Shown in pieces: positions 1 through 64,000 of a DNA stretch of 64,000 nucleotides. A program made the translations under genes and the position numbers. Source of the stretch: Dyadobacter luticola (GTDB lineage Bacteria > Bacteroidota > Bacteroidia > Cytophagales > Spirosomataceae); contig NZ_VCEJ01000005.1 in NCBI RefSeq assembly GCF_005860805.1, positions 1-64,000 of the forward strand, in the 5' to 3' direction. Each line of letters starts with the position of its first letter. Positions within the stretch are counted from its first letter, which is position 1. A model generated the notes under the pieces. It did no database searches. It was not told where the DNA came from and saw only the letters and a list, made by a program, of their open reading frames with translations.

Positions 1-103
1 TATTGGCCTGGTGTTCACCTCTTCCCATCCCGAACAGAGAAGTTAAGCCCAGAACCGCCGATGATACTTGGGTCAAACCTGGTAAAGTAGGTAGTCGCCA
101 CAA
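1..103 (+). rRNA. rrf: 5S ribosomal RNA, 5' end cut off
   Basis: The sequence contains the conserved 5S core CCGAACAGAGAAGTTAAGC at about 33-51, preceded by the usual CACCTCTTCCC segment, and ends with a short 3' tail that would pair with the missing 5' end. About a dozen 5' bases lie outside the window. It marks the end of an rRNA operon whose 16S and 23S genes would be upstream. The 3' boundary is estimated from the family pattern, to within a few bases. Confidence 0.9.
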
Positions 104-114
104 TTATTAACATC

Positions 115-144
115 AAAAGCCCCGTAGAAATACGGGGCTTTTTT
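115..144 (+). terminator. Intrinsic terminator of the rRNA operon
   Basis: An 8-bp GC-rich perfect stem (GCCCCGTA at 119-126, TACGGGGC at 131-138) with a GAAA tetraloop is followed by six T residues. It lies 12 bases after the 5S gene, as expected for the end of an rRNA operon. The A run on the left arm could also let it act on leftward transcription from the LacI gene. Confidence 0.9.
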
Positions 145-190
145 GCGTTTAGAGGAGTTGAGATAATTCCTCCTAATTAGCAAAGTATCA

Positions 191-1207
191 TTAAGGCTCA
201 TATAAAATTTGAGTCGAATTTCTCACAATCAATTCAGTTGGGAGAATTATTTCCTGAATCGGATAATTACTTTTTTGAATGTGACGGAGCAGCAGTTCGC
301 AGCTTATTCTTCCAATTTCGTATGCTGGTTCGGCTATGGTAGTGAGTGCAGGAGATATGATTTCCGAGATTGGATCATTTGTAAATCCAATCACGCCAAT
401 TGTCTTTCCGATTTTAATTCCTGCACTTTTTAATGCTAGAATAGCTCCAATTGCCTTGCGATCATTCACTGCAAAAATGGCGTCTGGCCCATCTTTCTCG
501 TTTAAAATTGCTTCCACGTCTTTAATTCCGTCTTCTTTACTAAACCCGGAATGCACTATTCCAAAAGGTTTCAGGTTATGCTTTCCCAATGTATCCAGAT
601 AACCTTTTAACCTGTTTTGTGTCAGACTCAATTTAGCTGGACCGGTAACGTGTGCTATTTTTTTGTATCCACATTGAATTAAATGTTCTGTCGCAATGCA
701 TGCACCATTATAATCATCCTGCAAAACTCGGGAAGCATTAAGCGATTCTGCAAACCTGTCGAAAAAGACGATTGGTAAACCTCCATCGATCAACTCCTGG
801 AAATGGATGAAAGATTTTGTGTTAGACGTTATGCAGGCCAACATTCCATCAATGCTGCCGGGAGATAATTCCCGCACAATCTTTTCTTCCCAATCCGGCG
901 AGTCATTTGTAACATATAAAATAACCTGGTATCCCTTCTCAAAAGCGTACTCCTGAATTCCTGTAATAACTGTCGAGAAATAGTAATTTGTTATCGACGG
1001 AATAATAATCCCTATTTTATGCGTGCTTCGTTTTACCAAGCCAGTCGCATTGAAATTGGGCCGATAATGCATGGCTGCCGCCGTTTCTTCTACGAGCTTC
1101 TTGGTTTCCTTACTTACATCATAGGCGTCACGCAAAGCTCTTGATACGGTAGCTACCGAAATCCCTAATTTTCTTGCAATGTCTTTAATGGTAGCCGGCT
1201 TGGTCAT
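191..1207 (-). CDS. LacI family transcriptional regulator
   Basis: This 338-residue protein has the LacI layout. An N-terminal helix-turn-helix begins with TIKDIARKLGISVATVSRAL at about residues 6-25, followed by the hinge region and a periplasmic-binding-protein-like sugar-sensing domain from about 62 to 330. It is divergent from the amino-sugar block starting at 1355, so it most likely represses those genes and its own promoter, with an amino sugar or sugar phosphate as inducer. The ligand cannot be read from the sequence. A near-palindromic CG-centred site in the divergent spacer (1246-1259) is a likely operator. The length is typical of the family and the family call is secure. Confidence 0.93.
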   Translation of the reverse strand: MTKPATIKDIARKLGISVATVSRALRDAYDVSKETKKLVEETAAAMHYRPNFNATGLVKRSTHKIGIIIPSITNYYFSTVITGIQEYAFEKGYQVILYVTNDSPDWEEKIVRELSPGSIDGMLACITSNTKSFIHFQELIDGGLPIVFFDRFAESLNASRVLQDDYNGACIATEHLIQCGYKKIAHVTGPAKLSLTQNRLKGYLDTLGKHNLKPFGIVHSGFSKEDGIKDVEAILNEKDGPDAIFAVNDRKAIGAILALKSAGIKIGKTIGVIGFTNDPISEIISPALTTIAEPAYEIGRISCELLLRHIQKSNYPIQEIILPTELIVRNSTQILYEP

Positions 1208-1245
1208 TAATCCTCAGTTATGTATGGTAAGCTGGTCTTTATTTT

Positions 1246-1259
1246 CGATAACGTTCTCG
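1246..1259. promoter_or_regulatory. Candidate LacI-family operator
   Basis: CGATAACGTTCTCG is a 14-bp near-palindrome centred on CG, with one mismatched base pair and the AACGTT core typical of LacI/PurR-family operators. It lies 39 bp upstream of the LacI gene start and about 95 bp upstream of the GH109-type gene, inside the divergent promoter region. Assignment to this regulator is inference from position and symmetry. Confidence 0.5.
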
Positions 1260-1354
1260 CTACTATTTCATGTAAATATCTGAAATGCCAGTTTAAAACA
1301 TTGTAAAATTGCGGATATACAAAAGTTATTTAGCCTAAACCCAACATTAACAAA

Positions 1355-2758
1355 ATGAAAAAAAGAGAGTTTCTAAAATTGGCTGGCCTCGGCGGTATAG
1401 GATTGGCCGGAACTGAGAAAGTCTCTGCCAAATCTGGCCATCCAAACATTCCAACAGTAGGTAAGCAAGTTTTCAATATGAGCGGCTATGCAGCTCCTAA
1501 AATTGATACGGTTCGTATTGGCTACATTGGTCTCGGGAACAGAGGCGGCGGTGCTATTAAGAGAATTGTAAATCTGGAAAATGTTCAGGTAAAAGCTATT
1601 TCTGACATTGTTCAGGAAAAGGCTGACAGTGCTAAAAAGCAACTGGAAGCGGCAGGGCATCATCCCGAGGTTTATTCGGGTTCGAAGGATGCCTGGAAAA
1701 AGCTTTGCGAGCGTGACGACCTCGACCTGATTTATATTTGTACGCCCTGGAATCTTCATACGCCCATGGCAGTATATGCGATGGAACATGGCAAACATGC
1801 GGTAACCGAAATACCGGCTGCGACTACTGTAAGTGATTGCTGGAAGCTGGTTGAAACTTCCGAGCGCACTACGAAGCATTGCATGATGCTAGAAAACTGT
1901 TGCTATGATTTCTTCGAGTTGCTTACTCTAAACATGGCGCGTCAGGGATATTTCGGTGAAATTGTTCATGTGGAAGGCGCTTATATTCACGACATTTTTG
2001 ATTCTCTTTTTGAAAAAGACAAAAGATTTGACCTCTGGCGGCTCCGGGAAAATCAGCGTAACGGAAATTTGTATCCAACTCACGGACTAGGCCCGATCGC
2101 GCAGATTCTTGACATTAACCGGGGTGACAAGATGGATTACCTGGTTTCTATGAGTAGCAATGATTTTATGATACAAAATAAAATCAACCAGCTAGCCGCG
2201 ACCGACCCGGATTTCAAGCAGTTTGTAGGTAAAAGCTTTCGGGGAAATATGAATACCACGACAATAAAGACGAGCAAAGGCAGGACAATCATGTTACAGC
2301 ATGATGTGTCTTCGCCACGACCGTACTCACGTTTACATTTAATCAGCGGCACAAAAGGAGCAGCGCAAAAGTATCCACTGCCGGAAGATGGTACGGAAGG
2401 AAGAATCTCGCACGGCCACGAGTGGGTCAGTACAGCCGAATTCAAAGAACTGGAAAAGAAATACCAGCCCGAAATTGTCAAAAGAATCGGCGAGCTGGCA
2501 AAAAAAGTAGGCGGTCATGGGGGGATGGATTTCCTGATGGATTGGCGATTAATTGATTGTCTCCGGAATGGCTTACCGCTGGATCAGGACGTATATGATG
2601 CGGCGTCATGGAGTGTGATCTCCTCACTAAGTGAGTGGTCGGTGGCTAATAAATCCAATTCTATTGAGGTGCCGGACTTCACAAATGGCGCTTGGAAAAA
2701 GAATAAGCCAGTTGACATTGCATTGAAAGAGGGAGGAAACACGGGCGTAAAATCATAA
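1355..2758 (+). CDS. Gfo/Idh/MocA oxidoreductase, GH109 alpha-N-acetylgalactosaminidase type
   Basis: This 467-residue exported protein has a Tat-like leader (KKREFLKLAGLGG) and an NAD-binding Rossmann motif GYIGLGNRGGG at about residues 57-66. The order of motifs, including EIPAATTVSDCW and then GAYIHD in the catalytic domain, matches GH109 enzymes, which remove terminal alpha-N-acetylgalactosamine by an NAD-dependent oxidation-elimination mechanism. The length is close to known members (about 445-470). It is followed 9 bp later by nagB, so release of an amino sugar outside the cytoplasm and deamination inside fit together. Other exported Gfo/Idh/MocA enzymes have similar leaders, so the exact glycoside is uncertain. 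Confidence 0.82.
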   Translation: MKKREFLKLAGLGGIGLAGTEKVSAKSGHPNIPTVGKQVFNMSGYAAPKIDTVRIGYIGLGNRGGGAIKRIVNLENVQVKAISDIVQEKADSAKKQLEAAGHHPEVYSGSKDAWKKLCERDDLDLIYICTPWNLHTPMAVYAMEHGKHAVTEIPAATTVSDCWKLVETSERTTKHCMMLENCCYDFFELLTLNMARQGYFGEIVHVEGAYIHDIFDSLFEKDKRFDLWRLRENQRNGNLYPTHGLGPIAQILDINRGDKMDYLVSMSSNDFMIQNKINQLAATDPDFKQFVGKSFRGNMNTTTIKTSKGRTIMLQHDVSSPRPYSRLHLISGTKGAAQKYPLPEDGTEGRISHGHEWVSTAEFKELEKKYQPEIVKRIGELAKKVGGHGGMDFLMDWRLIDCLRNGLPLDQDVYDAASWSVISSLSEWSVANKSNSIEVPDFTNGAWKKNKPVDIALKEGGNTGVKS

Positions 2759-2767
2759 TTAATTCAA

Positions 2768-3526
2768 ATGAAGATTGTAATTTCTGAAAGTAAGGAGGAA
2801 CTGGGACAATCCGCCGGGGCTTATGCGGCTCAGCTGATCAACGATACCATCCTGGAAAAAGGGCATGCAAATGTTATCCTGGCGACAGGAACCAGCCAAT
2901 TTGAAACATTGAGCAGGCTGATAGCGGACGAAAGCATTGATTGGAGCAAGGTGACGATGTTTCACTTGGATGAATACATTGGTTTACCGCTGAGCCACCC
3001 CGCCAGTTTTAGGAAATATCTTAAAGAGCGTTTCCTGGAAAAAGTCGCGCCGTTGCATGCCAGCTACCTTATTAATGGTGAAGTTGATCCTGAGGTTGAA
3101 ATAGCGAAATTAAACCAGACGATTTCCGATCATCCGATTGACGTTGCATTGGTAGGAGTGGGGGAAAATGGACATCTGGCATTCAATGATCCGCCGGCTG
3201 ATTTCTCGACGGAGCAACCCTATCTGATCGTTAATCTCGATGAACCCTGCCGCAGACAGCAGATGGGCGAGGGCTGGTTTGCTTCGCTGGACGAAGTTCC
3301 GTTGCAGGCTATCAGCATGTCTGTGCGGCAAATTATGAAATCGCAGCACATTATCTGCTCGGTGCCCGATAAGCGCAAAGCTGTTGCAGTGAAAAATAGC
3401 CTTGAAAATAATGTTAGCAATATTTTTCCCGCCAGCATTCTTCAGAAACATGCCAATTGCACTTTTTTCCTGGATAAAGATTCAGCCAGCCTCTTGCTGG
3501 AAAGAGAAATCGGGATCAGTAACTAG
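2768..3526 (+). CDS. nagB: Glucosamine-6-phosphate deaminase (NagB family)
   Basis: This cytoplasmic enzyme of 252 residues converts glucosamine 6-phosphate to fructose 6-phosphate and ammonia. The active-site segment FHLDEY (residues 65-70) and the segment VGVGENGHLAFNDPP (about 129-143, with the catalytic-type His136) are both present. The phosphate-binding ATGTS loop lies near residue 39. The length fits the single-domain NagB family. No NagA deacetylase or amino-sugar kinase is visible nearby, so those steps must be encoded elsewhere. The gene sits in the apparent operon that starts at 1355. Confidence 0.88.
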   Translation: MKIVISESKEELGQSAGAYAAQLINDTILEKGHANVILATGTSQFETLSRLIADESIDWSKVTMFHLDEYIGLPLSHPASFRKYLKERFLEKVAPLHASYLINGEVDPEVEIAKLNQTISDHPIDVALVGVGENGHLAFNDPPADFSTEQPYLIVNLDEPCRRQQMGEGWFASLDEVPLQAISMSVRQIMKSQHIICSVPDKRKAVAVKNSLENNVSNIFPASILQKHANCTFFLDKDSASLLLEREIGISN

Positions 3527-3569
3527 TCAAACCAAATTCCGTTCAGCACTTTCAACCCGCCGTAATGTC

Positions 3570-4712
3570 ATGGAAGCACCTTTAATAGCAGTTCAACCCC
3601 AAAATCGCCAGGCAGTATCATCTACCCGACTTGCTTCTATTGATGCACTCCGCGGCTTCGATATGCTGATGATTTCCGGCGGCGGCGCATTTATTTTTTT
3701 GCTGGGTGGAAAAACCGGTATTCCACTCATTGATTGGATCGCTGCGCAGTTTGAACACCCACCCTGGCACGGGTTTACTTTTTTTGATTTCATTTTTCCG
3801 CTTTTTCTTTTTCTGGCGGGCACGTCCATGACATTCAGCATCAATGCCGGGCTTGCAAAAGGAATCAGTCAGGCGGAACTCAGAGGCAAGATTTTCAAGC
3901 GAATGCTGATCCTGATCGCGCTGGGTATCCTCGACAAAAATGCGCCGATCGATATTTTTGATCCTGCCCACATCCGGTACGGCAGCGTGCTGGGACGTAT
4001 CGGACTTGCCACTTTCATCGGCGCGGTTCTCTACATGAAATGTTCCTGGAATCAGCGTCTGGGCATTGCACTGGGTATTTTATTTCTTTATTATCTAACA
4101 TTGATACTGGTTCCTGTACCTGGTTTCGGCTCCGGTGATCTGTCTTTTGAAGGTAACCTGGTAGGCTGGTTTGATAGAAACTTTATGCCTGGAAAACTCA
4201 AACAGGACACTTACGACGAGCTGGCGCTACTTACACAGTTTCCGGCAATATGTTTGACTTTATTTGGAACATTAGCAGGAGATCTTTTACAAAAGCCAAT
4301 TTCACCAGAGAAAAAATCAGGACAAATGTTACTACTCGGGGTGGCTGGCATCGCGGCCGGGATCCTGTGGAATTTTATTTTTCCAATCAATAAACACCTT
4401 TGGTCGAGCTCATTTATCATGCTTACCGGAGGCATGGCTTTTACCTTACTGACAATTTTTTACTTCATCATCGATGTGAAAGGATACCAGCGATGGTCAT
4501 TCTTTTTCAGGGTAATTGGGATGAATTCTTTGGTTATTTACCTCGCTGTCAGATTTATAGATTTTAATCATTCTTCCGAGTTGCTTTTCGAGGGTTTTTA
4601 TAAATATGCGCCTGAGAAATGGCATGAAGTGTTCAATGCTTTGGGCGGTTTTGTACTCGTCTGGCTTTTTCTATATGTCCTTTACCGGAATAAAATCTTT
4701 GTGAAAGTTTAA
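3570..4712 (+). CDS. Membrane acyltransferase, DUF5009 / HGSNAT-like
   Basis: This polytopic inner-membrane protein of 380 residues begins RLASIDALRGFDMLMISGGG shortly after the N-terminus, a signature of the heparan-alpha-glucosaminide N-acetyltransferase-like family of Bacteroidota. About ten hydrophobic segments follow. HGSNAT proteins transfer an acetyl group across a membrane to an amino sugar, which suits the neighbouring GH109 and nagB genes, but the substrate here is inferred. I chose the ATG at 3570. An in-frame start at 3402 would overlap nagB by 125 bp and add a sequence outside the family pattern. The next gene begins only 3 bp after the stop. Confidence 0.8.
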   Translation: MEAPLIAVQPQNRQAVSSTRLASIDALRGFDMLMISGGGAFIFLLGGKTGIPLIDWIAAQFEHPPWHGFTFFDFIFPLFLFLAGTSMTFSINAGLAKGISQAELRGKIFKRMLILIALGILDKNAPIDIFDPAHIRYGSVLGRIGLATFIGAVLYMKCSWNQRLGIALGILFLYYLTLILVPVPGFGSGDLSFEGNLVGWFDRNFMPGKLKQDTYDELALLTQFPAICLTLFGTLAGDLLQKPISPEKKSGQMLLLGVAGIAAGILWNFIFPINKHLWSSSFIMLTGGMAFTLLTIFYFIIDVKGYQRWSFFFRVIGMNSLVIYLAVRFIDFNHSSELLFEGFYKYAPEKWHEVFNALGGFVLVWLFLYVLYRNKIFVKV

Positions 4713-4715
4713 GAT

Positions 4716-6014
4716 ATGAATGCTGAACATGAAGATTTTAGCGAAAAAATTGAGCGGAGAACATTTTTGAAAGCAGCCGCACTGGTTCCCGTTTTTTCGG
4801 CATTAAATAGTCAACCCATTTTGAATAGTATGTCTACTGATACGGAAAATGCGCAGCTTATGACATCTGAAAAAAGTTTGATTGGTAATTACGGTCCCTG
4901 GGCCGCATCTTTAATGCCGAAAATTCCGCCACTCTCTTTCAGAAATGAAAATCAGAAAGACCTGGCTGCCTGGAAAAAAGCGGCATTTACCAAAACAACC
5001 GAAATGATCGCTAGTCCGCCGAAAAACAAATTGCCAGAGGTAAAGACGATCAAAAAGTATGTTTACGACGGCCTGGAAATTGAAGAACTGAGCTGGCAGC
5101 TGCCTTACGGGCGACCTACAAATGCCGTTTTATTAAAACCACGGGGTACGAAAGGGACATTACCCGCAATTTTAGGCTTGCACGACCATGCCGGGAAAAA
5201 ATATTTTGGATACCGAAAAATTGTAAAAACCTCCGACGACCAGCATCCGCTTTTGAAAGAACATCAGGAAACGGATTACGGCGGCAAAGCGTGGGCCAAT
5301 GAAGTTGCGAAGCGTGGCTATGTGGTGCTCGTGCATGATGCATTTGCGTTTGGGAGTCGCCGGGTCTTTTATGAAGATGTTAAAGGTTTGGACTGGGGAA
5401 CCGTCAATACCGCTGGAAAAAGCGACCTTGATCCGGAGAAAACGGAAAATATTGAGGCCTATAACGCCTGGTCTTCGGAGCATGAGCATGTTATGTCAAA
5501 ATCGCTTTTTTGTGCGGGTACCACCTGGCCGGGCGTTTTTCTTTCCGAGGATCAAACCGCATTGGATATTTTGAGCAACCGTAAAGACGTTGATCCGAAC
5601 CGGATCGGCTGCGGCGGATTGTCGGGTGGGGGACTGAGGACAGTTTATCTGGCGGGTATGGACGAGCGGGTTAAATGTGCGGTTTGTGTTGGATTTATGA
5701 CGACTTGGAATGATCTAATTTTGAATAAATCGTTCAACCATACCTGGATGACTTACACGCCGCTGCTGCCCCAATATCTCGATTTTCCGGAAATCATCGG
5801 TTTAAGGGTGCCGCTACCAACATTGGTTTTAAACAACAACCAGGACGAACTGTATACATTATCCGAGATGAAAAAGGCGGATAATATTCTGACTGAGGTA
5901 TTTAAAAAGGCGAATGCGTCGGATAAGTATCAGGCCAGATTTTACGACGGGCCTCACAAGTTTGATCTTCAAATGCAGCAGGACGCATTTGCGTGGTTTG
6001 ATAAGTGGCTATAA
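4716..6014 (+). CDS. Exported alpha/beta hydrolase (dienelactone hydrolase / acetyl-esterase-like)
   Basis: This 432-residue protein has a Tat-like leader (ERRTFLKAAALVP). The nucleophile elbow is GGLSGGG, an acid residue lies in the segment NNNQDELYT, and the C-terminal histidine is in YDGPHKFD, giving a complete Ser-Asp-His triad. The region GLHDHAGKKYFG resembles the oxyanion strand of dienelactone-type hydrolases. It is the last gene of the 1355-6014 cluster, which suggests it removes an ester or amide decoration from the same glycan. The substrate is unknown. Confidence 0.75.
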   Translation: MNAEHEDFSEKIERRTFLKAAALVPVFSALNSQPILNSMSTDTENAQLMTSEKSLIGNYGPWAASLMPKIPPLSFRNENQKDLAAWKKAAFTKTTEMIASPPKNKLPEVKTIKKYVYDGLEIEELSWQLPYGRPTNAVLLKPRGTKGTLPAILGLHDHAGKKYFGYRKIVKTSDDQHPLLKEHQETDYGGKAWANEVAKRGYVVLVHDAFAFGSRRVFYEDVKGLDWGTVNTAGKSDLDPEKTENIEAYNAWSSEHEHVMSKSLFCAGTTWPGVFLSEDQTALDILSNRKDVDPNRIGCGGLSGGGLRTVYLAGMDERVKCAVCVGFMTTWNDLILNKSFNHTWMTYTPLLPQYLDFPEIIGLRVPLPTLVLNNNQDELYTLSEMKKADNILTEVFKKANASDKYQARFYDGPHKFDLQMQQDAFAWFDKWL

Positions 6015-6034
6015 AAAGCCTAACATTATAGCCA
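6006..6034. terminator. Hairpin spanning two convergent stop codons
   Basis: TGGCTATAA at 6006-6014 and TTATAGCCA at 6026-6034 form a perfect 9-bp stem that contains the stop codons of both converging genes, with an 11-base gap. There is no long T run, so termination activity is uncertain. Confidence 0.35.
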
Positions 6035-7108
6035 ATTAATGTCGGAAACCGTTTTGCCAAGATATTTTCCATATTTCCGGGCAGCTACTTCGAATGAATG
6101 TTTTTTGGCTTGACTTACTTTTTCAAATGCCGAAAAATCGATTTGGACAGCGTCTTTTTTGATCGTCCTTTTCCAGGTACCTCTTACTTTCCCGCCAATA
6201 ATGATCGTCGGCATGAACATTCCGTTGTTACCAGGGACGATTTTTTGTGAATGGTCCCGATGCAAGATCAGCGACCTGTCGGTGTAGCCCAGCATATATT
6301 CGTCAAAGCCAAGGAGCATAAAAACGGCATCTGATTTAACACGATCGGGCAGCTCCGGCGAATACCAGTAAATTTTCCCCACCATTTCACTGGATTGTAA
6401 TTTCCCTGAAATACTGTTCAGCGCAAGTTTGGCGTCGGTGATTTTCAATCCCGTCCACCAGATAAAATCCTGGATTGTAGCTGGTCCGTGGCTAGTAAAA
6501 TAGCGCAAAGCCAGCTCGGCTAGCGCCTCCTCCCCTTCGAGATTTCGTGATTTTGTCACCCACTCGTCTAGCAGTGTATAAGTGGCCTGCTTCTCATTAT
6601 GCAACCCGTGACAGATAACCTGCTTCTGCGCGAGGTAGTTAATGATGTGAATTCCCCGCTGGTCACTCGTTTTGATTCCATGGTCTTCCCAAATCTTGAA
6701 GACCTCGGAGCGCATCAGTTGCTTTCCGCCTTCCAGTGCCGGGACCAGCAATTTTTCACTTTTTGCAAACACTTTTTCATCCAGTGAAAGCTGACGGTTT
6801 CGGCCAGCCATGCCGGAAATGATACGAGGCGTCAGCAATTTCAAAATCCAGTGGACGTCCTCCGACGCTACAAAATGCAATGTGCCGCGCATCGGCCAGG
6901 TGCGCACGATCGATTTCGAAGCCAATGCTTTGTCAATGTCCGAATCTTTGATACCCTGCAGCCGCAAGCCGATCGACCATCGCGCGCCGGTATAGTCCTG
7001 CGCCTGCATCGCGCCGAGCCAGGAAACTACCTCTTCCGGAGATTTGACGCGCGCGTCGGAAATCAGCTGGTTTTGAAGCCGGAGATGGATAATGTCATGG
7101 ATGGTCAT
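6026..7108 (-). CDS. Winged-helix DNA-binding protein (HTH_42 / YcaQ-AlkX-like)
   Basis: This 360-residue protein starts like the HTH_42 family (PF06224): LRLQNQLI, then VVSWLGAMQAQDY and VRTWPMRGTLHF. That family includes YcaQ/AlkX DNA glycosylases that open interstrand crosslinks. The family motif around MRGTLH is present, but I cannot tell from sequence alone whether this member is an active glycosylase. Its ATG overlaps the stop of ispD in an ATGA arrangement (7105-7108), so it is translated as the second gene of that operon. Confidence 0.75.
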   Translation of the reverse strand: MTIHDIIHLRLQNQLISDARVKSPEEVVSWLGAMQAQDYTGARWSIGLRLQGIKDSDIDKALASKSIVRTWPMRGTLHFVASEDVHWILKLLTPRIISGMAGRNRQLSLDEKVFAKSEKLLVPALEGGKQLMRSEVFKIWEDHGIKTSDQRGIHIINYLAQKQVICHGLHNEKQATYTLLDEWVTKSRNLEGEEALAELALRYFTSHGPATIQDFIWWTGLKITDAKLALNSISGKLQSSEMVGKIYWYSPELPDRVKSDAVFMLLGFDEYMLGYTDRSLILHRDHSQKIVPGNNGMFMPTIIIGGKVRGTWKRTIKKDAVQIDFSAFEKVSQAKKHSFEVAARKYGKYLGKTVSDINWL

Positions 7109-7779
7109 GGTTTCAAATAGACTTCCGCCCAGCGCAGGTCTTCGGGCGTGGTGATTTTGATGTTTTCATAACTGCCTTCAATCAAATGAATGGCATAACC
7201 AGATGCTTCCAAAACGCTAGCGCAATCGGTGAATGTTGGCTGGTAACCAGCTGAAAATGATTGGCGCATCCAGTCCAGGCGGAATGTTTGCGGTGTCTGA
7301 ATGAGCCGGAATGTTTCACGGTTGAGCGCATTATTCGTATCATTTTCACCAACCTGCCTGATCGAATCTTTCAAAGGCACACTCACCACTGCCGCACCGA
7401 ATTCAGCGGCTTTCAGAAAACTTTCAGCAATAATATCCTTCGAAATAATCGGTCTTACTCCATCGTGAACTGCAACAAGACCGTCATTATCAGCGACTTG
7501 CTGCAAACCATTTTTCACAGAATGAAATCGTGTCTCGCCACCTTCAACAAGTTGATACGTTTCCGAAAATTGACGCCGATCGCATAATTCCTGCCAGAAA
7601 TCGAACTGATTTTTGGGCAGGACCACAATGATATTCAGTTGCGCAGAATAATTTCTGAATGCACGGATCGTGTACATCAGCACGGGAATTCCGTGGATGG
7701 GCAAGAATTGTTTCGGAATGTCACTTTTCATCCGGCTCCCGCTCCCGCCCGCAACAATGATCACATGTTCCTGCATCAT
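7105..7779 (-). CDS. ispD: 2-C-methyl-D-erythritol 4-phosphate cytidylyltransferase
   Basis: IspD couples methylerythritol phosphate to CTP, the third step of the MEP route to isoprenoids. The 224-residue protein begins HVIIVAGGSGSRMKSDIPKQ, the nucleotide-binding loop with the conserved Arg and Lys, and contains VAVHDGVRP at about residues 102-110, which holds the metal-binding Asp of the family. The length is typical. It starts just downstream of the queA terminator and overlaps the winged-helix gene by four bases. Confidence 0.92.
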   Translation of the reverse strand: MMQEHVIIVAGGSGSRMKSDIPKQFLPIHGIPVLMYTIRAFRNYSAQLNIIVVLPKNQFDFWQELCDRRQFSETYQLVEGGETRFHSVKNGLQQVADNDGLVAVHDGVRPIISKDIIAESFLKAAEFGAAVVSVPLKDSIRQVGENDTNNALNRETFRLIQTPQTFRLDWMRQSFSAGYQPTFTDCASVLEASGYAIHLIEGSYENIKITTPEDLRWAEVYLKP

Positions 7780-7792
7780 TTAAAGTCTGGTT

Positions 7793-7844
7793 AAAAAAAT
7801 GGTCATTTACGCATCAGGAGTGAATCCTTAAACATAAATGACCA
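7793..7844 (-). terminator. Intrinsic terminator after queA
   Basis: A 10-bp perfect stem (arms 7800-7809 and 7835-7844), read on the minus strand, is followed by seven T residues. It starts 22 bases after the queA stop, so ispD at 7779 probably has its own promoter close by. Confidence 0.8.
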
Positions 7845-7865
7845 AAAAAATGGGTTGAACAAATG

Positions 7866-8915
7866 CTATACGATCAGCATTGCGTCACCGTAAGTGAAGA
7901 ATTTATACTTTTCTTTAATCGCCATTTCGTAGGCTTTCATTACCAGATCAAAACCTCCGAAGGCGCAGGCCGACATCAAAAGAATCGACTCGGGAAGCTG
8001 GAAGTTGGAAAGCAATGCGTTGGCGATTTTGAAATCATAAGGAGGAAAAACAAATTTGTCCGTCCAGCCTTCCACCGCCTTCAAATGTCCGCTGGCCGAT
8101 ACCGACGATTCGATGGCTTTCAGAGACGTAGTACCTACGGCGCAAACGCGTTTTTTACCATCAATAGCCGCATTGACAATGCTGGCGCTGGCTTGTGTGA
8201 TGCGGTAATTTTCCGAATCCGTTTTGTGTTTCGTCAAATCTTCCACATCCACGGTGCGGAATGTACCAAGACCTACGTGCAATGTTACCGGCGCGAAACT
8301 AACTCCTTTGATTTCAAGGCGTTTCATGATCGCTTTTGTAAAGTGCATACCCGCAGTGGGAGCGGCTACGGCACCTACGTGCTCGGCAAAAATGGTTTGA
8401 AAACGTTCACGGTCGGAAGTTTCCACTTTACGACGGGAAATGATTTCGGGAGGAAGCGGGGTTTCACCCAGCTCGTCCACAAGCTTCATAAAAGCGTCAT
8501 TATCACCATCATATAAGAAGCGGATTGTACGTCCACGGGAAGTTGTGTTATCAATTACCTCTGCAACCAGGTCGCTGTCGCCAAAATATAATTTGTTACC
8601 GACGCGGATTTTGCGAGCAGGATCCACCAATACGTCCCAAAGACGCATTTCACGGTTGAGCTCACGGAGCAAAAAAACTTCAATTTTAGCACCGGTTTTC
8701 TCTTTTTGGCCGTACAGACGAGCCGGGAAAACTTTGGTATCATTGATGGCCATCACATCACCGTCGCCAAAATAATTGATCAGATCGGCAAAGGTTTTAT
8801 GTTCAATTTCCCCGGTTTTACGATGTACGACCATTAAACGGGACTCGCCGCGGTCGGAAGGATGAAGTGCAATGAGACTTTGAGGGAGATCAAACTTAAA
8901 TTCGGATAGCTTCAT
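7866..8915 (-). CDS. queA: tRNA preQ1(34) S-adenosylmethionine ribosyltransferase-isomerase
   Basis: QueA transfers the ribosyl part of S-adenosylmethionine to 7-aminomethyl-7-deazaguanine in tRNA to form epoxyqueuosine. The 349-residue protein starts [20 protein letters not shown] and contains the family segments [31 protein letters not shown] and ALHVGLGTF-like [11 protein letters not shown]. Length and start are standard. It stands alone between a clear promoter (9073-9103) and its terminator. Confidence 0.93.
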
Positions 8916-9072
8916 AGCGGGAAATCTTGGAATATCTTAGTCGTAGGAAATAAGTGTTGGGAGTGGTCATTCGAACCTAATCATCAAAGAAAAATTGACT
9001 TTCAGAATACTTGCAAATGATTCCCAAAATGCATTTATTTTAGTAATTCAGCATTACCAAAATTTAAGACCG

Positions 9073-9103
9073 CAAAAGTAGACATTTTTATCCGAAAATC
9101 CAA
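9073..9103 (-). promoter_or_regulatory. Bacteroidota-type promoter for queA
   Basis: On the minus strand an exact TAnnTTTG -7 element (TACTTTTG, plus-strand 9073-9080) has a TTG -33 element (9101-9103) 20 bases upstream. This is the spacing used by the Bacteroidota primary sigma factor. It implies a leader of roughly 150 nt before queA. Confidence 0.65.
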
Positions 9104-9115
9104 TAAGCCGAAATG

Positions 9116-10621
9116 CTAGCGCAACCGAAGCCGCCGATCCTTCCACTGAGACACAGAAGTTGCCTTCGCCTCATTTTGAATCACTTCTGCGCCCGCCGGA
9201 TTCTTTAAAACAAAGCCGGAAATCAACGCAGCAAGTGCATCCGCATCCTGGTCAGGTATTGGTTTTATCATATCCGGATGGAAATGTTTGGTTACAAAAT
9301 TGGTATCGAAATTTCCTGAGACAAACGCCGGGTGCGTCATCACAAACCTGCAAAACGGCAGCGTCGTCTGCACGCCGGAAATCTGGTACTCGTCGATAGC
9401 CCTTATCATTTTCGCAATCGCCTCATCCCGCGTCTCGCCGTACGTGATCAGTTTGGAGATCATCGGATCGTAATAAATCGGGATATCCATACCCTGTTCA
9501 AAGCCGTCATCCACCCGCACACCGTTTCCATCGGGTTTTACATAAGTATGCAGTTTACCAACGTCGGGTAGAAATCCGTTTGCAGCATCCTCCGCATATA
9601 CCCTTATTTCAATTGAATGTCCTTTGATAGAAAGATCTTCCTGCCGGATCGTAATCGGCTCACCTTCTGCGATGCGGATCATTTGTTTGACCAGATCTAC
9701 GCCCGTAATCTGCTCAGTAACAGGATGCTCCACTTGCAGCCGGGTATTCATTTCCAAAAAATAAAAGTTCTGATTTTCATCCAGAATAAATTCCACGGTA
9801 CCTGCGCCATAATATCCGCACGACCGCGCCACGTCTACCGCACACCGGCCCATTTCTTTGCGAATACCGGCCGTGATGGAAATAGAAGGTGCTTCTTCGA
9901 CGACTTTCTGATGTCGGCGCTGGATAGAACATTCCCTTTCAAAAAGATGGATAATGTTGCCATGCTGGTCTCCCAAAACTTGTATTTCAATGTGTTTGGG
10001 AGAAGTAATGTATTTTTCAATGAAAACCGAGCCGTCGCCGAAAGACGATTGCGCCTCGCTGACCGCCCGGTCCATTTGTTCGTCAAATGTACTTTCCTCT
10101 TCCACCACCCGCATGCCCTTTCCGCCGCCACCGGCACTGGCTTTGATCAAAATCGGGTAGCCGATCGCTGAGGCGATTTTTTTTGCTTCGTCCCGGTCCT
10201 GGATCGCCGAGGCGGTGCCGGGCACCATCGGAATGTTGTAGGCAGCTGCGGCTTGCTTGGCGGCCAGCTTACTGCCCATGATCTCGATCGCTTCCGGCGA
10301 CGGGCCGATGAAAATGAGCCCCGCTTCCTTCACGCTTTTTGCAAACCCGGCATTTTCAGACAAAAAACCGTAACCCGGATGGATCGCATCCACATTCAGC
10401 TGGCGGCATACTTTCAGGATTTTAGCAACATTCAGGTATGACTCAGAGGAAGGCGCAGGTCCGATGCACACGGCCTCGTCGGCATAGCGTACGTGCGGTG
10501 ACCGCCGGTCGGCTTCACTAAAAACCGCAACCGTTTTAATGTTCATTTCGCGGGCGGTGCGCATGATCCGTAAAGCTATTTCGCCCCGGTTTGCTACAAG
10601 TATTTTTTTAATTGAAGGCAT
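9116..10621 (-). CDS. accC: Biotin carboxylase subunit of an acyl-CoA carboxylase
   Basis: This 501-residue protein carboxylates protein-bound biotin using ATP and bicarbonate. It has the N-terminal domain (KILVANRGEIALRIMRTA), the ATP-grasp region with the glycine-rich loop KASAGGGGKGMR, and the biotin carboxylase signature FLEMNTRLQVEHPVTE. It exceeds the usual 445-450-residue AccC by about 50 C-terminal residues and no biotin carrier or carboxyltransferase gene lies beside it. It could therefore belong to acetyl-CoA or propionyl-CoA carboxylase with partners encoded elsewhere. The catalytic family is certain, the complex is not. Confidence 0.88.
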   Translation of the reverse strand: MPSIKKILVANRGEIALRIMRTAREMNIKTVAVFSEADRRSPHVRYADEAVCIGPAPSSESYLNVAKILKVCRQLNVDAIHPGYGFLSENAGFAKSVKEAGLIFIGPSPEAIEIMGSKLAAKQAAAAYNIPMVPGTASAIQDRDEAKKIASAIGYPILIKASAGGGGKGMRVVEEESTFDEQMDRAVSEAQSSFGDGSVFIEKYITSPKHIEIQVLGDQHGNIIHLFERECSIQRRHQKVVEEAPSISITAGIRKEMGRCAVDVARSCGYYGAGTVEFILDENQNFYFLEMNTRLQVEHPVTEQITGVDLVKQMIRIAEGEPITIRQEDLSIKGHSIEIRVYAEDAANGFLPDVGKLHTYVKPDGNGVRVDDGFEQGMDIPIYYDPMISKLITYGETRDEAIAKMIRAIDEYQISGVQTTLPFCRFVMTHPAFVSGNFDTNFVTKHFHPDMIKPIPDQDADALAALISGFVLKNPAGAEVIQNEAKATSVSQWKDRRLRLR

Positions 10622-10751
10622 GAAAGAATGTCACTGATTGGTGTAGAATGCCGGATTTTAGTCCAGATAAAAAGCCGCAGACTTTATTATTTTACTAATT
10701 TACAAACCAGCCCTTCCTGCGCGAAGTATCAATACTAAGCGTAAAATTTTT

Positions 10752-10760
10752 TATTTTTGC
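10752..10760 (+). promoter_or_regulatory. -7 promoter element upstream of the serine palmitoyltransferase-like gene
   Basis: TATTTTTGC matches the Bacteroidota -7 consensus TAnnTTTG exactly and lies 50 bp before the GTG start at 10810. I do not see a clear TTG -33 element at the right distance, so the site is only probable. Confidence 0.45.
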
Positions 10761-10809
10761 ATTTATCTAACATTTGTAAATCATTGTTACCCACATTAAA
10801 TAGAAGAGA

Positions 10810-12078
10810 GTGGATATTTTCGAGAAACTGCGCAATAACTCCGGCCCGATAGGAACTCCGGCTAAAATGCTGAATAGCCATCATTATTTTTCATTCCCGA
10901 TGCTGGAAGGAGAGCTGGGGCCGCGCATGAGGTTTATGGGACGTGAGGTGTTGAACTGGAGTCTGAATAATTACCTGGGGCTTGCCAATCACCCAGAAGT
11001 ACGTCAGGCGGATGCGGAAGCGGCTGCCAAGTGGGGGCTGGCTTATCCGATGGGCGCCCGCATGATGTCGGGAAATTCGACCCTGCATGAGGTTTTTGAA
11101 AAAGAGCTGGCAGAGTTTGTTGGTAAAAAAGACGCCTTTTTGCTCAATTACGGCTATCAGGGCATTATGTCCGCCATAGAATGTCTCTGCGACCACCGCG
11201 ATGTAATCGTATATGACGCCGAATCCCACGCTTGTCTGATCGATGGAATCCGTTTGCACAAAGCGAAAATGGGGGAGTATTACAAGTTCAACCATAATGA
11301 TATGGTGAGCCTGGAAAAAAACCTGATCCGGGCGACGAAACTTGCGAACGAAAAAGGCGGAGGCGTGCTGGTGATCACAGAAGGTGTATTTGGCATGTCG
11401 GGCAAGGTAGGTGATCTGAAAGCGATCGTTGAGCTGAAAAAGAAATATGAATTCCGCCTGATGGTGGACGATGCGCACGGTTTTGGAACTATGGGCGAGA
11501 CTGGCGCCGGGGTAGGTGAAATGCTGGGCGTGCAGAAAGAAGTGGATCTTTATTTCTCCACTTTTGCTAAATCCATGGCAGCTATCGGAGCATTTATCGC
11601 TTCCGATGATCCCGAAATCATTATGTTCCTGAAATATAACATGCGCTCACAAACCTACGCGAAGGCGCTTCCGATGCCATACGTGGAAGGTTGCCGCAAA
11701 CGGCTGGAAATGGTGAAGAGCATGCCGGAACTTCGTGCCAAGCTTTGGGAGAATGTAAAGGCCATGCAAGATGGTCTGCGCGGACGCGGTTTCAACATTG
11801 GTGAAACCGAATCGCCGGTAACACCTGTTTTTCTTCACAGTGAAGGTGGTGTACCCGAGGTTACGAGAATGGTGAGGGACCTTCGTGAAAACATGGGTGT
11901 TTTCTGCTCGATCGTGGTTTACCCGGTTGTTCCAAAAGGCCAGATCATGCTCCGGATCATCCCGACGGCGGCGCATACACTGGAAGATGTGGAATATACA
12001 TTGAACGCATTTACTACCCTCGCGGACAAATTAAAGAACCGCGTTTACCAAATCGACGACGTTCAGGAAGTGGTATAA
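10810..12078 (+). CDS. Serine palmitoyltransferase-like alpha-oxoamine synthase
   Basis: This PLP enzyme of 422 residues belongs to the KBL/BioF/SPT family. It has LNWSLNNYLGLANHPEV near the N-terminus, VDDAHGFGTMG as the PLP-stacking and Asp region, and TFAKSMAAIG holding the Schiff-base Lys254. The close match to the Bacteroidota SPT pattern supports condensation of serine with an acyl-CoA, the first step of sphingolipid synthesis; other alpha-oxoamine synthases remain possible. The start is a GTG at 10810, because the family N-terminus xDIFEKLRNN begins exactly there and the next ATG is 18 codons inside. Confidence 0.85.
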   Translation: MDIFEKLRNNSGPIGTPAKMLNSHHYFSFPMLEGELGPRMRFMGREVLNWSLNNYLGLANHPEVRQADAEAAAKWGLAYPMGARMMSGNSTLHEVFEKELAEFVGKKDAFLLNYGYQGIMSAIECLCDHRDVIVYDAESHACLIDGIRLHKAKMGEYYKFNHNDMVSLEKNLIRATKLANEKGGGVLVITEGVFGMSGKVGDLKAIVELKKKYEFRLMVDDAHGFGTMGETGAGVGEMLGVQKEVDLYFSTFAKSMAAIGAFIASDDPEIIMFLKYNMRSQTYAKALPMPYVEGCRKRLEMVKSMPELRAKLWENVKAMQDGLRGRGFNIGETESPVTPVFLHSEGGVPEVTRMVRDLRENMGVFCSIVVYPVVPKGQIMLRIIPTAAHTLEDVEYTLNAFTTLADKLKNRVYQIDDVQEVV

Positions 12079-12102
12079 TAAGTAGAAATACGCATTATTT
12101 GC

Positions 12103-12140
12103 AAAAGGAGGGCATTTTCAAAAAATGTCCTCCTTTTTTA
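12103..12140 (+). terminator. Intrinsic terminator after the SPT-like gene
   Basis: AAAAGGAGGGCATT and AATGTCCTCCTTTT form a stem with one G-T pair, followed by a T run, starting 24 bases after the stop codon. Confidence 0.85.
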
Positions 12141-12340
12141 TTGGTTGTTTAAGCAAATTTCTAAATCGTATAACTTATTGATTAGCAAGTATTTATCCGT
12201 TTGCAAGTAAATAATTGTATTTTAGGAGTGTTTTTTTTTGTTTTTTGGGTTGCTAAAATATTTTTAATTGTTAAATTTCGGTCATAACATGCGTTTTTAG
12301 CGCATTTGAGGCATTTTTCAACTAAAAAACTAAAGAAAAC

Positions 12341-12520
12341 ATGGCAAGATTTGATGAAGTAAAAGATTTGATCCTTTCGCTTGAGGGCGACTTCGATAAG
12401 TTCTATTCAAAAGGTAATCAAGCAGCAGGAACACGTGTACGTAAAGGTATGCAGGACCTTAAAACGTTAGCTCAGGATATTCGCTCAGAAGTTCAGAACA
12501 AAAAGAACACAGGCGAGTAA
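12341..12520 (+). CDS. Histone H1-like / Hc1-type small protein
   Basis: A 59-residue ORF starts MARFDEVKDLILSLEGDFDK and ends in a Lys-rich tail (EVQNKKNTGE). It matches the short Hc1-like protein (PF07432) found widely in Bacteroidota. Unlike chlamydial Hc1 it lacks the long basic tail, so nucleoid binding is inferred from the family name only. It is preceded by an AT-rich stretch from about 12165 to 12275 that probably holds its promoter, and followed directly by a strong terminator, so it is a single-gene transcript. Confidence 0.85.
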   Translation: MARFDEVKDLILSLEGDFDKFYSKGNQAAGTRVRKGMQDLKTLAQDIRSEVQNKKNTGE

Positions 12521-12543
12521 TAAGAAGCACACAAAAAATTTTT

Positions 12544-12577
12544 GGGGACGGATCGCAAATCCGTCCCCATTTTTTTT
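12544..12577 (+). terminator. Intrinsic terminator after the histone-like gene
   Basis: A perfect 9-bp stem GGGGACGGA / TCCGTCCCC with a 7-base loop is followed by A and eight T residues. The T run overlaps the last codons of the convergent MaoC gene. Confidence 0.92.
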
Positions 12578-12989
12578 AGAATTTCTCTTTGTTGATCATT
12601 GTGGCCACTCCCCGCGTCGTCACTTTGTTGGTCGTGACATCCACAAGCTCGGTGGAAATATCGGCAGAATGCTTCTCTGCATTGATTGCCAGGATTTTGA
12701 AAACAGCTTTATAATCGGTTTCTACGAACATAGGCCTTAAAAATTCCAGCGTTTGCTTTACATAAATCGATCCGTAACCCGGAAACTGCGTCCCCAGTAC
12801 TTTCGTGAATACCGTAGCGCCTAACATTCCGTGAATGATGGGGCGCTTGAATGATGTCGTGGCCGCATATTCGGCGTCGAGGTGGATCGGGTTGTTGTCG
12901 CCGGTCAGGTCAGCGAAACTTTGCACTTCACTTTGGGTAAACCGGAATGCGTACTCAAATGTCGCATCGACAGTAGCTTCTATTTGCAT
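12576..12989 (-). CDS. MaoC family hot-dog dehydratase
   Basis: This 137-residue protein is a single hot-dog domain of the (R)-specific enoyl-CoA hydratase type. The catalytic segment DLTGDNNPIHLD at about residues 27-38 contains the Asp and His of the family, and RPIIHGML is the second family signature. Such enzymes hydrate trans-2-enoyl-CoA to the (R)-3-hydroxyacyl-CoA. No fatty-acid gene is adjacent, and the exact acyl substrate is unknown. Confidence 0.85.
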   Translation of the reverse strand: MQIEATVDATFEYAFRFTQSEVQSFADLTGDNNPIHLDAEYAATTSFKRPIIHGMLGATVFTKVLGTQFPGYGSIYVKQTLEFLRPMFVETDYKAVFKILAINAEKHSADISTELVDVTTNKVTTRGVATMINKEKF

Positions 12990-13008
12990 AAGGATGAGGT
13001 TTTAAAAC

Positions 13009-13040
13009 AAAGGAAGCCGCCCACCCGGACGACTTCCTTT
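13009..13040 (-). terminator. Intrinsic terminator after hpf
   Basis: AAAGGAAG (13009-13016) and CTTCCTTT (13033-13040) form a stem with additional inner pairing. On the minus strand it is followed by TGTTTT. It begins 18 bases after the hpf stop and lies just before the MaoC gene. Confidence 0.7.
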
Positions 13041-13058
13041 ATTCTATATATATGGATT

Positions 13059-13430
13059 TTATTCTTCGGTTTCTTCTGCCAGAACGATGATGCCATCAGC
13101 TTCTCCATCCGTCACTTTCGGCGCCTTGGCATTGTTACGCTTATCTTTAAACTTCTTAACCTGCATTTTTAACGTATCTACCGCGAGATCAGTCGCTTCT
13201 TCAAATGTAGTCCCCTGCTCTCTCACGAACATGGTACCACCGGGCACATATAATTTTACTTCAAGTAACTTCGTATGCGCCTTGGCATTTTCACTTTTAT
13301 CGAGCTTAAGGAATACCTCCCCACTAGTGATGCGATCATAAAATGTGTCCAGTTTATCTAGTTTCTGCTGAATAAAATTCAGGAGTTTGGGATCGGCATC
13401 AAAATGAATTGCTTGCATCTGCAGTCTCAT
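13059..13430 (-). CDS. hpf: Ribosome hibernation-promoting factor, HPF/YfiA family
   Basis: This 123-residue protein binds the 30S subunit and silences ribosomes in slow growth. It has the S30AE fold pattern: MRLQMQAIHFDADPKLLNFI, then LDKLDTFYDRI, then EVKLYVPGGTMFVREQGTTF. It is the short form, lacking the dimerising C-terminal domain of long HPF, and ends in an acidic tail. I start it at the ATG at 13430 rather than the GTG two codons upstream, because family members begin MxLQMxxIHFDAD. Confidence 0.88.
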   Translation of the reverse strand: MRLQMQAIHFDADPKLLNFIQQKLDKLDTFYDRITSGEVFLKLDKSENAKAHTKLLEVKLYVPGGTMFVREQGTTFEEATDLAVDTLKMQVKKFKDKRNNAKAPKVTDGEADGIIVLAEETEE

Positions 13431-13660
13431 AAGCACATTGTTTTAAGGTAAAACATAATTCTAAACCGCAACTTACAATATTTATGCCCAGGCCAGATCG
13501 TACTTGGAATCCTTATATAAATAACAATTCCGAAGCAGCTGACAGGGGCAGTTCTTGCTGCTACGGTAAATTAAATAAAGAGAAATATTAACCTAATGTC
13601 AAGTAAATCGAATTGTTTTTACACACATTTGTCGCACTTCCTCCTATATCACGCTGTCGT

Positions 13661-13963
13661 TTATGCTTCTTCCAGTAGTGTCCTGAAAGACACATATTTT
13701 CCGTTAAAAAGTTCGTGGTGACGCTCCTGAAAATCAGCCTGATAGCCGGTTTGATAAGCCAGAAAATCCTCCATCGTCAGGAAGGAAAATTGCGTAGTAT
13801 AAGTCGAGCCTTCGTTGTCAATTTCGGTTAAAAGTCTCAGTAATTTACATTCGTTCGGGATACCTGTTTCGAGGATCGCGGGAATGTGGATTTGTTTCAT
13901 ATAATGCAGCCAATCCTTCTCAGCATCGTAGCTAATGTTGACTGTAATGTTGTAGATGATCAT
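13661..13963 (-). CDS. DUF4286 family protein
   Basis: This 100-residue protein begins MIIYNITVNISYDAEKDWLH and matches the DUF4286 pattern, small ferredoxin-like-fold proteins common in Bacteroidota with no known function. The length is typical. It is divergent from the membrane gene at 14108 and has no obvious operon partner. Confidence 0.8.
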   Translation of the reverse strand: MIIYNITVNISYDAEKDWLHYMKQIHIPAILETGIPNECKLLRLLTEIDNEGSTYTTQFSFLTMEDFLAYQTGYQADFQERHHELFNGKYVSFRTLLEEA

Positions 13964-14107
13964 TTTACGCGTGTTGATTTTACTGTCGGGACAAATATCC
14001 GGTTAATATTTCAGATTCGGCCGAAACTTTCCAAAGCTGTCTTGGGCGGCGGTAGAATGCGCCTTACATTTGCATGCTTGTATATATTCACCATAATTTT
14101 ATCCGAT

Positions 14108-14527
14108 ATGAATATTCTTTTGCGTGCCCACTCCGGTCTCCGGTATGTTGTTCTGGCACTTTTGATTGCGGCTATTTTTGCGGCTTACTCCAACTGGCAG
14201 AAAGGCAAAGATGGCGACAGCAAATTGTATCTTTTTGCCATGATCGCCACGCATACCCAGCTGCTGATCGGGCTGATCCTGTATTTCATGAGCCCCAAAG
14301 TAAATTTCAGTGAATTGAAAGTGCCGGTTTTCAGATTTTATTCCATCGAGCACGTGCTGATGATGGTGATCGCAATCGTCCTGATCACCATCGGAAGGTC
14401 AAGATCCAAGAAGTTGTATGGCGCAGACAAGCACCGGACAGTGCTTTACTTTTACGCGATGGCGTTGATTATCATTCTCGTAGCGATTCCCTGGCCTTTC
14501 AGGAATCTGGGAGCAGCCTGGTTTTAA
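14108..14527 (+). CDS. Four-helix membrane protein, cytochrome-b-like
   Basis: This 139-residue inner-membrane protein has four predicted hydrophobic helices. Histidines lie in AHSGLRY near the N-terminus, ATHTQL at the second helix and IEHVLM at the third, so two could ligate heme; the family is often named cytochrome B in Bacteroidota, but heme binding is unproven here. I use the ATG at 14108, since the longer in-frame ORF from 13886 would add 74 residues lacking a membrane-protein pattern and crossing the divergent promoter region. Confidence 0.65.
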   Translation: MNILLRAHSGLRYVVLALLIAAIFAAYSNWQKGKDGDSKLYLFAMIATHTQLLIGLILYFMSPKVNFSELKVPVFRFYSIEHVLMMVIAIVLITIGRSRSKKLYGADKHRTVLYFYAMALIIILVAIPWPFRNLGAAWF

Positions 14528-14535
14528 AATATCCG

Positions 14536-14580
14536 CTGCCGGTTTTCGATCCATGTTCGGAAGCCGGCAGTTTTCTTTTT
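14536..14580 (+). terminator. Intrinsic terminator between convergent genes
   Basis: CTGCCGG (14536-14542) and CCGGCAG (14564-14570) form a 7-bp stem followed by TTTTCTTTTT, which runs into the stop codon of cysM. Confidence 0.75.
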
Positions 14581-15451
14581 AGCTGAATAAGTCGCTGGAT
14601 AAGTAACGGTCGCCACGGTCGCAGACGATGAAAACGATCACACCCTCGGTCAGCTCTTTGGCCAGTTCCACAGCCGCCCAGGCCGCGCCGCCACTGCTCA
14701 TACCGGCAAAAATCGCCTCTTCCCTAGCCAGCTTCCGCGTCGTCATCGTCGCATTTTCCTGCGAAACTTCTATCACACGGTCCACGCGCTCTTTTTCGAA
14801 AATTTTTGGGAGATATTCCGTCGGCCATTTGCGGATACCCGGAATGCTCGATCCGTCATTCGGCTGGCAGCCAACGATTTGAATGTTGTTATTCTGTTCT
14901 TTCAAAAAGCGTGATACTCCCATAATGGTACCCGTAGTGCCCATTGAAGAAACAAAATGCGTGACTTTCTGATGGGTATCTCTGAAAATTTCAGGGCCGG
15001 TTGTCCGGTAATGTGCTTTCCAGTTGTCGGGATTGGCAAACTGGTTTAACATAAAATATTCTCCACCTGCCGCTCTTTCATCTGCATAATCCCGCGCACT
15101 TTCCATGGTTTCGGTCAAAATCACTTTTGCACCATACGCTTCCATCGTCAGCACCCGCTCCTTGGTGGAGCTCTGCGGCATAATGAGCTCAATGTCAATG
15201 TCAAACAACCGGGCAATCATCGCCAGGGCAATACCTGTATTTCCACTCGTCGCCTCGATCAGCTTCATCCCCGGCTTGATCTCGCCCCGCTCCAAAGCGC
15301 CCTTGATCATGCTGTAAGCCGCGCGGTCTTTCACACTTCCGCCAGGATTATTACCTTCCAGCTTTCCATAAATCTGTACTCTGGGATTGGGATTGAGTTT
15401 TTTTAATTCGACAAGCGGCGTATTACCGACCAGATCAAGCAGTGAGGACAT
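14579..15451 (-). CDS. cysM: Cysteine synthase B (O-acetylserine sulfhydrylase)
   Basis: This 290-residue PLP enzyme makes cysteine from O-acetylserine and sulfide or thiosulfate. It begins LLDLVGNTPLVELKKL, has the Schiff-base lysine in NNPGGSVKDRAA, the substrate loop EATSGNTGIALA and the PLP phosphate loop segment SSMGTTGTIMG. The stretch GSSIPGIRKWPTEYLPKIF is characteristic of CysM rather than CysK. The length is slightly short but all motifs are present. It has no sulfur-assimilation neighbours, although a sulfite oxidase lies at 24371. Confidence 0.88.
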   Translation of the reverse strand: MSSLLDLVGNTPLVELKKLNPNPRVQIYGKLEGNNPGGSVKDRAAYSMIKGALERGEIKPGMKLIEATSGNTGIALAMIARLFDIDIELIMPQSSTKERVLTMEAYGAKVILTETMESARDYADERAAGGEYFMLNQFANPDNWKAHYRTTGPEIFRDTHQKVTHFVSSMGTTGTIMGVSRFLKEQNNNIQIVGCQPNDGSSIPGIRKWPTEYLPKIFEKERVDRVIEVSQENATMTTRKLAREEAIFAGMSSGGAAWAAVELAKELTEGVIVFIVCDRGDRYLSSDLFS

Positions 15452-15541
15452 TGGACATTAATTCTTGTTGCAGGGATTTAACACCAGAAAAGTGCGAATA
15501 GTTACTCTACTCAACTGGTAGGCTGCAAATATATAGGTTAA

Positions 15542-16753
15542 TTACTTTGTCGAAGTAAAAAACGTCAATGTACCCGCCAGAAACGTCACGATCGAAGACG
15601 GGTGGTCACCGCCGGGAACCGTGATCAGCTGCACATCCGCTGCGCCCGCACCTTTCATATAGTCGTAGGCATTTTTTGAATTAAAATAAAAAACCAGCTT
15701 ATCGGCATCTCCATGGAAGAGTCGCGTAGGGGTTTTGGGCTTGAATTTATACACATCATTATCCCCGATCGCATCTACAAAACCTTTGTCTGCGCCACTA
15801 TTTAATGCGGTTTTGAACGAATCATTCAGGATGGTATTGAAACTCTGATTGATTGGAATGTTGAAACTCGCATTCGTGACAGCGGTTGCAAAAGGCTCTT
15901 TGAAGTAATAGGAAGCCGGTTTATTTAACTTATAAATCCGGTCGTAAGTCAATAAAACCCAGAGATAGAGCTGATTGTAAGAAGAAATCCCATGCGTCGG
16001 GCTGTTGATAATGTATTCCATAAAAGCCGTTTTATCATAAGCACCTGCGCCGCAGCTCGACGCCCGCAGGTTAAATTCAGTCGAAGCCTCTTCCTCAATT
16101 TTCCTTTGCAAACTCATCGTCGCATATCCGCCTTCCGAGTAACCGGCCACGTACAATTTTTCATCCCACTTCACGGCCGTTTGTTTCTTCAAAAATTCCT
16201 TCGCAGCCCGCAGCATATCCAATGTAGAGGAAGCAAGGCTTGCGCGGTGCTCATAGGGATGCGGCAAATCTTTGGAAGCGCCGTAACCAATGTAGTCCGG
16301 ATAAGCGATAATGTAGCCCATCGCGCCAAATAAAGAGCCGAAAGAAGCCGCTTCGGAATCATCGCTGAAATTGGAAGGCGCCGAGGCATCATTGCGGATA
16401 GTACCATGCTGTACGCTGATCATCGAAATCGGCTGGTCGGTAGCAGGCAGAATTAAAGCACCGGATGCTACGATATCAGTACCGTCTGTATTTTTTGTAT
16501 TGTAAGTAATCTTGTACACCTTCACGCCATTTCGCACATAAGCTGCCAGCAGCGGGTTTAATGCGTTGGCTTTCTGAGTAATATCTTCTTTTGAAAGCTC
16601 TTTGATGACGCTGCTTTCTTTGAGATACTTGTCTTCCTCAACCGGTTCAACCGGAGTTGGATTATCCGTTTTACAGGCATTGAAGACAGAAATGCTCCAA
16701 AAAAGCAGGAAGAAGTATTTTTTTAAATGAGAAAGGGAAGTAAATTTTTGCAT
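15542..16753 (-). CDS. Secreted alpha/beta hydrolase lipoprotein (lipase-like)
   Basis: This 403-residue protein has an N-terminal hydrophobic segment ending in VFNAC, a probable lipobox, followed by an acidic Pro-rich linker. The nucleophile elbow is VAGYSEGGYA, an acid candidate lies in FHGDADKLV, and the C-terminal His is in VPGGDHPSS. The organisation is that of secreted lipases and cinnamoyl-type esterases of the alpha/beta fold. The substrate is unknown. It is likely anchored to the cell envelope by lipid. Confidence 0.75.
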   Translation of the reverse strand: MQKFTSLSHLKKYFFLLFWSISVFNACKTDNPTPVEPVEEDKYLKESSVIKELSKEDITQKANALNPLLAAYVRNGVKVYKITYNTKNTDGTDIVASGALILPATDQPISMISVQHGTIRNDASAPSNFSDDSEAASFGSLFGAMGYIIAYPDYIGYGASKDLPHPYEHRASLASSTLDMLRAAKEFLKKQTAVKWDEKLYVAGYSEGGYATMSLQRKIEEEASTEFNLRASSCGAGAYDKTAFMEYIINSPTHGISSYNQLYLWVLLTYDRIYKLNKPASYYFKEPFATAVTNASFNIPINQSFNTILNDSFKTALNSGADKGFVDAIGDNDVYKFKPKTPTRLFHGDADKLVFYFNSKNAYDYMKGAGAADVQLITVPGGDHPSSIVTFLAGTLTFFTSTK

Positions 16754-16764
16754 AGGATCAAAAT

Positions 16765-16810
16765 AAACAAGTCAGCGTTCCAGGATACATAACGAACGCT
16801 GACCTGTTTT
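16765..16810 (-). terminator. Intrinsic terminator after the alpha/beta hydrolase gene
   Basis: GTCAGCGTTC (16771-16780) and GAACGCTGAC (16794-16803) form a perfect 10-bp stem, extended by flanking A/T pairs. On the minus strand it is followed by TTGTTTATTTT. It lies 28 bases after the stop at 16838 and just upstream of the 16753 gene start. Confidence 0.82.
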
Positions 16811-16837
16811 CGATTGCGGTTTGAAATTATTTATTGC

Positions 16838-17569
16838 CTAAATTTTACTCATATACCAATTGATCATCCGCGCGGTGGCATCCGGCCGCTCCACCATCCC
16901 CATGTGCCCGGCCTCGGCGAGAATAAATGGATAACTCTGCTTCGGAAACTCGGAGAGACCGATCAAACTTTCAAAAGGTATGAGTTTGTCCTGCATACCG
17001 ATGATAAAGAGTACCGGAAAAGGTAATGTTTGCAAAACGGCCGTCCGGTCGGGGCGGTTGCGCATGGCCATCATTCCTGCAATCAGCGCATCGGCCGGAA
17101 GCTTGCTGTACTGCGCAATATGTGCCGGAAGCTTATCTGGGTAGAGTTCTTTAAACCGGTCCCCATACATATTGGCAGCGGTATTTTTGATAAAAGATGC
17201 ACTTCCGTGATTTCTCAGCAGCTCCGCCATTTTGTTGCGCTGCTCCTTTTTGGCTTCGTCGTCGGCGTAGGCTGTGGAGTGAAAAAGGCCGAAGCCTTCC
17301 AGCATATCCGGGTATTTTTCTGCAAATGCCAGCGCAATGTATCCGCCCATCGAGTGGCCGATCAGGGTGAATTTATGAATGTTGGCATTCGTCAGAAGGC
17401 GGTGCAGTTCGTCGGCATAATCTTCAATCGACTGGCAGTTGGTGAAGAGTGAAAGGTTGGGCCGGATGATGGTAAAGTACTCATTCAGAGCCGCGTCGAG
17501 GCTATCCCAAATCGTATCATCTACGCCATGCCCATGTAGCAGGACTAATGTTTTCCGGTGTAAATTCAT
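16838..17569 (-). CDS. Alpha/beta fold hydrolase
   Basis: This cytoplasmic protein of 243 residues carries the oxyanion motif LLHGHGVDDTIW, the nucleophile elbow GHSMGGYIAL, an acid residue in GMQDKLIPFE and the triad His in EAGHMGMVE. This is the standard layout of small carboxylesterase or haloperoxidase-like hydrolases. It lies 67 bp downstream of fadD on the same strand, so co-transcription is possible. The substrate cannot be predicted. Confidence 0.82.
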   Translation of the reverse strand: MNLHRKTLVLLHGHGVDDTIWDSLDAALNEYFTIIRPNLSLFTNCQSIEDYADELHRLLTNANIHKFTLIGHSMGGYIALAFAEKYPDMLEGFGLFHSTAYADDEAKKEQRNKMAELLRNHGSASFIKNTAANMYGDRFKELYPDKLPAHIAQYSKLPADALIAGMMAMRNRPDRTAVLQTLPFPVLFIIGMQDKLIPFESLIGLSEFPKQSYPFILAEAGHMGMVERPDATARMINWYMSKI

Positions 17570-17636
17570 ATATTTTCGCTTTCAAAGTTGAGAACTTGTT
17601 CGGCTAAATATACATAAACCTGCTGCCAGTTGGGCG

Positions 17637-19355
17637 CTAACCGGCAACTTTCGCCATTTCTTCTTCCCGCAATGCACGCCGCAGAATCTTGCCAACATTG
17701 GTTTTCGGCAACTCACTTCTGAACTCGATTTTACGCGGAATTTTGTACCCTGTCAGGTTTTCCCTGCAAAATGCTTTAATGTCGTCCTCTGTCAGCGCCG
17801 GGTCTTTTTTGACCACATATATCTTCACCATTTCACCCGATTTTTCGTCAGGGATACCTACACAGGCAACTTCCAGTACACCCGGGCATTGTGCCACAAC
17901 ATCCTCAATTTCATTAGGATAAACATTAAAACCGGAAACTAGTATCATATCCTTTTTCCGGTCGACGATCTTGAAAAAACCGTCCGGGTCTTCAATCCCG
18001 ATATCCCCGGTTTTGAACCACCTGCCATTTTCATCTTCCAGAATCACCTTCACCGTTTCATCCGGACGATTGTAATATCCCAGCATGATCTGCGGGCCTT
18101 TCGCACAAATTTCACCGCGCTCGCCTACCGGTGCCCAGGTATTATCTTCACTCAAAATCCGCATTTCGGTACTTGGAAATGGCAAACCAATTGTCCCCGG
18201 CTTATGCTTTCCATCCAAAGGATTAACCGACAACACCGGCGAAGTTTCCGAAAGTCCGTAACCTTCCACGAGCGGGCAGCCAGTCACTTTTTCCCAGCGC
18301 TCGGCCACTACTTTTTGCAAAGCCATACCACCGGCGATCGTGATTTTCAGATCGGTAAAATCGATGGAAGCAAAATCAGCATTGTTTAGCAACCCATTAA
18401 AAAGCGTATTCAGCCCGGGGAAAATGTTGAACCTGAATTTTTTAAGCTCTTTTACAAATGCTGGAATGTCTTTCGGATTGGTGATTAAAATATTCAATGC
18501 ACCCCATTTGATCCCGCACAAACCATTGATCGTCATCGCAAAAACATGATAAAGCGGCAATGCTGCCACCAGTGTAAGCTGCCCGGACGTTTCTGAAATC
18601 CGCATCTTGGACATCAGCCACTCGTTGATACCCTCTACATTCGCGATCAGGTTTCGATGCGTCAACATGGCACCTTTTGATACTCCCGTAGTTCCGCCGG
18701 TATATTGGATAAATGCGGTGTCAATTGCCGAAACTTTCGGCCGCTTATAAGTAAGTCCCGCGCCCTTCGATAATGCTGAGCCGAAACTCACCGCATCCTG
18801 CAAATGATAAGCCGGGACCATTTTCTTTACATATCTGACCACCGAGTTGACAATCAGCTTTTTAGGAAAACCCAGCATATCGCCAATCTGCGTGACGATG
18901 ACGTGCTTAATGTTCGTATCTGCAATGATTTTTTCAAGATGAAAGGCAAAGTTGGCGAGGATCACGATCGCCTTCGCGCCGGAGTCCTTAAACTGGTGAA
19001 CCATTTCCCGCGGCGTATAAAGCGGATTGGTATTCACAATCACCAGTCCTGCCCGCAGCGCACCCATCATGACGATCGGGTATTGAAGTAAATTCGGCAT
19101 TTGAATCGCAATCCGGTCGCCTTGCTGCAAGCCAATACTTTGCAGGTAAGCCGCAAAATGTTCGGACAATTTCCCTACCTCGCCGAATGTAATCTCTTTT
19201 CCCATGTTGGTATAGGCAGCCTTATCCGCATTGTCCTTGAAGCTGATTTCCATCATTTCGAGAAGTGATGAATACGCTTCGGGATTGATTTCGTAGGGAA
19301 TCCCTTCCGGGTAATTTTTAAGCCAGGGAAAAGTCTCCTTTGTTACTGAGGCCAT
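17637..19355 (-). CDS. fadD: Long-chain fatty acid-CoA ligase
   Basis: This 572-residue acyl-adenylate-forming enzyme activates fatty acids to acyl-CoA with ATP. The P-loop-like signature YTGGTTGVSKGAMLTH, the aromatic-Gly motif EGYGLSETSP and the ATP-binding aspartate motif GRWFKTGDIG are all present. The C-terminal catalytic Lys lies in KTNVGKILRR. Length and motif order match FadD. The start at 19355 precedes the first conserved region by the usual distance. Confidence 0.88.
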   Translation of the reverse strand: MASVTKETFPWLKNYPEGIPYEINPEAYSSLLEMMEISFKDNADKAAYTNMGKEITFGEVGKLSEHFAAYLQSIGLQQGDRIAIQMPNLLQYPIVMMGALRAGLVIVNTNPLYTPREMVHQFKDSGAKAIVILANFAFHLEKIIADTNIKHVIVTQIGDMLGFPKKLIVNSVVRYVKKMVPAYHLQDAVSFGSALSKGAGLTYKRPKVSAIDTAFIQYTGGTTGVSKGAMLTHRNLIANVEGINEWLMSKMRISETSGQLTLVAALPLYHVFAMTINGLCGIKWGALNILITNPKDIPAFVKELKKFRFNIFPGLNTLFNGLLNNADFASIDFTDLKITIAGGMALQKVVAERWEKVTGCPLVEGYGLSETSPVLSVNPLDGKHKPGTIGLPFPSTEMRILSEDNTWAPVGERGEICAKGPQIMLGYYNRPDETVKVILEDENGRWFKTGDIGIEDPDGFFKIVDRKKDMILVSGFNVYPNEIEDVVAQCPGVLEVACVGIPDEKSGEMVKIYVVKKDPALTEDDIKAFCRENLTGYKIPRKIEFRSELPKTNVGKILRRALREEEMAKVAG

Positions 19356-19491
19356 ATTTCAAGGGTTTCCAGGGTACGGACTGATTGTTTTTCAGAAAAT
19401 CAATATAATCATTTAAGACAAAAGATTATCAAACAAATGCAATTACTTTCTGACCATAACATTACTTCAAATGCGGATGAAGAGGCTACCA

Positions 19492-20001
19492 CTATCGCCG
19501 CGTAACTTCCCAGCGCCAGAGCTGCCCGTCTTCGGGATCGTTCACATCCACGGTTTGCGCAAATCCCAACTTCTCCAAAATTTTGGCGGAAGCATTTTCC
19601 TCGGCCAGGGTATGCGCCCAAACCCTTTTTACAATGCTATGGCTAAATGCGTGATCGAGAAGGCCTTTCGCGGTTTCGGTACCCAAGCCTTTTTGTCTGT
19701 GTGAAGGAATAATTTCATAGCCGATCTCTACCATTCCGTTTGCATCCGGCTCGCCTTTGTAGCCGCAGGAGCCGATCAGCAGGTTATCAGGAATGTAAAT
19801 GATCAGATATACCCACCAGTCGCGCAGAGGAGGATGGGCTTTCCAGCGATGGTAGGAAGGGGTGAAAGTATCGCGGAATTCGGTCCACTTTTTCGGGACA
19901 TTGACGCCCATGACGCGGGCCAGCGTATTATTTCCCATGCGGATCGCGTCATAAAGCGTGTCGTCGCAGGGGACAATTCTTAAATGGGGGGTTACTATCA
20001 T
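19492..20001 (-). CDS. GNAT family N-acetyltransferase
   Basis: This 169-residue protein has the acetyl-CoA binding loop of the GNAT fold, RQKGLGTE, preceded by EIGYEIIPSH and followed by the ENASAKILEKLGF motif. These match RimJ/RimL-type acetyltransferases that modify protein N-termini or small amines. The acceptor is unknown. It sits 32 bp downstream of the coiled-coil membrane gene at 20034, possibly the tail of that operon. Confidence 0.82.
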   Translation of the reverse strand: MIVTPHLRIVPCDDTLYDAIRMGNNTLARVMGVNVPKKWTEFRDTFTPSYHRWKAHPPLRDWWVYLIIYIPDNLLIGSCGYKGEPDANGMVEIGYEIIPSHRQKGLGTETAKGLLDHAFSHSIVKRVWAHTLAEENASAKILEKLGFAQTVDVNDPEDGQLWRWEVTRR

Positions 20002-20033
20002 AAAAAGCGATAAGTGCCCCCCAATTTAAGAAA

Positions 20034-21425
20034 CTATGAATTGTTTTCGTCAAAGCGATCGGTAATTGCTTTGCGGATCGCCTGGTGTGGCCGCATGCCC
20101 GAGCTTTTCGCTCTTGGAACTTGTCGGTCGGCAGAAGCATTGGATTTAGCGCGTAATGCCAGGTTGGAAACTGTCAGGTGACTGTCGCGCCACGAATCGT
20201 ATTCTTCCTCGGTCATCACGTCGCGGCTCACTTTTCCGTGTGCATAGCCGTCGCCGAAAGATTGAATGCGGCTATCAGTTAATGTGCGTTTGCGCTCATT
20301 TTCCAGTTCGTCAATTTCAGCTTTAATCTTCATTTCTTCCTCTTTCAACTCTTCCAGCTCTGGCAGGAATGAAATGTCGTTCTCATAAATGCTTTTTTGC
20401 GTCATGTGCTGGGTGACGGCAGGCTGCAATTCTTCTATTTGTTTCAAAATGCGTCTTCGTCGTCTGCGCAATCGCGCGAGTTTCGGGTCAATTTGCAGCC
20501 ATCGGTACCAGAAACCCTGCAATACCGGCAGCGCCATACCCAGCGAAACTGCACCTGCTACGGCGAAAAGCACGCCACTCAATACAAATGATAACAATGC
20601 CCATGGGCTATTTACCAGGTCCAGATTGAGCTGGTCCGAATTCCTTAATGCTTCTTCAATCTTATTGGTCAGCTCAGGACTATTAACCGGCGCGCCAGTC
20701 AAAGGATCAACAGCATTCAGCTGCAAGTTCTTGACCGATTTGTTGATTGCCTCTTTCAGTTTATCAGTCCGGTAAGCTTCATACCTGAACCAGCCCAGAA
20801 TGATCAATGTAACAATCGCGAAAATGGAAAGCACCAGCTTGAAACCGGCATATCTCGATCTTGCTTTTGGTGAATCATCTTTGTGATAAGGCTCCTCAAC
20901 CAACCGGTCGTAAGCAGGTTTTAAAAGAATGGATAACATCGCCAGACCGATCGCAAATGCCCAGGCTTCATTAGAATTCCTGATGTTCAAGGCATAAGCC
21001 ACAATTTCATGGGAAATGATCAGGTCACCTGCGATGAATGAAATGCCGGCGGCCAGGAAGATAAGCCCGGCGATCAAAGAATAGGAAGGCGCTTTGGCTG
21101 TCCTTTTTTCTTTCAGCTCAGCAGTTTGCGTATCGATTTCTTCGATCGCATTTTCATGGTCCCGCATTTGCCTTGCAGCATTGTTCAGGCCCATCACCTC
21201 GTTTTGCAGCTTGTCGTAAGCAAATTTATGTAGCTGCTGAGTTTCCCGATGCTTGTTTTTAATGACGGAAAGCTCTTCTCTTTTGGTATTTAATCTTTCC
21301 TGGATCCAGTCGTGGTTCACGTCACTGGACAGATAGGCTTCGTAAACCTCGCGGTCAACGCCCTCGATTCCACGGGTGTAGCCGCGCTGGTAATCGCCGT
21401 TTTCGTTTGGATTTTGCTCGTTCAT
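20034..21425 (-). CDS. Uncharacterised membrane protein with two coiled coils
   Basis: I do not recognise this 463-residue protein. It has a long charged helical region at about residues 40-108, then hydrophobic segments near 112-134, 150-167, 193-213 and 265-300, then a very basic stretch RLRRRRRRILK near 325 and a second charged coiled coil up to about 390. The tail is Ser/Arg-rich and looks disordered. The gene upstream at 21504 has the same overall plan. The pair may be membrane scaffold or envelope-stress proteins, but nothing in the sequence proves this. Confidence 0.6.
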   Translation of the reverse strand: MNEQNPNENGDYQRGYTRGIEGVDREVYEAYLSSDVNHDWIQERLNTKREELSVIKNKHRETQQLHKFAYDKLQNEVMGLNNAARQMRDHENAIEEIDTQTAELKEKRTAKAPSYSLIAGLIFLAAGISFIAGDLIISHEIVAYALNIRNSNEAWAFAIGLAMLSILLKPAYDRLVEEPYHKDDSPKARSRYAGFKLVLSIFAIVTLIILGWFRYEAYRTDKLKEAINKSVKNLQLNAVDPLTGAPVNSPELTNKIEEALRNSDQLNLDLVNSPWALLSFVLSGVLFAVAGAVSLGMALPVLQGFWYRWLQIDPKLARLRRRRRRILKQIEELQPAVTQHMTQKSIYENDISFLPELEELKEEEMKIKAEIDELENERKRTLTDSRIQSFGDGYAHGKVSRDVMTEEEYDSWRDSHLTVSNLALRAKSNASADRQVPRAKSSGMRPHQAIRKAITDRFDENNS

Positions 21426-21503
21426 AACCTCTTATTTTGGTTAATCGATTTGTGAATATTTTAAAACCACGCCACTTCGGGCGTAAAAAATCGTGCAAAA
21501 GCG

Positions 21504-22730
21504 CTATTTGATGCCGCGCTGAATGAGGTTCAACTGCCGCGTAGTCAGCTCGTTTTTCATCTTTCTGGCCAAATAGAACTCACTTTCGAAGAGTTTGACA
21601 AGCATATCCCTTTTTGCAAAAAGGCGGTCACGTTCGGTTTCGGCATTACTTTGTTCGCGGAGTATCTGCCATTTTTTGACCCTTAATTCATCAATTTCTT
21701 CGTGCAAACGCTGTGATTCCGTCTCCCAGTTGTAGTTATTATCCTCAAAATCCTTGCGGTCTTTCTGAATGTTCAACCACGATTGGAGGTCATTGCGCAG
21801 CACCGTAATGTTGCTCAGCAAAAGTTTACCGGCAAATAGAAACAGGAAGAAAACAAAGATGAAAAGTGCAGATGCCTGCCACCAGGTTTGGTGCGTGATC
21901 ACATTGGCAAAAACAAAAAGTGCAGAGGCAAAAGGCAAGCCCACTTCTTCCAGCAGCGATTTCCAGGTCACCCGCGATTCAGTATCATGGAAAAGCGAAA
22001 TCCTTCCGAACAAGCTGAACATACCCGCCAGGAATACGCCCAGCGCGATCCAGGAATTATCAGCAAAAACCGGTTTCAGCGATTCACGGATCAGAAAAAA
22101 GTTACCGACACACATCGCAATGCATAATGTGATCCCGATCAATGTGCGTGGTAAGTGATGCTCACGCTCAGAGCGGCTGGCTGGGTTTTTCAGCTTTTCC
22201 TGTAATTCTTCGATCCGGTTGTTTTTCTGACCGATAAACAGGTTTAGTTCCTGAATACGCTCATTTTGCTCCTCAATGTTGGCAATGTAACCAGCCGCCA
22301 GGTTGGAGAAATATTTCTGGATAATGTCGGTCTTTTCATTTGGATCGGATTCCGAGAGACCAAACAAGACGCCCTCATCGCGCAGCATATCTTCGTCGTC
22401 GAGCCAGTAGGGGATCTCGATCTCAATTTTCGGGATTTCTACCGGCTCTGGGGCTAGCTGTTTTTCAATGATCGGAGTGGGTTGCCGGTCGTAAACGGGT
22501 GCCGGTTGGCGCTCGTAGACCGGGGCTGGTTGTAGTACAGTATTGGGGTAGGGTTTTGGCTTGAATTCAGGGGTAGCTGATAAAGGTACGTTAGGAGTAA
22601 CATCGGCAGGGCGGGGCGTCAGAGCTGTTGGCGTAACAGTCTCGTCAACATCGTAGTACTGGTTTTCGTCCGACTCTCTCGGGCGAAACAATCCGGCAAA
22701 AAAATCTGTCAATTTGGCCATAGTTTTCAT
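21504..22730 (-). CDS. Uncharacterised membrane protein, Pro-rich N-terminus and coiled coils
   Basis: This 408-residue protein is not recognised. The N-terminal third is disordered with repeated PAPVYERQ / PAPVYDRQ / PTPIIEKQ units at about residues 67-95. A coiled coil at about 155-187 is followed by four hydrophobic segments (about 197-215, 226-244, 263-281, 287-308) and a second coiled coil to about 390. It resembles its downstream neighbour in layout (coil, four membrane helices, coil), which suggests they pair or interact. The start could equally be the ATG three codons in (22721). Confidence 0.6.
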   Translation of the reverse strand: MKTMAKLTDFFAGLFRPRESDENQYYDVDETVTPTALTPRPADVTPNVPLSATPEFKPKPYPNTVLQPAPVYERQPAPVYDRQPTPIIEKQLAPEPVEIPKIEIEIPYWLDDEDMLRDEGVLFGLSESDPNEKTDIIQKYFSNLAAGYIANIEEQNERIQELNLFIGQKNNRIEELQEKLKNPASRSEREHHLPRTLIGITLCIAMCVGNFFLIRESLKPVFADNSWIALGVFLAGMFSLFGRISLFHDTESRVTWKSLLEEVGLPFASALFVFANVITHQTWWQASALFIFVFFLFLFAGKLLLSNITVLRNDLQSWLNIQKDRKDFEDNNYNWETESQRLHEEIDELRVKKWQILREQSNAETERDRLFAKRDMLVKLFESEFYLARKMKNELTTRQLNLIQRGIK

Positions 22731-22817
22731 GGGTTAGCCTGCGAGTATCCATGAAAACAGGGAATATCCCCACAATATTGTGATGACCGGATATTAAAAA
22801 AGGTAACGACCTCGTAA

Positions 22818-23414
22818 CTAGGACATTTCGAACATCTTCTTTAACGCTTGCCAGAGTTTTTTCTTTAAATCGCGGTCGGCTTCGATCACTGCCAGCGGGT
22901 CGGCCAGGAGGAACCAGATCCCCTCGATGGACTTGGGCGTGTAAGGTGCCAGCAGCAAGTCCAGATTAAGCTTGATCAAAGGCACGCCGAATGTGATAAA
23001 GAAGTTGGTCTTCTTTTCTGAAAGTACACTTCGCGCATTTTGCCCGGGCAGGAAACTAAAATTCAGGATGTCCGCATGCGATGTTGAGTGACCAACCGCT
23101 TTGAGAATGTTATCCAGCAGCAATGCTTCCGAATCGGGCATTTCTTTGTTTTTCGGCTCGTCGATCAGAATAAGGATCTGGTGTTTTAATGCAGGGAAGT
23201 ATTCCTGTGCTACCGGCTTCGCAGGCTGTGGCGCGGCAGCTACCGGCGGCGTGATAGCAGGTGTTTTCGGCAAAGCAGCAGGTGTCACGGGTGTTTGTAC
23301 CGGCTGAACTTTGGCCTCAACTTCTCTTTTTACCTCCGACAACACCCTTTCCTCCACCTGAAAAAGTGTTTCGTTTTGGAAAAGTATCTGATAAAATGCC
23401 ACCTGATTTCCCAT
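22818..23414 (-). CDS. Uncharacterised soluble protein with Pro/Ala linker
   Basis: This 198-residue protein has an N-terminal part (MGNQVAFYQILFQ), a Pro/Ala/Val-rich linker at about residues 40-75, and a compact C-terminal region beginning KHQILILID that contains FFITFGVPL and GIWFLLADPLAVI. I see no membrane segment and no family signature I trust. It begins 12 bp after the nuclease stop and is followed by the two coiled-coil membrane genes, so it is probably part of the same operon. Confidence 0.55.
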   Translation of the reverse strand: MGNQVAFYQILFQNETLFQVEERVLSEVKREVEAKVQPVQTPVTPAALPKTPAITPPVAAAPQPAKPVAQEYFPALKHQILILIDEPKNKEMPDSEALLLDNILKAVGHSTSHADILNFSFLPGQNARSVLSEKKTNFFITFGVPLIKLNLDLLLAPYTPKSIEGIWFLLADPLAVIEADRDLKKKLWQALKKMFEMS

Positions 23415-23426
23415 CCATATTAATGT

Positions 23427-23960
23427 TTACAGCTTGCCAAAGATAGTGGCAGGTTGGCTCCAAATCCCCAGCTTTTGCTTCTTCGCCTGAATTTCCAGAC
23501 TGGAATATTCCGTGCTACTCGAGTATTTTTTGAAATGTACCGCCAGCCCGTTTTTGACCAGTTCTTTATTTAAAACTTTACCGTCGGGAAGGATCACTTC
23601 GCCGAGTAACCGGCCATATTTATCAAAATTCCCTGCGTGTCTGATGCTCACAATCCGCCGGAAACATTTCTGGCTGGTAAACTGCTTCGCCACTTTGTAA
23701 TAAGGTCGGCCGCGCTCCGGGCAGTTAATATGTAAGAGCCTTATCCTGATAGGCTTACCTACACGGCGCCCCGCTTTTTTGCCTGTATAAATGTATTTCA
23801 ATTCAATGGTATCGCCGTCTTGTATCGCGATTACCTCGGCTTTTAAAGGATTGGGAAGATTGGCGCTCGGGATTTGTTTTTCGGCCCGGATGCCGGATTC
23901 AACTTGTACTGGAAATAGTAAGCAAACTATTAAGAAAGCGTGATTTTTAAGAAACGTCAT
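23427..23960 (-). CDS. Secreted thermonuclease-family (SNase-like) protein
   Basis: This 177-residue protein has a hydrophobic signal segment (HAFLIVCLLFPVQV) and a staphylococcal-nuclease fold: VIAIQDGDTIEL, then IRIRLLHINCPERGR with a catalytic-type Arg and Glu, then GRLLGEVILPDGKVLNKELV and GLAVHFKKY. SNases cleave DNA and RNA in a calcium-dependent way; this member is probably exported. I start it at the ATG at 23960, where it overlaps the cytochrome stop in an ATGA arrangement; the GTG at 23981 would put extra residues before the signal. Confidence 0.8.
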   Translation of the reverse strand: MTFLKNHAFLIVCLLFPVQVESGIRAEKQIPSANLPNPLKAEVIAIQDGDTIELKYIYTGKKAGRRVGKPIRIRLLHINCPERGRPYYKVAKQFTSQKCFRRIVSIRHAGNFDKYGRLLGEVILPDGKVLNKELVKNGLAVHFKKYSSSTEYSSLEIQAKKQKLGIWSQPATIFGKL

Positions 23961-24361
23961 TTTTGATCCAACTTGTACCACTTAATATCCTTCAAAGGCG
24001 CCCTGCGGGCAATTCCGGCTGTCGGACTGTAATTTTTTTCCAGATAATCGAGTACCTGCTTTTCAGTTTCGCCCAGGTCCCATAAGTTATGGTTAGCCTG
24101 CATCCAGCGAATTTTTTGCTTCCATCCATCGCGGGTAAACCGGTTGGCGATGATCAGCTTAGAAGAGTGGCAACTAGTACATTGCGCTTTGACCATATTA
24201 AAATTGCCGTCGACAATCATGCCGGTTTCCGGATCTTTTTTGGTGGTATCCGCAAAAGCAGTCGCATTAATTCTTCCGTCGTTTTTTGAGCCGTACATTT
24301 CAGGCAAAGCGTTGGACAGGATCACCGCCGTCAAAGCCGCCAGGAGCATTATCTTCATCAT
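23957..24361 (-). CDS. Periplasmic c-type cytochrome of the sulfite oxidase (SorB-like)
   Basis: This 134-residue protein has an N-terminal signal segment and one heme c site, CTSCH at residues 61-65. It starts 9 bp after the sulfite oxidase gene, so it is very likely the electron acceptor for that enzyme, as SorB is for SorA. The region after the heme site (RWMQANHNLW) could supply the axial Met. The role in sulfite oxidation is inferred from operon position. Confidence 0.8.
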   Translation of the reverse strand: MMKIMLLAALTAVILSNALPEMYGSKNDGRINATAFADTTKKDPETGMIVDGNFNMVKAQCTSCHSSKLIIANRFTRDGWKQKIRWMQANHNLWDLGETEKQVLDYLEKNYSPTAGIARRAPLKDIKWYKLDQK

Positions 24362-24370
24362 ATCTCACAT

Positions 24371-25603
24371 TTAACCTACTTTCACCGCAATTCTTTCACA
24401 CGCATTATTCAAATATCCCCCGGGATTCCAGGCGGGAATTACCATCGGCTGCGCGCTGCCTTTTTCATCGGTAGCCCGAGCCCAGATCTCGTAATATCCG
24501 CTTACAGGAAATTGAATGTTCGCATTCCAATGTTGCCAGGCGAGCCTGTTTACCGGTTTTTCGAGCTTGCATTCCTTCCAGGTAGCGCCATAATCAATCG
24601 AAATTTCCATTTTTTTAACTGAAAGATCACCCGCCCAGGCGTGGCCGCGTAATGTCAGTTCTTTTCCCTGAGCGATCATCGCGCCGGTTTTCGGGTACGT
24701 GATCAGGGATTTTACAGGCATCGATTCGATGATCCTGAAATACTGGTCGGTTTGTGGCACATCCTGGCCCGGCGCCACCGGACTTCTCGGCATTTTATAG
24801 CTATGCCCGTCCATTTTTGCGCCGTCGTGCACTTTATTCCGAACCGAAATCCCGCTCAGCCATTTTCCGGATACCGAAGCCGGCCAGCCGCCGATCACCA
24901 GCCGCAGCGGGTACCCATGAAATTCGGGAATGTCTTTTCCGTTCAGTTCCCAGGCCAGCAATGTTTCATTTTCCATCGCTTTTGAAATCGGGACACCGCG
25001 GGAAATAGCTTCTTTTTTAGGGTCTTTGCTCAAATGCTGGTCCTTGCCGTGGTAACCAATGTATACTGCATCACCTTTCACGCCCACTTCGGCCAGCAAA
25101 TCTTTCAACCGCACGCCTGTCCAGGAGCTGCAATGTACCGCGCCCTGGCCCCACTGGTTGCCCGACGCCTGCGGCTGGTAGCCCGCCCGGCCATTTCCGC
25201 CACATTCAAGCACCAGCTGGTAAGTATAATGTTTAAAACGCTTTTTCAGATCTTCCAAAGTATAGGTCTTCGGCGTCGTCACCGACTCCCCGTCGATTGT
25301 CAGCGTCCAGTTGGCTACGTCGATTTTCTCAGGGACGAGACCATTGTTGCGGATAAACATTTTGTCTACCGGCGTCACGCGGTCGTCCAGCAAATGTACC
25401 GGCGACTCCACATTCCAGGGTTTATCGCCCTGCACGATCATTTCGGTGCTTTTGCCCTTCAAAGCATCTGCCTCACCAGGAAAAACGGGGCCTTGAATGT
25501 TGGAAAAACCGGTTGCAAAAGCCTTACTTCCAGCCAGTGCAGTACCAAATGCAGCGATGCCGCTATGTTTGAGAAAAACCCGTCTGTTTAGCGCGGAATT
25601 CAT
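24371..25603 (-). CDS. Exported molybdopterin sulfite oxidase (SorA-like)
   Basis: This 410-residue protein has a Tat signal (NRRVFLKHSGIAAFG), expected for a cofactor-loaded enzyme. The molybdenum-binding Cys134 lies in LVLECGGNGRAGY, and the C-terminal dimerisation domain (from about residue 290) is an Ig-like fold with the segment SIDYGATWKECKL. Enzymes of this fold oxidise sulfite to sulfate and pass electrons to a cytochrome c, which is encoded next. Other members are sulfoxide or chlorate-type oxidoreductases, but the adjacent cytochrome supports SorA. Confidence 0.85.
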   Translation of the reverse strand: MNSALNRRVFLKHSGIAAFGTALAGSKAFATGFSNIQGPVFPGEADALKGKSTEMIVQGDKPWNVESPVHLLDDRVTPVDKMFIRNNGLVPEKIDVANWTLTIDGESVTTPKTYTLEDLKKRFKHYTYQLVLECGGNGRAGYQPQASGNQWGQGAVHCSSWTGVRLKDLLAEVGVKGDAVYIGYHGKDQHLSKDPKKEAISRGVPISKAMENETLLAWELNGKDIPEFHGYPLRLVIGGWPASVSGKWLSGISVRNKVHDGAKMDGHSYKMPRSPVAPGQDVPQTDQYFRIIESMPVKSLITYPKTGAMIAQGKELTLRGHAWAGDLSVKKMEISIDYGATWKECKLEKPVNRLAWQHWNANIQFPVSGYYEIWARATDEKGSAQPMVIPAWNPGGYLNNACERIAVKVG

Positions 25604-25705
25604 GAGTTGTTATCAGGAATAGGTAAAGGATAAGATCAAATTTAAGCAAACCATCCTTGCAAAACGCCCCGGACGTGTTGTTTATACTTATTTTAAAACG
25701 AGAAA

Positions 25706-25730
25706 AGAGGTTGCCTCGCCGGCAACCTCT
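25706..25730 (-). terminator. Intrinsic terminator after the ferritin-like genes
   Basis: AGAGGTTGCC (25706-25715) and GGCAACCTCT (25721-25730) form a perfect 10-bp stem with a 5-base loop. On the minus strand it is followed by TTCTCGTTTT. It ends the ferritin-like operon about 95 bases after its last stop codon. Confidence 0.85.
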
Positions 25731-25823
25731 TCTGCTTCACTGGATAGTGTGTAGAAACACTCGAACGCTCACTTAAATAAGTGTATGTATACGTTCAAAC
25801 AGGGAGAATTTACTATAACTCTT

Positions 25824-26615
25824 TTATGATTTGATAAACGGACCGGCAATTGCAAGTACCGCTTCTTTGGTCAAAGGCTCGTCAAATGCTTCTGTAATAG
25901 CAGCGTTTGATTTAGACGCAAGTCCTGTGAGGTCTTTACCTCCCTGGGTCATGTTGTCTTCTCCCGCATAAATCGCAGGTACTGCGCCTTCTTTGCCGGT
26001 GATCCAGCCTTTCATCGCTGCATTACCGGTTACAGTTGCAGCCAATCTGCGGGTCATGGCAGCGTGACGCGCTTCCACGGAATGTACCTGCAATGCATAC
26101 TCCAGAATCTGTGGATCAGCCTGCAATGCACCAGCCTGACCTTTGTAAGCCCGTACGCCGGTATCTTCCAGCGCGCTCGAAACCGTTACGAATGTCTTAT
26201 AATTGGTAAAAACATCAGCAAATGCACCATTGTATTTGAAATCAAATGTCGGTTTGGTTCTTGCCTTGGCACCCAAAGCTTTTACCAAAAATGCGACGTG
26301 CTGCGTCTCGTGCTTGCCGATCTGGGTGAAAATCACCTTGTCAGAGGCTGGGATGAGGTTTGCAGCAGCATTACCTGCTTTGTAAAATTCATCTTCCAGG
26401 TATTCCAGTGTCAATGCATAATTAAGTACATCAACTGCTCCTGCAGACTGTGCGAAAGCTTTGTTAACGATGGAAGCGAAAACAGTGGGTACCGCTACCT
26501 GCGCTACTTTACTGCCTATTCTGTTCATGAAGTGACGGCGCGAGGCGAATTCCATACGGCCCAGCGCATCCCCGTCAATTCTTTGAATGTCATCTATGAT
26601 TTTGAAAATATCCAT
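25824..26615 (-). CDS. Exported ferritin-like domain protein 1
   Basis: This 263-residue protein has a twin-arginine-type leader (ASRRHFMNRIGS) ending near AFAQSAG, with an unusually long n-region of about 25 residues. The mature part is a ferritin-like four-helix bundle with carboxylate/His motifs: LEYLEDEFY, then GKHETQHVAF, then HSVEARHAA. This matches the dessication-related / DUF4439-like group. It may bind a di-iron centre, and the catalytic role is unknown. It forms a pair with the gene at 26642. Confidence 0.78.
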   Translation of the reverse strand: MDIFKIIDDIQRIDGDALGRMEFASRRHFMNRIGSKVAQVAVPTVFASIVNKAFAQSAGAVDVLNYALTLEYLEDEFYKAGNAAANLIPASDKVIFTQIGKHETQHVAFLVKALGAKARTKPTFDFKYNGAFADVFTNYKTFVTVSSALEDTGVRAYKGQAGALQADPQILEYALQVHSVEARHAAMTRRLAATVTGNAAMKGWITGKEGAVPAIYAGEDNMTQGGKDLTGLASKSNAAITEAFDEPLTKEAVLAIAGPFIKS

Positions 26616-26641
26616 GTTTCTGGTTGTGATTAAGATTGAAA

Positions 26642-27367
26642 TTATTTACCCACGTTGGCGCCGGTGATGTTATCCGTCACGTAACCTTTTACAGCCGCAA
26701 GGATATCCGCAGGTGCCACCGCTTTGTCCATACCGTCAGTATTCAGGACATCGTCTCCGGCAAAATCAGCCGATTTTGGGTTAATCAGGTCACGGATCAC
26801 AGCAGCGTGACGTGCCTCAACAGAAACAATTTTTCCGGCCAACAGCAGGTAACCACTGTCTTTCAGAAGTTTACCAGCACCATTATAAGCGGCTACGCCG
26901 GTATCTTCAAACAATTTTGCAGCACCAAGTACGGCGTCTCTTTTGGAGAAATCAATGGTAGCGAAGTTTGGCGTAAGACCTTTGATCGCTTTATCGCCCA
27001 AAGCTGCTTTGAAGAAATCACGGTGTACGACTTCGTGGTCACGAATGTCGGTAAGAATGGTTTTTTCGGCGTCAGTAATGCCTGCATAAGGTGTTTTGAT
27101 CACCTGCTCGTAGAATGCGGCTTCAAGTTGTTCGAGCGCGTAAGCATAGTTTAATACACCAATGTCGCCTGAGCCCAGGTCGACGGCGTCGCCAGTGCCG
27201 GGGATCATCGGATCCGGATCATCATCGCTGCAGGCAGCGCTGATCACAATCGTACCCAGTGAAGTAGCAAGTCCGGCGGAGCGCAAAAATAACCGTCTGT
27301 TAACTACGGACGCGATTTCCTCTTCCTTTTTACCGGAACTGTTTTTTGCATTTATTGGTCTGTTCAT
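26642..27367 (-). CDS. Exported ferritin-like domain lipoprotein 2
   Basis: This 241-residue protein begins with a long n-region, then NRRLFLRSAGLATSLG and a lipobox-like SAAC near residue 47, so it is probably a Tat-exported lipoprotein. Its four-helix bundle carries LEQLEAAFYE, IRDHEVVHRDFF and VSVEARHAAV, the same metal-binding pattern as its downstream neighbour. The two are likely paralogues. A 549-bp stretch upstream lacks a gene and contains an intrinsic terminator in its leader (see 27475-27495). Confidence 0.78.
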   Translation of the reverse strand: MNRPINAKNSSGKKEEEIASVVNRRLFLRSAGLATSLGTIVISAACSDDDPDPMIPGTGDAVDLGSGDIGVLNYAYALEQLEAAFYEQVIKTPYAGITDAEKTILTDIRDHEVVHRDFFKAALGDKAIKGLTPNFATIDFSKRDAVLGAAKLFEDTGVAAYNGAGKLLKDSGYLLLAGKIVSVEARHAAVIRDLINPKSADFAGDDVLNTDGMDKAVAPADILAAVKGYVTDNITGANVGK

Positions 27368-27916
27368 AGCAATAGTGATTTTTGACCTTTCCTTTCGTTT
27401 GTCGAAAAGACGATTTGAAAAGACCTACGACCTCTTTTTTGCTTTAGATCAATGGCGGGGGATAAAAAAACAAAAAGAGTCTCTTTCAAGACTCTTGATG
27501 CTTTCTGACTAACCGATGATAGAATATCAGATAACGTTGAGAATAATGCCTTTTCAGGGTTATAATATCTAATGAATGTATAGCGCAGGAATGGATTGGT
27601 GTGTAGTGTATTTACTACAAAATTATTCAACTAATTTATAATCAAATATAAGAGTTTAATCTATCAAGCTGAAATCAATGTCTGAAATATTTTGAGTTTT
27701 TTCAAAAAAACCAATATCCTATGGTCTCAGGCAGAATTTCGGTGGTTTAATTCTGATGTACAATTCAACATTTTGTGGGATAAGCCATCATGTAAAAGCT
27801 GACAATTTTTGGTTAAAGTTTTTTAATCAGGCATAAACGCGTTTTTTTGCAGGTGACCATCGTTTTGGCATAAAATATGAGGTTACCCTTTGCATTTCGA
27901 ATTCTTAAAATCTGAT
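27368..27916. other. 549-bp intergenic region with leader of the ferritin-like operon
   Basis: No protein ORF here is convincing; an 88-codon minus-strand frame overlaps the ferritin-like start and has no family pattern. The region must hold the divergent promoters for the minus-strand ferritin-like operon and the plus-strand PepSY-like gene. It contains the hairpin at 27475-27495 and AT-rich sequence from about 27600 to 27850. I see no RNA gene or IS remnant. Confidence 0.6.
27475..27495 (-). terminator. Intrinsic terminator inside the ferritin-like leader
   Basis: AAGAGTC (27475-27481) and GACTCTT (27489-27495) form a 7-bp stem, and the minus strand continues as TTTGTTTTTTT, an almost perfect terminator. 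It lies about 108 nt upstream of the 27367 start codon, with no minus-strand gene upstream, so it may act as an attenuator or end a small RNA. Confidence 0.6.
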
Positions 27917-28216
27917 ATGAGAAATTTAGTACTGGTGGCCGGGTTGCTGGCCATGTCTCCAAACATATCTTTCGCCGGTGGTACACTGCAGGCCAATGAG
28001 ATTTCAAAAACAGTGATTGACAAAGTGGCTGTGCGGCCCGAAGACCTGCCCGAAGCGGTAAAGTCGGCATTGTCTTCCAACTATTCAGAGTGGAAAGTAT
28101 CCAGCGCTTACCTGGTGACGAAGGAAGATAACTCGCAGTATTATGAGGTGAATCTGAAAAAAACAGAGGAATCGACGACTGTAAATCTGGATAAATACGG
28201 CAAGAAGCTTGATTAA
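27917..28216 (+). CDS. Small exported PepSY-like (DUF2874-type) protein
   Basis: This 99-residue protein has a signal peptide (MRNLVLVAGLLAMSPNISFAG) and a short domain with VAVRPEDLPEAVKSAL, SSNYSEWKVSSAYLV and YYEVNLKK, which resembles the putative-beta-lactamase-inhibitor-like / PepSY-like (PF11396) family of Bacteroidota. The function of the family is unknown; members are secreted. I chose the ATG at 27917, since the longer start at 27890 would put nine extra residues before the signal peptide. A strong terminator follows at 28249. Confidence 0.75.
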   Translation: MRNLVLVAGLLAMSPNISFAGGTLQANEISKTVIDKVAVRPEDLPEAVKSALSSNYSEWKVSSAYLVTKEDNSQYYEVNLKKTEESTTVNLDKYGKKLD

Positions 28217-28248
28217 AAGCGATACGTAGAATTTCTTAAAGTACTGGT

Positions 28249-28275
28249 AAAAGCCGGAGATTTCTCCGGCTTTTT
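28249..28275 (+). terminator. Intrinsic terminator after the PepSY-like gene
   Basis: AAGCCGGAGA (28251-28260) and TCTCCGGCTT (28263-28272) form a near-continuous 10-bp stem and are followed by a T run. It separates the small gene from the response regulator. Confidence 0.88.
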
Positions 28276-28342
28276 GGCTTTTGTTTTTATAATTTTACAT
28301 TTACCAGCTTTTGCAAAATTTATTTCTGAATTGATTGAACCC

Positions 28343-29704
28343 ATGGCAAACCTCCTTCTTGTTGAAGACGATACTACATTTTCCAAGCTTCTTTCCAGCT
28401 TTCTCGGCAAGCATGGTCATCAGGTGAAGGTTTGTTCCAGCCTGAAAGGCGCCCGGGAAGCCCTCACCGAGGAAGGTCCGTTTGATGTTTTAATGCTGGA
28501 CTATCGTTTGCCGGATGGTAACTCAGTCGATTTCCTAAAAACATTGCGCAGCGAAGGAAACCGCACTGCAGCATTTATAATGACTTCTTTCCACGATGTG
28601 CGTACCGCGGTAACCGCCATGCAGATCGGCGCTTTCGACTACATTACCAAGCCCGTCAATCCCGAGGAGTTGCTGATGGTGCTCCGCGAGGCGCTTAACA
28701 AAGGAGAGGTTACCAGCGTTAAAGCCGTATCAAAAGCCAAACCGAATGTGAAAGCCGATAAACAATCATTGGAATACATTGAGGGTAAAAGCAAGATTTC
28801 CAAGCAGCTTTATGAATATGTAAGGCTCGTGGCGCCGACGGATATGTCGGTGATCATTCAGGGAGAAAGTGGTACCGGCAAGGAGCACGTCGCCAAATCC
28901 ATCCACCGTTTGAGTAAGCGTGCAAATGGTCCTTTTGTCGCGATTGACTGCGGATCATTGTCCAAAGACCTGGCCGCCAGCGAGCTTTTCGGTCATAAAA
29001 AAGGCGCTTTTACCGGAGCCCTGATGGATAAGATCGGCCAGTTTGAAGCGGCGGACGGAGGTACATTGTTCCTGGACGAAATCGGAAACCTGGGTTACGA
29101 TGTTCAGATAAAACTGCTCAGGGCCTTACAGGAGCGCATTATCGTGCCCATCGGCGCTACGCAGCAGGTGAAAGTAGATGTACGCCTGATCGCTGCGACA
29201 AATGAAGATCTGATGGCGAATGCCGCTACCGGCGATTTCCGTGAAGATCTTTACCACCGTTTGAATGAATTTAAAATAGAAGTACCGCCGCTGCGCAAAA
29301 GGGGCGAAGACCTCGGCATTTTTGTCCAGCATTTTGTGGACAAAGCCAATGAGGAGCTGGAAAGGAATGTGCGTGAGCTGTCGAAAGAAGTAATGGAAAT
29401 CTTCATGAAATACGACTGGCCGGGTAACCTCCGCGAGCTGAACAATGTCATCAAACGCCTGGTACTCTTATCTAAGGAAGAAGTTGCGACGACGAGCGCA
29501 TTGCCTGCCGAAATGATTACTTCTATGGAAGATCAGCAAAAACCCGCCGGCTCGGACTTGAAAGCATTGCAGGAAACGCACGAAAAAGAAATGATCGAAA
29601 AAGTGTTGCAAGAAGTTCGGTACAATAAAAGTAAGGCTGCAAAATTGCTGAACATCGACCGGAAAACGCTTTACTACAAAATCGAAAAATATCACATCGA
29701 GTAG
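28343..29704 (+). CDS. Sigma-54-dependent response regulator (NtrC family)
   Basis: This 453-residue protein has a receiver domain with the phosphoacceptor Asp53 in LMLDYRLPDG, an AAA+ sigma-54 activator domain with Walker A GESGTGKE and the intact GAFTGA loop, and a C-terminal Fis-type helix-turn-helix (NKSAAKLLNI-type segment near the end). It activates sigma-54 promoters after phosphorylation. The ATG at 28343 is chosen because receiver domains start MANLLLVEDD-like; the longer frame from 28274 adds a hydrophobic stretch foreign to the family. Its stop overlaps the convergent kinase gene by 13 bp. Confidence 0.9.
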   Translation: MANLLLVEDDTTFSKLLSSFLGKHGHQVKVCSSLKGAREALTEEGPFDVLMLDYRLPDGNSVDFLKTLRSEGNRTAAFIMTSFHDVRTAVTAMQIGAFDYITKPVNPEELLMVLREALNKGEVTSVKAVSKAKPNVKADKQSLEYIEGKSKISKQLYEYVRLVAPTDMSVIIQGESGTGKEHVAKSIHRLSKRANGPFVAIDCGSLSKDLAASELFGHKKGAFTGALMDKIGQFEAADGGTLFLDEIGNLGYDVQIKLLRALQERIIVPIGATQQVKVDVRLIAATNEDLMANAATGDFREDLYHRLNEFKIEVPPLRKRGEDLGIFVQHFVDKANEELERNVRELSKEVMEIFMKYDWPGNLRELNNVIKRLVLLSKEEVATTSALPAEMITSMEDQQKPAGSDLKALQETHEKEMIEKVLQEVRYNKSKAAKLLNIDRKTLYYKIEKYHIE

Positions 29705-32211
29705 GCCATCGCCTTACCTTCAACCTGCTCGATCATCAATTCTGCGTCCTCTACCAATGTATGCATTTCCTCGGTGGAGGCGTCGGACGGATTCTCTCTT
29801 AACAGAATTTCAAAGTGCCTGAACCGCGCGGAAACATCTTTCGCGCCGATCTGGCCTGTGCGCCCGGCCATGCGGTGCATGAGCTCCTGAACTTCGATCA
29901 GGTTGTTGTCCAGCAGGTAATCGTGCAGTGCGTTTACATCATGCCGTGAGTCTTTTACAAACTGTTCCAGGATCTCCCGCATCAGGCTTTCATCCCCGAA
30001 AGTCATCTCATTCAGCGAAGAAAAATCAATTTCCGGCGCCTTCGAAGCATTCTCAACATTCGGTGACGAAGAGGATTCCAGCAGTTCCAGCAGTTCCTTG
30101 GAATGAAAAGGTTTCATCAGGTAGCCGTCAAAACCCATGCTGATCAGGTTGTTCCGCTCTTCGGGCAGTGCCTGGGCAGTGAGGACAAAGAATTTGGTAT
30201 CCTCAGAAACCACTTTGCGCAGCCGTTTGCACATTTCAGCACCATTCATGCCCGACATTCTCATATCGGTCAGTATAAATTTCACATTGTCATCCCACGG
30301 CCGGCTCAGCACTTCCTCGGCTGAGGAGAAGGCGGTATGTTGTATTCCGTTCATTTCCAGAACGGACGAGCACCATTTGAGGATAAAGGCATCATCATCC
30401 ACGAGCCACACTTTGCCGTTAATGTGATAGCTTCTTTCCGGCGCTTCTTCTGCGATTTCCAGTGTTTCAGCTTTTCTCATGCGGGTCGAAACAGAAAAAG
30501 TTGTGCCCTGTCCCTGCAAGCTGGTCACCCTGATTGTGCCCCTCATACCCTCTACAAGGGCTTTTACGATACTCAAACCCAGCCCACTACCACCATATCG
30601 CCGCGAAATCGACGAATCGGCCTGTTCAAACTGGTTGAATATCCTTTGCATTTGTTCATTGGTCAACCCGATGCCCGTATCGCAAATGTGGTATTCTATC
30701 TGAATATCGTTGCCAAATTCAACACCATTCACTTTCACCACCACTTCGCCATGTTCCGTGAATTTGATCGAATTGGTCAAAAGGTTATATAAAACCTGGC
30801 GCAGCCTGAAAGGGTCTCCATGGAGATAAAGGTTGGCCGGCAGCAAGTTTTCTAGTCTGAGGATCAGTCCTTTGGCCAGCGCCGTAGGCCTTAAAACCTG
30901 TATTACTTCATTTAATAACGGATTGATCGCAAAAACGCGGTCTTCGAAAGTGAACCGATCGGAAATAATGCGGCTGTAATCCAGCACCTCATTTACCAGA
31001 TACAGCAAATGTTCAGACGCGGAATGCAATGTTTCCAAATCTTGCTTCTTGGGTTTTTCGTCCTTTTTAAGTGCCTCGGTATAGCCAATGATGGATTGCA
31101 GCGGCGTCCGGATTTCGTGGCTCATATTTGCCAGGAACCTTTGCTTGGCCATGCTATGGTATTCAGCCTCTTCTTTTGCTTCTTCCAGCTCCCGGCGGTA
31201 CTGATTGCTTTTGGTAATGTCGGTGGAGATCAGGTATGCCAGCCCGGCGGTAACCAGCAAAAAGCCCAGCATGATCCATTTGATTTTCTCAAAATTCCGC
31301 TGCGCCTCCATTTTCGTCGTTTCCTGCGCTTGTCTGGACTCTTGAAGGATCTGGCGCTCAATTCCCTGCATAACACCCATCAGCTGCTGCACCAGTGAGG
31401 TTCCGGTGTTTGCCAATTCCTGCTCCCGGTCCACAAAGCTGGTCGCCCTGATCTTCTGAGACTTTTCGATAGCCTGCACCGCTTCGCCCACTTTCTCAAT
31501 GGTACTATCTTCCTGCGCAACCTTGATGGTATCTACCTCAATGTTAACTTCCTGCCGCTGCACCACTTTTGCGGGTTCAACCGGCGCCGGTTTTACTTTT
31601 TTATTGTTCCGGAATACCCGTTTGAAAAAACCCGGTCTCGAAGTTGCTTTCTGGCCGGAATCAGGTATGTCCGTATAAGTTGTGGTTGTGGTGGTCCGCT
31701 TCTCGGTTTTTACGACGGTACTGTCGGGCTTTTGTTTTGTAGTGGTGGTAATTAATCCGGAAATCGATTTCACCTCATCTTCAAGGTCTTTATTATCTAC
31801 CAGCTTCGAGCGGACTTTTGAGTAGTGCGTATAAATTTTCTCCCGTTTGATCAGGATCTTCTTCATGGAATCGATCCGGATGATCTGATCGTTATCGCCC
31901 AAACTCATGGCGGAAAGTGTGTCAAGATCTTTGATCAGCAGCCCGGACTGCGCCAGTACCAGTGAGTTTTTTTCGTCATTTTTTCCAAACCTGCTGCTTT
32001 GAAGCTGGTCCAGGATCAGGATATTTTTAAAAATCCGGTTAACCAGTGTAACCTTTTCATCGGGTGCATAAAGCTCATCCAGTTTTTCTGTCATCCCATC
32101 AAAGGTCAGCCAGCTGATAAACCAGGAGGCGCCCAGGGCGAGTGAAGCAAATAAAAATCCAAGAAGAACTTTACCCCTGACTGATCGCAAAAGGTCCCGT
32201 AATGTTGGCAT
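29692..32211 (-). CDS. Hybrid sensor histidine kinase with receiver and HPt domain
   Basis: This 839-residue membrane kinase has an N-terminal transmembrane segment (VLLGFLFASLALGASWF), a periplasmic sensor region of about 250 residues, a second membrane segment before residue 340, then HisKA with the phosphoacceptor His in NMSHEIRTPLQ, an ATPase domain with DTGIGL and GGSGLGLSI, a receiver domain (FILTDMRMSG) and a C-terminal HPt domain (LMHRMAGRTG). This full phosphorelay on one chain is a large hybrid sensor. The ATG at 32211 is preferred over the TTG five codons upstream. It converges with the response regulator, so they may be partners. Confidence 0.88.
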   Translation of the reverse strand: MPTLRDLLRSVRGKVLLGFLFASLALGASWFISWLTFDGMTEKLDELYAPDEKVTLVNRIFKNILILDQLQSSRFGKNDEKNSLVLAQSGLLIKDLDTLSAMSLGDNDQIIRIDSMKKILIKREKIYTHYSKVRSKLVDNKDLEDEVKSISGLITTTTKQKPDSTVVKTEKRTTTTTTYTDIPDSGQKATSRPGFFKRVFRNNKKVKPAPVEPAKVVQRQEVNIEVDTIKVAQEDSTIEKVGEAVQAIEKSQKIRATSFVDREQELANTGTSLVQQLMGVMQGIERQILQESRQAQETTKMEAQRNFEKIKWIMLGFLLVTAGLAYLISTDITKSNQYRRELEEAKEEAEYHSMAKQRFLANMSHEIRTPLQSIIGYTEALKKDEKPKKQDLETLHSASEHLLYLVNEVLDYSRIISDRFTFEDRVFAINPLLNEVIQVLRPTALAKGLILRLENLLPANLYLHGDPFRLRQVLYNLLTNSIKFTEHGEVVVKVNGVEFGNDIQIEYHICDTGIGLTNEQMQRIFNQFEQADSSISRRYGGSGLGLSIVKALVEGMRGTIRVTSLQGQGTTFSVSTRMRKAETLEIAEEAPERSYHINGKVWLVDDDAFILKWCSSVLEMNGIQHTAFSSAEEVLSRPWDDNVKFILTDMRMSGMNGAEMCKRLRKVVSEDTKFFVLTAQALPEERNNLISMGFDGYLMKPFHSKELLELLESSSSPNVENASKAPEIDFSSLNEMTFGDESLMREILEQFVKDSRHDVNALHDYLLDNNLIEVQELMHRMAGRTGQIGAKDVSARFRHFEILLRENPSDASTEEMHTLVEDAELMIEQVEGKAMAYSM

Positions 32212-32347
32212 AGGAAGAACGTGCAATATTACAATATCAACTAACGCATTTCACCGGCTGAAACGTGCCCGCTGAGGTCTATCTGTCTGATTCAGAATGT
32301 GAATATAATGTATAAAATCAGAAAGTGTTATCCTGTCGTACAAACGA

Positions 32348-32381
32348 AAAAGACTGCCTCTTTGGATAAAGGCAGTCTTTT
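32348..32381 (-). terminator. Intrinsic terminator after the sugar dehydrogenase gene
   Basis: AGACTGCC (32351-32358) and GGCAGTCT (32371-32378) form a perfect stem flanked by A and T runs on both sides, so it can work in either direction. It ends the minus-strand transcript of 32417-34369. Confidence 0.85.
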
Positions 32382-32416
32382 CAAAGCATTGAATGTTCCT
32401 GATTCTCAGGGATAAA

Positions 32417-34369
32417 TTATTTTGCAAGAGAATTAATCCACGAAGCAATTTTCGCTGCATCGGCTTTGCTCACCTGCGGCATTGGAGGCATCGGAGTTGC
32501 GTAATCCGGCCAGTTTTCAGGTTTTGGTGCGTAAATCAGCTCAACGATTTTTTCATTCGAATACTTACGTTTTGCAACATCCTGGTAAGACGGACCTACC
32601 ACTTTCTTGTCGATGGTATGGCAGGCGAGACACGTGTTTTTTTCCAAAATCGGCTTTACTTCTGCCCAGGTTGGCGTTTTGCCAGCCACCGCAGCAACTG
32701 GTTTTCCTTTTCCGTCCGGCGATACGTGCTCTTTGTCAGCAGCAGCATTTCCAGAAGTGGAAGCGGTACCTGTACTTGCAGCACCCGATCTTGTCGTCTT
32801 CAACTCCGAGACTTTCAGCTTCTCACCGTCAGGAATGTTGTTCAGGGTATAATAAGCATCGGGGTGAACCAGTGACCAGCTGTTTGAAGCCGCGCGCACA
32901 CCTTCCAGCTGGATTTTGTGCACATAATATTGCTTCATCTTATCCAGCACGATTCGCACTTTCTTGTTATCATCAGAAACTTTTACACCAGTGATTTTCA
33001 CATCTTCCAGATTGATCTGCGGGCTGCCGTAAACCGGGTAATGTTTGTAGATATAGCTGCTAACCTTATAAGAATCAAGATTTTCGGCTGATTTGCGGTC
33101 CACCGGCATCGTGAATTCAATTTCAAAACCATCCGGCTGTGCCTTTACTGTATACATTTCAAATGGCATTTTGCCATTCCAAACCAGACGCTGCAAGCCC
33201 TGGTTGGCATCACCCGCCGAGCCCCAGCCACGGTTGGTTTCACCTACGAACATGGACCCGTCCTTATCAAATGCCATTCTCAAAACACCCGACTGGAATC
33301 CGCTGCGGAAACCAATACTAGCGCCCTGGTACTCACCTTTCACTTTTTCCAGAACAATACGCATAATGTTGCTTTGTCCCTGGTCACCCACGAAAACCTG
33401 GCCGGTAAATGGTCCGAAATTTCCGTTTGTGTTGTCCAAAATCAACTCCGAAGTCGAAACACCGTGCACACCATAAGGCAACCAAACTGCTGGCAGCTGC
33501 ACCATATCATACTTCTGTTTCAACTGATATAAAAATTGCGGCTCTTCATTTCTGGTATTTTCAGGCTTGATGGCAGCACCTTTTGCATCTTTTTCCTGGC
33601 GGTTATCGCGCTCAGCGAAAAATTGTTTTTCAGTCAGCTTAACCGGTGAATTTGGCAAACCAGCCCATTTCAAACCAGCCGGATGGCCCATGAAGCCACC
33701 TTTTTTAACCTGGAAAATACCACCGGTACCCATCCAATCGCCCTGGTTATCGGTATAAAACAATTCACCATTCAACATACTGATACCCGCCGGGGAACGC
33801 ACACCGGTTGCCCAGGGCTCATACTTGCCATCGTTGGTAATGTGGAAAATCCAGCCACGACCAGGCACGCGGCTTTCGCCTCTCCACCATTCTTCATCAC
33901 CAAATGCTACGTTACCACTCACGAAAAAGCTACCGTCCGGCGCCAGTTTCGGCCCGAAGGAATATTCGTGGTAGTGACCGGAAAGTGGCCAGGCGTACAC
34001 CGTTTCGTAAACATCCGCTTTGCCGTCACCATTTTTGTCGACCAGCTTGGTCAGCTCGCCGCGTTGTGCGCAGTACAATGCACCTTCTTTGTAGGCAAGT
34101 CCCAGGATTTCGTGCAGGCCCGTCGCAAATTTGCGGAAATATGGCGTGCGGCTGGTCGGGTTATCCACGATCCAGACTTCCCCGCGGCGTGTCGACAGCG
34201 CCAGCGAACCATTAGGCATGGTCGTCAAACCACCCACTTCCAGGATAATGCCCTCCGGGATTGGCGGGGTAATGATTTTATAAAAATCTTCTTCTTTCGG
34301 CGACTCCTGCGCTCTCAATGTCGTGAGCGTAACCAAAAGGGTGAGTGTTATTTGAATGAATCTTTTCAT
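32417..34369 (-). CDS. Exported PQQ-type sugar dehydrogenase-like protein fused to cytochrome c
   Basis: This 650-residue protein has a signal peptide (RFIQITLTLLVTLTTLRAQ), a beta-propeller of about 400 residues with repeats of the sugar/sorbosone dehydrogenase type (TTMPNGSLALSTRRGEVW, GPKLAPDGSFFVSGN, ATGVRSPAGIS), a linker, and a C-terminal c-type cytochrome domain with CLACH at about residue 580 and a Met-rich TPMPPMP segment for the axial ligand. Direct electron transfer to the respiratory chain is implied. The substrate is unknown. It is the last gene of the 36241-32417 group. Confidence 0.82.
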   Translation of the reverse strand: MKRFIQITLTLLVTLTTLRAQESPKEEDFYKIITPPIPEGIILEVGGLTTMPNGSLALSTRRGEVWIVDNPTSRTPYFRKFATGLHEILGLAYKEGALYCAQRGELTKLVDKNGDGKADVYETVYAWPLSGHYHEYSFGPKLAPDGSFFVSGNVAFGDEEWWRGESRVPGRGWIFHITNDGKYEPWATGVRSPAGISMLNGELFYTDNQGDWMGTGGIFQVKKGGFMGHPAGLKWAGLPNSPVKLTEKQFFAERDNRQEKDAKGAAIKPENTRNEEPQFLYQLKQKYDMVQLPAVWLPYGVHGVSTSELILDNTNGNFGPFTGQVFVGDQGQSNIMRIVLEKVKGEYQGASIGFRSGFQSGVLRMAFDKDGSMFVGETNRGWGSAGDANQGLQRLVWNGKMPFEMYTVKAQPDGFEIEFTMPVDRKSAENLDSYKVSSYIYKHYPVYGSPQINLEDVKITGVKVSDDNKKVRIVLDKMKQYYVHKIQLEGVRAASNSWSLVHPDAYYTLNNIPDGEKLKVSELKTTRSGAASTGTASTSGNAAADKEHVSPDGKGKPVAAVAGKTPTWAEVKPILEKNTCLACHTIDKKVVGPSYQDVAKRKYSNEKIVELIYAPKPENWPDYATPMPPMPQVSKADAAKIASWINSLAK

Positions 34370-34396
34370 TATTTATAAAGATATAATGGGGTTAAA

Positions 34397-36241
34397 TCAG
34401 AATAGGATGGAATATTTCACTTCGCCGCTTCCTACCGGAACCAGCAATTCCTGCGCACCGTCCGCATTTCTGATCTCGGGTTTAATACTTTTATCAGCGA
34501 GCTGGATGTAGTACGATTTATTGTTCACCGCATACAAGCCATCCGAAATTTTCTCGATCGTAGCACCGTCAGCCAGTCTTGCCATCAAACCTTTTGCAGG
34601 CTTGTCCACTTTCACAATTCTTTCGAAATACTGGTTATTAACCACTGAAATATAATCCGTTACCGTCGAGCCGAAAGCCTGGTACTGGAATGTCGGTACA
34701 TCCGTGTCATCCAGTACATAACCTTTTGGACGGTAGCTACTGCCGGTCGTGTCTGTTGCCCATTTCGATTTTCCTTCTGCCTTGCCGAGCAACATATCGT
34801 CGCCCAGGAGCGTCACGCTGCCGCGCGGGCGGGAAGATCCGTCGCCGCGATCGTGCCACATTGGAGTCGCATCGAGGAATTCGCCGCGCCATACCTGCAG
34901 AATGTTTCCTTTGTCCAGATCATAGGTATAATGCAGGTTGGTAGGGCTGCCCACCGAAACTGCATGCACCACGCGCGTTCTTTTCGCTTTTTCGTCTTTT
35001 TTGAAATCCATAAAACTGCGAATGATCGTATTGGTACCCGCATTGATCAGGATCGGATCGGTATTGCCGGAAGCCATCGCCGAGCTTTTGGAATGATAAG
35101 CTACCTCGCGGAAACCAGGGCCACTTACCCAAAGACCGAGCACCGGACGCATCCAGCCGTCTCTTTTATTGTTAAAAATTTCAACGGTATGGTCGCCTGC
35201 TTTCAGGTTCACTTTTCCCTCACGGATATCGGTATTGCTTTTCCACTGCGCATCGATCACGAATTTTCCGTCCACTTTCAGGTAAGAATTGCCTGATGCC
35301 TGCAATTTGAAATTATAATCACCGGCAGTAGGCGCATTGTAGCGGCCGGTATATACATAGGAGTAGTTATTGTTTTCTTTCAAAACTTCCCAGCTCAAAC
35401 TTTCCGCTTTGCCGGTTTCAGCGGGCGTCAGCTTCGAGAGGTCTTCGGTTTCGGACAAACCACCGTAGTACGTTTTGTAGTTCAGCTCGGATAATGTACC
35501 TGGCTTCTGGTCGAAGTTGTTGATCATGATGTTCTTAATCGCCAGCGAACCGTGGTCACCCTGGATACGGATCGGGCCCATTGCTACATCTTCCGAAAGT
35601 GCGCCGCGGGTGGGGCCGCTTACTTCCACGTTTTCATGAATGGTAACCCCATTCAAAACGATTGACAGAAAAACGGCATTAGAGATTTTCTTTCCATTTG
35701 CGTCGAAGCGGGGAGCCTGGTAAGAGATCTTGATATTTTGCCATAAACCTGGCGCTTTGGCTACATTATAACGTGGCGCATAACCTTCGTAACCTTTTTC
35801 ACCTTCCGGCTTGGCATCATTCCAGCGTTCGTAGATACCGCCGTTATCATTGTACTTAGCCGTTTTTTTACCCCATGAATCAAATAGCTGTACTTCGTAG
35901 TTTCCTTGCAGATAGATTCCCGAGTTAGAACCTTTTGTCAGCATAAAATCCAGCTCAATGTCCAGATCGCCATGTTTGAATTTGGAGATCAGCTCGTAGT
36001 CGTTACCATATTTTCCTTTTTCATGGATACACGCCAGGACGCCTTTTCCCGGCGTGGTGATCAATGCGTTTTCTTTGGAAATGTCGGCTGTTGCATTACC
36101 TACAATTTTCCAGTTGTCGGATTTGGTAGTGAATGCACTGAGGTCGTTAAGAGGGATCGGCTGCTGGGCGTAGACGGACTGCACAAAAACAGCTGCCATG
36201 CCACAAGCGAGTTGCAACAAAGTACTCTTGATTTTAAACAT
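34397..36241 (-). CDS. Exported DUF1080 (3-keto-disaccharide hydrolase) protein with PA14-like middle domain
   Basis: This 614-residue protein has a signal peptide (LACGMAAVFVQSVYAQ) and an N-terminal DUF1080 beta-sandwich with GSNSGIYLQGNYEVQLFDSW and GGIYERW at about residues 100-140, the pattern of 3-keto-disaccharide hydrolases and other jelly-roll carbohydrate-active proteins. A middle region (YVYTGRYNAPTAGDYNF, KVDGKFVIDAQW) looks like a PA14-type carbohydrate-binding domain. The last third is unassigned. The 27-bp gap to the downstream dehydrogenase gene suggests one operon for oxidised sugars; the chemistry is inferred. Confidence 0.78.
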   Translation of the reverse strand: MFKIKSTLLQLACGMAAVFVQSVYAQQPIPLNDLSAFTTKSDNWKIVGNATADISKENALITTPGKGVLACIHEKGKYGNDYELISKFKHGDLDIELDFMLTKGSNSGIYLQGNYEVQLFDSWGKKTAKYNDNGGIYERWNDAKPEGEKGYEGYAPRYNVAKAPGLWQNIKISYQAPRFDANGKKISNAVFLSIVLNGVTIHENVEVSGPTRGALSEDVAMGPIRIQGDHGSLAIKNIMINNFDQKPGTLSELNYKTYYGGLSETEDLSKLTPAETGKAESLSWEVLKENNNYSYVYTGRYNAPTAGDYNFKLQASGNSYLKVDGKFVIDAQWKSNTDIREGKVNLKAGDHTVEIFNNKRDGWMRPVLGLWVSGPGFREVAYHSKSSAMASGNTDPILINAGTNTIIRSFMDFKKDEKAKRTRVVHAVSVGSPTNLHYTYDLDKGNILQVWRGEFLDATPMWHDRGDGSSRPRGSVTLLGDDMLLGKAEGKSKWATDTTGSSYRPKGYVLDDTDVPTFQYQAFGSTVTDYISVVNNQYFERIVKVDKPAKGLMARLADGATIEKISDGLYAVNNKSYYIQLADKSIKPEIRNADGAQELLVPVGSGEVKYSILF

Positions 36242-36432
36242 ACTTGGATTAAGCTTGGTCGGTTTTACATGTTTGCCGGCGCCGGTAGAACCCTATGACG
36301 AGGCGGCGCAAATTACGTGATAAGAATCCACATTTAATTAGATGAGAAACGCATTTGTTAATGCTTTTTAATTAATGTTGCGTTTTGATATTATTTCAAT
36401 GGTTTATTAGACTAAACAGTAACTTTTCAAAA

Positions 36433-37197
36433 ATGAAAAAATTAATGCTTACCGCGTTCGGCCTGGCGTCTGCCTTTGGAGCTTATGCGCAATTGCAACC
36501 TGCCAAGCAAACCCCTGAATCGAGCGAATTATGGAGCCCGGTTCCCCGCGTCGTAACGCCAGGTAAAATCACTCCTGCCCTTTCAGGCTTCACAGCTCCT
36601 TCCGATGCGATCGTTTTATTCGACGGTAAAAACCTGGATGCGTGGGTTTCCGGAAAAGACGGAAAATCGGCCGCGCCCTGGACAGTTGCGGACAATGCGA
36701 TTACCGTAGCACCGAAATCGGGAGACATTCAAACGAAACAAAACTTTGAAAATTACCAGCTGCACATTGAATTTCGTACGCCAGCCAAAGTAGAAGGCAG
36801 TAGCCAGGGACGTGGAAACAGCGGTATTTTTATGCAGGGATTGTATGAGTTGCAGGTACTCGACAGCTATAATAATCTGACTTATTCCAACGGACAGGCA
36901 GCTTCGATCTACAAACAAACGATGCCGCTGGTGAATGCTTCGGTAGGACCAGGCGAGTGGCAGGTTTATGACGTGGTGTACACGGCGCCGCATTTCAACA
37001 AAGACGGACAAATGCTGATCCCGCCATACATTACCGTGATCCACAATGGTGTTTTGGTTCAAAACCACACCATGATCCAGGGAACTACGCCTTATGTTGG
37101 TCAGCCGATGATCCAGCCACACGGACCGGGCCCGATCAAATTGCAGGACCACAACAACACGACCAGTTTCAGAAACATCTGGATCCGCGAGTTGTAA
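36433..37197 (+). CDS. Exported DUF1080 (3-keto-disaccharide hydrolase) protein
   Basis: This 254-residue protein is a single DUF1080 domain after a signal peptide ([20 protein letters not shown]). The family segments are [19 protein letters not shown] near residue 60, [20 protein letters not shown] near 140, and [14 protein letters not shown]. It is divergent from, and homologous to, the DUF1080 domain of the 34397 gene across a 190-bp promoter region. I start it at the ATG at 36433 because that gives a normal signal peptide; the longer frame from 36385 does not. Confidence 0.84.
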
Positions 37198-37232
37198 GCT
37201 TCAAGAGCCGGTTTTTCAGGTATAATAATTTT

Positions 37233-37271
37233 AAAAGGCTTAAACGGTTTGAAACATCGTTTAAGCCTTTT
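37233..37271 (+). terminator. Intrinsic terminator after the DUF1080 gene
   Basis: AAAAGGCTTAAACG (37233-37246) and CGTTTAAGCCTTTT (37258-37271) form a perfect 14-bp stem with an 11-base loop, ending in T residues. It is about 35 bases after the stop. Confidence 0.88.
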
Positions 37272-37325
37272 CTGTTTTCAGGATATACTTTTCTATTCCA
37301 AAATTCCCGATAACGAATTATTGTC

Positions 37326-37892
37326 ATGCAGGAGATTGAACCCTATTATAATTGGGAAAAACATTACGTAGCCAGCCACGACGAACGTTCCCCGTTTTTC
37401 GGCCGGACTTACAATCTGGATTATTACGAAAACGCGATTTACGGATACTACATTCACCCGCTCTGGGACGAAATCGGCTCGGAGACGCTGTATGTGAAGA
37501 TTTTATTTGCTGACTACAACAAGCGGTTTGTGATTATTGAAATGTTTGGCGAGTGGAATGATACCCTGCACAATGACATTATGTTTTTCAAACGCCAGGT
37601 GATCGATCCGCTTGTGGAGCAGGGGATCAATAAATTCATTTTGCTGGGCGAGAATGTGCTGGATTTTCATGGTGGTGAAGACGACTACTACGCCGAGTGG
37701 TTCGACGACATTGAGGACGGGTGGATCGCGGCGGTGAGTTTCCGGGAGCATGTGGAGGAGCAGTGGCAGAAATTCCGGCTCGATTATTATATCAATTTTG
37801 GCGGGACGCTGCATCTCAACAATTGGCGTACATTGCAGCCGGAGCCATTTTATGAATTAGTTAAAAATTTGATGATTAGAAGGTTAGAGTGA
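37326..37892 (+). CDS. Conserved hypothetical protein
   Basis: I do not recognise this 188-residue soluble protein. It has no signal peptide or membrane segment, is rich in aromatic and acidic residues (EIEPYYNWEKHY, FHGGEDDYYAEWFDDIEDGW), and the middle region LYVKILFADYNKRFVIIE looks like alternating beta strands. Codon use matches the neighbours and the next gene follows 83 bp later on the same strand. Confidence 0.6.
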   Translation: MQEIEPYYNWEKHYVASHDERSPFFGRTYNLDYYENAIYGYYIHPLWDEIGSETLYVKILFADYNKRFVIIEMFGEWNDTLHNDIMFFKRQVIDPLVEQGINKFILLGENVLDFHGGEDDYYAEWFDDIEDGWIAAVSFREHVEEQWQKFRLDYYINFGGTLHLNNWRTLQPEPFYELVKNLMIRRLE

Positions 37893-37975
37893 AGTTGGGT
37901 TTGCAACGTTGCCAACTCCTTTGTAGCTTTCGAAATCGTGTATTTCCTTTTTTCGAACCTTAAACCTCATGCCCC

Positions 37976-38800
37976 ATGCCAGAAAATGACCAATTAACTC
38001 CCGAGGAATCAAACAAACCATTGGAGCAAAAAACGGAAGAACTGAAAGCCACCACCGCGGAAGCAAAAGACGAAGTAGTGGAAGAAGTGCTCGAAATCAA
38101 GGATGAGGCGAAGGAGACAGCAGAAGAAAAATGGGAAACAGCCGATGCAGTGGCCGAGGAAAAACTGGAAGAGGCGGGAGAAACCGCCGATGGTATCAAA
38201 ACCGAAGCCTACGAAACTTTGGACGACCTGAAAGCCCAGGCAGAGGAAAAAGCAGACGAAACAAAAGACGAAGCCCTTGAAATAGAGGCCAATATCTCCG
38301 AAAAAGTGGATGAGCTGGAAGTGGAAGCTGAGGAAAAAGTAGAAGATGTGAAAGCAGCCGCGGAAGATAAGGCAGCAGAAGCAAAGGAAATCGTGGCCAA
38401 CATTAAAGAGGAAGCAGCTGCCAAAGCAGCGGATGTGCAGGAAGTAGTTACCGACAAAGCGGAGGAAGCGAAGGAAGTTGTTACGGACAAAGCAGAGGAA
38501 GCGAAAGAATCTTTTTCTGACAAATTTGAGGACATGAATGAAACGGCTGCCGACAAGTTTGAAGACTTGAAAGTGGCGGCTGCGGATAAATTTGAGGATC
38601 TGAAAGAGGACGCAACGGAAGCATTTGAAGAGGCAAAAGTGATCGCCGCGGAAAAAATGGAGGAAGCCAAAATCAAAGCTGCGGAACTGAAAGCGAAAGC
38701 TGCGGAGGAATTTGAAGAAGCGAAAGTAAAAGCATCTGAAAAAATTGTCGAGACCCAAACCAAGGCGAAAGGCTTCTGGGCGCGGTTATTCGGGAAGTAA
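37976..38800 (+). CDS. Ala/Glu/Lys-rich coiled-coil protein (LEA/apolipoprotein-like)
   Basis: This 274-residue protein is almost entirely charged helix made of 11-residue-like repeats such as DKAEEAKEVVT and DKFEDLKVAAA, with no aromatic core until the C-terminal KGFWARLFGK. It resembles late-embryogenesis-abundant, apolipoprotein-like and YtxH-type proteins that form amphipathic helices. The C-terminal aromatic-basic tip could touch membranes. Function is unknown; desiccation or envelope roles are guesses. The strong composition bias also creates long antisense frames, which are not genes. A 33-bp tandem DNA repeat lies at 38444-38509. Confidence 0.7.
   Translation: MPENDQLTPEESNKPLEQKTEELKATTAEAKDEVVEEVLEIKDEAKETAEEKWETADAVAEEKLEEAGETADGIKTEAYETLDDLKAQAEEKADETKDEALEIEANISEKVDELEVEAEEKVEDVKAAAEDKAAEAKEIVANIKEEAAAKAADVQEVVTDKAEEAKEVVTDKAEEAKESFSDKFEDMNETAADKFEDLKVAAADKFEDLKEDATEAFEEAKVIAAEKMEEAKIKAAELKAKAAEEFEEAKVKASEKIVETQTKAKGFWARLFGK
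38444..38509 (+). repeat. 33-bp tandem repeat within the LEA-like gene
   Basis: Two adjacent 33-bp units, each encoding VVTDKAEEAKE, differ at a few third-codon positions. They show that the repetitive protein grew by in-frame 11-codon duplication. Neighbouring 11-residue units are more diverged. Confidence 0.75.
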
Positions 38801-38819
38801 GAGGAAAAATAATGTGGAT

Positions 38820-38850
38820 AATGCCCGGTTTCGTTATGGAGCCGGGCATT
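38820..38850 (+). terminator. Probable terminator after the LEA-like gene
   Basis: AATGCCCGG (38820-38828) and CCGGGCATT (38842-38850) form a perfect 9-bp stem with a 13-base loop, but only a weak T-rich tail follows. It separates the LEA-like gene from the small Cys peptide gene. Confidence 0.6.
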
Positions 38851-38953
38851 GTTGGTTCTTGGAAGGATTAAAAAAAATAGCATTTGGTTACAACTAAAAA
38901 GACCTGCTTTTTATCCTGACAAAGTATTTCATTTCATCCTTAACATTCCGTTC

Positions 38954-39112
38954 ATGAAAATCTCTAAATCCGTGCTGCAAAGCGTTGCTGTTGCCGTGGC
39001 GCTTACGACACTGGTCTCTACGACAGCCTGTGTCGACAACATTATCAAGCCAAACTCAGAGAAGAAATTGAGGCAAAAAGTGGATCCATGCCCTGGCTGT
39101 GGAATGGGTTAA
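38954..39112 (+). CDS. Probable RiPP precursor peptide, MNIO (DUF692) substrate
   Basis: This 52-residue peptide has a hydrophobic Sec-like leader (VLQSVAVAVALTTLVSTTA) followed by Cys26, then a charged spacer, and ends KVDPCPGCGMG with Cys46 and Cys49. The end CPGCGMG looks like the modified core of MNIO-class RiPPs, such as chryseobasin and bufferins, in which DUF692 enzymes act on Cys or neighbouring residues. It lies 21 bp before the DUF692 gene at 39134. I chose the ATG at 38954 because it gives a clean signal peptide; the longer frame from 38849 does not. The weak lipobox (TTAC) leaves lipidation open. Confidence 0.7.
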   Translation: MKISKSVLQSVAVAVALTTLVSTTACVDNIIKPNSEKKLRQKVDPCPGCGMG

Positions 39113-39133
39113 TGTGTTTATTCCGAGCAGGAT

Positions 39134-40264
39134 ATGTCAGAAATTTACGCTTCCGTAGCCTGCAACCTGGACATTCCGATTTTGCAGGCGTCCCTTCCGC
39201 TTTTTGAGGAGGGCAAAATAGAGGGCATTGAATGGTCATTCGATGCCCTTTTTAAATGGCAGGAAATTCCGGGCTGGTTTACCGACCTGGTCCATGAATT
39301 CAGCGAAAACAACCGGCTGGTGGGTCACGGGGTGTATTTCTCACTTTTTTCGGGGAAATGGTCGCCCGAGCAGCAGCAGTGGCTGGAAAAGCTGCGGAAG
39401 TTATCTGGGGATTTTCATTTTGACCATGTATCGGAACACTTTGGGTTCCTGACCGGTGACGATTTCCACAAAGGCGCGCCCATCGGCATTCCGTTTACCA
39501 ATTCCACATTAACTATCGGCCGCGACCGGCTTCGCAGAATCCAGGACGCATGTCAATGTCCGGTCGGGCTGGAAAACCTGGCATTTTCATATTCTCTGGA
39601 AGAGGTGAAAAGACATGGAGAATTTCTGGATGCGCTGGTGGAGGAAGTGAATGGTTTTATTATTCTCGACCTGCATAACCTTTATTGTCAGAGCCATAAT
39701 TTCAACATTCCTTTTGACCAAATGATGCGGCTCTACCCGCTGGACAGGGTGCGGGAAATTCATATCTCAGGCGGAAGCTGGGACGATCAGTTGTCAGGTT
39801 TTGAGAAAATAGTGAGGCGTGATACGCATGATGAATCGGTGCCTGAGGAAGTTTTTGAATATCTTAAACTGGCGATTCCACAATGCAAAAACCTTAAATA
39901 TGTAGTTTTAGAGCAGTTGGGCGCGGCTTTGGAAACTTCCGACCAGCAGGAAACATTCAGAAATGACTTCCTGAAAATGCAGGCGATCATTCAGCATCCC
40001 GGCACAAAATCCGCTCAATCAGTTTCTGATTTTGTGACAAAGTATTTCTCCCCACTCAGCCCAATTCCACCGGAAGACCCGCATTTGTACCGGCAGCAAA
40101 AACAACTTTCGGACATTCTTGAAAATGCTGCAGATAGCTTTGAGGCTTTCAAAATGCTCCAAAATTCAACCTTGGCCAACTCGGACTGGCGTGTCGAAAA
40201 CTGGGAACCGGTCATGCTTGAAACAGCAATCGCCATTGCGCGGAAATGGAAAAACGGTTTTTAA
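39134..40264 (+). CDS. DUF692 / MNIO family iron oxidase with C-terminal extension
   Basis: This 376-residue protein belongs to the multinuclear non-heme iron-dependent oxidase family (DUF692), which includes MbnB, TglH and ChrH. The barrel motifs carry likely metal ligands: VGHG (His65), FDHVSEHF (His98), GLENLAF (Glu147), ILDLHNLYCQSHN (Asp179, His181, His188), REIHISGG (His210), RDTHDE (Asp230, His232) and VVLEQLG (Glu260). About 85 residues follow the barrel, ending in DWRVENWEPVMLETAIA, which may replace the separate partner protein of other systems. The precursor-like peptide at 38954 is directly upstream. RBS-like AGGA precedes the ATG. Confidence 0.78.
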   Translation: MSEIYASVACNLDIPILQASLPLFEEGKIEGIEWSFDALFKWQEIPGWFTDLVHEFSENNRLVGHGVYFSLFSGKWSPEQQQWLEKLRKLSGDFHFDHVSEHFGFLTGDDFHKGAPIGIPFTNSTLTIGRDRLRRIQDACQCPVGLENLAFSYSLEEVKRHGEFLDALVEEVNGFIILDLHNLYCQSHNFNIPFDQMMRLYPLDRVREIHISGGSWDDQLSGFEKIVRRDTHDESVPEEVFEYLKLAIPQCKNLKYVVLEQLGAALETSDQQETFRNDFLKMQAIIQHPGTKSAQSVSDFVTKYFSPLSPIPPEDPHLYRQQKQLSDILENAADSFEAFKMLQNSTLANSDWRVENWEPVMLETAIAIARKWKNGF

Positions 40265-40367
40265 TGTGATAAAAGTGATTGTGAATCAGTAAATTTCAGG
40301 GCAGAGAATGGCACAATTTTATAGCCGCCTCAGGTAAGAATCAAAACTTTCATCTAATCACTCCCTG

Positions 40368-42014
40368 ATGTCACAATCTAATTTTTCGATTCCTTACAAA
40401 CATCCATTCACTCCGGATAACCAATACAAGAAATCAGTTGCCTACTTTTCCATGGAATTCGCCGTCGACCAGGCGTTGAAAATCTATTCCGGCGGCCTCG
40501 GCTTCCTCGCCGGCTCGCACATGCGGAGCGTATATGCGCTCAACCAAAACCTTATCGGGATTGGTATGCTCTGGAAATACGGATATTACGATCAGAGCCG
40601 GAAACGAGACGGAAGTATGGAGCCCGAGTTCCGTGAAAAAATGTATTCTTTCTTAACGGATACAGGTATACGCTTCCAGGTTCCGATCATGGGACAGGAC
40701 GTTTGGATTGCGGCTTACTACCTGGCGCCTAATGTCTTCCAGTCTGCGCCACTGTTTTTGCTGACCACCGATACCGATGGAAATGACGAAGAAACGCGTG
40801 CGATTTCCTATTCACTCTACGACGCGGATGTATCTTATAAAGTGGCGCAATGTATGGTGCTGGGCATCGGCGGCGCACGACTTTTGGAAGAATTGAAATA
40901 TGAGCCCGAAGTGTATCATTTCAATGAAGCGCACGCAGTATCGGCGGTTTTCCAGCTTTATAAAAAGTACAAGACGGTAGATGAGGTCAAAAAGCGTGTG
41001 GTTTTCACAACGCATACACCGGAGGAAGCTGGAAATGAAAAACATGAAATTCATTTTCTGGAAAATCTGGGCTTTTTCTCGGGACTAAATCTTGAAACAG
41101 TACGGAAGATCAGCGGGAATCAGGGCAACATTTTCAATCACTCGCTGGCGGCGCTAAGCCTGAGCCGTAATGCGAATGCGGTTTCCAAATTGCACGGCGA
41201 AGTATCGCGGGATATGTGGAAGGCGCACCCAAAGATTGCGCCGATCGGGCATATCACCAATGCACAGAACAATACCTACTGGGTCGACAAGCAGCTCGAA
41301 GAAGCGCGTATCAACGCAGATCATGCCAAAATTGCCGCCAGGAAAAAAGAACTGAAAGCAATTCTGTTCAAAACCGTGGCCGATCAATGCGGTAAAATCT
41401 TCGATCCGAACGTATTGACGATTGTGTGGGCGCGGCGGTTTGCGGCTTACAAAAGGCCGGATATGCTGGTTTGGGATATGGAAAGGTTCCGCAAAATGAT
41501 GGATAACAAGGACCAGCCTGTGCAGGTGATCTGGGCCGGTAAGCCTTACCCAAAAGACGAAGGCGCGATCAACACATTCAACCATTTATTCTACCTGAGC
41601 CACCTGTTTCCCAATATGGCGGTACTGACCGGCTACGAACTGGGACTTTCCAAGTTACTGAAAGATGGTTCGGATATCTGGCTCAACACCCCGGTTGTAA
41701 CCCGTGAAGCCTCCGGCACCAGCGGGATGACGGCCGCGATGAATGCTTCTCTCAACTTGTCAACTTACGACGGCTGGATTTGCGAATTTGCCAAAGACGA
41801 CGAAAACTCCTTCATTTTGCCAGTTGCGAAAAGTGGCGACATCAATAAGGAAGATTGCGACAACCTGAATGATAAGCTGGAAAAATCCGTAATCCCGACT
41901 TACTACGCCGACCAGGAGAAATGGCAAAGCATGGTACTGGCCAGCATGAACGACGTCAATGTAGACTTCAACTCCGACCGTATGGCGCGGGAGTATTATG
42001 AAAAATTGTATTAA
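40368..42014 (+). CDS. GT35 alpha-glucan phosphorylase-like protein lacking the PLP lysine
   Basis: This 548-residue protein is much shorter than classical glycogen phosphorylase (about 800-850) and follows the short bacterial alpha-glucan phosphorylase pattern: YFSMEFAVDQALKIYSGGLG, then VYHFNEAHA, then ARRFAAYKRPD. At the cofactor site, where active members have EASGTSGMKAA with the PLP-binding lysine, the sequence reads EASGTSGMTAAMN, so Thr455 stands in for Lys. If so, it cannot form the usual Schiff base and may not be a phosphorylase. It could be a glycosyltransferase or regulatory paralogue. It starts 103 bp after the MNIO gene. Confidence 0.82.
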   Translation: MSQSNFSIPYKHPFTPDNQYKKSVAYFSMEFAVDQALKIYSGGLGFLAGSHMRSVYALNQNLIGIGMLWKYGYYDQSRKRDGSMEPEFREKMYSFLTDTGIRFQVPIMGQDVWIAAYYLAPNVFQSAPLFLLTTDTDGNDEETRAISYSLYDADVSYKVAQCMVLGIGGARLLEELKYEPEVYHFNEAHAVSAVFQLYKKYKTVDEVKKRVVFTTHTPEEAGNEKHEIHFLENLGFFSGLNLETVRKISGNQGNIFNHSLAALSLSRNANAVSKLHGEVSRDMWKAHPKIAPIGHITNAQNNTYWVDKQLEEARINADHAKIAARKKELKAILFKTVADQCGKIFDPNVLTIVWARRFAAYKRPDMLVWDMERFRKMMDNKDQPVQVIWAGKPYPKDEGAINTFNHLFYLSHLFPNMAVLTGYELGLSKLLKDGSDIWLNTPVVTREASGTSGMTAAMNASLNLSTYDGWICEFAKDDENSFILPVAKSGDINKEDCDNLNDKLEKSVIPTYYADQEKWQSMVLASMNDVNVDFNSDRMAREYYEKLY

Positions 42015-42919
42015 ACGCCCATTTGCCCAGCCAGGATCGCGATTCCCTCTGTGAAACTGCGCGGCTCGTATCCCAGGATTTGTTTCGATTTTGTAAGGTC
42101 GAAGCCAGTCCTGGGAGGACGGCGGGCGGGTTGGGTGAATGCCGAGGCGTCGGTAGGGGAGATAAGCGAGGCATCCAGGTTGAAATAAGCTGCGGCCATC
42201 AGTGCCATTTCGTGGGGCGTCAGAAAATCCTTCCCCGAAATATGGAAAACGCCTTTTGTTCTTTTTTGCGCAATTAAAAAACAGCCTATCGCCAGGTCTT
42301 CTGCCAATGTGGGTGTCCTGAACTGATCCGTCACAACCTTAATCGCCCGGCCTTCTTCCAGTGATTTTTTAACCCACAGCACAATGTTACTTCGGCTCAT
42401 ATCATGCGCGATGCCGTAAACCAGTACGGTTCTCGTGATAGCCCAATCAAGGCCCGAGTTGATTACGGCTTTTTCAGCAGCATATTTACTCCAACCGTAA
42501 AAACTGATTGGATTCGGCTCGTCTTCCTCGCAGTAAGGCCCTGAGGTTCCGTCGAATATAAAATCGGTAGAGAGATGTTGCAGAAACACATCATACTTTT
42601 TGCAAGCCGCGATGAGGTATTCCACTGCCGTCACATTTAATTTCCAGCAGGCTTCTTTTTCCAGTTCACATTGGTCCACATTGGTCATCGCTGCGGTGTG
42701 AATGATCACGTCCGGGCGAATCCCGTCGATCACTTCATCCACATTCTGCGCGTTAGTAATGTCCATTTGCAGGTACTGGTAACCCTCCTGAACCGGCAGG
42801 CGGTTTTCGCCGACTGCGGTGGCAATCGTCTCAATGTCAGGTTGCTGAATGAGCAGTTCTACCAGTTTTTGGCCGAGCAGACCATTTGAACCGGTGATGA
42901 GTATGCGTTGCTTTTTCAA
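42011..42919 (-). CDS. SDR-family RmlD-like (dTDP-4-dehydrorhamnose reductase) sugar reductase
   Basis: This 302-residue NAD(P)-dependent protein has a Rossmann start ITGSNGLLGQKLVELL and the extended-SDR catalytic motif YGWSKYAAEKA (Tyr and Lys) after STDFIFDGTSG. The family reduces nucleotide-activated 4-keto sugars, as RmlD does in rhamnose synthesis. No other rml genes are present here, so the sugar is uncertain. It overlaps the convergent GT35 stop by four bases and lies 5 bp after the peptidyl-prolyl isomerase gene on the same strand. Confidence 0.82.
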   Translation of the reverse strand: MKKQRILITGSNGLLGQKLVELLIQQPDIETIATAVGENRLPVQEGYQYLQMDITNAQNVDEVIDGIRPDVIIHTAAMTNVDQCELEKEACWKLNVTAVEYLIAACKKYDVFLQHLSTDFIFDGTSGPYCEEDEPNPISFYGWSKYAAEKAVINSGLDWAITRTVLVYGIAHDMSRSNIVLWVKKSLEEGRAIKVVTDQFRTPTLAEDLAIGCFLIAQKRTKGVFHISGKDFLTPHEMALMAAAYFNLDASLISPTDASAFTQPARRPPRTGFDLTKSKQILGYEPRSFTEGIAILAGQMGV

Positions 42920-42924
42920 GAATG

Positions 42925-43632
42925 CTAAGCTGCGTAGTTCCAGCCGTATTTTTTTGTGATCTTTTTCTTCTTCATCTTTTTGACCGAAACCTTCATAGGC
43001 ACATTCTTCTCGGGACGGTCTTTTGCGTCTTTTTCAACAGAATTGATCTTGTCGATCACCTCCATGCCATCGATCAGCTGACCGAAAACGGTGTAGGAAC
43101 CATCCAAATGCGGTGTTCCGCCAATTGTTTCATATACTTTTTTCTGGTCTTCGGTCAGTTTTCTGGCGGCGCGGGCTTCTTGTTTTGCGAGCTCGTTTTT
43201 GCTCCATTTTCTGCCTTCAACTATGTAAAACTGGCATCCGCTGGATTCTTTGGCCGGATTGTTGTCACGCGCCGCAGCCAGTGCACCTTTTTGATGATAT
43301 AACTTTGGGCTGATTTCTGCGGGTATTTTATAACCATTTTCACCATTACCGACACGGTCGCCGGGCTTGGCGTTTTTGGAAGTAGGATCGCCGCCCTGGA
43401 TCATGAAATCGTCGATTACCCGGTGGAAAAGTGTGCCGTCGTAAAATTTCTCGTCGGCCAGTTTGAGGAAGTTGGCCTTGTGCTTGGGCGTTTCATCGAA
43501 GAGGATGAAGCGCATGGTGCCTAAGTCAGTCTTGATGGTCACTACCTCATCTTTCTTAGATTTCTTTTGGGCAAAAACACTGACTGAAATCAGGCAAAAG
43601 ATACTTAGGAGAATCGTTTTTTTGTTTTTCAT
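42925..43632 (-). CDS. Exported peptidyl-prolyl cis-trans isomerase (cyclophilin)
   Basis: This 235-residue protein has a signal peptide (TILLSIFCLISVSVFAQ) and a cyclophilin domain with FHRVIDDFMIQGGDP, the catalytic Arg, Phe and Gln region, followed by GALAAAR and QFYIVEG. A 30-residue insertion of charged helix (WSKNELAKQEARAARKL) is placed within the barrel, as in many Bacteroidota cyclophilins. The C-terminal tail is Lys-rich. It catalyses proline isomerisation in the periplasm or at the surface. It is co-transcribed with its neighbours. Confidence 0.88.
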   Translation of the reverse strand: MKNKKTILLSIFCLISVSVFAQKKSKKDEVVTIKTDLGTMRFILFDETPKHKANFLKLADEKFYDGTLFHRVIDDFMIQGGDPTSKNAKPGDRVGNGENGYKIPAEISPKLYHQKGALAAARDNNPAKESSGCQFYIVEGRKWSKNELAKQEARAARKLTEDQKKVYETIGGTPHLDGSYTVFGQLIDGMEVIDKINSVEKDAKDRPEKNVPMKVSVKKMKKKKITKKYGWNYAA

Positions 43633-43637
43633 AGATT

Positions 43638-44225
43638 TTAATTTGCTGCTAATGCGGTTTTATCGGCAGGGAAAAACTGGAATTTCAGCCCGAAATCCTT
43701 GCCTTTGGAAACATCTTCCATATTGACTTTCACAGATTTATTATTCCAGGAGATCTTGTTCGCCTCCTCCTTGGGTGCGCCATAACTGTCAGTAAAATGC
43801 TTTTTCCCCGCATTCCAAAGCTGTTTGGTAGCATCAGTGCTGTTCAGGTACACATCGACGGTGATTTTGTTGACCTTTTTATCAGGAGTAAAAAAATACT
43901 GAATGTCAATGGTTTCCAGCTGCGTAGTTTCCGAAGTATAACCCAAATGGTCGGCGGTTTCTTCGAACATATCAAATGTTTCGGCCGCCTTGACCTTGCT
44001 CACAGGGTCGCCGAAAGAGACGCCGCGGATGATGGTACCTTCATTTGGCTCGCCGATGATCTTGGTCAGCAAAGCCGATTGGTTACTGTTGAGATCGTTG
44101 GTAGCGGGCGGGACTGTCACCACTGAGTCGGGCGACTTTTCGGTTTTTTCGTTGGTCTTCGTGTCGCAGCTCACCACGGCGAGCATGATCAAAAGAGCGG
44201 AGGTCCACTTATAAAATCCGTTCAT
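43638..44225 (-). CDS. Hypothetical lipoprotein
   Basis: This 195-residue protein has a lipoprotein signal with lipobox VVSC near residue 20, an Asn/Thr/Pro-rich linker and a compact C-terminal part containing VSFGDPVSKVKAAETFDMFE, IDIQYFFTPDKKVNKITVDVYLN and NKISWNNKSVKVNMED. No family is recognised. It lies 5 bp upstream of the cyclophilin gene and downstream of the BamA/TamA-like gene, so an envelope role is plausible. Confidence 0.62.
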   Translation of the reverse strand: MNGFYKWTSALLIMLAVVSCDTKTNEKTEKSPDSVVTVPPATNDLNSNQSALLTKIIGEPNEGTIIRGVSFGDPVSKVKAAETFDMFEETADHLGYTSETTQLETIDIQYFFTPDKKVNKITVDVYLNSTDATKQLWNAGKKHFTDSYGAPKEEANKISWNNKSVKVNMEDVSKGKDFGLKFQFFPADKTALAAN

Positions 44226-44342
44226 GCGGGTAAAATGATGTTCGTTCAGTCAGGTAGCGTATTTGATAAAATAGTCATGCCGCCGCAGGGACGAAAAGCA
44301 GACATAATGCAATTTAAGAATATTTCCAGGGTTTGAAAATGA

Positions 44343-45758
44343 TCAGAATTCACGCGCAATGTTAAAAAAGAACCGGCCTTCGCGGTTTCCGTTGAGCGTC
44401 AGATTGAACCGCGCCACGATATTATAAAAGGTGACAACGTCGAGGCCGGCGCCCGCACCGTACAGCATGGAGTTGCCAAGCCTGGTGCTGCTGAATTCGG
44501 GATAATGATTTCTGACGTACCCGGCATCCGCGAACGAATTGATATAAACGGCCAGCGGCACCGTGCTGAATTGCCTGATCGGGATAAATGAAAATGTTTT
44601 TTGCAGGGAAAAAAGTTTGTACTTCAACTCATTCTTGATCAGCCCGTAATCCTGCCCGTCGACCACGTAAAGTTCGTAGCCGCGTACCAGATCATTGCGG
44701 TAGCCGAGGCCGATGGTTTGCAGGTACGGTTGTCTTTTTGGAAAAGAAATCCTGCCGCGCACGCCGGTGTTGAAAAACCACTTTTTACCCAGCGGGATGA
44801 ATTTCCGGTATAGCCCATAAAAGTACATGGTCTGCACATCGTCCGATGGCAAAAGGCCGATCTTGGAAGCCTGCAAACCGAATGTCTGCCCGCTCAGCGC
44901 ATATTGCACATTGTCCCGGCGGTCGTAGCTGAATGAGTAGGTCAGCTGAAAATATTTCTGGATTTTGTTTCCGTTTAATAAATAATTGGGGTTCAGCGCG
45001 GCAATCGTGTCCGAAATTTTGCTGTAACTATACCTCAGATCGGCGGTGTGAAAGGTGTAGAATTTGTTGCGGCGGGTGAGGCTGACATACGTGATAGACC
45101 GCCGCCGGTTAATGTCCTCGCTGCTCAGGTATTGCAGCTTGTCATGCCAGGTGCGGAATGCCGTTGTTTTATTAATAGAATACGATGTGCCGACGGTCAG
45201 CCCGGTTTTTTTGGCTTTATCCAGATAAGGTAATGTATAGGCGATCTCAAATTTTGGAATAAAACCAAATTCCGCCACGAGCCGCAGCTTGTCCGCCCGC
45301 CCCGTGACATTGCCATAACTCATATAAACCCCGTAAACCGTCCGCGACAGATCGCGTTTGCGCTCGTACCACCATTCATTAAAATTGCGGTCGGCGAGCT
45401 GGAAAACCGGCATCACAATGAGGTACCAGCGCTCTTTGACCAAAATCCGGACATCGGTATGCACGGAATCTTCGCTGGCCTGGGTCAGGAGATCGACAGT
45501 GATAAAAAGATTGGTGTTGACAACTTTGCGGCGGTCCAGTTCCAGTTGTTCCTTAAATGCTTCCTGGCTCAATGTGTCGCCGGGCCTGATCGCCATTTCG
45601 CGGAGGATAATGCCCGAGCGGGTTTTATGGTTACCTTCCACTTTAATTTCTCCCACCAGGATACGTCCCGCTGAGTCAGTGACGACCGTCTGGCAGCAGG
45701 CATATCCTGCGATTGTCAGGAAAAAGAGCAGAAAGTAGATCTTTTTATAGCATTTCAT
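44343..45758 (-). CDS. BamA/TamA-like outer membrane barrel protein with POTRA domain
   Basis: This 471-residue protein has a signal peptide (IYFLLFFLTIAGYACC), an N-terminal POTRA region (KVEGNHKTRSGIILREMAI, then QLELDRRKVVNTNLFITV) and a 16-strand-type C-terminal barrel ending in FFFNIAREF with a terminal Phe. The RGYE motif in LVRGYELYV corresponds to the conserved VRGF/Y turn of Omp85 proteins. It is shorter than BamA with only one clear POTRA, so it is more like a TamA or Bacteroidota Omp85 variant. It likely starts the operon 45758-42011. Confidence 0.84.
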   Translation of the reverse strand: MKCYKKIYFLLFFLTIAGYACCQTVVTDSAGRILVGEIKVEGNHKTRSGIILREMAIRPGDTLSQEAFKEQLELDRRKVVNTNLFITVDLLTQASEDSVHTDVRILVKERWYLIVMPVFQLADRNFNEWWYERKRDLSRTVYGVYMSYGNVTGRADKLRLVAEFGFIPKFEIAYTLPYLDKAKKTGLTVGTSYSINKTTAFRTWHDKLQYLSSEDINRRRSITYVSLTRRNKFYTFHTADLRYSYSKISDTIAALNPNYLLNGNKIQKYFQLTYSFSYDRRDNVQYALSGQTFGLQASKIGLLPSDDVQTMYFYGLYRKFIPLGKKWFFNTGVRGRISFPKRQPYLQTIGLGYRNDLVRGYELYVVDGQDYGLIKNELKYKLFSLQKTFSFIPIRQFSTVPLAVYINSFADAGYVRNHYPEFSSTRLGNSMLYGAGAGLDVVTFYNIVARFNLTLNGNREGRFFFNIAREF

Positions 45759-45914
45759 TTTTGGGAAACTTCATTCTTACAGCAAGGCCCCACCGAAGCC
45801 CCGTATCGAAACGATTTTTTCACGGAAGATGGTGAAAATAAAAAACATTTATAAGCCGATAGCCCTTTAATCTGCAACCAAAGTATCCTGTACAGACTAA
45901 ACCAAACTAATTAT

Positions 45915-46118
45915 ATGTCACTTTCCCGGGCTGAAAAATTGATCAACAAGCTGATCAGCAACAAACTCTCGGGGGATGAACTGTCTGAGCTGCTGGCAGG
46001 CATTACCAATGAAAAGGAGCAGCAAGAGTACTCCGATGCTTTGGAGATCTATTTTAACAAATTGTTAAAAGAAAACAACTCCAATGGCGAATCCCCCCAG
46101 GGGAAGGGCGATTTATAA
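45915..46118 (+). CDS. Small FecR-N-like helical protein upstream of SusC
   Basis: This 67-residue ORF (LINKLISNKLSGDELSELLAGI, ITNEKEQQEYSDAL) is helical and resembles the cytoplasmic N-terminus of FecR-type anti-sigma factors, which read LLxKYLxNxLSxEELxELLxLL. The rest of a FecR protein (membrane helix and periplasmic domain) is absent. It ends 29 bp before SusC and could be a remnant of a sigma/anti-sigma module or an independent small protein. Similarity is by eye only. Confidence 0.45.
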   Translation: MSLSRAEKLINKLISNKLSGDELSELLAGITNEKEQQEYSDALEIYFNKLLKENNSNGESPQGKGDL

Positions 46119-46147
46119 GCAAGCATTAACCCGTTTATCTACTAATT

Positions 46148-49100
46148 ATGAATCTAGTTTCTACGTTTCAAAAATCCTTCCTCCGCACCTTGCTCACCGT
46201 TTTTGCGGCGGCGGCTTTTACCTCGTTTGCGCAGGCGCAGTCGATGGTGAAGGGAAAGGTGACTTCCAAAGAAGACGGTTCCGCCATGCCTGGTGTGAAC
46301 ATTCTTATCAAGGGCACGCAATCGGGAACTACGACCAACGCAGCAGGGGAGTATTCCCTGGAAGCCGGTACCGGAAACCCTACACTGGTGTTTTCTTTCG
46401 TAGGCTACGACCAGCTGGAAGAGCCGGTCAATGGCAGAAGTGTGATCGATGTGGTGATCAGCCCGAGCGCTGAAAATTTGAAAGAGGTGGTGGTAACTGC
46501 CCTGGGTATCAGCCGCGATAAAAGATCGCTGGCTTACTCGGTAAGTGATGTAAAAGGTGAAGACATTGTAAAAGGCGGTAACCCGAACCTCATGAAAGCC
46601 CTGGACGGAAAAGTGAGCGGCGTGAACCTGACCAGCCTCAGCAGCGACCCTACTTCTTCGGTTTTGGTCAACATCCGCGGTACCACGGCCATGCCCACAA
46701 CCGGCGATGGCGGGGCTAACGTTTCTGTAAAAGGCCAACCTTTATATGTGATCGACGGTATTCCGGTGGGTACACAAACATTCACTGCGAAAGACGGTGT
46801 CGATTTCGGTAACATTCTTTCCCAGCTCAATCCGAATGACATTGCGTCGATCACAATCCTGAAAGGCGGCAGCGCGGGTGCATTATACGGTGCGGAGGGT
46901 GGAAATGGTGTGGTAATGATCACGACCAAAACGGGTAAAGGTGGTAAAAAAGGTTTGGGCGTATCCTTCTCGACCATGGCTACTGCTGAAAAGCCTTACC
47001 AGTTTATCGAAAGCCAGATGGAATTCGGGCAGGGCGAGCGCGCCTACGAGTGGCAGTATGATAATACCGATACCTGGGGTCCAAAACTGGACGGCACTTT
47101 TAAGTCGGATTACTGGGATATCAAATCCAAAAGCTGGAAAAACGGCCCAATGGTTTCTTCCAACGAAAACCGTGTGAAAGCTTACCTGCAAACCGGGACC
47201 ACATTTACCAATAACATTGGCGTGACGGGTAATTATGACAAAGGTTCTTTCAGATTGTCTTTGTCCAACATGACCAATAAAGGGGTGATGCCCAACACTA
47301 AGACGCAGCAGAAGTCGGTCAACTTCAACTCGCAGTATAACATTACCAACCGGCTGACCGTCTCGATCAATGCGAGCTACATTAATACGTACAACCCGAA
47401 TAAAGCCAACTCGACCGGTAGCAACAGTGTGCTGAACAGTTTGCTGTTCAACATGCCGAGCAACTTACAGCCTTTGGGCGATATGAAAAGCTACTGGCTC
47501 GACGGTTTCGAAGGTGTAAAGCAAAATGGCGCGATCATGAAGGACAATGGGGTCGATGTTGCTGAAAACAACCCCTGGTGGACCACTTATGAGAAAATCC
47601 ACCGCTTCGGCCGCGACAATTATTTTGGTAAAATCCAGCTCAACTGGCAGTTCACGGATCATCTGTCGCTTTTGCTGCGGACGGGTATGGAGAATGTGAA
47701 GGAAACTTACGAGCTCCGCAAATCTTGGGGTGAAAAAGGTGATCCTTTCGGACAATATGTATCCGGAAACAATAGCAGCGTGGAAGCCAATACGGATGCG
47801 ATATTGACCTATAATAAAAACTTTGGCAAACTTTCGCTGACCGTGGCGGGTGGTGGAAACTACCGGTTTACCAACCAGAGCAGCCAGGAAATCACCGGTA
47901 ACGACCTGAACTCGCCTTCGCTTTTCAACCTGGCAAACATTAAGGCGGGTACTATGACGGTGGCAGGTAATCCTTTCATGACGGGTAAGTCGCTGAGCGC
48001 CTATGGAACCGCGACGATCGGCTGGGATGATATGTTGTACCTGGATGTCACCGGACGTAATGACTGGAAAGGTATCCTGGCGGAAGAAAAAATACATTAT
48101 TTCTATCCTTCGGCTTCTCTGAGCTGGCTGGCTTCGGAAACATTCAAGCTGCCTGAAACATTTAACCTGCTGAAATTCAGGTTGGGATTGGCAGATGTGG
48201 GTAACGGTCTGACGAGAAGAAGATCCATTGATACCTACACGTATGACGCTAATCCCTGGGGCTCGATCAATACCGTGAACTTGAATGCAAGTATCGTGGA
48301 TCCGAACCTGAAAGCACAACATTCGATCACGCAGGAAGCCGGGGTGGATGTATGGCTGCTGCGCAACCGTGTGAAGTTTGATTTGACCTATTTTGTCAAA
48401 ACCCAGAAAGACCAGATCGACAACATTCCGCTCGTACAGGGAACCGGATATTCCGGCTTACTGACCAATATCGGGGATGTACGCAGCAAAGGTTACGAGT
48501 GGGGATTGACTATCTCGCCCTTCAAAACCAAGGATTTCTCGTGGGATATCTTCGCCAGCTTTACACATTACAAAGCAACGATCACCAGGTTATCAGACAG
48601 CTTTGCACCGAACGGATATGTTTTCGCAAACTATGATGGCAAGACCAAAGTGAAGATCGCGAAAGGCGAGACCATCGGTAACATTTACGAAGAGAACCCG
48701 GTGATCCGGGTAAAATCGGGACAATATGCGGGTATGGCGCTGCTGGATGGAGAGCAGGGTAAAATCCAGCAATCATCAGACGAAAGAGACCGCGGTAAGC
48801 TGGGTAACTATAATCCGGATTTTATTCTCGGCCTGAACACCACATTGCGCTACAAACAGTTCACGCTGACCATGGTAGGTAGCCTGAGAAAGGGTGGTAA
48901 ATATGTCTCTGTCAATCAGCAATATCTGGAATCGAATGGTCGCGCAGTGACTACGTTGGGTGCGGGCGAAAACAATCCTTACTGGGTGGGCGGTCGCGAC
49001 GCGGAGCATGGCGGTCTGGTTTGGCCGGCGGCAGGTTCCAGCCAGTACGAAGCGATCAATGCGAATAACGATGACAAACGTTCTGATTTCCAGGATGCGA

Positions 49101-49516
49101 GCTACGTAAAAGGGGTTTTCCTGAACCCAGCTTACGAAGGCGATCCGGCGGATGCGAAAGATTCGGACTACATTGTAAATGGTGCTGACCCGAAAAATAC
49201 CTTCTACGATTTCCCTTACAATGGTTACGGCGACATCATCTGGAACTTCGCTTCTACCCGTACTTACGATGCTACCAACTTCAAAATGAGGGAAGTATCG
49301 CTGGCCTTCACCTTGCCTACGGCATTGACCAGACAATACAAACTGAACAATGTAACATTGGCCTTGGTGGGCAGAAACCTGTTCCAGTGGAACAAGTCGG
49401 GCCGCCATGAAGATCCGGAATCGGCATTTTCGGGTGTGGGTGCCAGCCAGGGTATCCTGCGCGCTACTTTGCCAAGCATTCGCTCTTACGGCTTCAAACT
49501 GTCCCTTGATTTTTAA
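46148..49516 (+). CDS. SusC/RagA-family TonB-dependent outer membrane receptor
   Basis: This 1122-residue protein has a signal peptide (ending FTSFAQAQS), a carboxypeptidase-regulatory-like domain (VKGKVTSKEDGSAMPGVNIL), a plug domain (VTALGISRDKRSLAYSV, VYVIDGIPV-like YVIDGIPVGT) and a 22-strand-type barrel ending KLSLDF. With the SusD at 49541 it imports a nutrient across the outer membrane using TonB energy. The substrate is not identifiable. No sigma/anti-sigma or transporter gene accompanies it except the small FecR-like ORF upstream. Confidence 0.9.
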   Translation: MNLVSTFQKSFLRTLLTVFAAAAFTSFAQAQSMVKGKVTSKEDGSAMPGVNILIKGTQSGTTTNAAGEYSLEAGTGNPTLVFSFVGYDQLEEPVNGRSVIDVVISPSAENLKEVVVTALGISRDKRSLAYSVSDVKGEDIVKGGNPNLMKALDGKVSGVNLTSLSSDPTSSVLVNIRGTTAMPTTGDGGANVSVKGQPLYVIDGIPVGTQTFTAKDGVDFGNILSQLNPNDIASITILKGGSAGALYGAEGGNGVVMITTKTGKGGKKGLGVSFSTMATAEKPYQFIESQMEFGQGERAYEWQYDNTDTWGPKLDGTFKSDYWDIKSKSWKNGPMVSSNENRVKAYLQTGTTFTNNIGVTGNYDKGSFRLSLSNMTNKGVMPNTKTQQKSVNFNSQYNITNRLTVSINASYINTYNPNKANSTGSNSVLNSLLFNMPSNLQPLGDMKSYWLDGFEGVKQNGAIMKDNGVDVAENNPWWTTYEKIHRFGRDNYFGKIQLNWQFTDHLSLLLRTGMENVKETYELRKSWGEKGDPFGQYVSGNNSSVEANTDAILTYNKNFGKLSLTVAGGGNYRFTNQSSQEITGNDLNSPSLFNLANIKAGTMTVAGNPFMTGKSLSAYGTATIGWDDMLYLDVTGRNDWKGILAEEKIHYFYPSASLSWLASETFKLPETFNLLKFRLGLADVGNGLTRRRSIDTYTYDANPWGSINTVNLNASIVDPNLKAQHSITQEAGVDVWLLRNRVKFDLTYFVKTQKDQIDNIPLVQGTGYSGLLTNIGDVRSKGYEWGLTISPFKTKDFSWDIFASFTHYKATITRLSDSFAPNGYVFANYDGKTKVKIAKGETIGNIYEENPVIRVKSGQYAGMALLDGEQGKIQQSSDERDRGKLGNYNPDFILGLNTTLRYKQFTLTMVGSLRKGGKYVSVNQQYLESNGRAVTTLGAGENNPYWVGGRDAEHGGLVWPAAGSSQYEAINANNDDKRSDFQDASYVKGVFLNPAYEGDPADAKDSDYIVNGADPKNTFYDFPYNGYGDIIWNFASTRTYDATNFKMREVSLAFTLPTALTRQYKLNNVTLALVGRNLFQWNKSGRHEDPESAFSGVGASQGILRATLPSIRSYGFKLSLDF

Positions 49517-49540
49517 TAACCACCGTTATTCAGAAGCAAC

Positions 49541-51193
49541 ATGAAATCATTTATAAAAGTATTTACGCTGGTGGCGATAGCAGGTTTGGTTTCCTGCAGT
49601 GACGATGAACTGAGAACCTATGATTCTCTCCAGCAAAAAGACGCAGTGGAATCGGTGAACGATCCTTACCTGCTGGCCTCTATCATTAAAAAGACAACCC
49701 TTTTTTACCAGAAAATGGGTTTCGATAACCGCATGCTTCCGGGGGCTGTCCAGCACATGGAAAGCAACTACCAGAGCGGCGACAATTTTTACCAGGGCTT
49801 CAAAGCGCCGATCAATGATATGTACACGGCGATGGACATTCTGAAACTAATCGACGGCGCCGCAGGACTTGCCGAAGGCAGGGGTTCCAAAACCCACCAG
49901 GGAATTTTCAAGGTTTTCCGGGTGCTGCTTTTTTCTTACATGACCGATTTTTACGGTGACGTATATTATTCAGAGGCACTTAAAGCGCGGGAAGGGATTT
50001 TATATCCGAAATACGATACGCAGGATAAGATTTACACAGGCTTGCTAGCCGAGCTGGACGAAGCAAATGCTTTAATGGACGCAGGTACCGAGCCGATTTC
50101 AGATACGTATGATCTGATGTATGGAGGAAATAAAGAGAAGTGGAAAAAGTTTTCTAATTCTTTGAAATTGAGATTGTTAATGCGTGCATCTGCGAAGTTG
50201 CCGGATGTTGCAGCAAGAATGTCAGCGCTGGCAACCGCGCCGCTGATGAGCGATCCTTCGGACAATGCGGCGATCGGGTACGTGGGAACATTGGGTGGTG
50301 AAAACAGCAATTCCTGGACGGGCGGTACATTAAACTGGGGAACCATCGACAATTTCGATACCAGAAGACCTGCGAAAACTTTGGTCGACAAACTGGCGGA
50401 TTTGAATGACCCAAGAATGCAAGTTTGGTTTGCACCCATCGAAAAACCCTGGACCAACGACCCTGCTAAAAACGGTGTAAGCTTCACGACGACCGATCCG
50501 AATGGTTATACTTACACTTCAACCTGGGAGTACATTAACCGGAAAAATAAGGACATCGCGCAATACGCCACGAAAGATATCCTGCTGGATTCCAACAAAG
50601 TATACGCAGGTTTCATTGCCGGAATGCTGGCCGACTGGAAAAATGGGAACGGACATTACGACATTGCGGCCGGTGGTACAGTAGGTAATTTCAAGGTTTC
50701 CAAATTCTCGAAACTGTTCAGGGAAAACAAGCATCCTCTGCTGAAAGCGATGATTTTGAACAGCGACGAAGTGCAGTTTATCCTGGCTGAGGCAGCTGTA
50801 AAAGGCTACATCACCGGAAGTGCCGATACTTATTACCGCAAAGGAATCACCAACTCTATGTTGCGCTGGGGCGTAAGTCAGGCCAGCATTGACAAATATC
50901 TGGCACAGGCAAGCGTAGCACTACCAGCCGATAAAGCCGGCCAGCTCGCTAAAATCGCAGACCAAAAGTGGATCGGGTTATTCCTGGTTTCCTCCGAAGC
51001 TTACCTCGACCTGCGCAGGACACATTTGCCTAATATATTCAAAAACGGCCGTCTGGACGGTTTTCCATTCCCTGAGCGCTACCGCTACCCGGGCAACGAA
51101 CTGGGACAGAACCGCACGGCTTATGACCTGGGCGTGTCGTCGCTGTCACCGGCCGTGGATGACCAGTTTTCGAAGATGTGGTTGATTAAGTAA
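49541..51193 (+). CDS. SusD-family (SusD_2) surface lipoprotein
   Basis: This 550-residue lipoprotein (lipobox LVSC near residue 20) has the SusD-like helical pattern typical of the SusD_2 subgroup: VLLFSYMTDFYGDVYYSEAL, then DTQDKIYTGLLAELDEANAL and a C-terminal segment EAYLDLRRTHLPN. It sits on the surface and delivers substrate to the SusC at 46148. The 24-bp gap suggests strong translational coupling. It is followed by the mirrored repeat array. Confidence 0.88.
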   Translation: MKSFIKVFTLVAIAGLVSCSDDELRTYDSLQQKDAVESVNDPYLLASIIKKTTLFYQKMGFDNRMLPGAVQHMESNYQSGDNFYQGFKAPINDMYTAMDILKLIDGAAGLAEGRGSKTHQGIFKVFRVLLFSYMTDFYGDVYYSEALKAREGILYPKYDTQDKIYTGLLAELDEANALMDAGTEPISDTYDLMYGGNKEKWKKFSNSLKLRLLMRASAKLPDVAARMSALATAPLMSDPSDNAAIGYVGTLGGENSNSWTGGTLNWGTIDNFDTRRPAKTLVDKLADLNDPRMQVWFAPIEKPWTNDPAKNGVSFTTTDPNGYTYTSTWEYINRKNKDIAQYATKDILLDSNKVYAGFIAGMLADWKNGNGHYDIAAGGTVGNFKVSKFSKLFRENKHPLLKAMILNSDEVQFILAEAAVKGYITGSADTYYRKGITNSMLRWGVSQASIDKYLAQASVALPADKAGQLAKIADQKWIGLFLVSSEAYLDLRRTHLPNIFKNGRLDGFPFPERYRYPGNELGQNRTAYDLGVSSLSPAVDDQFSKMWLIK

Positions 51194-51204
51194 TGCGGCA
51201 TAAA

Positions 51205-51475
51205 GTTGTCATACTTAGCGGATTGATGTCATGCAAGATGAATTAACGTTGTCATGCTGAGCGCCCTTTAGAGTTGTCATGCTGAGCGGAGTCGAAGCAA
51301 GCTACTGGCTCGGCACTAAGCCCTTTTTACATTGTGCCGAGCCAGTAACGTGCTTCGACTCCGCTCAGCATGACACTTTAACTCCGCCCAGCAAGACAGC
51401 GTTAGATTCGCTCAGTATGACAGCATTAAATTCGCTCAGCATCACAACTCTAAATCTGCTCAGCTACCAACATTA
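51205..51475. repeat. Mirrored array of about 24-bp degenerate repeats
   Basis: On the left side, units of the form GTTGTCATnCTnAGCG start at 51205, 51248 and 51273, with a degraded one near 51226. On the right side, inverted units of the form CGCTCAGCATGACA lie at about 51362, 51385, 51409, 51434 and 51458, so the spacing is about 22-25 bp in both halves. The two halves face each other across the central hairpin at 51275-51375. The unit resembles a repeat (GTCATGCTGAGCGGAGTCGAAGCA) I know from many bacterial genomes. No gene is present; a 65-codon frame here is repeat sequence only. Confidence 0.8.
51275..51375. repeat. 42-bp-arm inverted repeat between two SusC/SusD pairs
   Basis: Left arm 51275-51316 and right arm 51334-51375 are 42 bases each and complementary apart from two positions, with a 17-base loop. 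Transcribed, it would fold into a very stable hairpin and could end or insulate the upstream SusCD transcript. It is the core of the array at 51205-51475. Confidence 0.88.
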
Positions 51476-51710
51476 ACATTTCAAGAAAGTAACACACCAC
51501 AATAGCCCATTCCACACCCCTTGGCGTAATGTAACTGATTTTGATTTTGGGTTGAGTTCCGGCAGCCCCGGCGGAGGTGAAGGTCTGTGATCGTTTACCC
51601 GGCGACATTCTTTGACACTGGTTATATAGGTTTTTCTGACAGCTGGATTTTTTAATAAGCCCTATTTCTAAGTACCATGACAAGTGACAATCACCTTAAA
51701 CTCAAAAATT

Positions 51711-54700
51711 ATGGATTCAAATTCTATTATTAACCTGCGACGAACATTGTTGTGTTTGCTCGTAGTTGCATTAATGGCCAGCCCCAGGTTTGCTTACGCC
51801 GTGGACCGAACCGTCAAAGGAAAAATTACTGCAAAAACAGACGGATCGGCGATGCCCGGCGTGAATGTGATCGTAAAAGGAACGCAGGTAGGTACGAGCT
51901 CCGATGCGGCGGGAAATTATGAGATTAGCGTCGATGACAGCGGGAAATCGATACTCGTGTTTTCTTACATTGGCCATGAAACACAGGAAATTACGGTCGG
52001 CAACCAGTCGGTAGTCAATATTTCGCTGGAAGAGGGAACGGCTACATTGAATGAGGCCGTCGTAACTGCGTTAGGTATCTCCCGCGAAAAACGCTCACTG
52101 GGTTATTCAGTAAGCGAGGTAGACGGCAAGGAAGTCAGCCGCGTGGCGCAGGAAAATGTTTTGAACTCACTTTCAGGAAAAGTGCCGGGGGTAACGATCA
52201 GTTCGACCGGTGGTACCGGTTCTTCGGTGAGCATGATCATCCGTGGCGCTACTTCGTTAAGTAATGATAACCAGCCACTTTTCGTGGTTGACGGCGTACC
52301 CATCACAAACACATTGAACAACGTCAGCCAGATTGGTAATGATAACCGCGTGGATTATGGTAATGCAATTTCCAGCATTAACCCCGACGATGTAGAAAGC
52401 GTATCAATTCTGAAAGGGCCCAACGCAGCGGCACTTTATGGTTCACGCGCCGGTCACGGTGTGGTTTTGATTACGACCAAAAGCGGTAGTAAAGCGAAGA
52501 AAATGACGGTTTCGGTGAACTCGAACACGGTTTTTGACAAGCCTTACAAATACCTGAAAATGCACTCGAAATTCGCGACAGGTATCTTGCCTTTTACGCC
52601 TGACAATAATCCGTACCCGGGCGGCGTGCTGATGATCGATGAAAATTCGGCGGGCGGCGTGGGTCCTGAGTTGGATAAAGGTTACAAAGCCATCCAGTGG
52701 AACAGCCCGAAAGATGCCAACGGAAACCCGATCCCCACCGAGCTGGTTTCGCACCCTGATAATGTTAAAAACTTTGTGCGGACCGGTATCACGACAACAA
52801 ATGGTGTCTCGGTAGCGAATTCCACGGATTTGGTTAGCTACCGCTTGTCTTACTCCAATATGACAAACAGAGGGATTATTCCAAACTCCGATTTGTTTCG
52901 CAACTCGTTGAATGTCAATTCTTCTGTAAAACTAGCGAAGAATTTAAGACTGAGTACCAACATTGATTTCAGCAGAAACAATTCCAACAACCGCCCTGCT
53001 ACCAACCGTGGTACCAACCCGCTGCAATGGGCGTACGCCGTTTCTCCACATATTGATATCAAGGAGCTGAGAAATTACTGGGTACCTGGTCAGGAAGGTT
53101 TGCAGCAATTGTCGCAAGGCCCGGGCGATTTCAACAACCCGTACTTTTTGGCTTATGAAGTAAATAACAGCTTTGTCCGCGACCGTGTTTTTGGTAACCT
53201 GAAAGCGGACTGGCAAATTACGCCGGAATTTAGTTTGATGGGCCGCTACTCGCTGGATACGTATCAGGAAGACCGTGAGACGAAAATCGGTAACAGCTAT
53301 ACCAATGATGCCCGCGGATCTTACGGTATTATCAACCTGTCACGTTTCGAGCGCAATGCCGATTTTCTTGCGACTTACAAAAAGGAAATCAGCGATTTCA
53401 GCGTGTCGGTTTCGGCAGGTGGGAACACCCGTTATCAGAAAAACATGGACGTGAACACGTCTGCCAAGAATGGTACAGGTCTGATCATTCCGGGACTTTA
53501 TACGATTTCCAACATTGCGCCTGCTAACATCAACATCAATAGCTACAAGACTGAGCGCGCCGTATTCAGTGTGTATGGGTTGGCTAACCTGGGTTTCAAG
53601 GACATGATTTACCTGGACTTGACTGCACGTAATGACTGGTCGAGTACATTGCCAAAAGCCAACCGCTCTTACTTCTATCCTTCGGCTTCTCTGAGTGTTT
53701 TGCTGAATGAAATGTTCCAGATGTCAAACTCGATCAGCTTGTTCAAATTGAGAGGCGGCGCGGCGCAGGTAGGTAATGATACCAACCCATACAGCTTGCT
53801 GGCTACTATGGATAATTTGGGTGCGTGGGATGGCATTACGCGTTTGAGTAAATCAGGTAAAATCCTGCTGCCGGATTTAAAACCGGAAATTGCGACTTCC
53901 TATGAATATGGGCTGGATTTGAATTTGTTCAGTAACAAGCTTCGTTTTGCGGCTACTTATTATCAGGTTGAAAACCGCAACCAGATTATCCCAACCAAAT
54001 TGCCGGGATCGAGTGGTTTTACCCAGAAAAATATCAATGCTGGTTTGCTGGTAAGTAAAGGTCTTGAACTGACATTGGGCGGCACGCCAATCGCTAAAAA
54101 TGGTTGGAGATGGGATGTCAATGCCAACTGGTCGAGAAACCGTACGACGATTAAGTCACTTTCTGATGGACTGGATTTCTACACACTTTGGACAGACGCG
54201 AAAGGTGGCGCCTGGACTTATGTAGGTGAAAAAATTGGTGATTTGTATGATTCCGAGCTCGTTACCGTAAAAGACAAAGCGTCGCCCTACTATGGTTACC
54301 CGATCCTGGATGAGAACGGTTCTTGGCAGAGCATTGCGGCTTCCAACACCCGCAACAAGATTGGAAACTTCAACCCGGATTTTATACTTGGTTTGCAAAC
54401 CCAGCTGTCGTACAAAGGCTTTACTTTGAATATGACATTTGATTGGAGACAGGGCGGCAATTTTGTGTCACAAACCTATCGTTACAGCGAATCGGATTTG
54501 AAATCGCAGCGATTCCTGGATAACCTGATTAACCCAAATGGCCTGAGCGGCGACCAGCTGAGAAACTACCTGGTGGATAATGACAAGGTGGTGGTTCGGG
54601 GTAACCATTTCAACATTGTCGGCGGCCCGACTGCCGAGTACGGCGGCTTTCCTTTTGAATATGGCGGTAATACGTACAACTATGCGGTGTTCAACCCCGG

Positions 54701-55100
54701 CGTGATTGCGCAGTACAATGAAGCTGGCGAGATCACAGGCTATACCGAAAACCTGGGCGGAAAAGATACCAAATACATTCCTTACGGAGATAACTATCCG
54801 TGGGATTTTACCCGCGCGGCCACTTTCGACGCCTCTTTTGTAAAGCTGCGCGAAGTTTCGATCGGGTACGATCTGCCCGCAACCTGGGTGAAGAGAGTGG
54901 GTTTGCAGAATGCGAACATTGCCGTGTACAGCCGCAACATTATCCTTTGGACCAAAGCAGGCATCGGTATCGATCCTGAGCAGGCTTTCCAGCAGGAATC
55001 CGGCGCACAGGCAGGTACCCAGTTCAAGCAAGGTATCGAGCGCTATAATGTGACTCCCTGGGTGATGCCGATCGGTTTCAAATTGGGTTTGACATTCTAA
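51711..55100 (+). CDS. SusC/RagA-family TonB-dependent outer membrane receptor (second pair)
   Basis: This 1129-residue protein has a signal peptide ending near SPRFAYAV, a carboxypeptidase-regulatory-like domain (GKITAKTDGSAMPGVNVIVK), a plug (VTALGISREKRSLGYSV, FVVDGVPITNT) and a barrel ending GFKLGLTF. The two receptors in this window have the same N-terminal pattern, so they probably arose by duplication. The start is the ATG at 51711; the longer frame uses a GTG at 51684 inside the spacer. The SusD partner follows 37 bp later. Confidence 0.9.
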   Translation: MDSNSIINLRRTLLCLLVVALMASPRFAYAVDRTVKGKITAKTDGSAMPGVNVIVKGTQVGTSSDAAGNYEISVDDSGKSILVFSYIGHETQEITVGNQSVVNISLEEGTATLNEAVVTALGISREKRSLGYSVSEVDGKEVSRVAQENVLNSLSGKVPGVTISSTGGTGSSVSMIIRGATSLSNDNQPLFVVDGVPITNTLNNVSQIGNDNRVDYGNAISSINPDDVESVSILKGPNAAALYGSRAGHGVVLITTKSGSKAKKMTVSVNSNTVFDKPYKYLKMHSKFATGILPFTPDNNPYPGGVLMIDENSAGGVGPELDKGYKAIQWNSPKDANGNPIPTELVSHPDNVKNFVRTGITTTNGVSVANSTDLVSYRLSYSNMTNRGIIPNSDLFRNSLNVNSSVKLAKNLRLSTNIDFSRNNSNNRPATNRGTNPLQWAYAVSPHIDIKELRNYWVPGQEGLQQLSQGPGDFNNPYFLAYEVNNSFVRDRVFGNLKADWQITPEFSLMGRYSLDTYQEDRETKIGNSYTNDARGSYGIINLSRFERNADFLATYKKEISDFSVSVSAGGNTRYQKNMDVNTSAKNGTGLIIPGLYTISNIAPANININSYKTERAVFSVYGLANLGFKDMIYLDLTARNDWSSTLPKANRSYFYPSASLSVLLNEMFQMSNSISLFKLRGGAAQVGNDTNPYSLLATMDNLGAWDGITRLSKSGKILLPDLKPEIATSYEYGLDLNLFSNKLRFAATYYQVENRNQIIPTKLPGSSGFTQKNINAGLLVSKGLELTLGGTPIAKNGWRWDVNANWSRNRTTIKSLSDGLDFYTLWTDAKGGAWTYVGEKIGDLYDSELVTVKDKASPYYGYPILDENGSWQSIAASNTRNKIGNFNPDFILGLQTQLSYKGFTLNMTFDWRQGGNFVSQTYRYSESDLKSQRFLDNLINPNGLSGDQLRNYLVDNDKVVVRGNHFNIVGGPTAEYGGFPFEYGGNTYNYAVFNPGVIAQYNEAGEITGYTENLGGKDTKYIPYGDNYPWDFTRAATFDASFVKLREVSIGYDLPATWVKRVGLQNANIAVYSRNIILWTKAGIGIDPEQAFQQESGAQAGTQFKQGIERYNVTPWVMPIGFKLGLTF

Positions 55101-55137
55101 TTCAGCATCATATAGTCTGTTTTTTAAAAATATACTC

Positions 55138-56781
55138 ATGAAAAAAATATTCAAAAAGTCCATCATAATTCCGTTGCTGCTGGCGGTTTTTACATTCTCT
55201 TGTAAAGATTTGTCGGAGCTCAACGAGAACCCAAATGGTGTGGGTCCCGAGACCGTGAACCCGAACCTGGTAATGCCTACGGTTTTGACAGAAGCTGCAA
55301 AAGCCTATGTGAACCTTGGTTATATGGATATCGCCGGGGTGGTGCAGCATACGCAAAAAGACGCCTGGGCAAGCAGCCACAATGATTACGATTGGGGCGG
55401 AAACCAGAGCTGGAATGCGTATTACGATATTCTGCGAAACAATGATCTGCTTTACAACCGCGCCGTGGAAACGAAATTCGAGTTTCACCAGGGTGTGGCA
55501 TTGGTGATGAAATCATTCATGTTTGGTCTGATCACCGATCTTTGGGGCGACGCGCCTTACACCGATGCATTGAAAGGAGAAGCCGGTGCGGTAACCGACA
55601 TCCTGCCTGCTTTTGACACACAGGATAAAATCTACGCAGGCATCATCGCTGATCTTGAAAAAGCCAACACCTTGTTGTCCAAGTCCAAAGCGGATTACGA
55701 CGGTATTGTGGATAATGTGGATGTTTACTACGGCGGCGACCCGACCAAATGGAGAAAAATGGCCAACTCTTTGCTGCTCCGTTACTACATGCGTTTGTCG
55801 ATAAAACAACCTGATATTGCGAAAGCCGGTATTGAAAAAGTGATTGGCAATGCAACGCAGTATCCGATCATCACTGTGCCTGCCGACGATGCAACAATGT
55901 CATTTCCAGGTAACAGTGATCAGGATTCGTGGCCTGCCAACTCGGTGTATGATGCCAGCGGAAGCGGTTATCGCCGGATTAAAATGTGCGCCACGCTGGT
56001 AGAAAAGCTGGAAACATTGAAAGACCCGCGTCTGGGTATCTGGGCGAATAAAGTGGAAGTGCCTTTGGTAGTAGATGCTACGCAGCCAGCCGGAACCGAT
56101 AAAATTGTGAACGGTAAGAGAATTTTGTCGCCGGACAAAGTGAAAAATACGGTGGTAGATACCGATCCCGACTACGTAGGTTTGCCACCAAGTTTTTCGG
56201 CATTGCCGTCGTCCTATAACTTGAACCCTACGCCGGGACAAACTTCTTACAACCCGCACGTTTCGTTTTTGAATAACATTTATAAGCAAGCAAAAGGCCC
56301 ATTGTTGAAAGCAAGGCTGATCTCTGCCGCCGAAGTGAACTTCATCCTGGCGGAAGCCGCATTAAGGGGCTGGAATGCTGGTACCGCAAAAGACCGCTAC
56401 GAAGCGGGTGTGAAAGCATCGATGGATACCTGGACCGTGGGCGGATCTTACGCGACTTACATTGCCAATCCGGGTGTGGCATTTGATAAAAGCATCCAGC
56501 AGGTGATTGAGCAAAAATGGATCGCAAGCTGGACGGCCGCGACCGAAGCCTGGTTTGATTTCAGAAGGACAGGTTTCCCTGCCTTGAAAGCGGGTCCGGC
56601 TGCGAAAAGAGAAGTTCTGCCGGTGCGTTTCTACTACATGCAGGATGAGTTGCAGATCAACAAGGCGAATGCAGAAAGCGCGGTGAGCCGGCTGGAAATC
56701 ACCAGCTACTCGCAGGCTGACAAAGGCAACAGTGCGTGGTCGAAACAATGGTTGATCCAGGGCACGAAAAAGCCATGGTAA
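55138..56781 (+). CDS. SusD-family surface lipoprotein (second pair)
   Basis: This 547-residue lipoprotein (lipobox FTFSC near residue 22) starts KDLSELNENPNGVGPETVNP and contains MFGLITDLWGDAPYTDAL, DTQDKIYAGIIADLEKANTL and EAWFDFRRTGFPAL, the standard SusD tetratricopeptide-like framework. It is paired with the SusC at 51711. The substrate is unknown, but the genes immediately downstream encode lipid- and phosphoester-type hydrolases. A terminator follows at 56810, so those genes may be transcribed separately. Confidence 0.88.
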   Translation: MKKIFKKSIIIPLLLAVFTFSCKDLSELNENPNGVGPETVNPNLVMPTVLTEAAKAYVNLGYMDIAGVVQHTQKDAWASSHNDYDWGGNQSWNAYYDILRNNDLLYNRAVETKFEFHQGVALVMKSFMFGLITDLWGDAPYTDALKGEAGAVTDILPAFDTQDKIYAGIIADLEKANTLLSKSKADYDGIVDNVDVYYGGDPTKWRKMANSLLLRYYMRLSIKQPDIAKAGIEKVIGNATQYPIITVPADDATMSFPGNSDQDSWPANSVYDASGSGYRRIKMCATLVEKLETLKDPRLGIWANKVEVPLVVDATQPAGTDKIVNGKRILSPDKVKNTVVDTDPDYVGLPPSFSALPSSYNLNPTPGQTSYNPHVSFLNNIYKQAKGPLLKARLISAAEVNFILAEAALRGWNAGTAKDRYEAGVKASMDTWTVGGSYATYIANPGVAFDKSIQQVIEQKWIASWTAATEAWFDFRRTGFPALKAGPAAKREVLPVRFYYMQDELQINKANAESAVSRLEITSYSQADKGNSAWSKQWLIQGTKKPW

Positions 56782-56809
56782 TGAATTTTGAATTAAGGTG
56801 AAGTATTTG

Positions 56810-56851
56810 AAACCGGGGCTGTCCGAGTGACGACAGTTCCGGTTTATTTTT
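56810..56851 (+). terminator. Terminator after the second SusD gene
   Basis: AAACCGGGGCTGTC (56810-56823) and GACAGTTCCGGTTT (56832-56845) form a 14-bp stem with two G-T pairs and end in ATTTTT. It lies 28 bases after the SusD stop. Confidence 0.75.
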
Positions 56852-56890
56852 AAAAAGGAGTTTTTGAATTTGAGATAAACCCCTTTGTTC

Positions 56891-58150
56891 ATGAAAATTA
56901 GGATCATATTTTTTTGCCTGCTACTGGGAATCGCGCAACTGACGATGGCGCAACATTTCCGTGCAGGCGCTGCCATGCGGATCATTACGCCCGATCCGCT
57001 GCTATCGGTTTCCGGCGGTATCGGTACACCTAAAAAATCTATCCAAAAAAACGGAGAGCTGTCGATTCGTGCATTGGTTTTGGAGAAAGGCAATGTCCGC
57101 GTAGCGATCGTGAATGTGGACAATCTCGGCTGGCCTGCCGCATTGGGCAACAAATCACGCGCTCTGATCAAAGGTATACCGCCGGAAAACATCCTGATCG
57201 GCGCTACGCATACACACAGCGGGCCGGATGCTTACGGTTTCCCGAACGAAAAAGGCGAGTCTTTTGCTGATTTGAAATACCTCGATGATTGTGTTAAAAA
57301 AATTGCCGAGGCGGTAAATGAGGCGGTGGGCAAGCTGGAAGATGCTTCCCTGAAAATCGCGGTAGGTGAGGCGAAAGGAAAAATCGCTTATAATTATTAT
57401 GCAGACCAACTTTATGATCCGCGCTGCGGCGTAATCCAGGCGATTGCCACTTCTGGAGCGAAAAAGGGGAGCGCAATTGCAACATTGGTTAACTATGCGA
57501 TTCACCCGGAAGTGATCGGGGCTAGCAGGGGCATTCTTAGTCCCGATCTTTGCGGGCCACTTTATGATCGGATAGAATCGCAGGGCGGAGGAGTCGCCGT
57601 TTTTATGAATGGCGCGCAGGGCGGCATGGTCACTGCTGATAACCGCGTTGAAGGTGGCAAGGAAGCAAATGATTGGAATGAATGTAGGCGAATCGGCGAG
57701 TTGCTGGCCGACGAGGCATTGCGGATTGTAAAAGATGCGCCAGTCCAAGAAAATCCTGCATTATTCTGCACAGCGAGAAAAATTGAATTTCCGGTTGATT
57801 CGGAGATCATGCGCTACATTCTCCAAAAATCACCGATTAAAAATGAAATGGCGGGTGAAAATCGGATCGCGACGCAACTGAATTTGCTCAACATTGGTAC
57901 CGCGCAGGTGCTGACCATTCCCGGCGAAGCATTGCCCAACATTGGTTTTTACGTGAAAAGGTACATGAACACGAAGCAGCCGTTTTTGTTTGGCTTGACC
58001 AATGATGCATTCGGTTATATGCTGACAAAGGTTGATTTCAACAGTTTTAAAAGATATGAATATGTGAGCCGCACCAGCCTCGGAGAAATGACCGGGGAGA
58101 TTTACATGGAGCAGGCGCTCAAATTAGTCAATGACAGTCCAAAACCCTGA
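56891..58150 (+). CDS. Exported neutral ceramidase-like protein
   Basis: This 419-residue protein has a signal peptide (FFCLLLGIAQLTMAQ) and the neutral ceramidase N-terminal pattern: RAGAAMRIITPDP, then LIGATHTHSGPDAYG with the His pair of the zinc site, then VNYAIHPEVIG and NGAQGGMVTAD. Neutral ceramidases cleave the amide of ceramide. It is shorter than classical enzymes (about 650-750) and lacks the C-terminal Ig-like domain, as do many Bacteroidota homologues of unknown substrate. ATG at 56891 is chosen over a TTG two codons earlier. Confidence 0.78.
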   Translation: MKIRIIFFCLLLGIAQLTMAQHFRAGAAMRIITPDPLLSVSGGIGTPKKSIQKNGELSIRALVLEKGNVRVAIVNVDNLGWPAALGNKSRALIKGIPPENILIGATHTHSGPDAYGFPNEKGESFADLKYLDDCVKKIAEAVNEAVGKLEDASLKIAVGEAKGKIAYNYYADQLYDPRCGVIQAIATSGAKKGSAIATLVNYAIHPEVIGASRGILSPDLCGPLYDRIESQGGGVAVFMNGAQGGMVTADNRVEGGKEANDWNECRRIGELLADEALRIVKDAPVQENPALFCTARKIEFPVDSEIMRYILQKSPIKNEMAGENRIATQLNLLNIGTAQVLTIPGEALPNIGFYVKRYMNTKQPFLFGLTNDAFGYMLTKVDFNSFKRYEYVSRTSLGEMTGEIYMEQALKLVNDSPKP

Positions 58151-58182
58151 CCTTACCTTTTTACCACCACATTTATCCGCTT

Positions 58183-59541
58183 ATGTTTTTAAAATTCATC
58201 AAAACCGGGATCAAACTTTTAATGATCCAAACTGCCCTCATTTTTACTGTTAAAGCCCAGAAAATCACCCCCGAAAGTGCGCTGGAGAGTTATCTGAACA
58301 ATGGCGACAAGACGTTTAAATGGGAGCTTAAAGATTCTTTCGTCCGTGGCGACCTGACTTATTACAATGTGCTGCTTACTTCGCAAAAATGGCGCGAATT
58401 TACCTGGACGCACCAGCTGACAGTGATCGTTCCCAAAGAAAACAAGCACGACGATGCATTGCTTTTCATCACCGGCGGCCACAATACCGACGGTCTGCCG
58501 AATTGGAATAACAAAAAAGACGACGATATGTACGTCTCTCTCGGCAATGTCGCGCAGACTAATAATGCGATCGTCGCACTTTTAAAGCAAACCCCAAACC
58601 AGCCATTTTTTGGAGATCTGACGGAGGACGCGCTGATTTCCTACACTTTGCATAACTGGAAAAAGGACAAGGATTACAGCTGGCCGCTGCTTTTCCCGAT
58701 GGTAAAAAGCGCGGTGCGGGCGATGGACGCGGTGCAGGAGTTTTCCAAACAAAAATTGAATCATCCTGTAAACCGCTTCGTGGTAACCGGCGCATCCAAA
58801 CGCGGCTGGACCACCTGGTTGACTGGGGCGAGCGACAAGCGGGTAGAGGCGATTGCGCCGATGGTCATCGACGTTTTGAATATGCCGGTAAGTCTTGATT
58901 ATCAGATCAAATCGTGGGGCGATTACAGTGTGCAGATCGAGGATTACGTGAAACTCGGCATTCCACAATCGACCGGCTCACCTGACGGCCAGGCGATCAC
59001 AACAATGATCGATCCATATACTTACCGCGCCAAACTGACGATGCCGAAAATGATTTTTATGGGCACGAATGATGAATATTGGGTGGTGGATAACATTAAA
59101 AATTACCTCGACAACATTCCCGGCAACAATATGCTGCACTACGTCCCTAATGCTGGCCACGACCTTGGCGGCGGCAAGCAGGCGATTGAAGCATTGAGCG
59201 CGTTTTTCGGAGCTACGGTCAATAAAAAGCCTTATACCCAATGCAAGTGGACGCAGTCTGTGGCAGGAAATAGCGTGAACCTGGACATTAAAACCACGGC
59301 CGATGTGCTGGAAGATGTGATTTTATGGTCTGCGAATTCTGCGGACCAGGATTTGCGGGATGATAAATGGACGAGTAAAAGTCTGGGTATCAAGAATAAA
59401 GCTTCCGTAAAAGTCTCGGCCACATTCCCGGCCAGCGGCTTCCGTGCGTTTTATGTGGATTTGAAATACAAAACCCCGAAAGGCGACATTTACACAGAAA
59501 GTACCCGCGTGTTCCTGACGAGCAGTAAGGCACTTTTGTAA
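58183..59541 (+). CDS. Exported PhoPQ-activated pathogenicity-related (PqaA-like) alpha/beta hydrolase
   Basis: This 452-residue protein has a signal peptide (LMIQTALIFTVKAQ) and matches the PhoPQ_related family (PF10142): WTHQLTVIVPKENKHDDALL, ITGGHNTDG, then VVTGASKRGWTTWLTGASDKR with the nucleophile Ser in GASKRG, and NAGHDLGGG with the His. Families of this type are described as PhoPQ-activated proteins with a hydrolase fold. The function is not established. It lies 32 bp after the ceramidase-like gene and 23 bp before the metallophosphoesterase, so they form one operon. Confidence 0.82.
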   Translation: MFLKFIKTGIKLLMIQTALIFTVKAQKITPESALESYLNNGDKTFKWELKDSFVRGDLTYYNVLLTSQKWREFTWTHQLTVIVPKENKHDDALLFITGGHNTDGLPNWNNKKDDDMYVSLGNVAQTNNAIVALLKQTPNQPFFGDLTEDALISYTLHNWKKDKDYSWPLLFPMVKSAVRAMDAVQEFSKQKLNHPVNRFVVTGASKRGWTTWLTGASDKRVEAIAPMVIDVLNMPVSLDYQIKSWGDYSVQIEDYVKLGIPQSTGSPDGQAITTMIDPYTYRAKLTMPKMIFMGTNDEYWVVDNIKNYLDNIPGNNMLHYVPNAGHDLGGGKQAIEALSAFFGATVNKKPYTQCKWTQSVAGNSVNLDIKTTADVLEDVILWSANSADQDLRDDKWTSKSLGIKNKASVKVSATFPASGFRAFYVDLKYKTPKGDIYTESTRVFLTSSKALL

Positions 59542-59564
59542 ATTTGAAGCATTAGAATCCGCTC

Positions 59565-61346
59565 ATGAAATTCAGAATCCTGCCCATTATGTGCCTGCTA
59601 CTTGCGGGCACAATGTTATTCTCTTGCCAAAAAGAAAAGGCAAAATCCTCAGGTACAGTCAAAAAAGTGATCGATGATGCGGTGACAAGGCTTTATGAAA
59701 AGTTGACTCCTGCCCAGCTCGACACGATTTCGGAACCCTACATTCTCGGATTTTTGAGTGAAGAGGACAAAGAAATATTGGCAACGCGCTTCTGGACCTT
59801 TGAAGCAAATGTGCCGGTACGGGTCTCGCTCATGCGGGATACCGCGCAGAAAGTTCTGCCTTTCTGGCTGGAAAAAAGCGGTTTCAAGAAGACTCCGATG
59901 TTCGTTAGAAATGAAGAATATGGTTATGAAGTTTGGCAAAAGGATTTTGAAAAAGGCGAGATAGGACTTGGAATTAATGGTTTTGATAAACACCGGCCCG
60001 TCTATTTTATCAGCGTAGCACCACAAAACGAACGTGACAAACTTGAAATTTCAAATGTGGTTCCTGCTCAATACAAGCTGGATACATTGTGTGTCGGGGC
60101 ATTTACCTACCACGATTGGGACGGCCTGACGTTGACGGAAGTACCGGACCAGCTGAAAGGGGAGGTCCTATTTACGACGGTGCGCGGCCGGGCGCGGGAG
60201 GCACATCTTATTAATGCATTCAGAAAAACCGCGACGCCTTCGTCCGCGACGCCCGATCAGGTGATTCTCACATGGAGCGGCGATCCTCAAACCTCCGTGG
60301 ATATTCAGTGGCGCACAAATCCGAAAATCACAACCGGAAAGGTAAAATATTGGCAGGATGGCTCGAAGGATACGCTTTTCACCGAGGCGTCGGCTTTTAA
60401 AATGGATGACCGGCTTTTGCAGAATGACCGGTATGTAAATCGATTTACAGCTAAAATCAAAAAGTTAGAACCCGCTACGTCCTACCATTATGCCATCGCC
60501 GCCGACAACATTAAATGGACGTCGCCAGAGCCTTTCAGGACTGCGCCGGACCAGAATAAGGACTTCTCGTTTATCTGGTTTGGCGACACGCATTTTTCTC
60601 CGATCTGGGGAGATATGGCTCAAAAAGCAGTGAAGAGGCATCCGGAAACCGCTTTTTTTCAAATCGCCGGCGACCTCGTAAGTACAGGTTTGCATCGCGA
60701 CGAGTGGGACCAATTGTGGGACCATAGCAAAGGCACATTCATTTCGCGCCCGCTGATGCCGGTGCCGGGGAACCATGATAGTCAGGACGGATTGGGCGGC
60801 GGCATGTACAAGGATATGTTCAGTCTGCCCGAAAACGGCCCGGCTAGTCAGCCGACGGAAATGTCTTAAGCTTATCATTATGGTGATGCGCTGTTTTTAA
60901 TGTTGGACGTAACATTGTCCATTCCCAATCAGACGGCCTGGATCGAGGAACAATTGAAAAACAGCAAGGCAAAATGGAAGTTCGCGATGTTCCATTTTCC
61001 ACCCTACAATGTGGAAGAGCCTTACGACGAAATCATGCGCGAATGGTGCTCGCTATTTGACAAATACCACGTGGATATGGTCATGAATGGGCACATGCAT
61101 TATTATCTCCGCACCAAGCCGATGTATGCCGGAAAAGCCGTAGACTCACCAGTGAAAGGTACAATTTACATGATGTCGATCAGCGTTCCGGGCAAGCAGG
61201 AAATCTGGAATGAGGAGGAGTATGCCGTTAAACGTTATCGGAATGGGCCGCTTTATCAGCATATATCCATTAAAGGTGATCAGCTTTTTTATAAATGTTT
61301 TGATCCTGAGGGGAATGTGAAAGATGAGTTGGTGATTTCCAAATAG
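59565..61346 (+). pseudogene. Metallophosphoesterase lipoprotein interrupted by an in-frame TAA
   Basis: A calcineurin-like phosphoesterase lipoprotein (lipobox LFSC near residue 20) with a fibronectin-type N-terminal region spans 594 codons, but codon 435 is TAA at 60867-60869. Before the stop lie the metal motifs GDTHF (Asp341, His343), AGDLV and GNHD (Asn403, His404). After it, in the same frame, lie HYGDALFLMLDVT, MFHFPPY and NGHMHYY (His510, His512), which an active enzyme needs. The reading frame is unchanged on both sides, so a single base change, such as TAT or TAC to TAA, explains it. It may be a recent pseudogene or a sequencing error. Confidence 0.82.
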
Positions 61347-61353
61347 CGCCTTC

Positions 61354-62640
61354 TTACTCAAACCGCACATTCGCCCCCTTTAACTCTCCATGCGTACTAA
61401 TCGCTACCGCTGTCAGTATCGCGAAAAATGCCAGGATGAAAATGAAATTGACCACCCAGCGGCTCACATTCAGGCCACGCTGGGAGAAGTGACTGTCGAA
61501 TTTGTTTATCAAAAAGCCAATCGCAGCTATATTGACAATGTACAAATATTGCTCAATGCGGTACAGGCTCATGAAAGCGCAGGTGATGAGCAGGCTGTAA
61601 ATGGTGGACAGGCCGAGGTAGGAGAAGAAAAAAAGCTGCAATTCTTTTTGTTGCAGTTCAATAAATTCGGTGCGTTTCTTGAAATAAAACCAGTAGAGTG
61701 AAAAGCTGCTGAATGCTAGTACAAGCAGTAATGCCAACAGTTTGACATATTTGACTACGCCGAGTGCGTCGGCTGTTTCGCTGAATGACTGGATCGTTTC
61801 GACGAGTCGCTGCGTTTCGAAAGATTGGTCCCAGACTACAAATGGCAGGACGAGCGTAAGAATGACGATCGGTGCGATCAGATTTTTTCTTGAAACGGTT
61901 TCTTCCGATTTTTCCCACTCGCTGGTGAAAGTCCCATAAGCCATCCCCAACCCGCCGAAAAAGCCGATCGAGTATTCCATCACATTCCAGAAGTTGAATT
62001 TGATCCCGGAAACACTGCCCATCACTTGCAGAAAATTGCCGAATGCGAAACCAAAGCCACCACCTAAACCGGCAAAAACTGCCAGCCTGATCGCTGAATG
62101 TTGCTTGTGCCGGATCATGTACCAGAATAGCGCGACTGTCATGCCAACACCCGCCGCCCAGGCTTCGGAGCGTGGCGGCGTCATGAGCCAGCCGAGCTCC
62201 TCAATCAGGAAATAATAAAAAAGGATTGCCCCGGTGGTCATTTCTGTGAGCAGCTGCGCCCATTTGACGGGTTTTTGGCGGCTTGAAGCTAAGGTTAACC
62301 CAAACAATCCCCCTCCGACAAGTCCAAACAACCCGCCGATGATGAGCAACATTAAAAAGCCGTAATACACATTTTCGAAGTCCAATCCCCGGGCGTAACC
62401 CACCACTTTTCCATAACTGATGATCCCGCCGATGCCCCAGCCAGCCGCCGAAGCCAATGTAAGCTGGAAGGCTTTGGCATACCAGTCGGTGCGTCTCGAG
62501 AGCAGCACAATCGCCAATCCGCCGATGCCACCGGCCCAGGCAGCAGCCTGCTCGTGACCAAATTGTCCGCGGATCGCCCAGGCGGTCCCCAATGACATTC
62601 CGGCGATCAGTAAATTGAAAAGCAGTGGCTTGTTATTCAT
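61354..62640 (-). CDS. Polytopic membrane protein of unknown function
   Basis: This 428-residue protein has about twelve hydrophobic segments, with Gly-rich helices such as GGIGGLAIVLLSRR and GLFGLVGGGLFGLTLASS, and no family signature I recognise. It has a conserved-looking GTAWAIRGQFGHEQAAAW start and a tail of two more helices. It converges with the broken metallophosphoesterase (gap 7 bp) and diverges from the DegT aminotransferase gene, separated by 149 bp. A transporter or integral-membrane enzyme are possibilities. Confidence 0.6.
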   Translation of the reverse strand: MNNKPLLFNLLIAGMSLGTAWAIRGQFGHEQAAAWAGGIGGLAIVLLSRRTDWYAKAFQLTLASAAGWGIGGIISYGKVVGYARGLDFENVYYGFLMLLIIGGLFGLVGGGLFGLTLASSRQKPVKWAQLLTEMTTGAILFYYFLIEELGWLMTPPRSEAWAAGVGMTVALFWYMIRHKQHSAIRLAVFAGLGGGFGFAFGNFLQVMGSVSGIKFNFWNVMEYSIGFFGGLGMAYGTFTSEWEKSEETVSRKNLIAPIVILTLVLPFVVWDQSFETQRLVETIQSFSETADALGVVKYVKLLALLLVLAFSSFSLYWFYFKKRTEFIELQQKELQLFFFSYLGLSTIYSLLITCAFMSLYRIEQYLYIVNIAAIGFLINKFDSHFSQRGLNVSRWVVNFIFILAFFAILTAVAISTHGELKGANVRFE

Positions 62641-62789
62641 GCATTTTCGGAATAAGGGTTTGTGCGATAAATACCTGCTTATGGTGAAAACGGACTATAA
62701 AGCGGTTTTTGGGATAGAAAAATAGCCTGAAAGTCGGCCTTCGAAGTATGGAATGTGGAGGAGCACAATGTAAAATCGAGCAAGAAAGT

Positions 62790-64000
62790 ATGTCACAGGA
62801 CCTGGCAATTAATGGTGGACCGAAAACGATCAGCAAAACATTCAACTGGCCGATTTATGATGAGCAGGAGGTAAATGCAGTGGCGGCCATCGTACAGAGT
62901 GGCAAGTGGGGTAACCCGGACTGCGGGGATGAAGTTGAAAAATTCGAAAAGGAATTTGCGGCTTATTGCGGGAGTAAATATGCCATCACTTGTGTAAATG
63001 GTTCGGTTTCGCTCCGATTGGCGCTGATTGCATGCGGCGTAAAACCCGGCGACGAAGTGATCGTGCCACCATATACGTTTATCACCACGGCTTCCTCGGT
63101 AATCGAATGTAACTGCGTGCCGGTATTCGTGGACATCGATCCGGATACTTATAACATTAGCCCCGCCGCCATCGAAGCCGCGATTACCGACCGGACCAAA
63201 GTCATTATCCCGGTGCATTTCGGCGGGCTTTCCTGCGATATGGATGCGATTATGGAAATTGCCAATCGTCACGGATTAAAAGTAATCGAAGACGCCGCCC
63301 ACGGTCACGGCGCGGAATACAAAGGCAAAAAACTGGGCTCTATCGGTCACGTAGGTAGTTTTAGTTTCCAATCATCCAAAAACCTGACTTCCGGTGAAGG
63401 CGGTATTGTCATCACCGACGATGACGAATTGTATGCGATGATGCATTCCCTGCGCAATGTTGGCCGGATCGAAGGCGGGCAGTGGTATGATCATTACAAT
63501 CCGGGCTGTAATTATCGAATCACGCAAATGCAGGCGGTTTTGCTTTCCGCGCAGCTTAAAAGGTTGGAAGAGCAAACCAAAAAACGAAATGAAAATGGCC
63601 TCTACCTGAATGAGTTACTCACAAACGTAAAAGGCATCACGCCACTTTCGCGAAGCGAGTACATTACCCTACACTGCTACCACATCTACATTTTCAAATA
63701 TGACGCAGAGCATTTTGGAGGTCTGCCCAAAAACGAATTTGCCGAAATGCTGGCCGCCGAAGGCGTGCCGAGTTTCAGAGGCTACCCGCATCCGCTCTAC
63801 AAACAGCCTTTGTTTCAGAACAAGAACTGGATGTGCTACGCGATTCCAGAAACTGCGGATTACAGCCAGACTTTCTGCCCGGTAGCCGAACAGGCTTGCG
63901 CTACGGATGCGGTTTGGATTTTGCAGCATGCGATGCTGGGGGAGAAGGAGGATATGGAAGGGTTTGTGCGGGCGATTTTGAAAATTCAGGAGGCGGTGAG
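62790..64000 (+). CDS. DegT/DnrJ/EryC1/StrS family aminotransferase, 3' end cut off
   Basis: The first 403 codons encode a PLP-dependent sugar aminotransferase of the DegT type: EVIVPPYTFITTA near residue 90, EDAAHGHGAEYKGKKLG near 170, and SFQSSKNLTSGEGG with the Schiff-base Lys197. Such enzymes make amino sugars for surface polysaccharides or antibiotics, and a related group are regulatory aminotransferase homologues. The protein continues beyond 64000 and no stop is seen in frame. It is divergent from the membrane protein at 61354. Confidence 0.85.
   Translation, partial: MSQDLAINGGPKTISKTFNWPIYDEQEVNAVAAIVQSGKWGNPDCGDEVEKFEKEFAAYCGSKYAITCVNGSVSLRLALIACGVKPGDEVIVPPYTFITTASSVIECNCVPVFVDIDPDTYNISPAAIEAAITDRTKVIIPVHFGGLSCDMDAIMEIANRHGLKVIEDAAHGHGAEYKGKKLGSIGHVGSFSFQSSKNLTSGEGGIVITDDDELYAMMHSLRNVGRIEGGQWYDHYNPGCNYRITQMQAVLLSAQLKRLEEQTKKRNENGLYLNELLTNVKGITPLSRSEYITLHCYHIYIFKYDAEHFGGLPKNEFAEMLAAEGVPSFRGYPHPLYKQPLFQNKNWMCYAIPETADYSQTFCPVAEQACATDAVWILQHAMLGEKEDMEGFVRAILKIQEAV

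Follow-up and report, generated by a model that had tools for sequence, protein, structure and literature searches.

A dybA/dybH-type MNIO RiPP cassette in Dyadobacter luticola: conservation of the lipoprotein signal peptide and a predicted ECF-sigma promoter

In a window of 64,000 nt from Dyadobacter luticola (contig NZ_VCEJ01000005.1, the whole stretch of DNA that was analysed), a short precursor peptide gene is followed by the gene of an MNIO (DUF692) enzyme. Judged from sequence, the two are orthologous to Dyadobacter crusticola dybA/dybH, and the locus itself represents an already-known peptide type; we have high confidence in its assignment, in family and in chemistry, to the Dyadobacter dybA/dybH cassette. 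Two features appear to be new, given the literature searched: a constraint on the signal peptide of the precursor, and a promoter element and regulon that dybA would share with other lipoprotein genes. Neither was found in that literature, nor by a word search of the main text of the paper describing DybA/DybH and related DAG-RiPPs (PMC12636315).

Precursor, enzyme and predicted product

The precursor gene (38954..39112, + strand) encodes a peptide of 52 residues, MKISKSVLQSVAVAVALTTLVSTTACVDNIIKPNSEKKLRQKVDPCPGCGMG, with Cys46 and Cys49 near its C-terminus, and 21 bp separate its stop codon from the enzyme gene (39134..40264, + strand), an arrangement described in the earlier note and confirmed by the ORF coordinates. 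The peptide passed the NCBIfam model NF050125 ('chryseobasin-related MNIO class RiPP peptide') with 49.6 bits (cut-off 40) and the enzyme matched Pfam MbnB_TglH_ChrH with E=3.3e-32, which bears out the reading of the two as an MNIO RiPP pair. The modification motif CPGCGMG with the stop codon (39089..39112, + strand) has the CPxCGxG form at the precursor end that characterises DybA/DybH-type DAG-RiPPs; in the published work on DybA, changes made by DybH were observed only within the C-terminal motif (PMC12636315). Residues 1-25 (38954..39028, + strand) form a predicted signal peptide that belongs to a conserved MK[LI]SK..LxA[IV] set, and are followed by a third cysteine, Cys26 (codon 39029..39031, + strand), which stands in a lipobox-like ...STTAC (TTAC being residues 23-26) and is the predicted site of lipidation. 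The position is conserved in relatives, a cysteine within residues 16-33 being present in 87 of 88 related precursors (from the loci of the best 80 of 276 relatives), and lipidation has been reported for DybA (PMC12636315). The leader had earlier been described as Sec-type and Cys26 had been overlooked; by its sequence the leader is of the lipoprotein (signal peptidase II) type and not a plain Sec signal. In the genome of D. luticola, a pattern search for a second CPxCGxG-stop ORF, a possible trans-acting substrate, found none; one other match to the CPxCGxG pattern was rejected, because it ends in TGG, not in a stop.

In the 6.4-Mb genome, the enzyme (376 aa) is the sole match to Pfam MbnB_TglH_ChrH (E <= 0.001). 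It reached 390 bits against NF050165 (MNIO_ChrH, the ChrH equivalog), below the cut-off of 600 bits, and is therefore not ChrH itself; the scores against other maturase equivalogs also stayed below their cut-offs (BufB 91 of 310 bits, HvfB 88 of 360, MbnB 24 of 325). An AlphaFold2 model (mean pLDDT 86) predicts a TIM barrel and then an additional C-terminal helical bundle (helices 316-331, 335-343 and 359-371), with a pLDDT of 93-95 over residues 311-350 and 74-87 beyond, and the best PDB matches of the model in Foldseek were TglH and MbnB. Nine residues that are the likely iron ligands (H65, H102, E147, D179, N182, H210, D230, H232 and E260) are invariant across 21 homologues, in keeping with the full set of likely metal ligands noted previously, and, in an alignment read by eye, each has an identical counterpart in TglH or 3bww. 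Among them, N182, D230 and H232 probably correspond to N175, D242 and H244 of HvfB, which are described as site-3 ligands (PMC13419390).

The pair resembles DybA/DybH of D. crusticola DSM 16708 (PMC12636315) in genus, gene order, the lipobox cysteine and the C-terminal CPxCGMG, as well as in having a single enzyme with a C-terminal helical bundle and no partner gene, and the same upstream promoter element is present at the D. crusticola locus (L088). The L088 enzyme is 64% identical to that of the window, and the L088 peptide, whose residue numbers fit those published for DybA (Met26/Asp27, Ala46 and the 13-residue LysC fragment), shares 33 of 50 residues with the window peptide. The two systems differ in the motif, CPGCGMG in the window versus CPACGMG in D. 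crusticola, and in the length of the signal peptide, which in the window has three residues more. Because this orthologue from the same genus has already been characterised, the pair is not the new variant family that the earlier note had considered. HymA/HymH of Hymenobacter gelipurpurascens, although from another genus and with a precursor ending in GLG, has a Gly inside the ring (CPGCG) and a -4 Da product, so that CPGCG is an accepted substrate type (PMC12636315). Chryseobasin (ChrA/ChrH/ChrI; PMC10214503) shares the enzyme subfamily and the C-terminal motif, whereas ChrA carries a signal peptidase I signal, its operon is larger and its product is S-methylated (+10 Da).

DybH alone is reported to take four hydrogens from the C-terminal CPACGMG, giving a macrocycle and a hydantoin (-4 Da); it acts without a partner protein, DybA bears a lipoprotein signal, and a lipidated, modified DybA peptide was obtained from E. 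coli (PMC12636315). From this orthologue we infer the chemistry and the lipidation of the window peptide. The iron enzyme, free of a partner, would carry out a four-electron oxidation of CPGCGMG (-4.03 Da) in the cytoplasm, closing a macrocycle between Cys46 and Cys49 as well as a hydantoin ring; the calculated [M+H]+ of the LysC fragment VDPCPGCGMG would thereby fall from 935.34 to 931.31. The lipoprotein signal would then direct export of the modified peptide, which would be lipidated and cleaved at Cys26, the end product being a membrane-anchored lipopeptide of 27 residues that carries the ring at its C-terminus. The earlier argument that modification must precede export is, in our judgement, right. 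A peptide that chelates copper or another metal in the manner of bufferins or methanobactins, as had also been suggested for this locus, would be made by an enzyme of the same superfamily, bufferins being known to chelate copper, and oxazolins, one of which is reported to be lipidated, have been termed copper-binding. We nevertheless regard a chelator as very improbable, since the DybA product is described as lacking an absorbance feature, unlike methanobactins or bufferins (PMC12636315), the window enzyme stays below the BufB and MbnB cut-offs by the margins given above, and a Pfam scan of the 12 neighbouring proteins in the window found neither a copper protein nor a copper or partner domain.

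Conservation of the signal peptide

Between genera, the signal peptide of DybA has an identity of 0.55 (198 pairs), compared with 0.34 for BamD (178 pairs), 0.34 for GldB (178 pairs) and 0.33 for GldD (99 pairs; at least one signal choice, in G155, looks wrong) in the same genomes. These comprise 21 genomes that we selected from 80 loci (the best 80 of 276 relatives), of which 20 contributed to the BamD and to the GldB control set and 15 to that of GldD, rows without a clear lipobox or a readable frame being excluded. To allow for cassette transfer, pairs were also matched by the identity of the enzyme or the mature protein. At 55-65% identity, the first 12 residues agree at 0.60 in DybA (187 pairs) versus 0.23 in BamD (12), 0.29 in GldB (6) and 0.15 in GldD (9), and in the 65-80% bin at 0.73 (20 pairs) versus 0.50 (9), 0.37 (5) and 0.18 (7), respectively; the matched control pairs are thus few, and the identity of BamD climbs to 0.50 in the upper bin. 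In the spacer that links the lipobox to the C-terminal motif, identity is close to the chance level (0.29 vs 0.25 shuffled).

The conserved positions in the 88 precursors (best 80 of 276 relatives) are K2 (83 precursors), S or P at position 4 (86), L8 (84) and A10 (79), counted from starts that a script had chosen as a Met with K or R within five residues, which favours MK starts. None of the 65 signal-peptide-like ORFs in the neighbourhoods begins with MK[LIV][SP]. Third codon positions within the signal peptide match at 0.35, slightly above the expected 0.26, so that the constraint lies for the most part at the protein level. In another family, nine loci (L230, L231 and L235-L241; L242 yielded no precursor) provide 13 precursors that, as read by eye, have signal peptidase I sites and no lipobox, and all 13 show MK[IL]S at the likely start; a looser MK[IL]S-like start is also found in one of the three precursors of the Taibaiella locus L120. 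As the start motif is kept in lipobox-free precursors, the constraint is seemingly not due to lipidation. Relaxed selection on the N-terminal part has been remarked for these precursors (PMC12636315); for the signal peptide, the Bacteroidota sequences compared here contradict it.

The DybA signal peptide might double as a leader, that is, as a cytoplasmic recognition element which would help DybH to catch the precursor before export, and we consider the chances for and against this to be even. For the related HvfA, modification falls when the Sec signal is missing, and the authors liken this signal to a RiPP leader, as in bufferin (PMC13419390). On the other side, a GFP fusion showed that DybH needs no more than the C-terminal motif in E. 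coli (PMC12636315), and this speaks against the signal peptide being indispensable as a leader.

Predicted promoter and candidate lipoprotein regulon

A hairpin, AATGCCCGG...CCGGGCATT, read from the sequence 3' of the upstream gene (38820..38850, + strand; absent from the hairpin scan, which had a loop limit of 8), is a probable terminator and suggests that dybAH forms its own transcription unit. A predicted ECF-sigma promoter (38887..38915, + strand) consists of GTTACAACTA (-35), N16 and ATC (-10). The ECF-type element TTACAACN-N17-[GA]TC stands at a fixed spacing before dybA in 17 of 17 Dyadobacter loci, one of them with CTC, and the fuller form TTACAAC[CTG]A-N16-[ACG]TC is present in all 17 (window included), 54-105 nt 5' of the start codon, with CTC only in L105. 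When 78 dybA upstreams from several orders were scanned, AACN-N17-GTC (N = C, T or G) was found in 17 (1.1 in single-base shuffles) and its N18 form in 11 (1.5 in shuffles), and the other nine spacings gave 0-2; AACC-N16-18-GTC occurred in none of the 17 Chitinophaga-group loci. Two other promoter types were rejected: a sigma-70-like promoter, with two matches in the scanned stretch, both on the - strand and no more than in shuffles, and the Bacteroidetes TTTG/TAnnTTTG promoter, found in 0 of the 78 upstreams under the strict pattern.

Across 41 genomes of the genus, the element was found at 115 sites compared with 46 for the reversed control pattern, so that part of the 115 are chance. Ninety sites were examined, the remaining 25 including several dybA sites; 40 of the 90 lead within 200 nt to a lipoprotein start on the same strand and one does so in the opposite direction, while 73 of 6000 random positions (1.2%) lead to such a start. 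The 40 include four dybA genes and a doubtful 46-aa ORF (L331), and the lipobox detector overlooks ten lipoproteins that are clear by eye (e.g. L270, L277, L302 and L317). Other sites (L299, L308, L324 and L352) have an ECF sigma gene 3' of them, which is present once in each of the 41 genomes (E <= 1e-50). Its upstream region contains TT[AC]CAACN-N17-GTC in 29 of 29 readable cases, in addition to that of D. luticola itself (one of 30 loci could not be oriented; 0.015 expected per shuffled set). In 25 of the 30 sigma promoters, that of D. luticola included, the -35 has TTCC where dybA has TTAC, a difference of one base.

In D. luticola, the sigma gene (G000:C6:122338-122895, outside the window) carries TTCCAACC-N17-GTC. 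The gene after it encodes a protein of 503 aa with an N-terminal domain, one TM helix, a long low-complexity tether and a weak C-terminal match to an outer-membrane barrel (OMP_b-brl_2, 20.1 bits, cut-off 27), a layout that, read by eye, may correspond to the one described for Dma of the Dma/Das pairs of Bacteroides. In Bacteroides thetaiotaomicron, Dma anti-sigma factors are described as controlling the formation of vesicles (PMC13088901). The putative anti-sigma gene is followed by the gene of a serpin lipoprotein, which carries TTCCAACC-N17-ATC. The stretch with these three genes, ECF sigma, Dma-like anti-sigma and serpin lipoprotein (L383:3338-6689, on G000:C6), is a candidate for a lipoprotein-rich Das/Dma envelope regulon of Dyadobacter.

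We lean towards the reading that dybA is transcribed by the sigma factor of this das/dma-like operon. It could also be read by a different ECF sigma factor with a similar recognition sequence, in which case the element would represent ECF promoters in general. The search for sigma factors gave 35-102 candidates per genome, the reversed control pattern has the 46 sites mentioned above, and similar AACN-N17/18-GTC elements lie 5' of dybA in other families, all of which gives a different sigma factor an appreciable chance. It is less easily reconciled with the occurrence of TT[AC]CAACN-N17-[GA]TC, at the same spacing, before 17 of 17 dybA genes (one with CTC) and 29 of 29 sigma genes, and of the element also at the adjacent serpin lipoprotein gene in D. 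luticola. The conservation of the signal peptide, for its part, might reflect release of the peptide as a signal, or a particular export pathway, and not recognition by the enzyme. The mostly protein-level constraint (the third-base match of 0.35) would agree with this reading, as would its persistence where the precursor, read by eye, has a plain site for signal peptidase I. However, no receptor gene is common to a majority of the loci (the widest neighbour, the SusC-like family, is present at 9 of 21, 7 of them in the genus), and the Sec signal of HvfA, acting like a RiPP leader, is a precedent for recognition by the enzyme (PMC13419390); we therefore think a signalling or export role unlikely.

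With transcription from an ECF-sigma promoter common to the das/dma-like operon and other lipoprotein genes, the product would belong to an outer-membrane or vesicle lipoprotein response and would not be a copper chelator, its destination being predicted. As a tentative model, and one that is rather doubtful in its entirety, the lipidated macrocycle might be an effector of a Das/Dma-type envelope response: the sigma factor would co-express dybAH and surface lipoproteins, the signal peptide would dock the precursor on DybH before Sec, and the lipopeptide would be delivered to the outer membrane or shed on vesicles. If true, this would provide a physiological context for DAG-RiPPs, and the RiPP leader would itself be a lipoprotein signal, serving an enzyme without a partner protein. 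The promoter element and the companion genes make the function of lipidated macrocycles accessible to experiments.

Distribution and genomic site of the cassette

Strong enzyme matches (362-404 bits) were found in 21 of 150 genomes of the family, two more having weak matches only, and a CPxCGxG-stop peptide adjoins the enzyme gene in all 21, so that the pairing is not due to chance. Among the named loci of the best 80 of 276 relatives, a strict DNA pattern identified an adjoining precursor in 77 (the exceptions being L114, L136 and L157), with 88 such peptides in total. The co-occurrence of peptide and DUF692 genes, which the earlier note had proposed as a check, is thus conserved. The CPxCGxG-stop pattern is present in 47 of the 150 family genomes, including all 21 with a strong enzyme match. 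Similar CPxCG[IT]G-stop sites were observed at L051, G082:C10:1081016, G071:C22:432514, G116:C298:232131 and G143:C50:198294; three of these genomes are without a ChrH-type enzyme match, and the sites may mark the C-terminus of some unrelated but conserved protein. At L027 (G145:C6:186849-187664), in a genome of the genus that also has dybAH, there is a second MNIO match, which is weak (58 bits) and contains an in-frame TGA.

No conserved operon beyond dybA and dybH was detected: outside the genus, no genus-spanning third family recurs in more than 2 of 11 loci, and the neighbouring proteins of the window gave no partner domain, in agreement with the earlier statement that there is no separate partner gene. 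TonB-dependent SusC-like receptors, the widest neighbour family in the 20-kb stretches, occur at 9 of 21 loci (7 in the genus, 2 of 11 outside), which agrees with a published remark on frequent SusC/SusD neighbours of these systems (PMC12636315).

For 7 of the 10 cassettes in the genus, the next gene downstream is the same phosphorylase gene; in the window it encodes an alpha-glucan family phosphorylase (40368..42014, + strand) and flanks the system without being part of it. The site is empty, with homologues of the flanking genes adjacent, in 9 of 10 genus genomes without a cassette there, and 3 of these 10 have dybAH elsewhere. The flank spacing at the empty site is 72-200 nt in seven measured genomes, and the insertion boundaries could not be located because the intergenic sequence is too diverged. 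The upstream flanking gene (37976..38800, + strand), also outside the system, encodes a 274-aa acidic protein with apolipoprotein-like repeats (Apolipoprotein and YtxH matches below the Pfam cut-off), whose identity across five genus relatives is 46-55%, compared with 84-86% for the downstream phosphorylase. At 34397-37197 the window has two divergently oriented genes for 3-keto-disaccharide hydrolases, one of which includes a PA14 domain, and these lie beside the cassette also in five genus relatives.

More than one precursor per enzyme was encountered in other groups. In Taibaiella chishuiensis (L120, upstream of 3001), three precursors accompany one enzyme; two have lipobox signals, and the third has a plain signal peptidase I-like signal and a CPPCGRG end and keeps MKV..KLLQAI. 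The clusters L230, L231 and L235-L241 each contain one or two longer, Lys-rich precursors with plain secretion signals, which end in CPPCGMG, CPGCGMG or CPACGRG.
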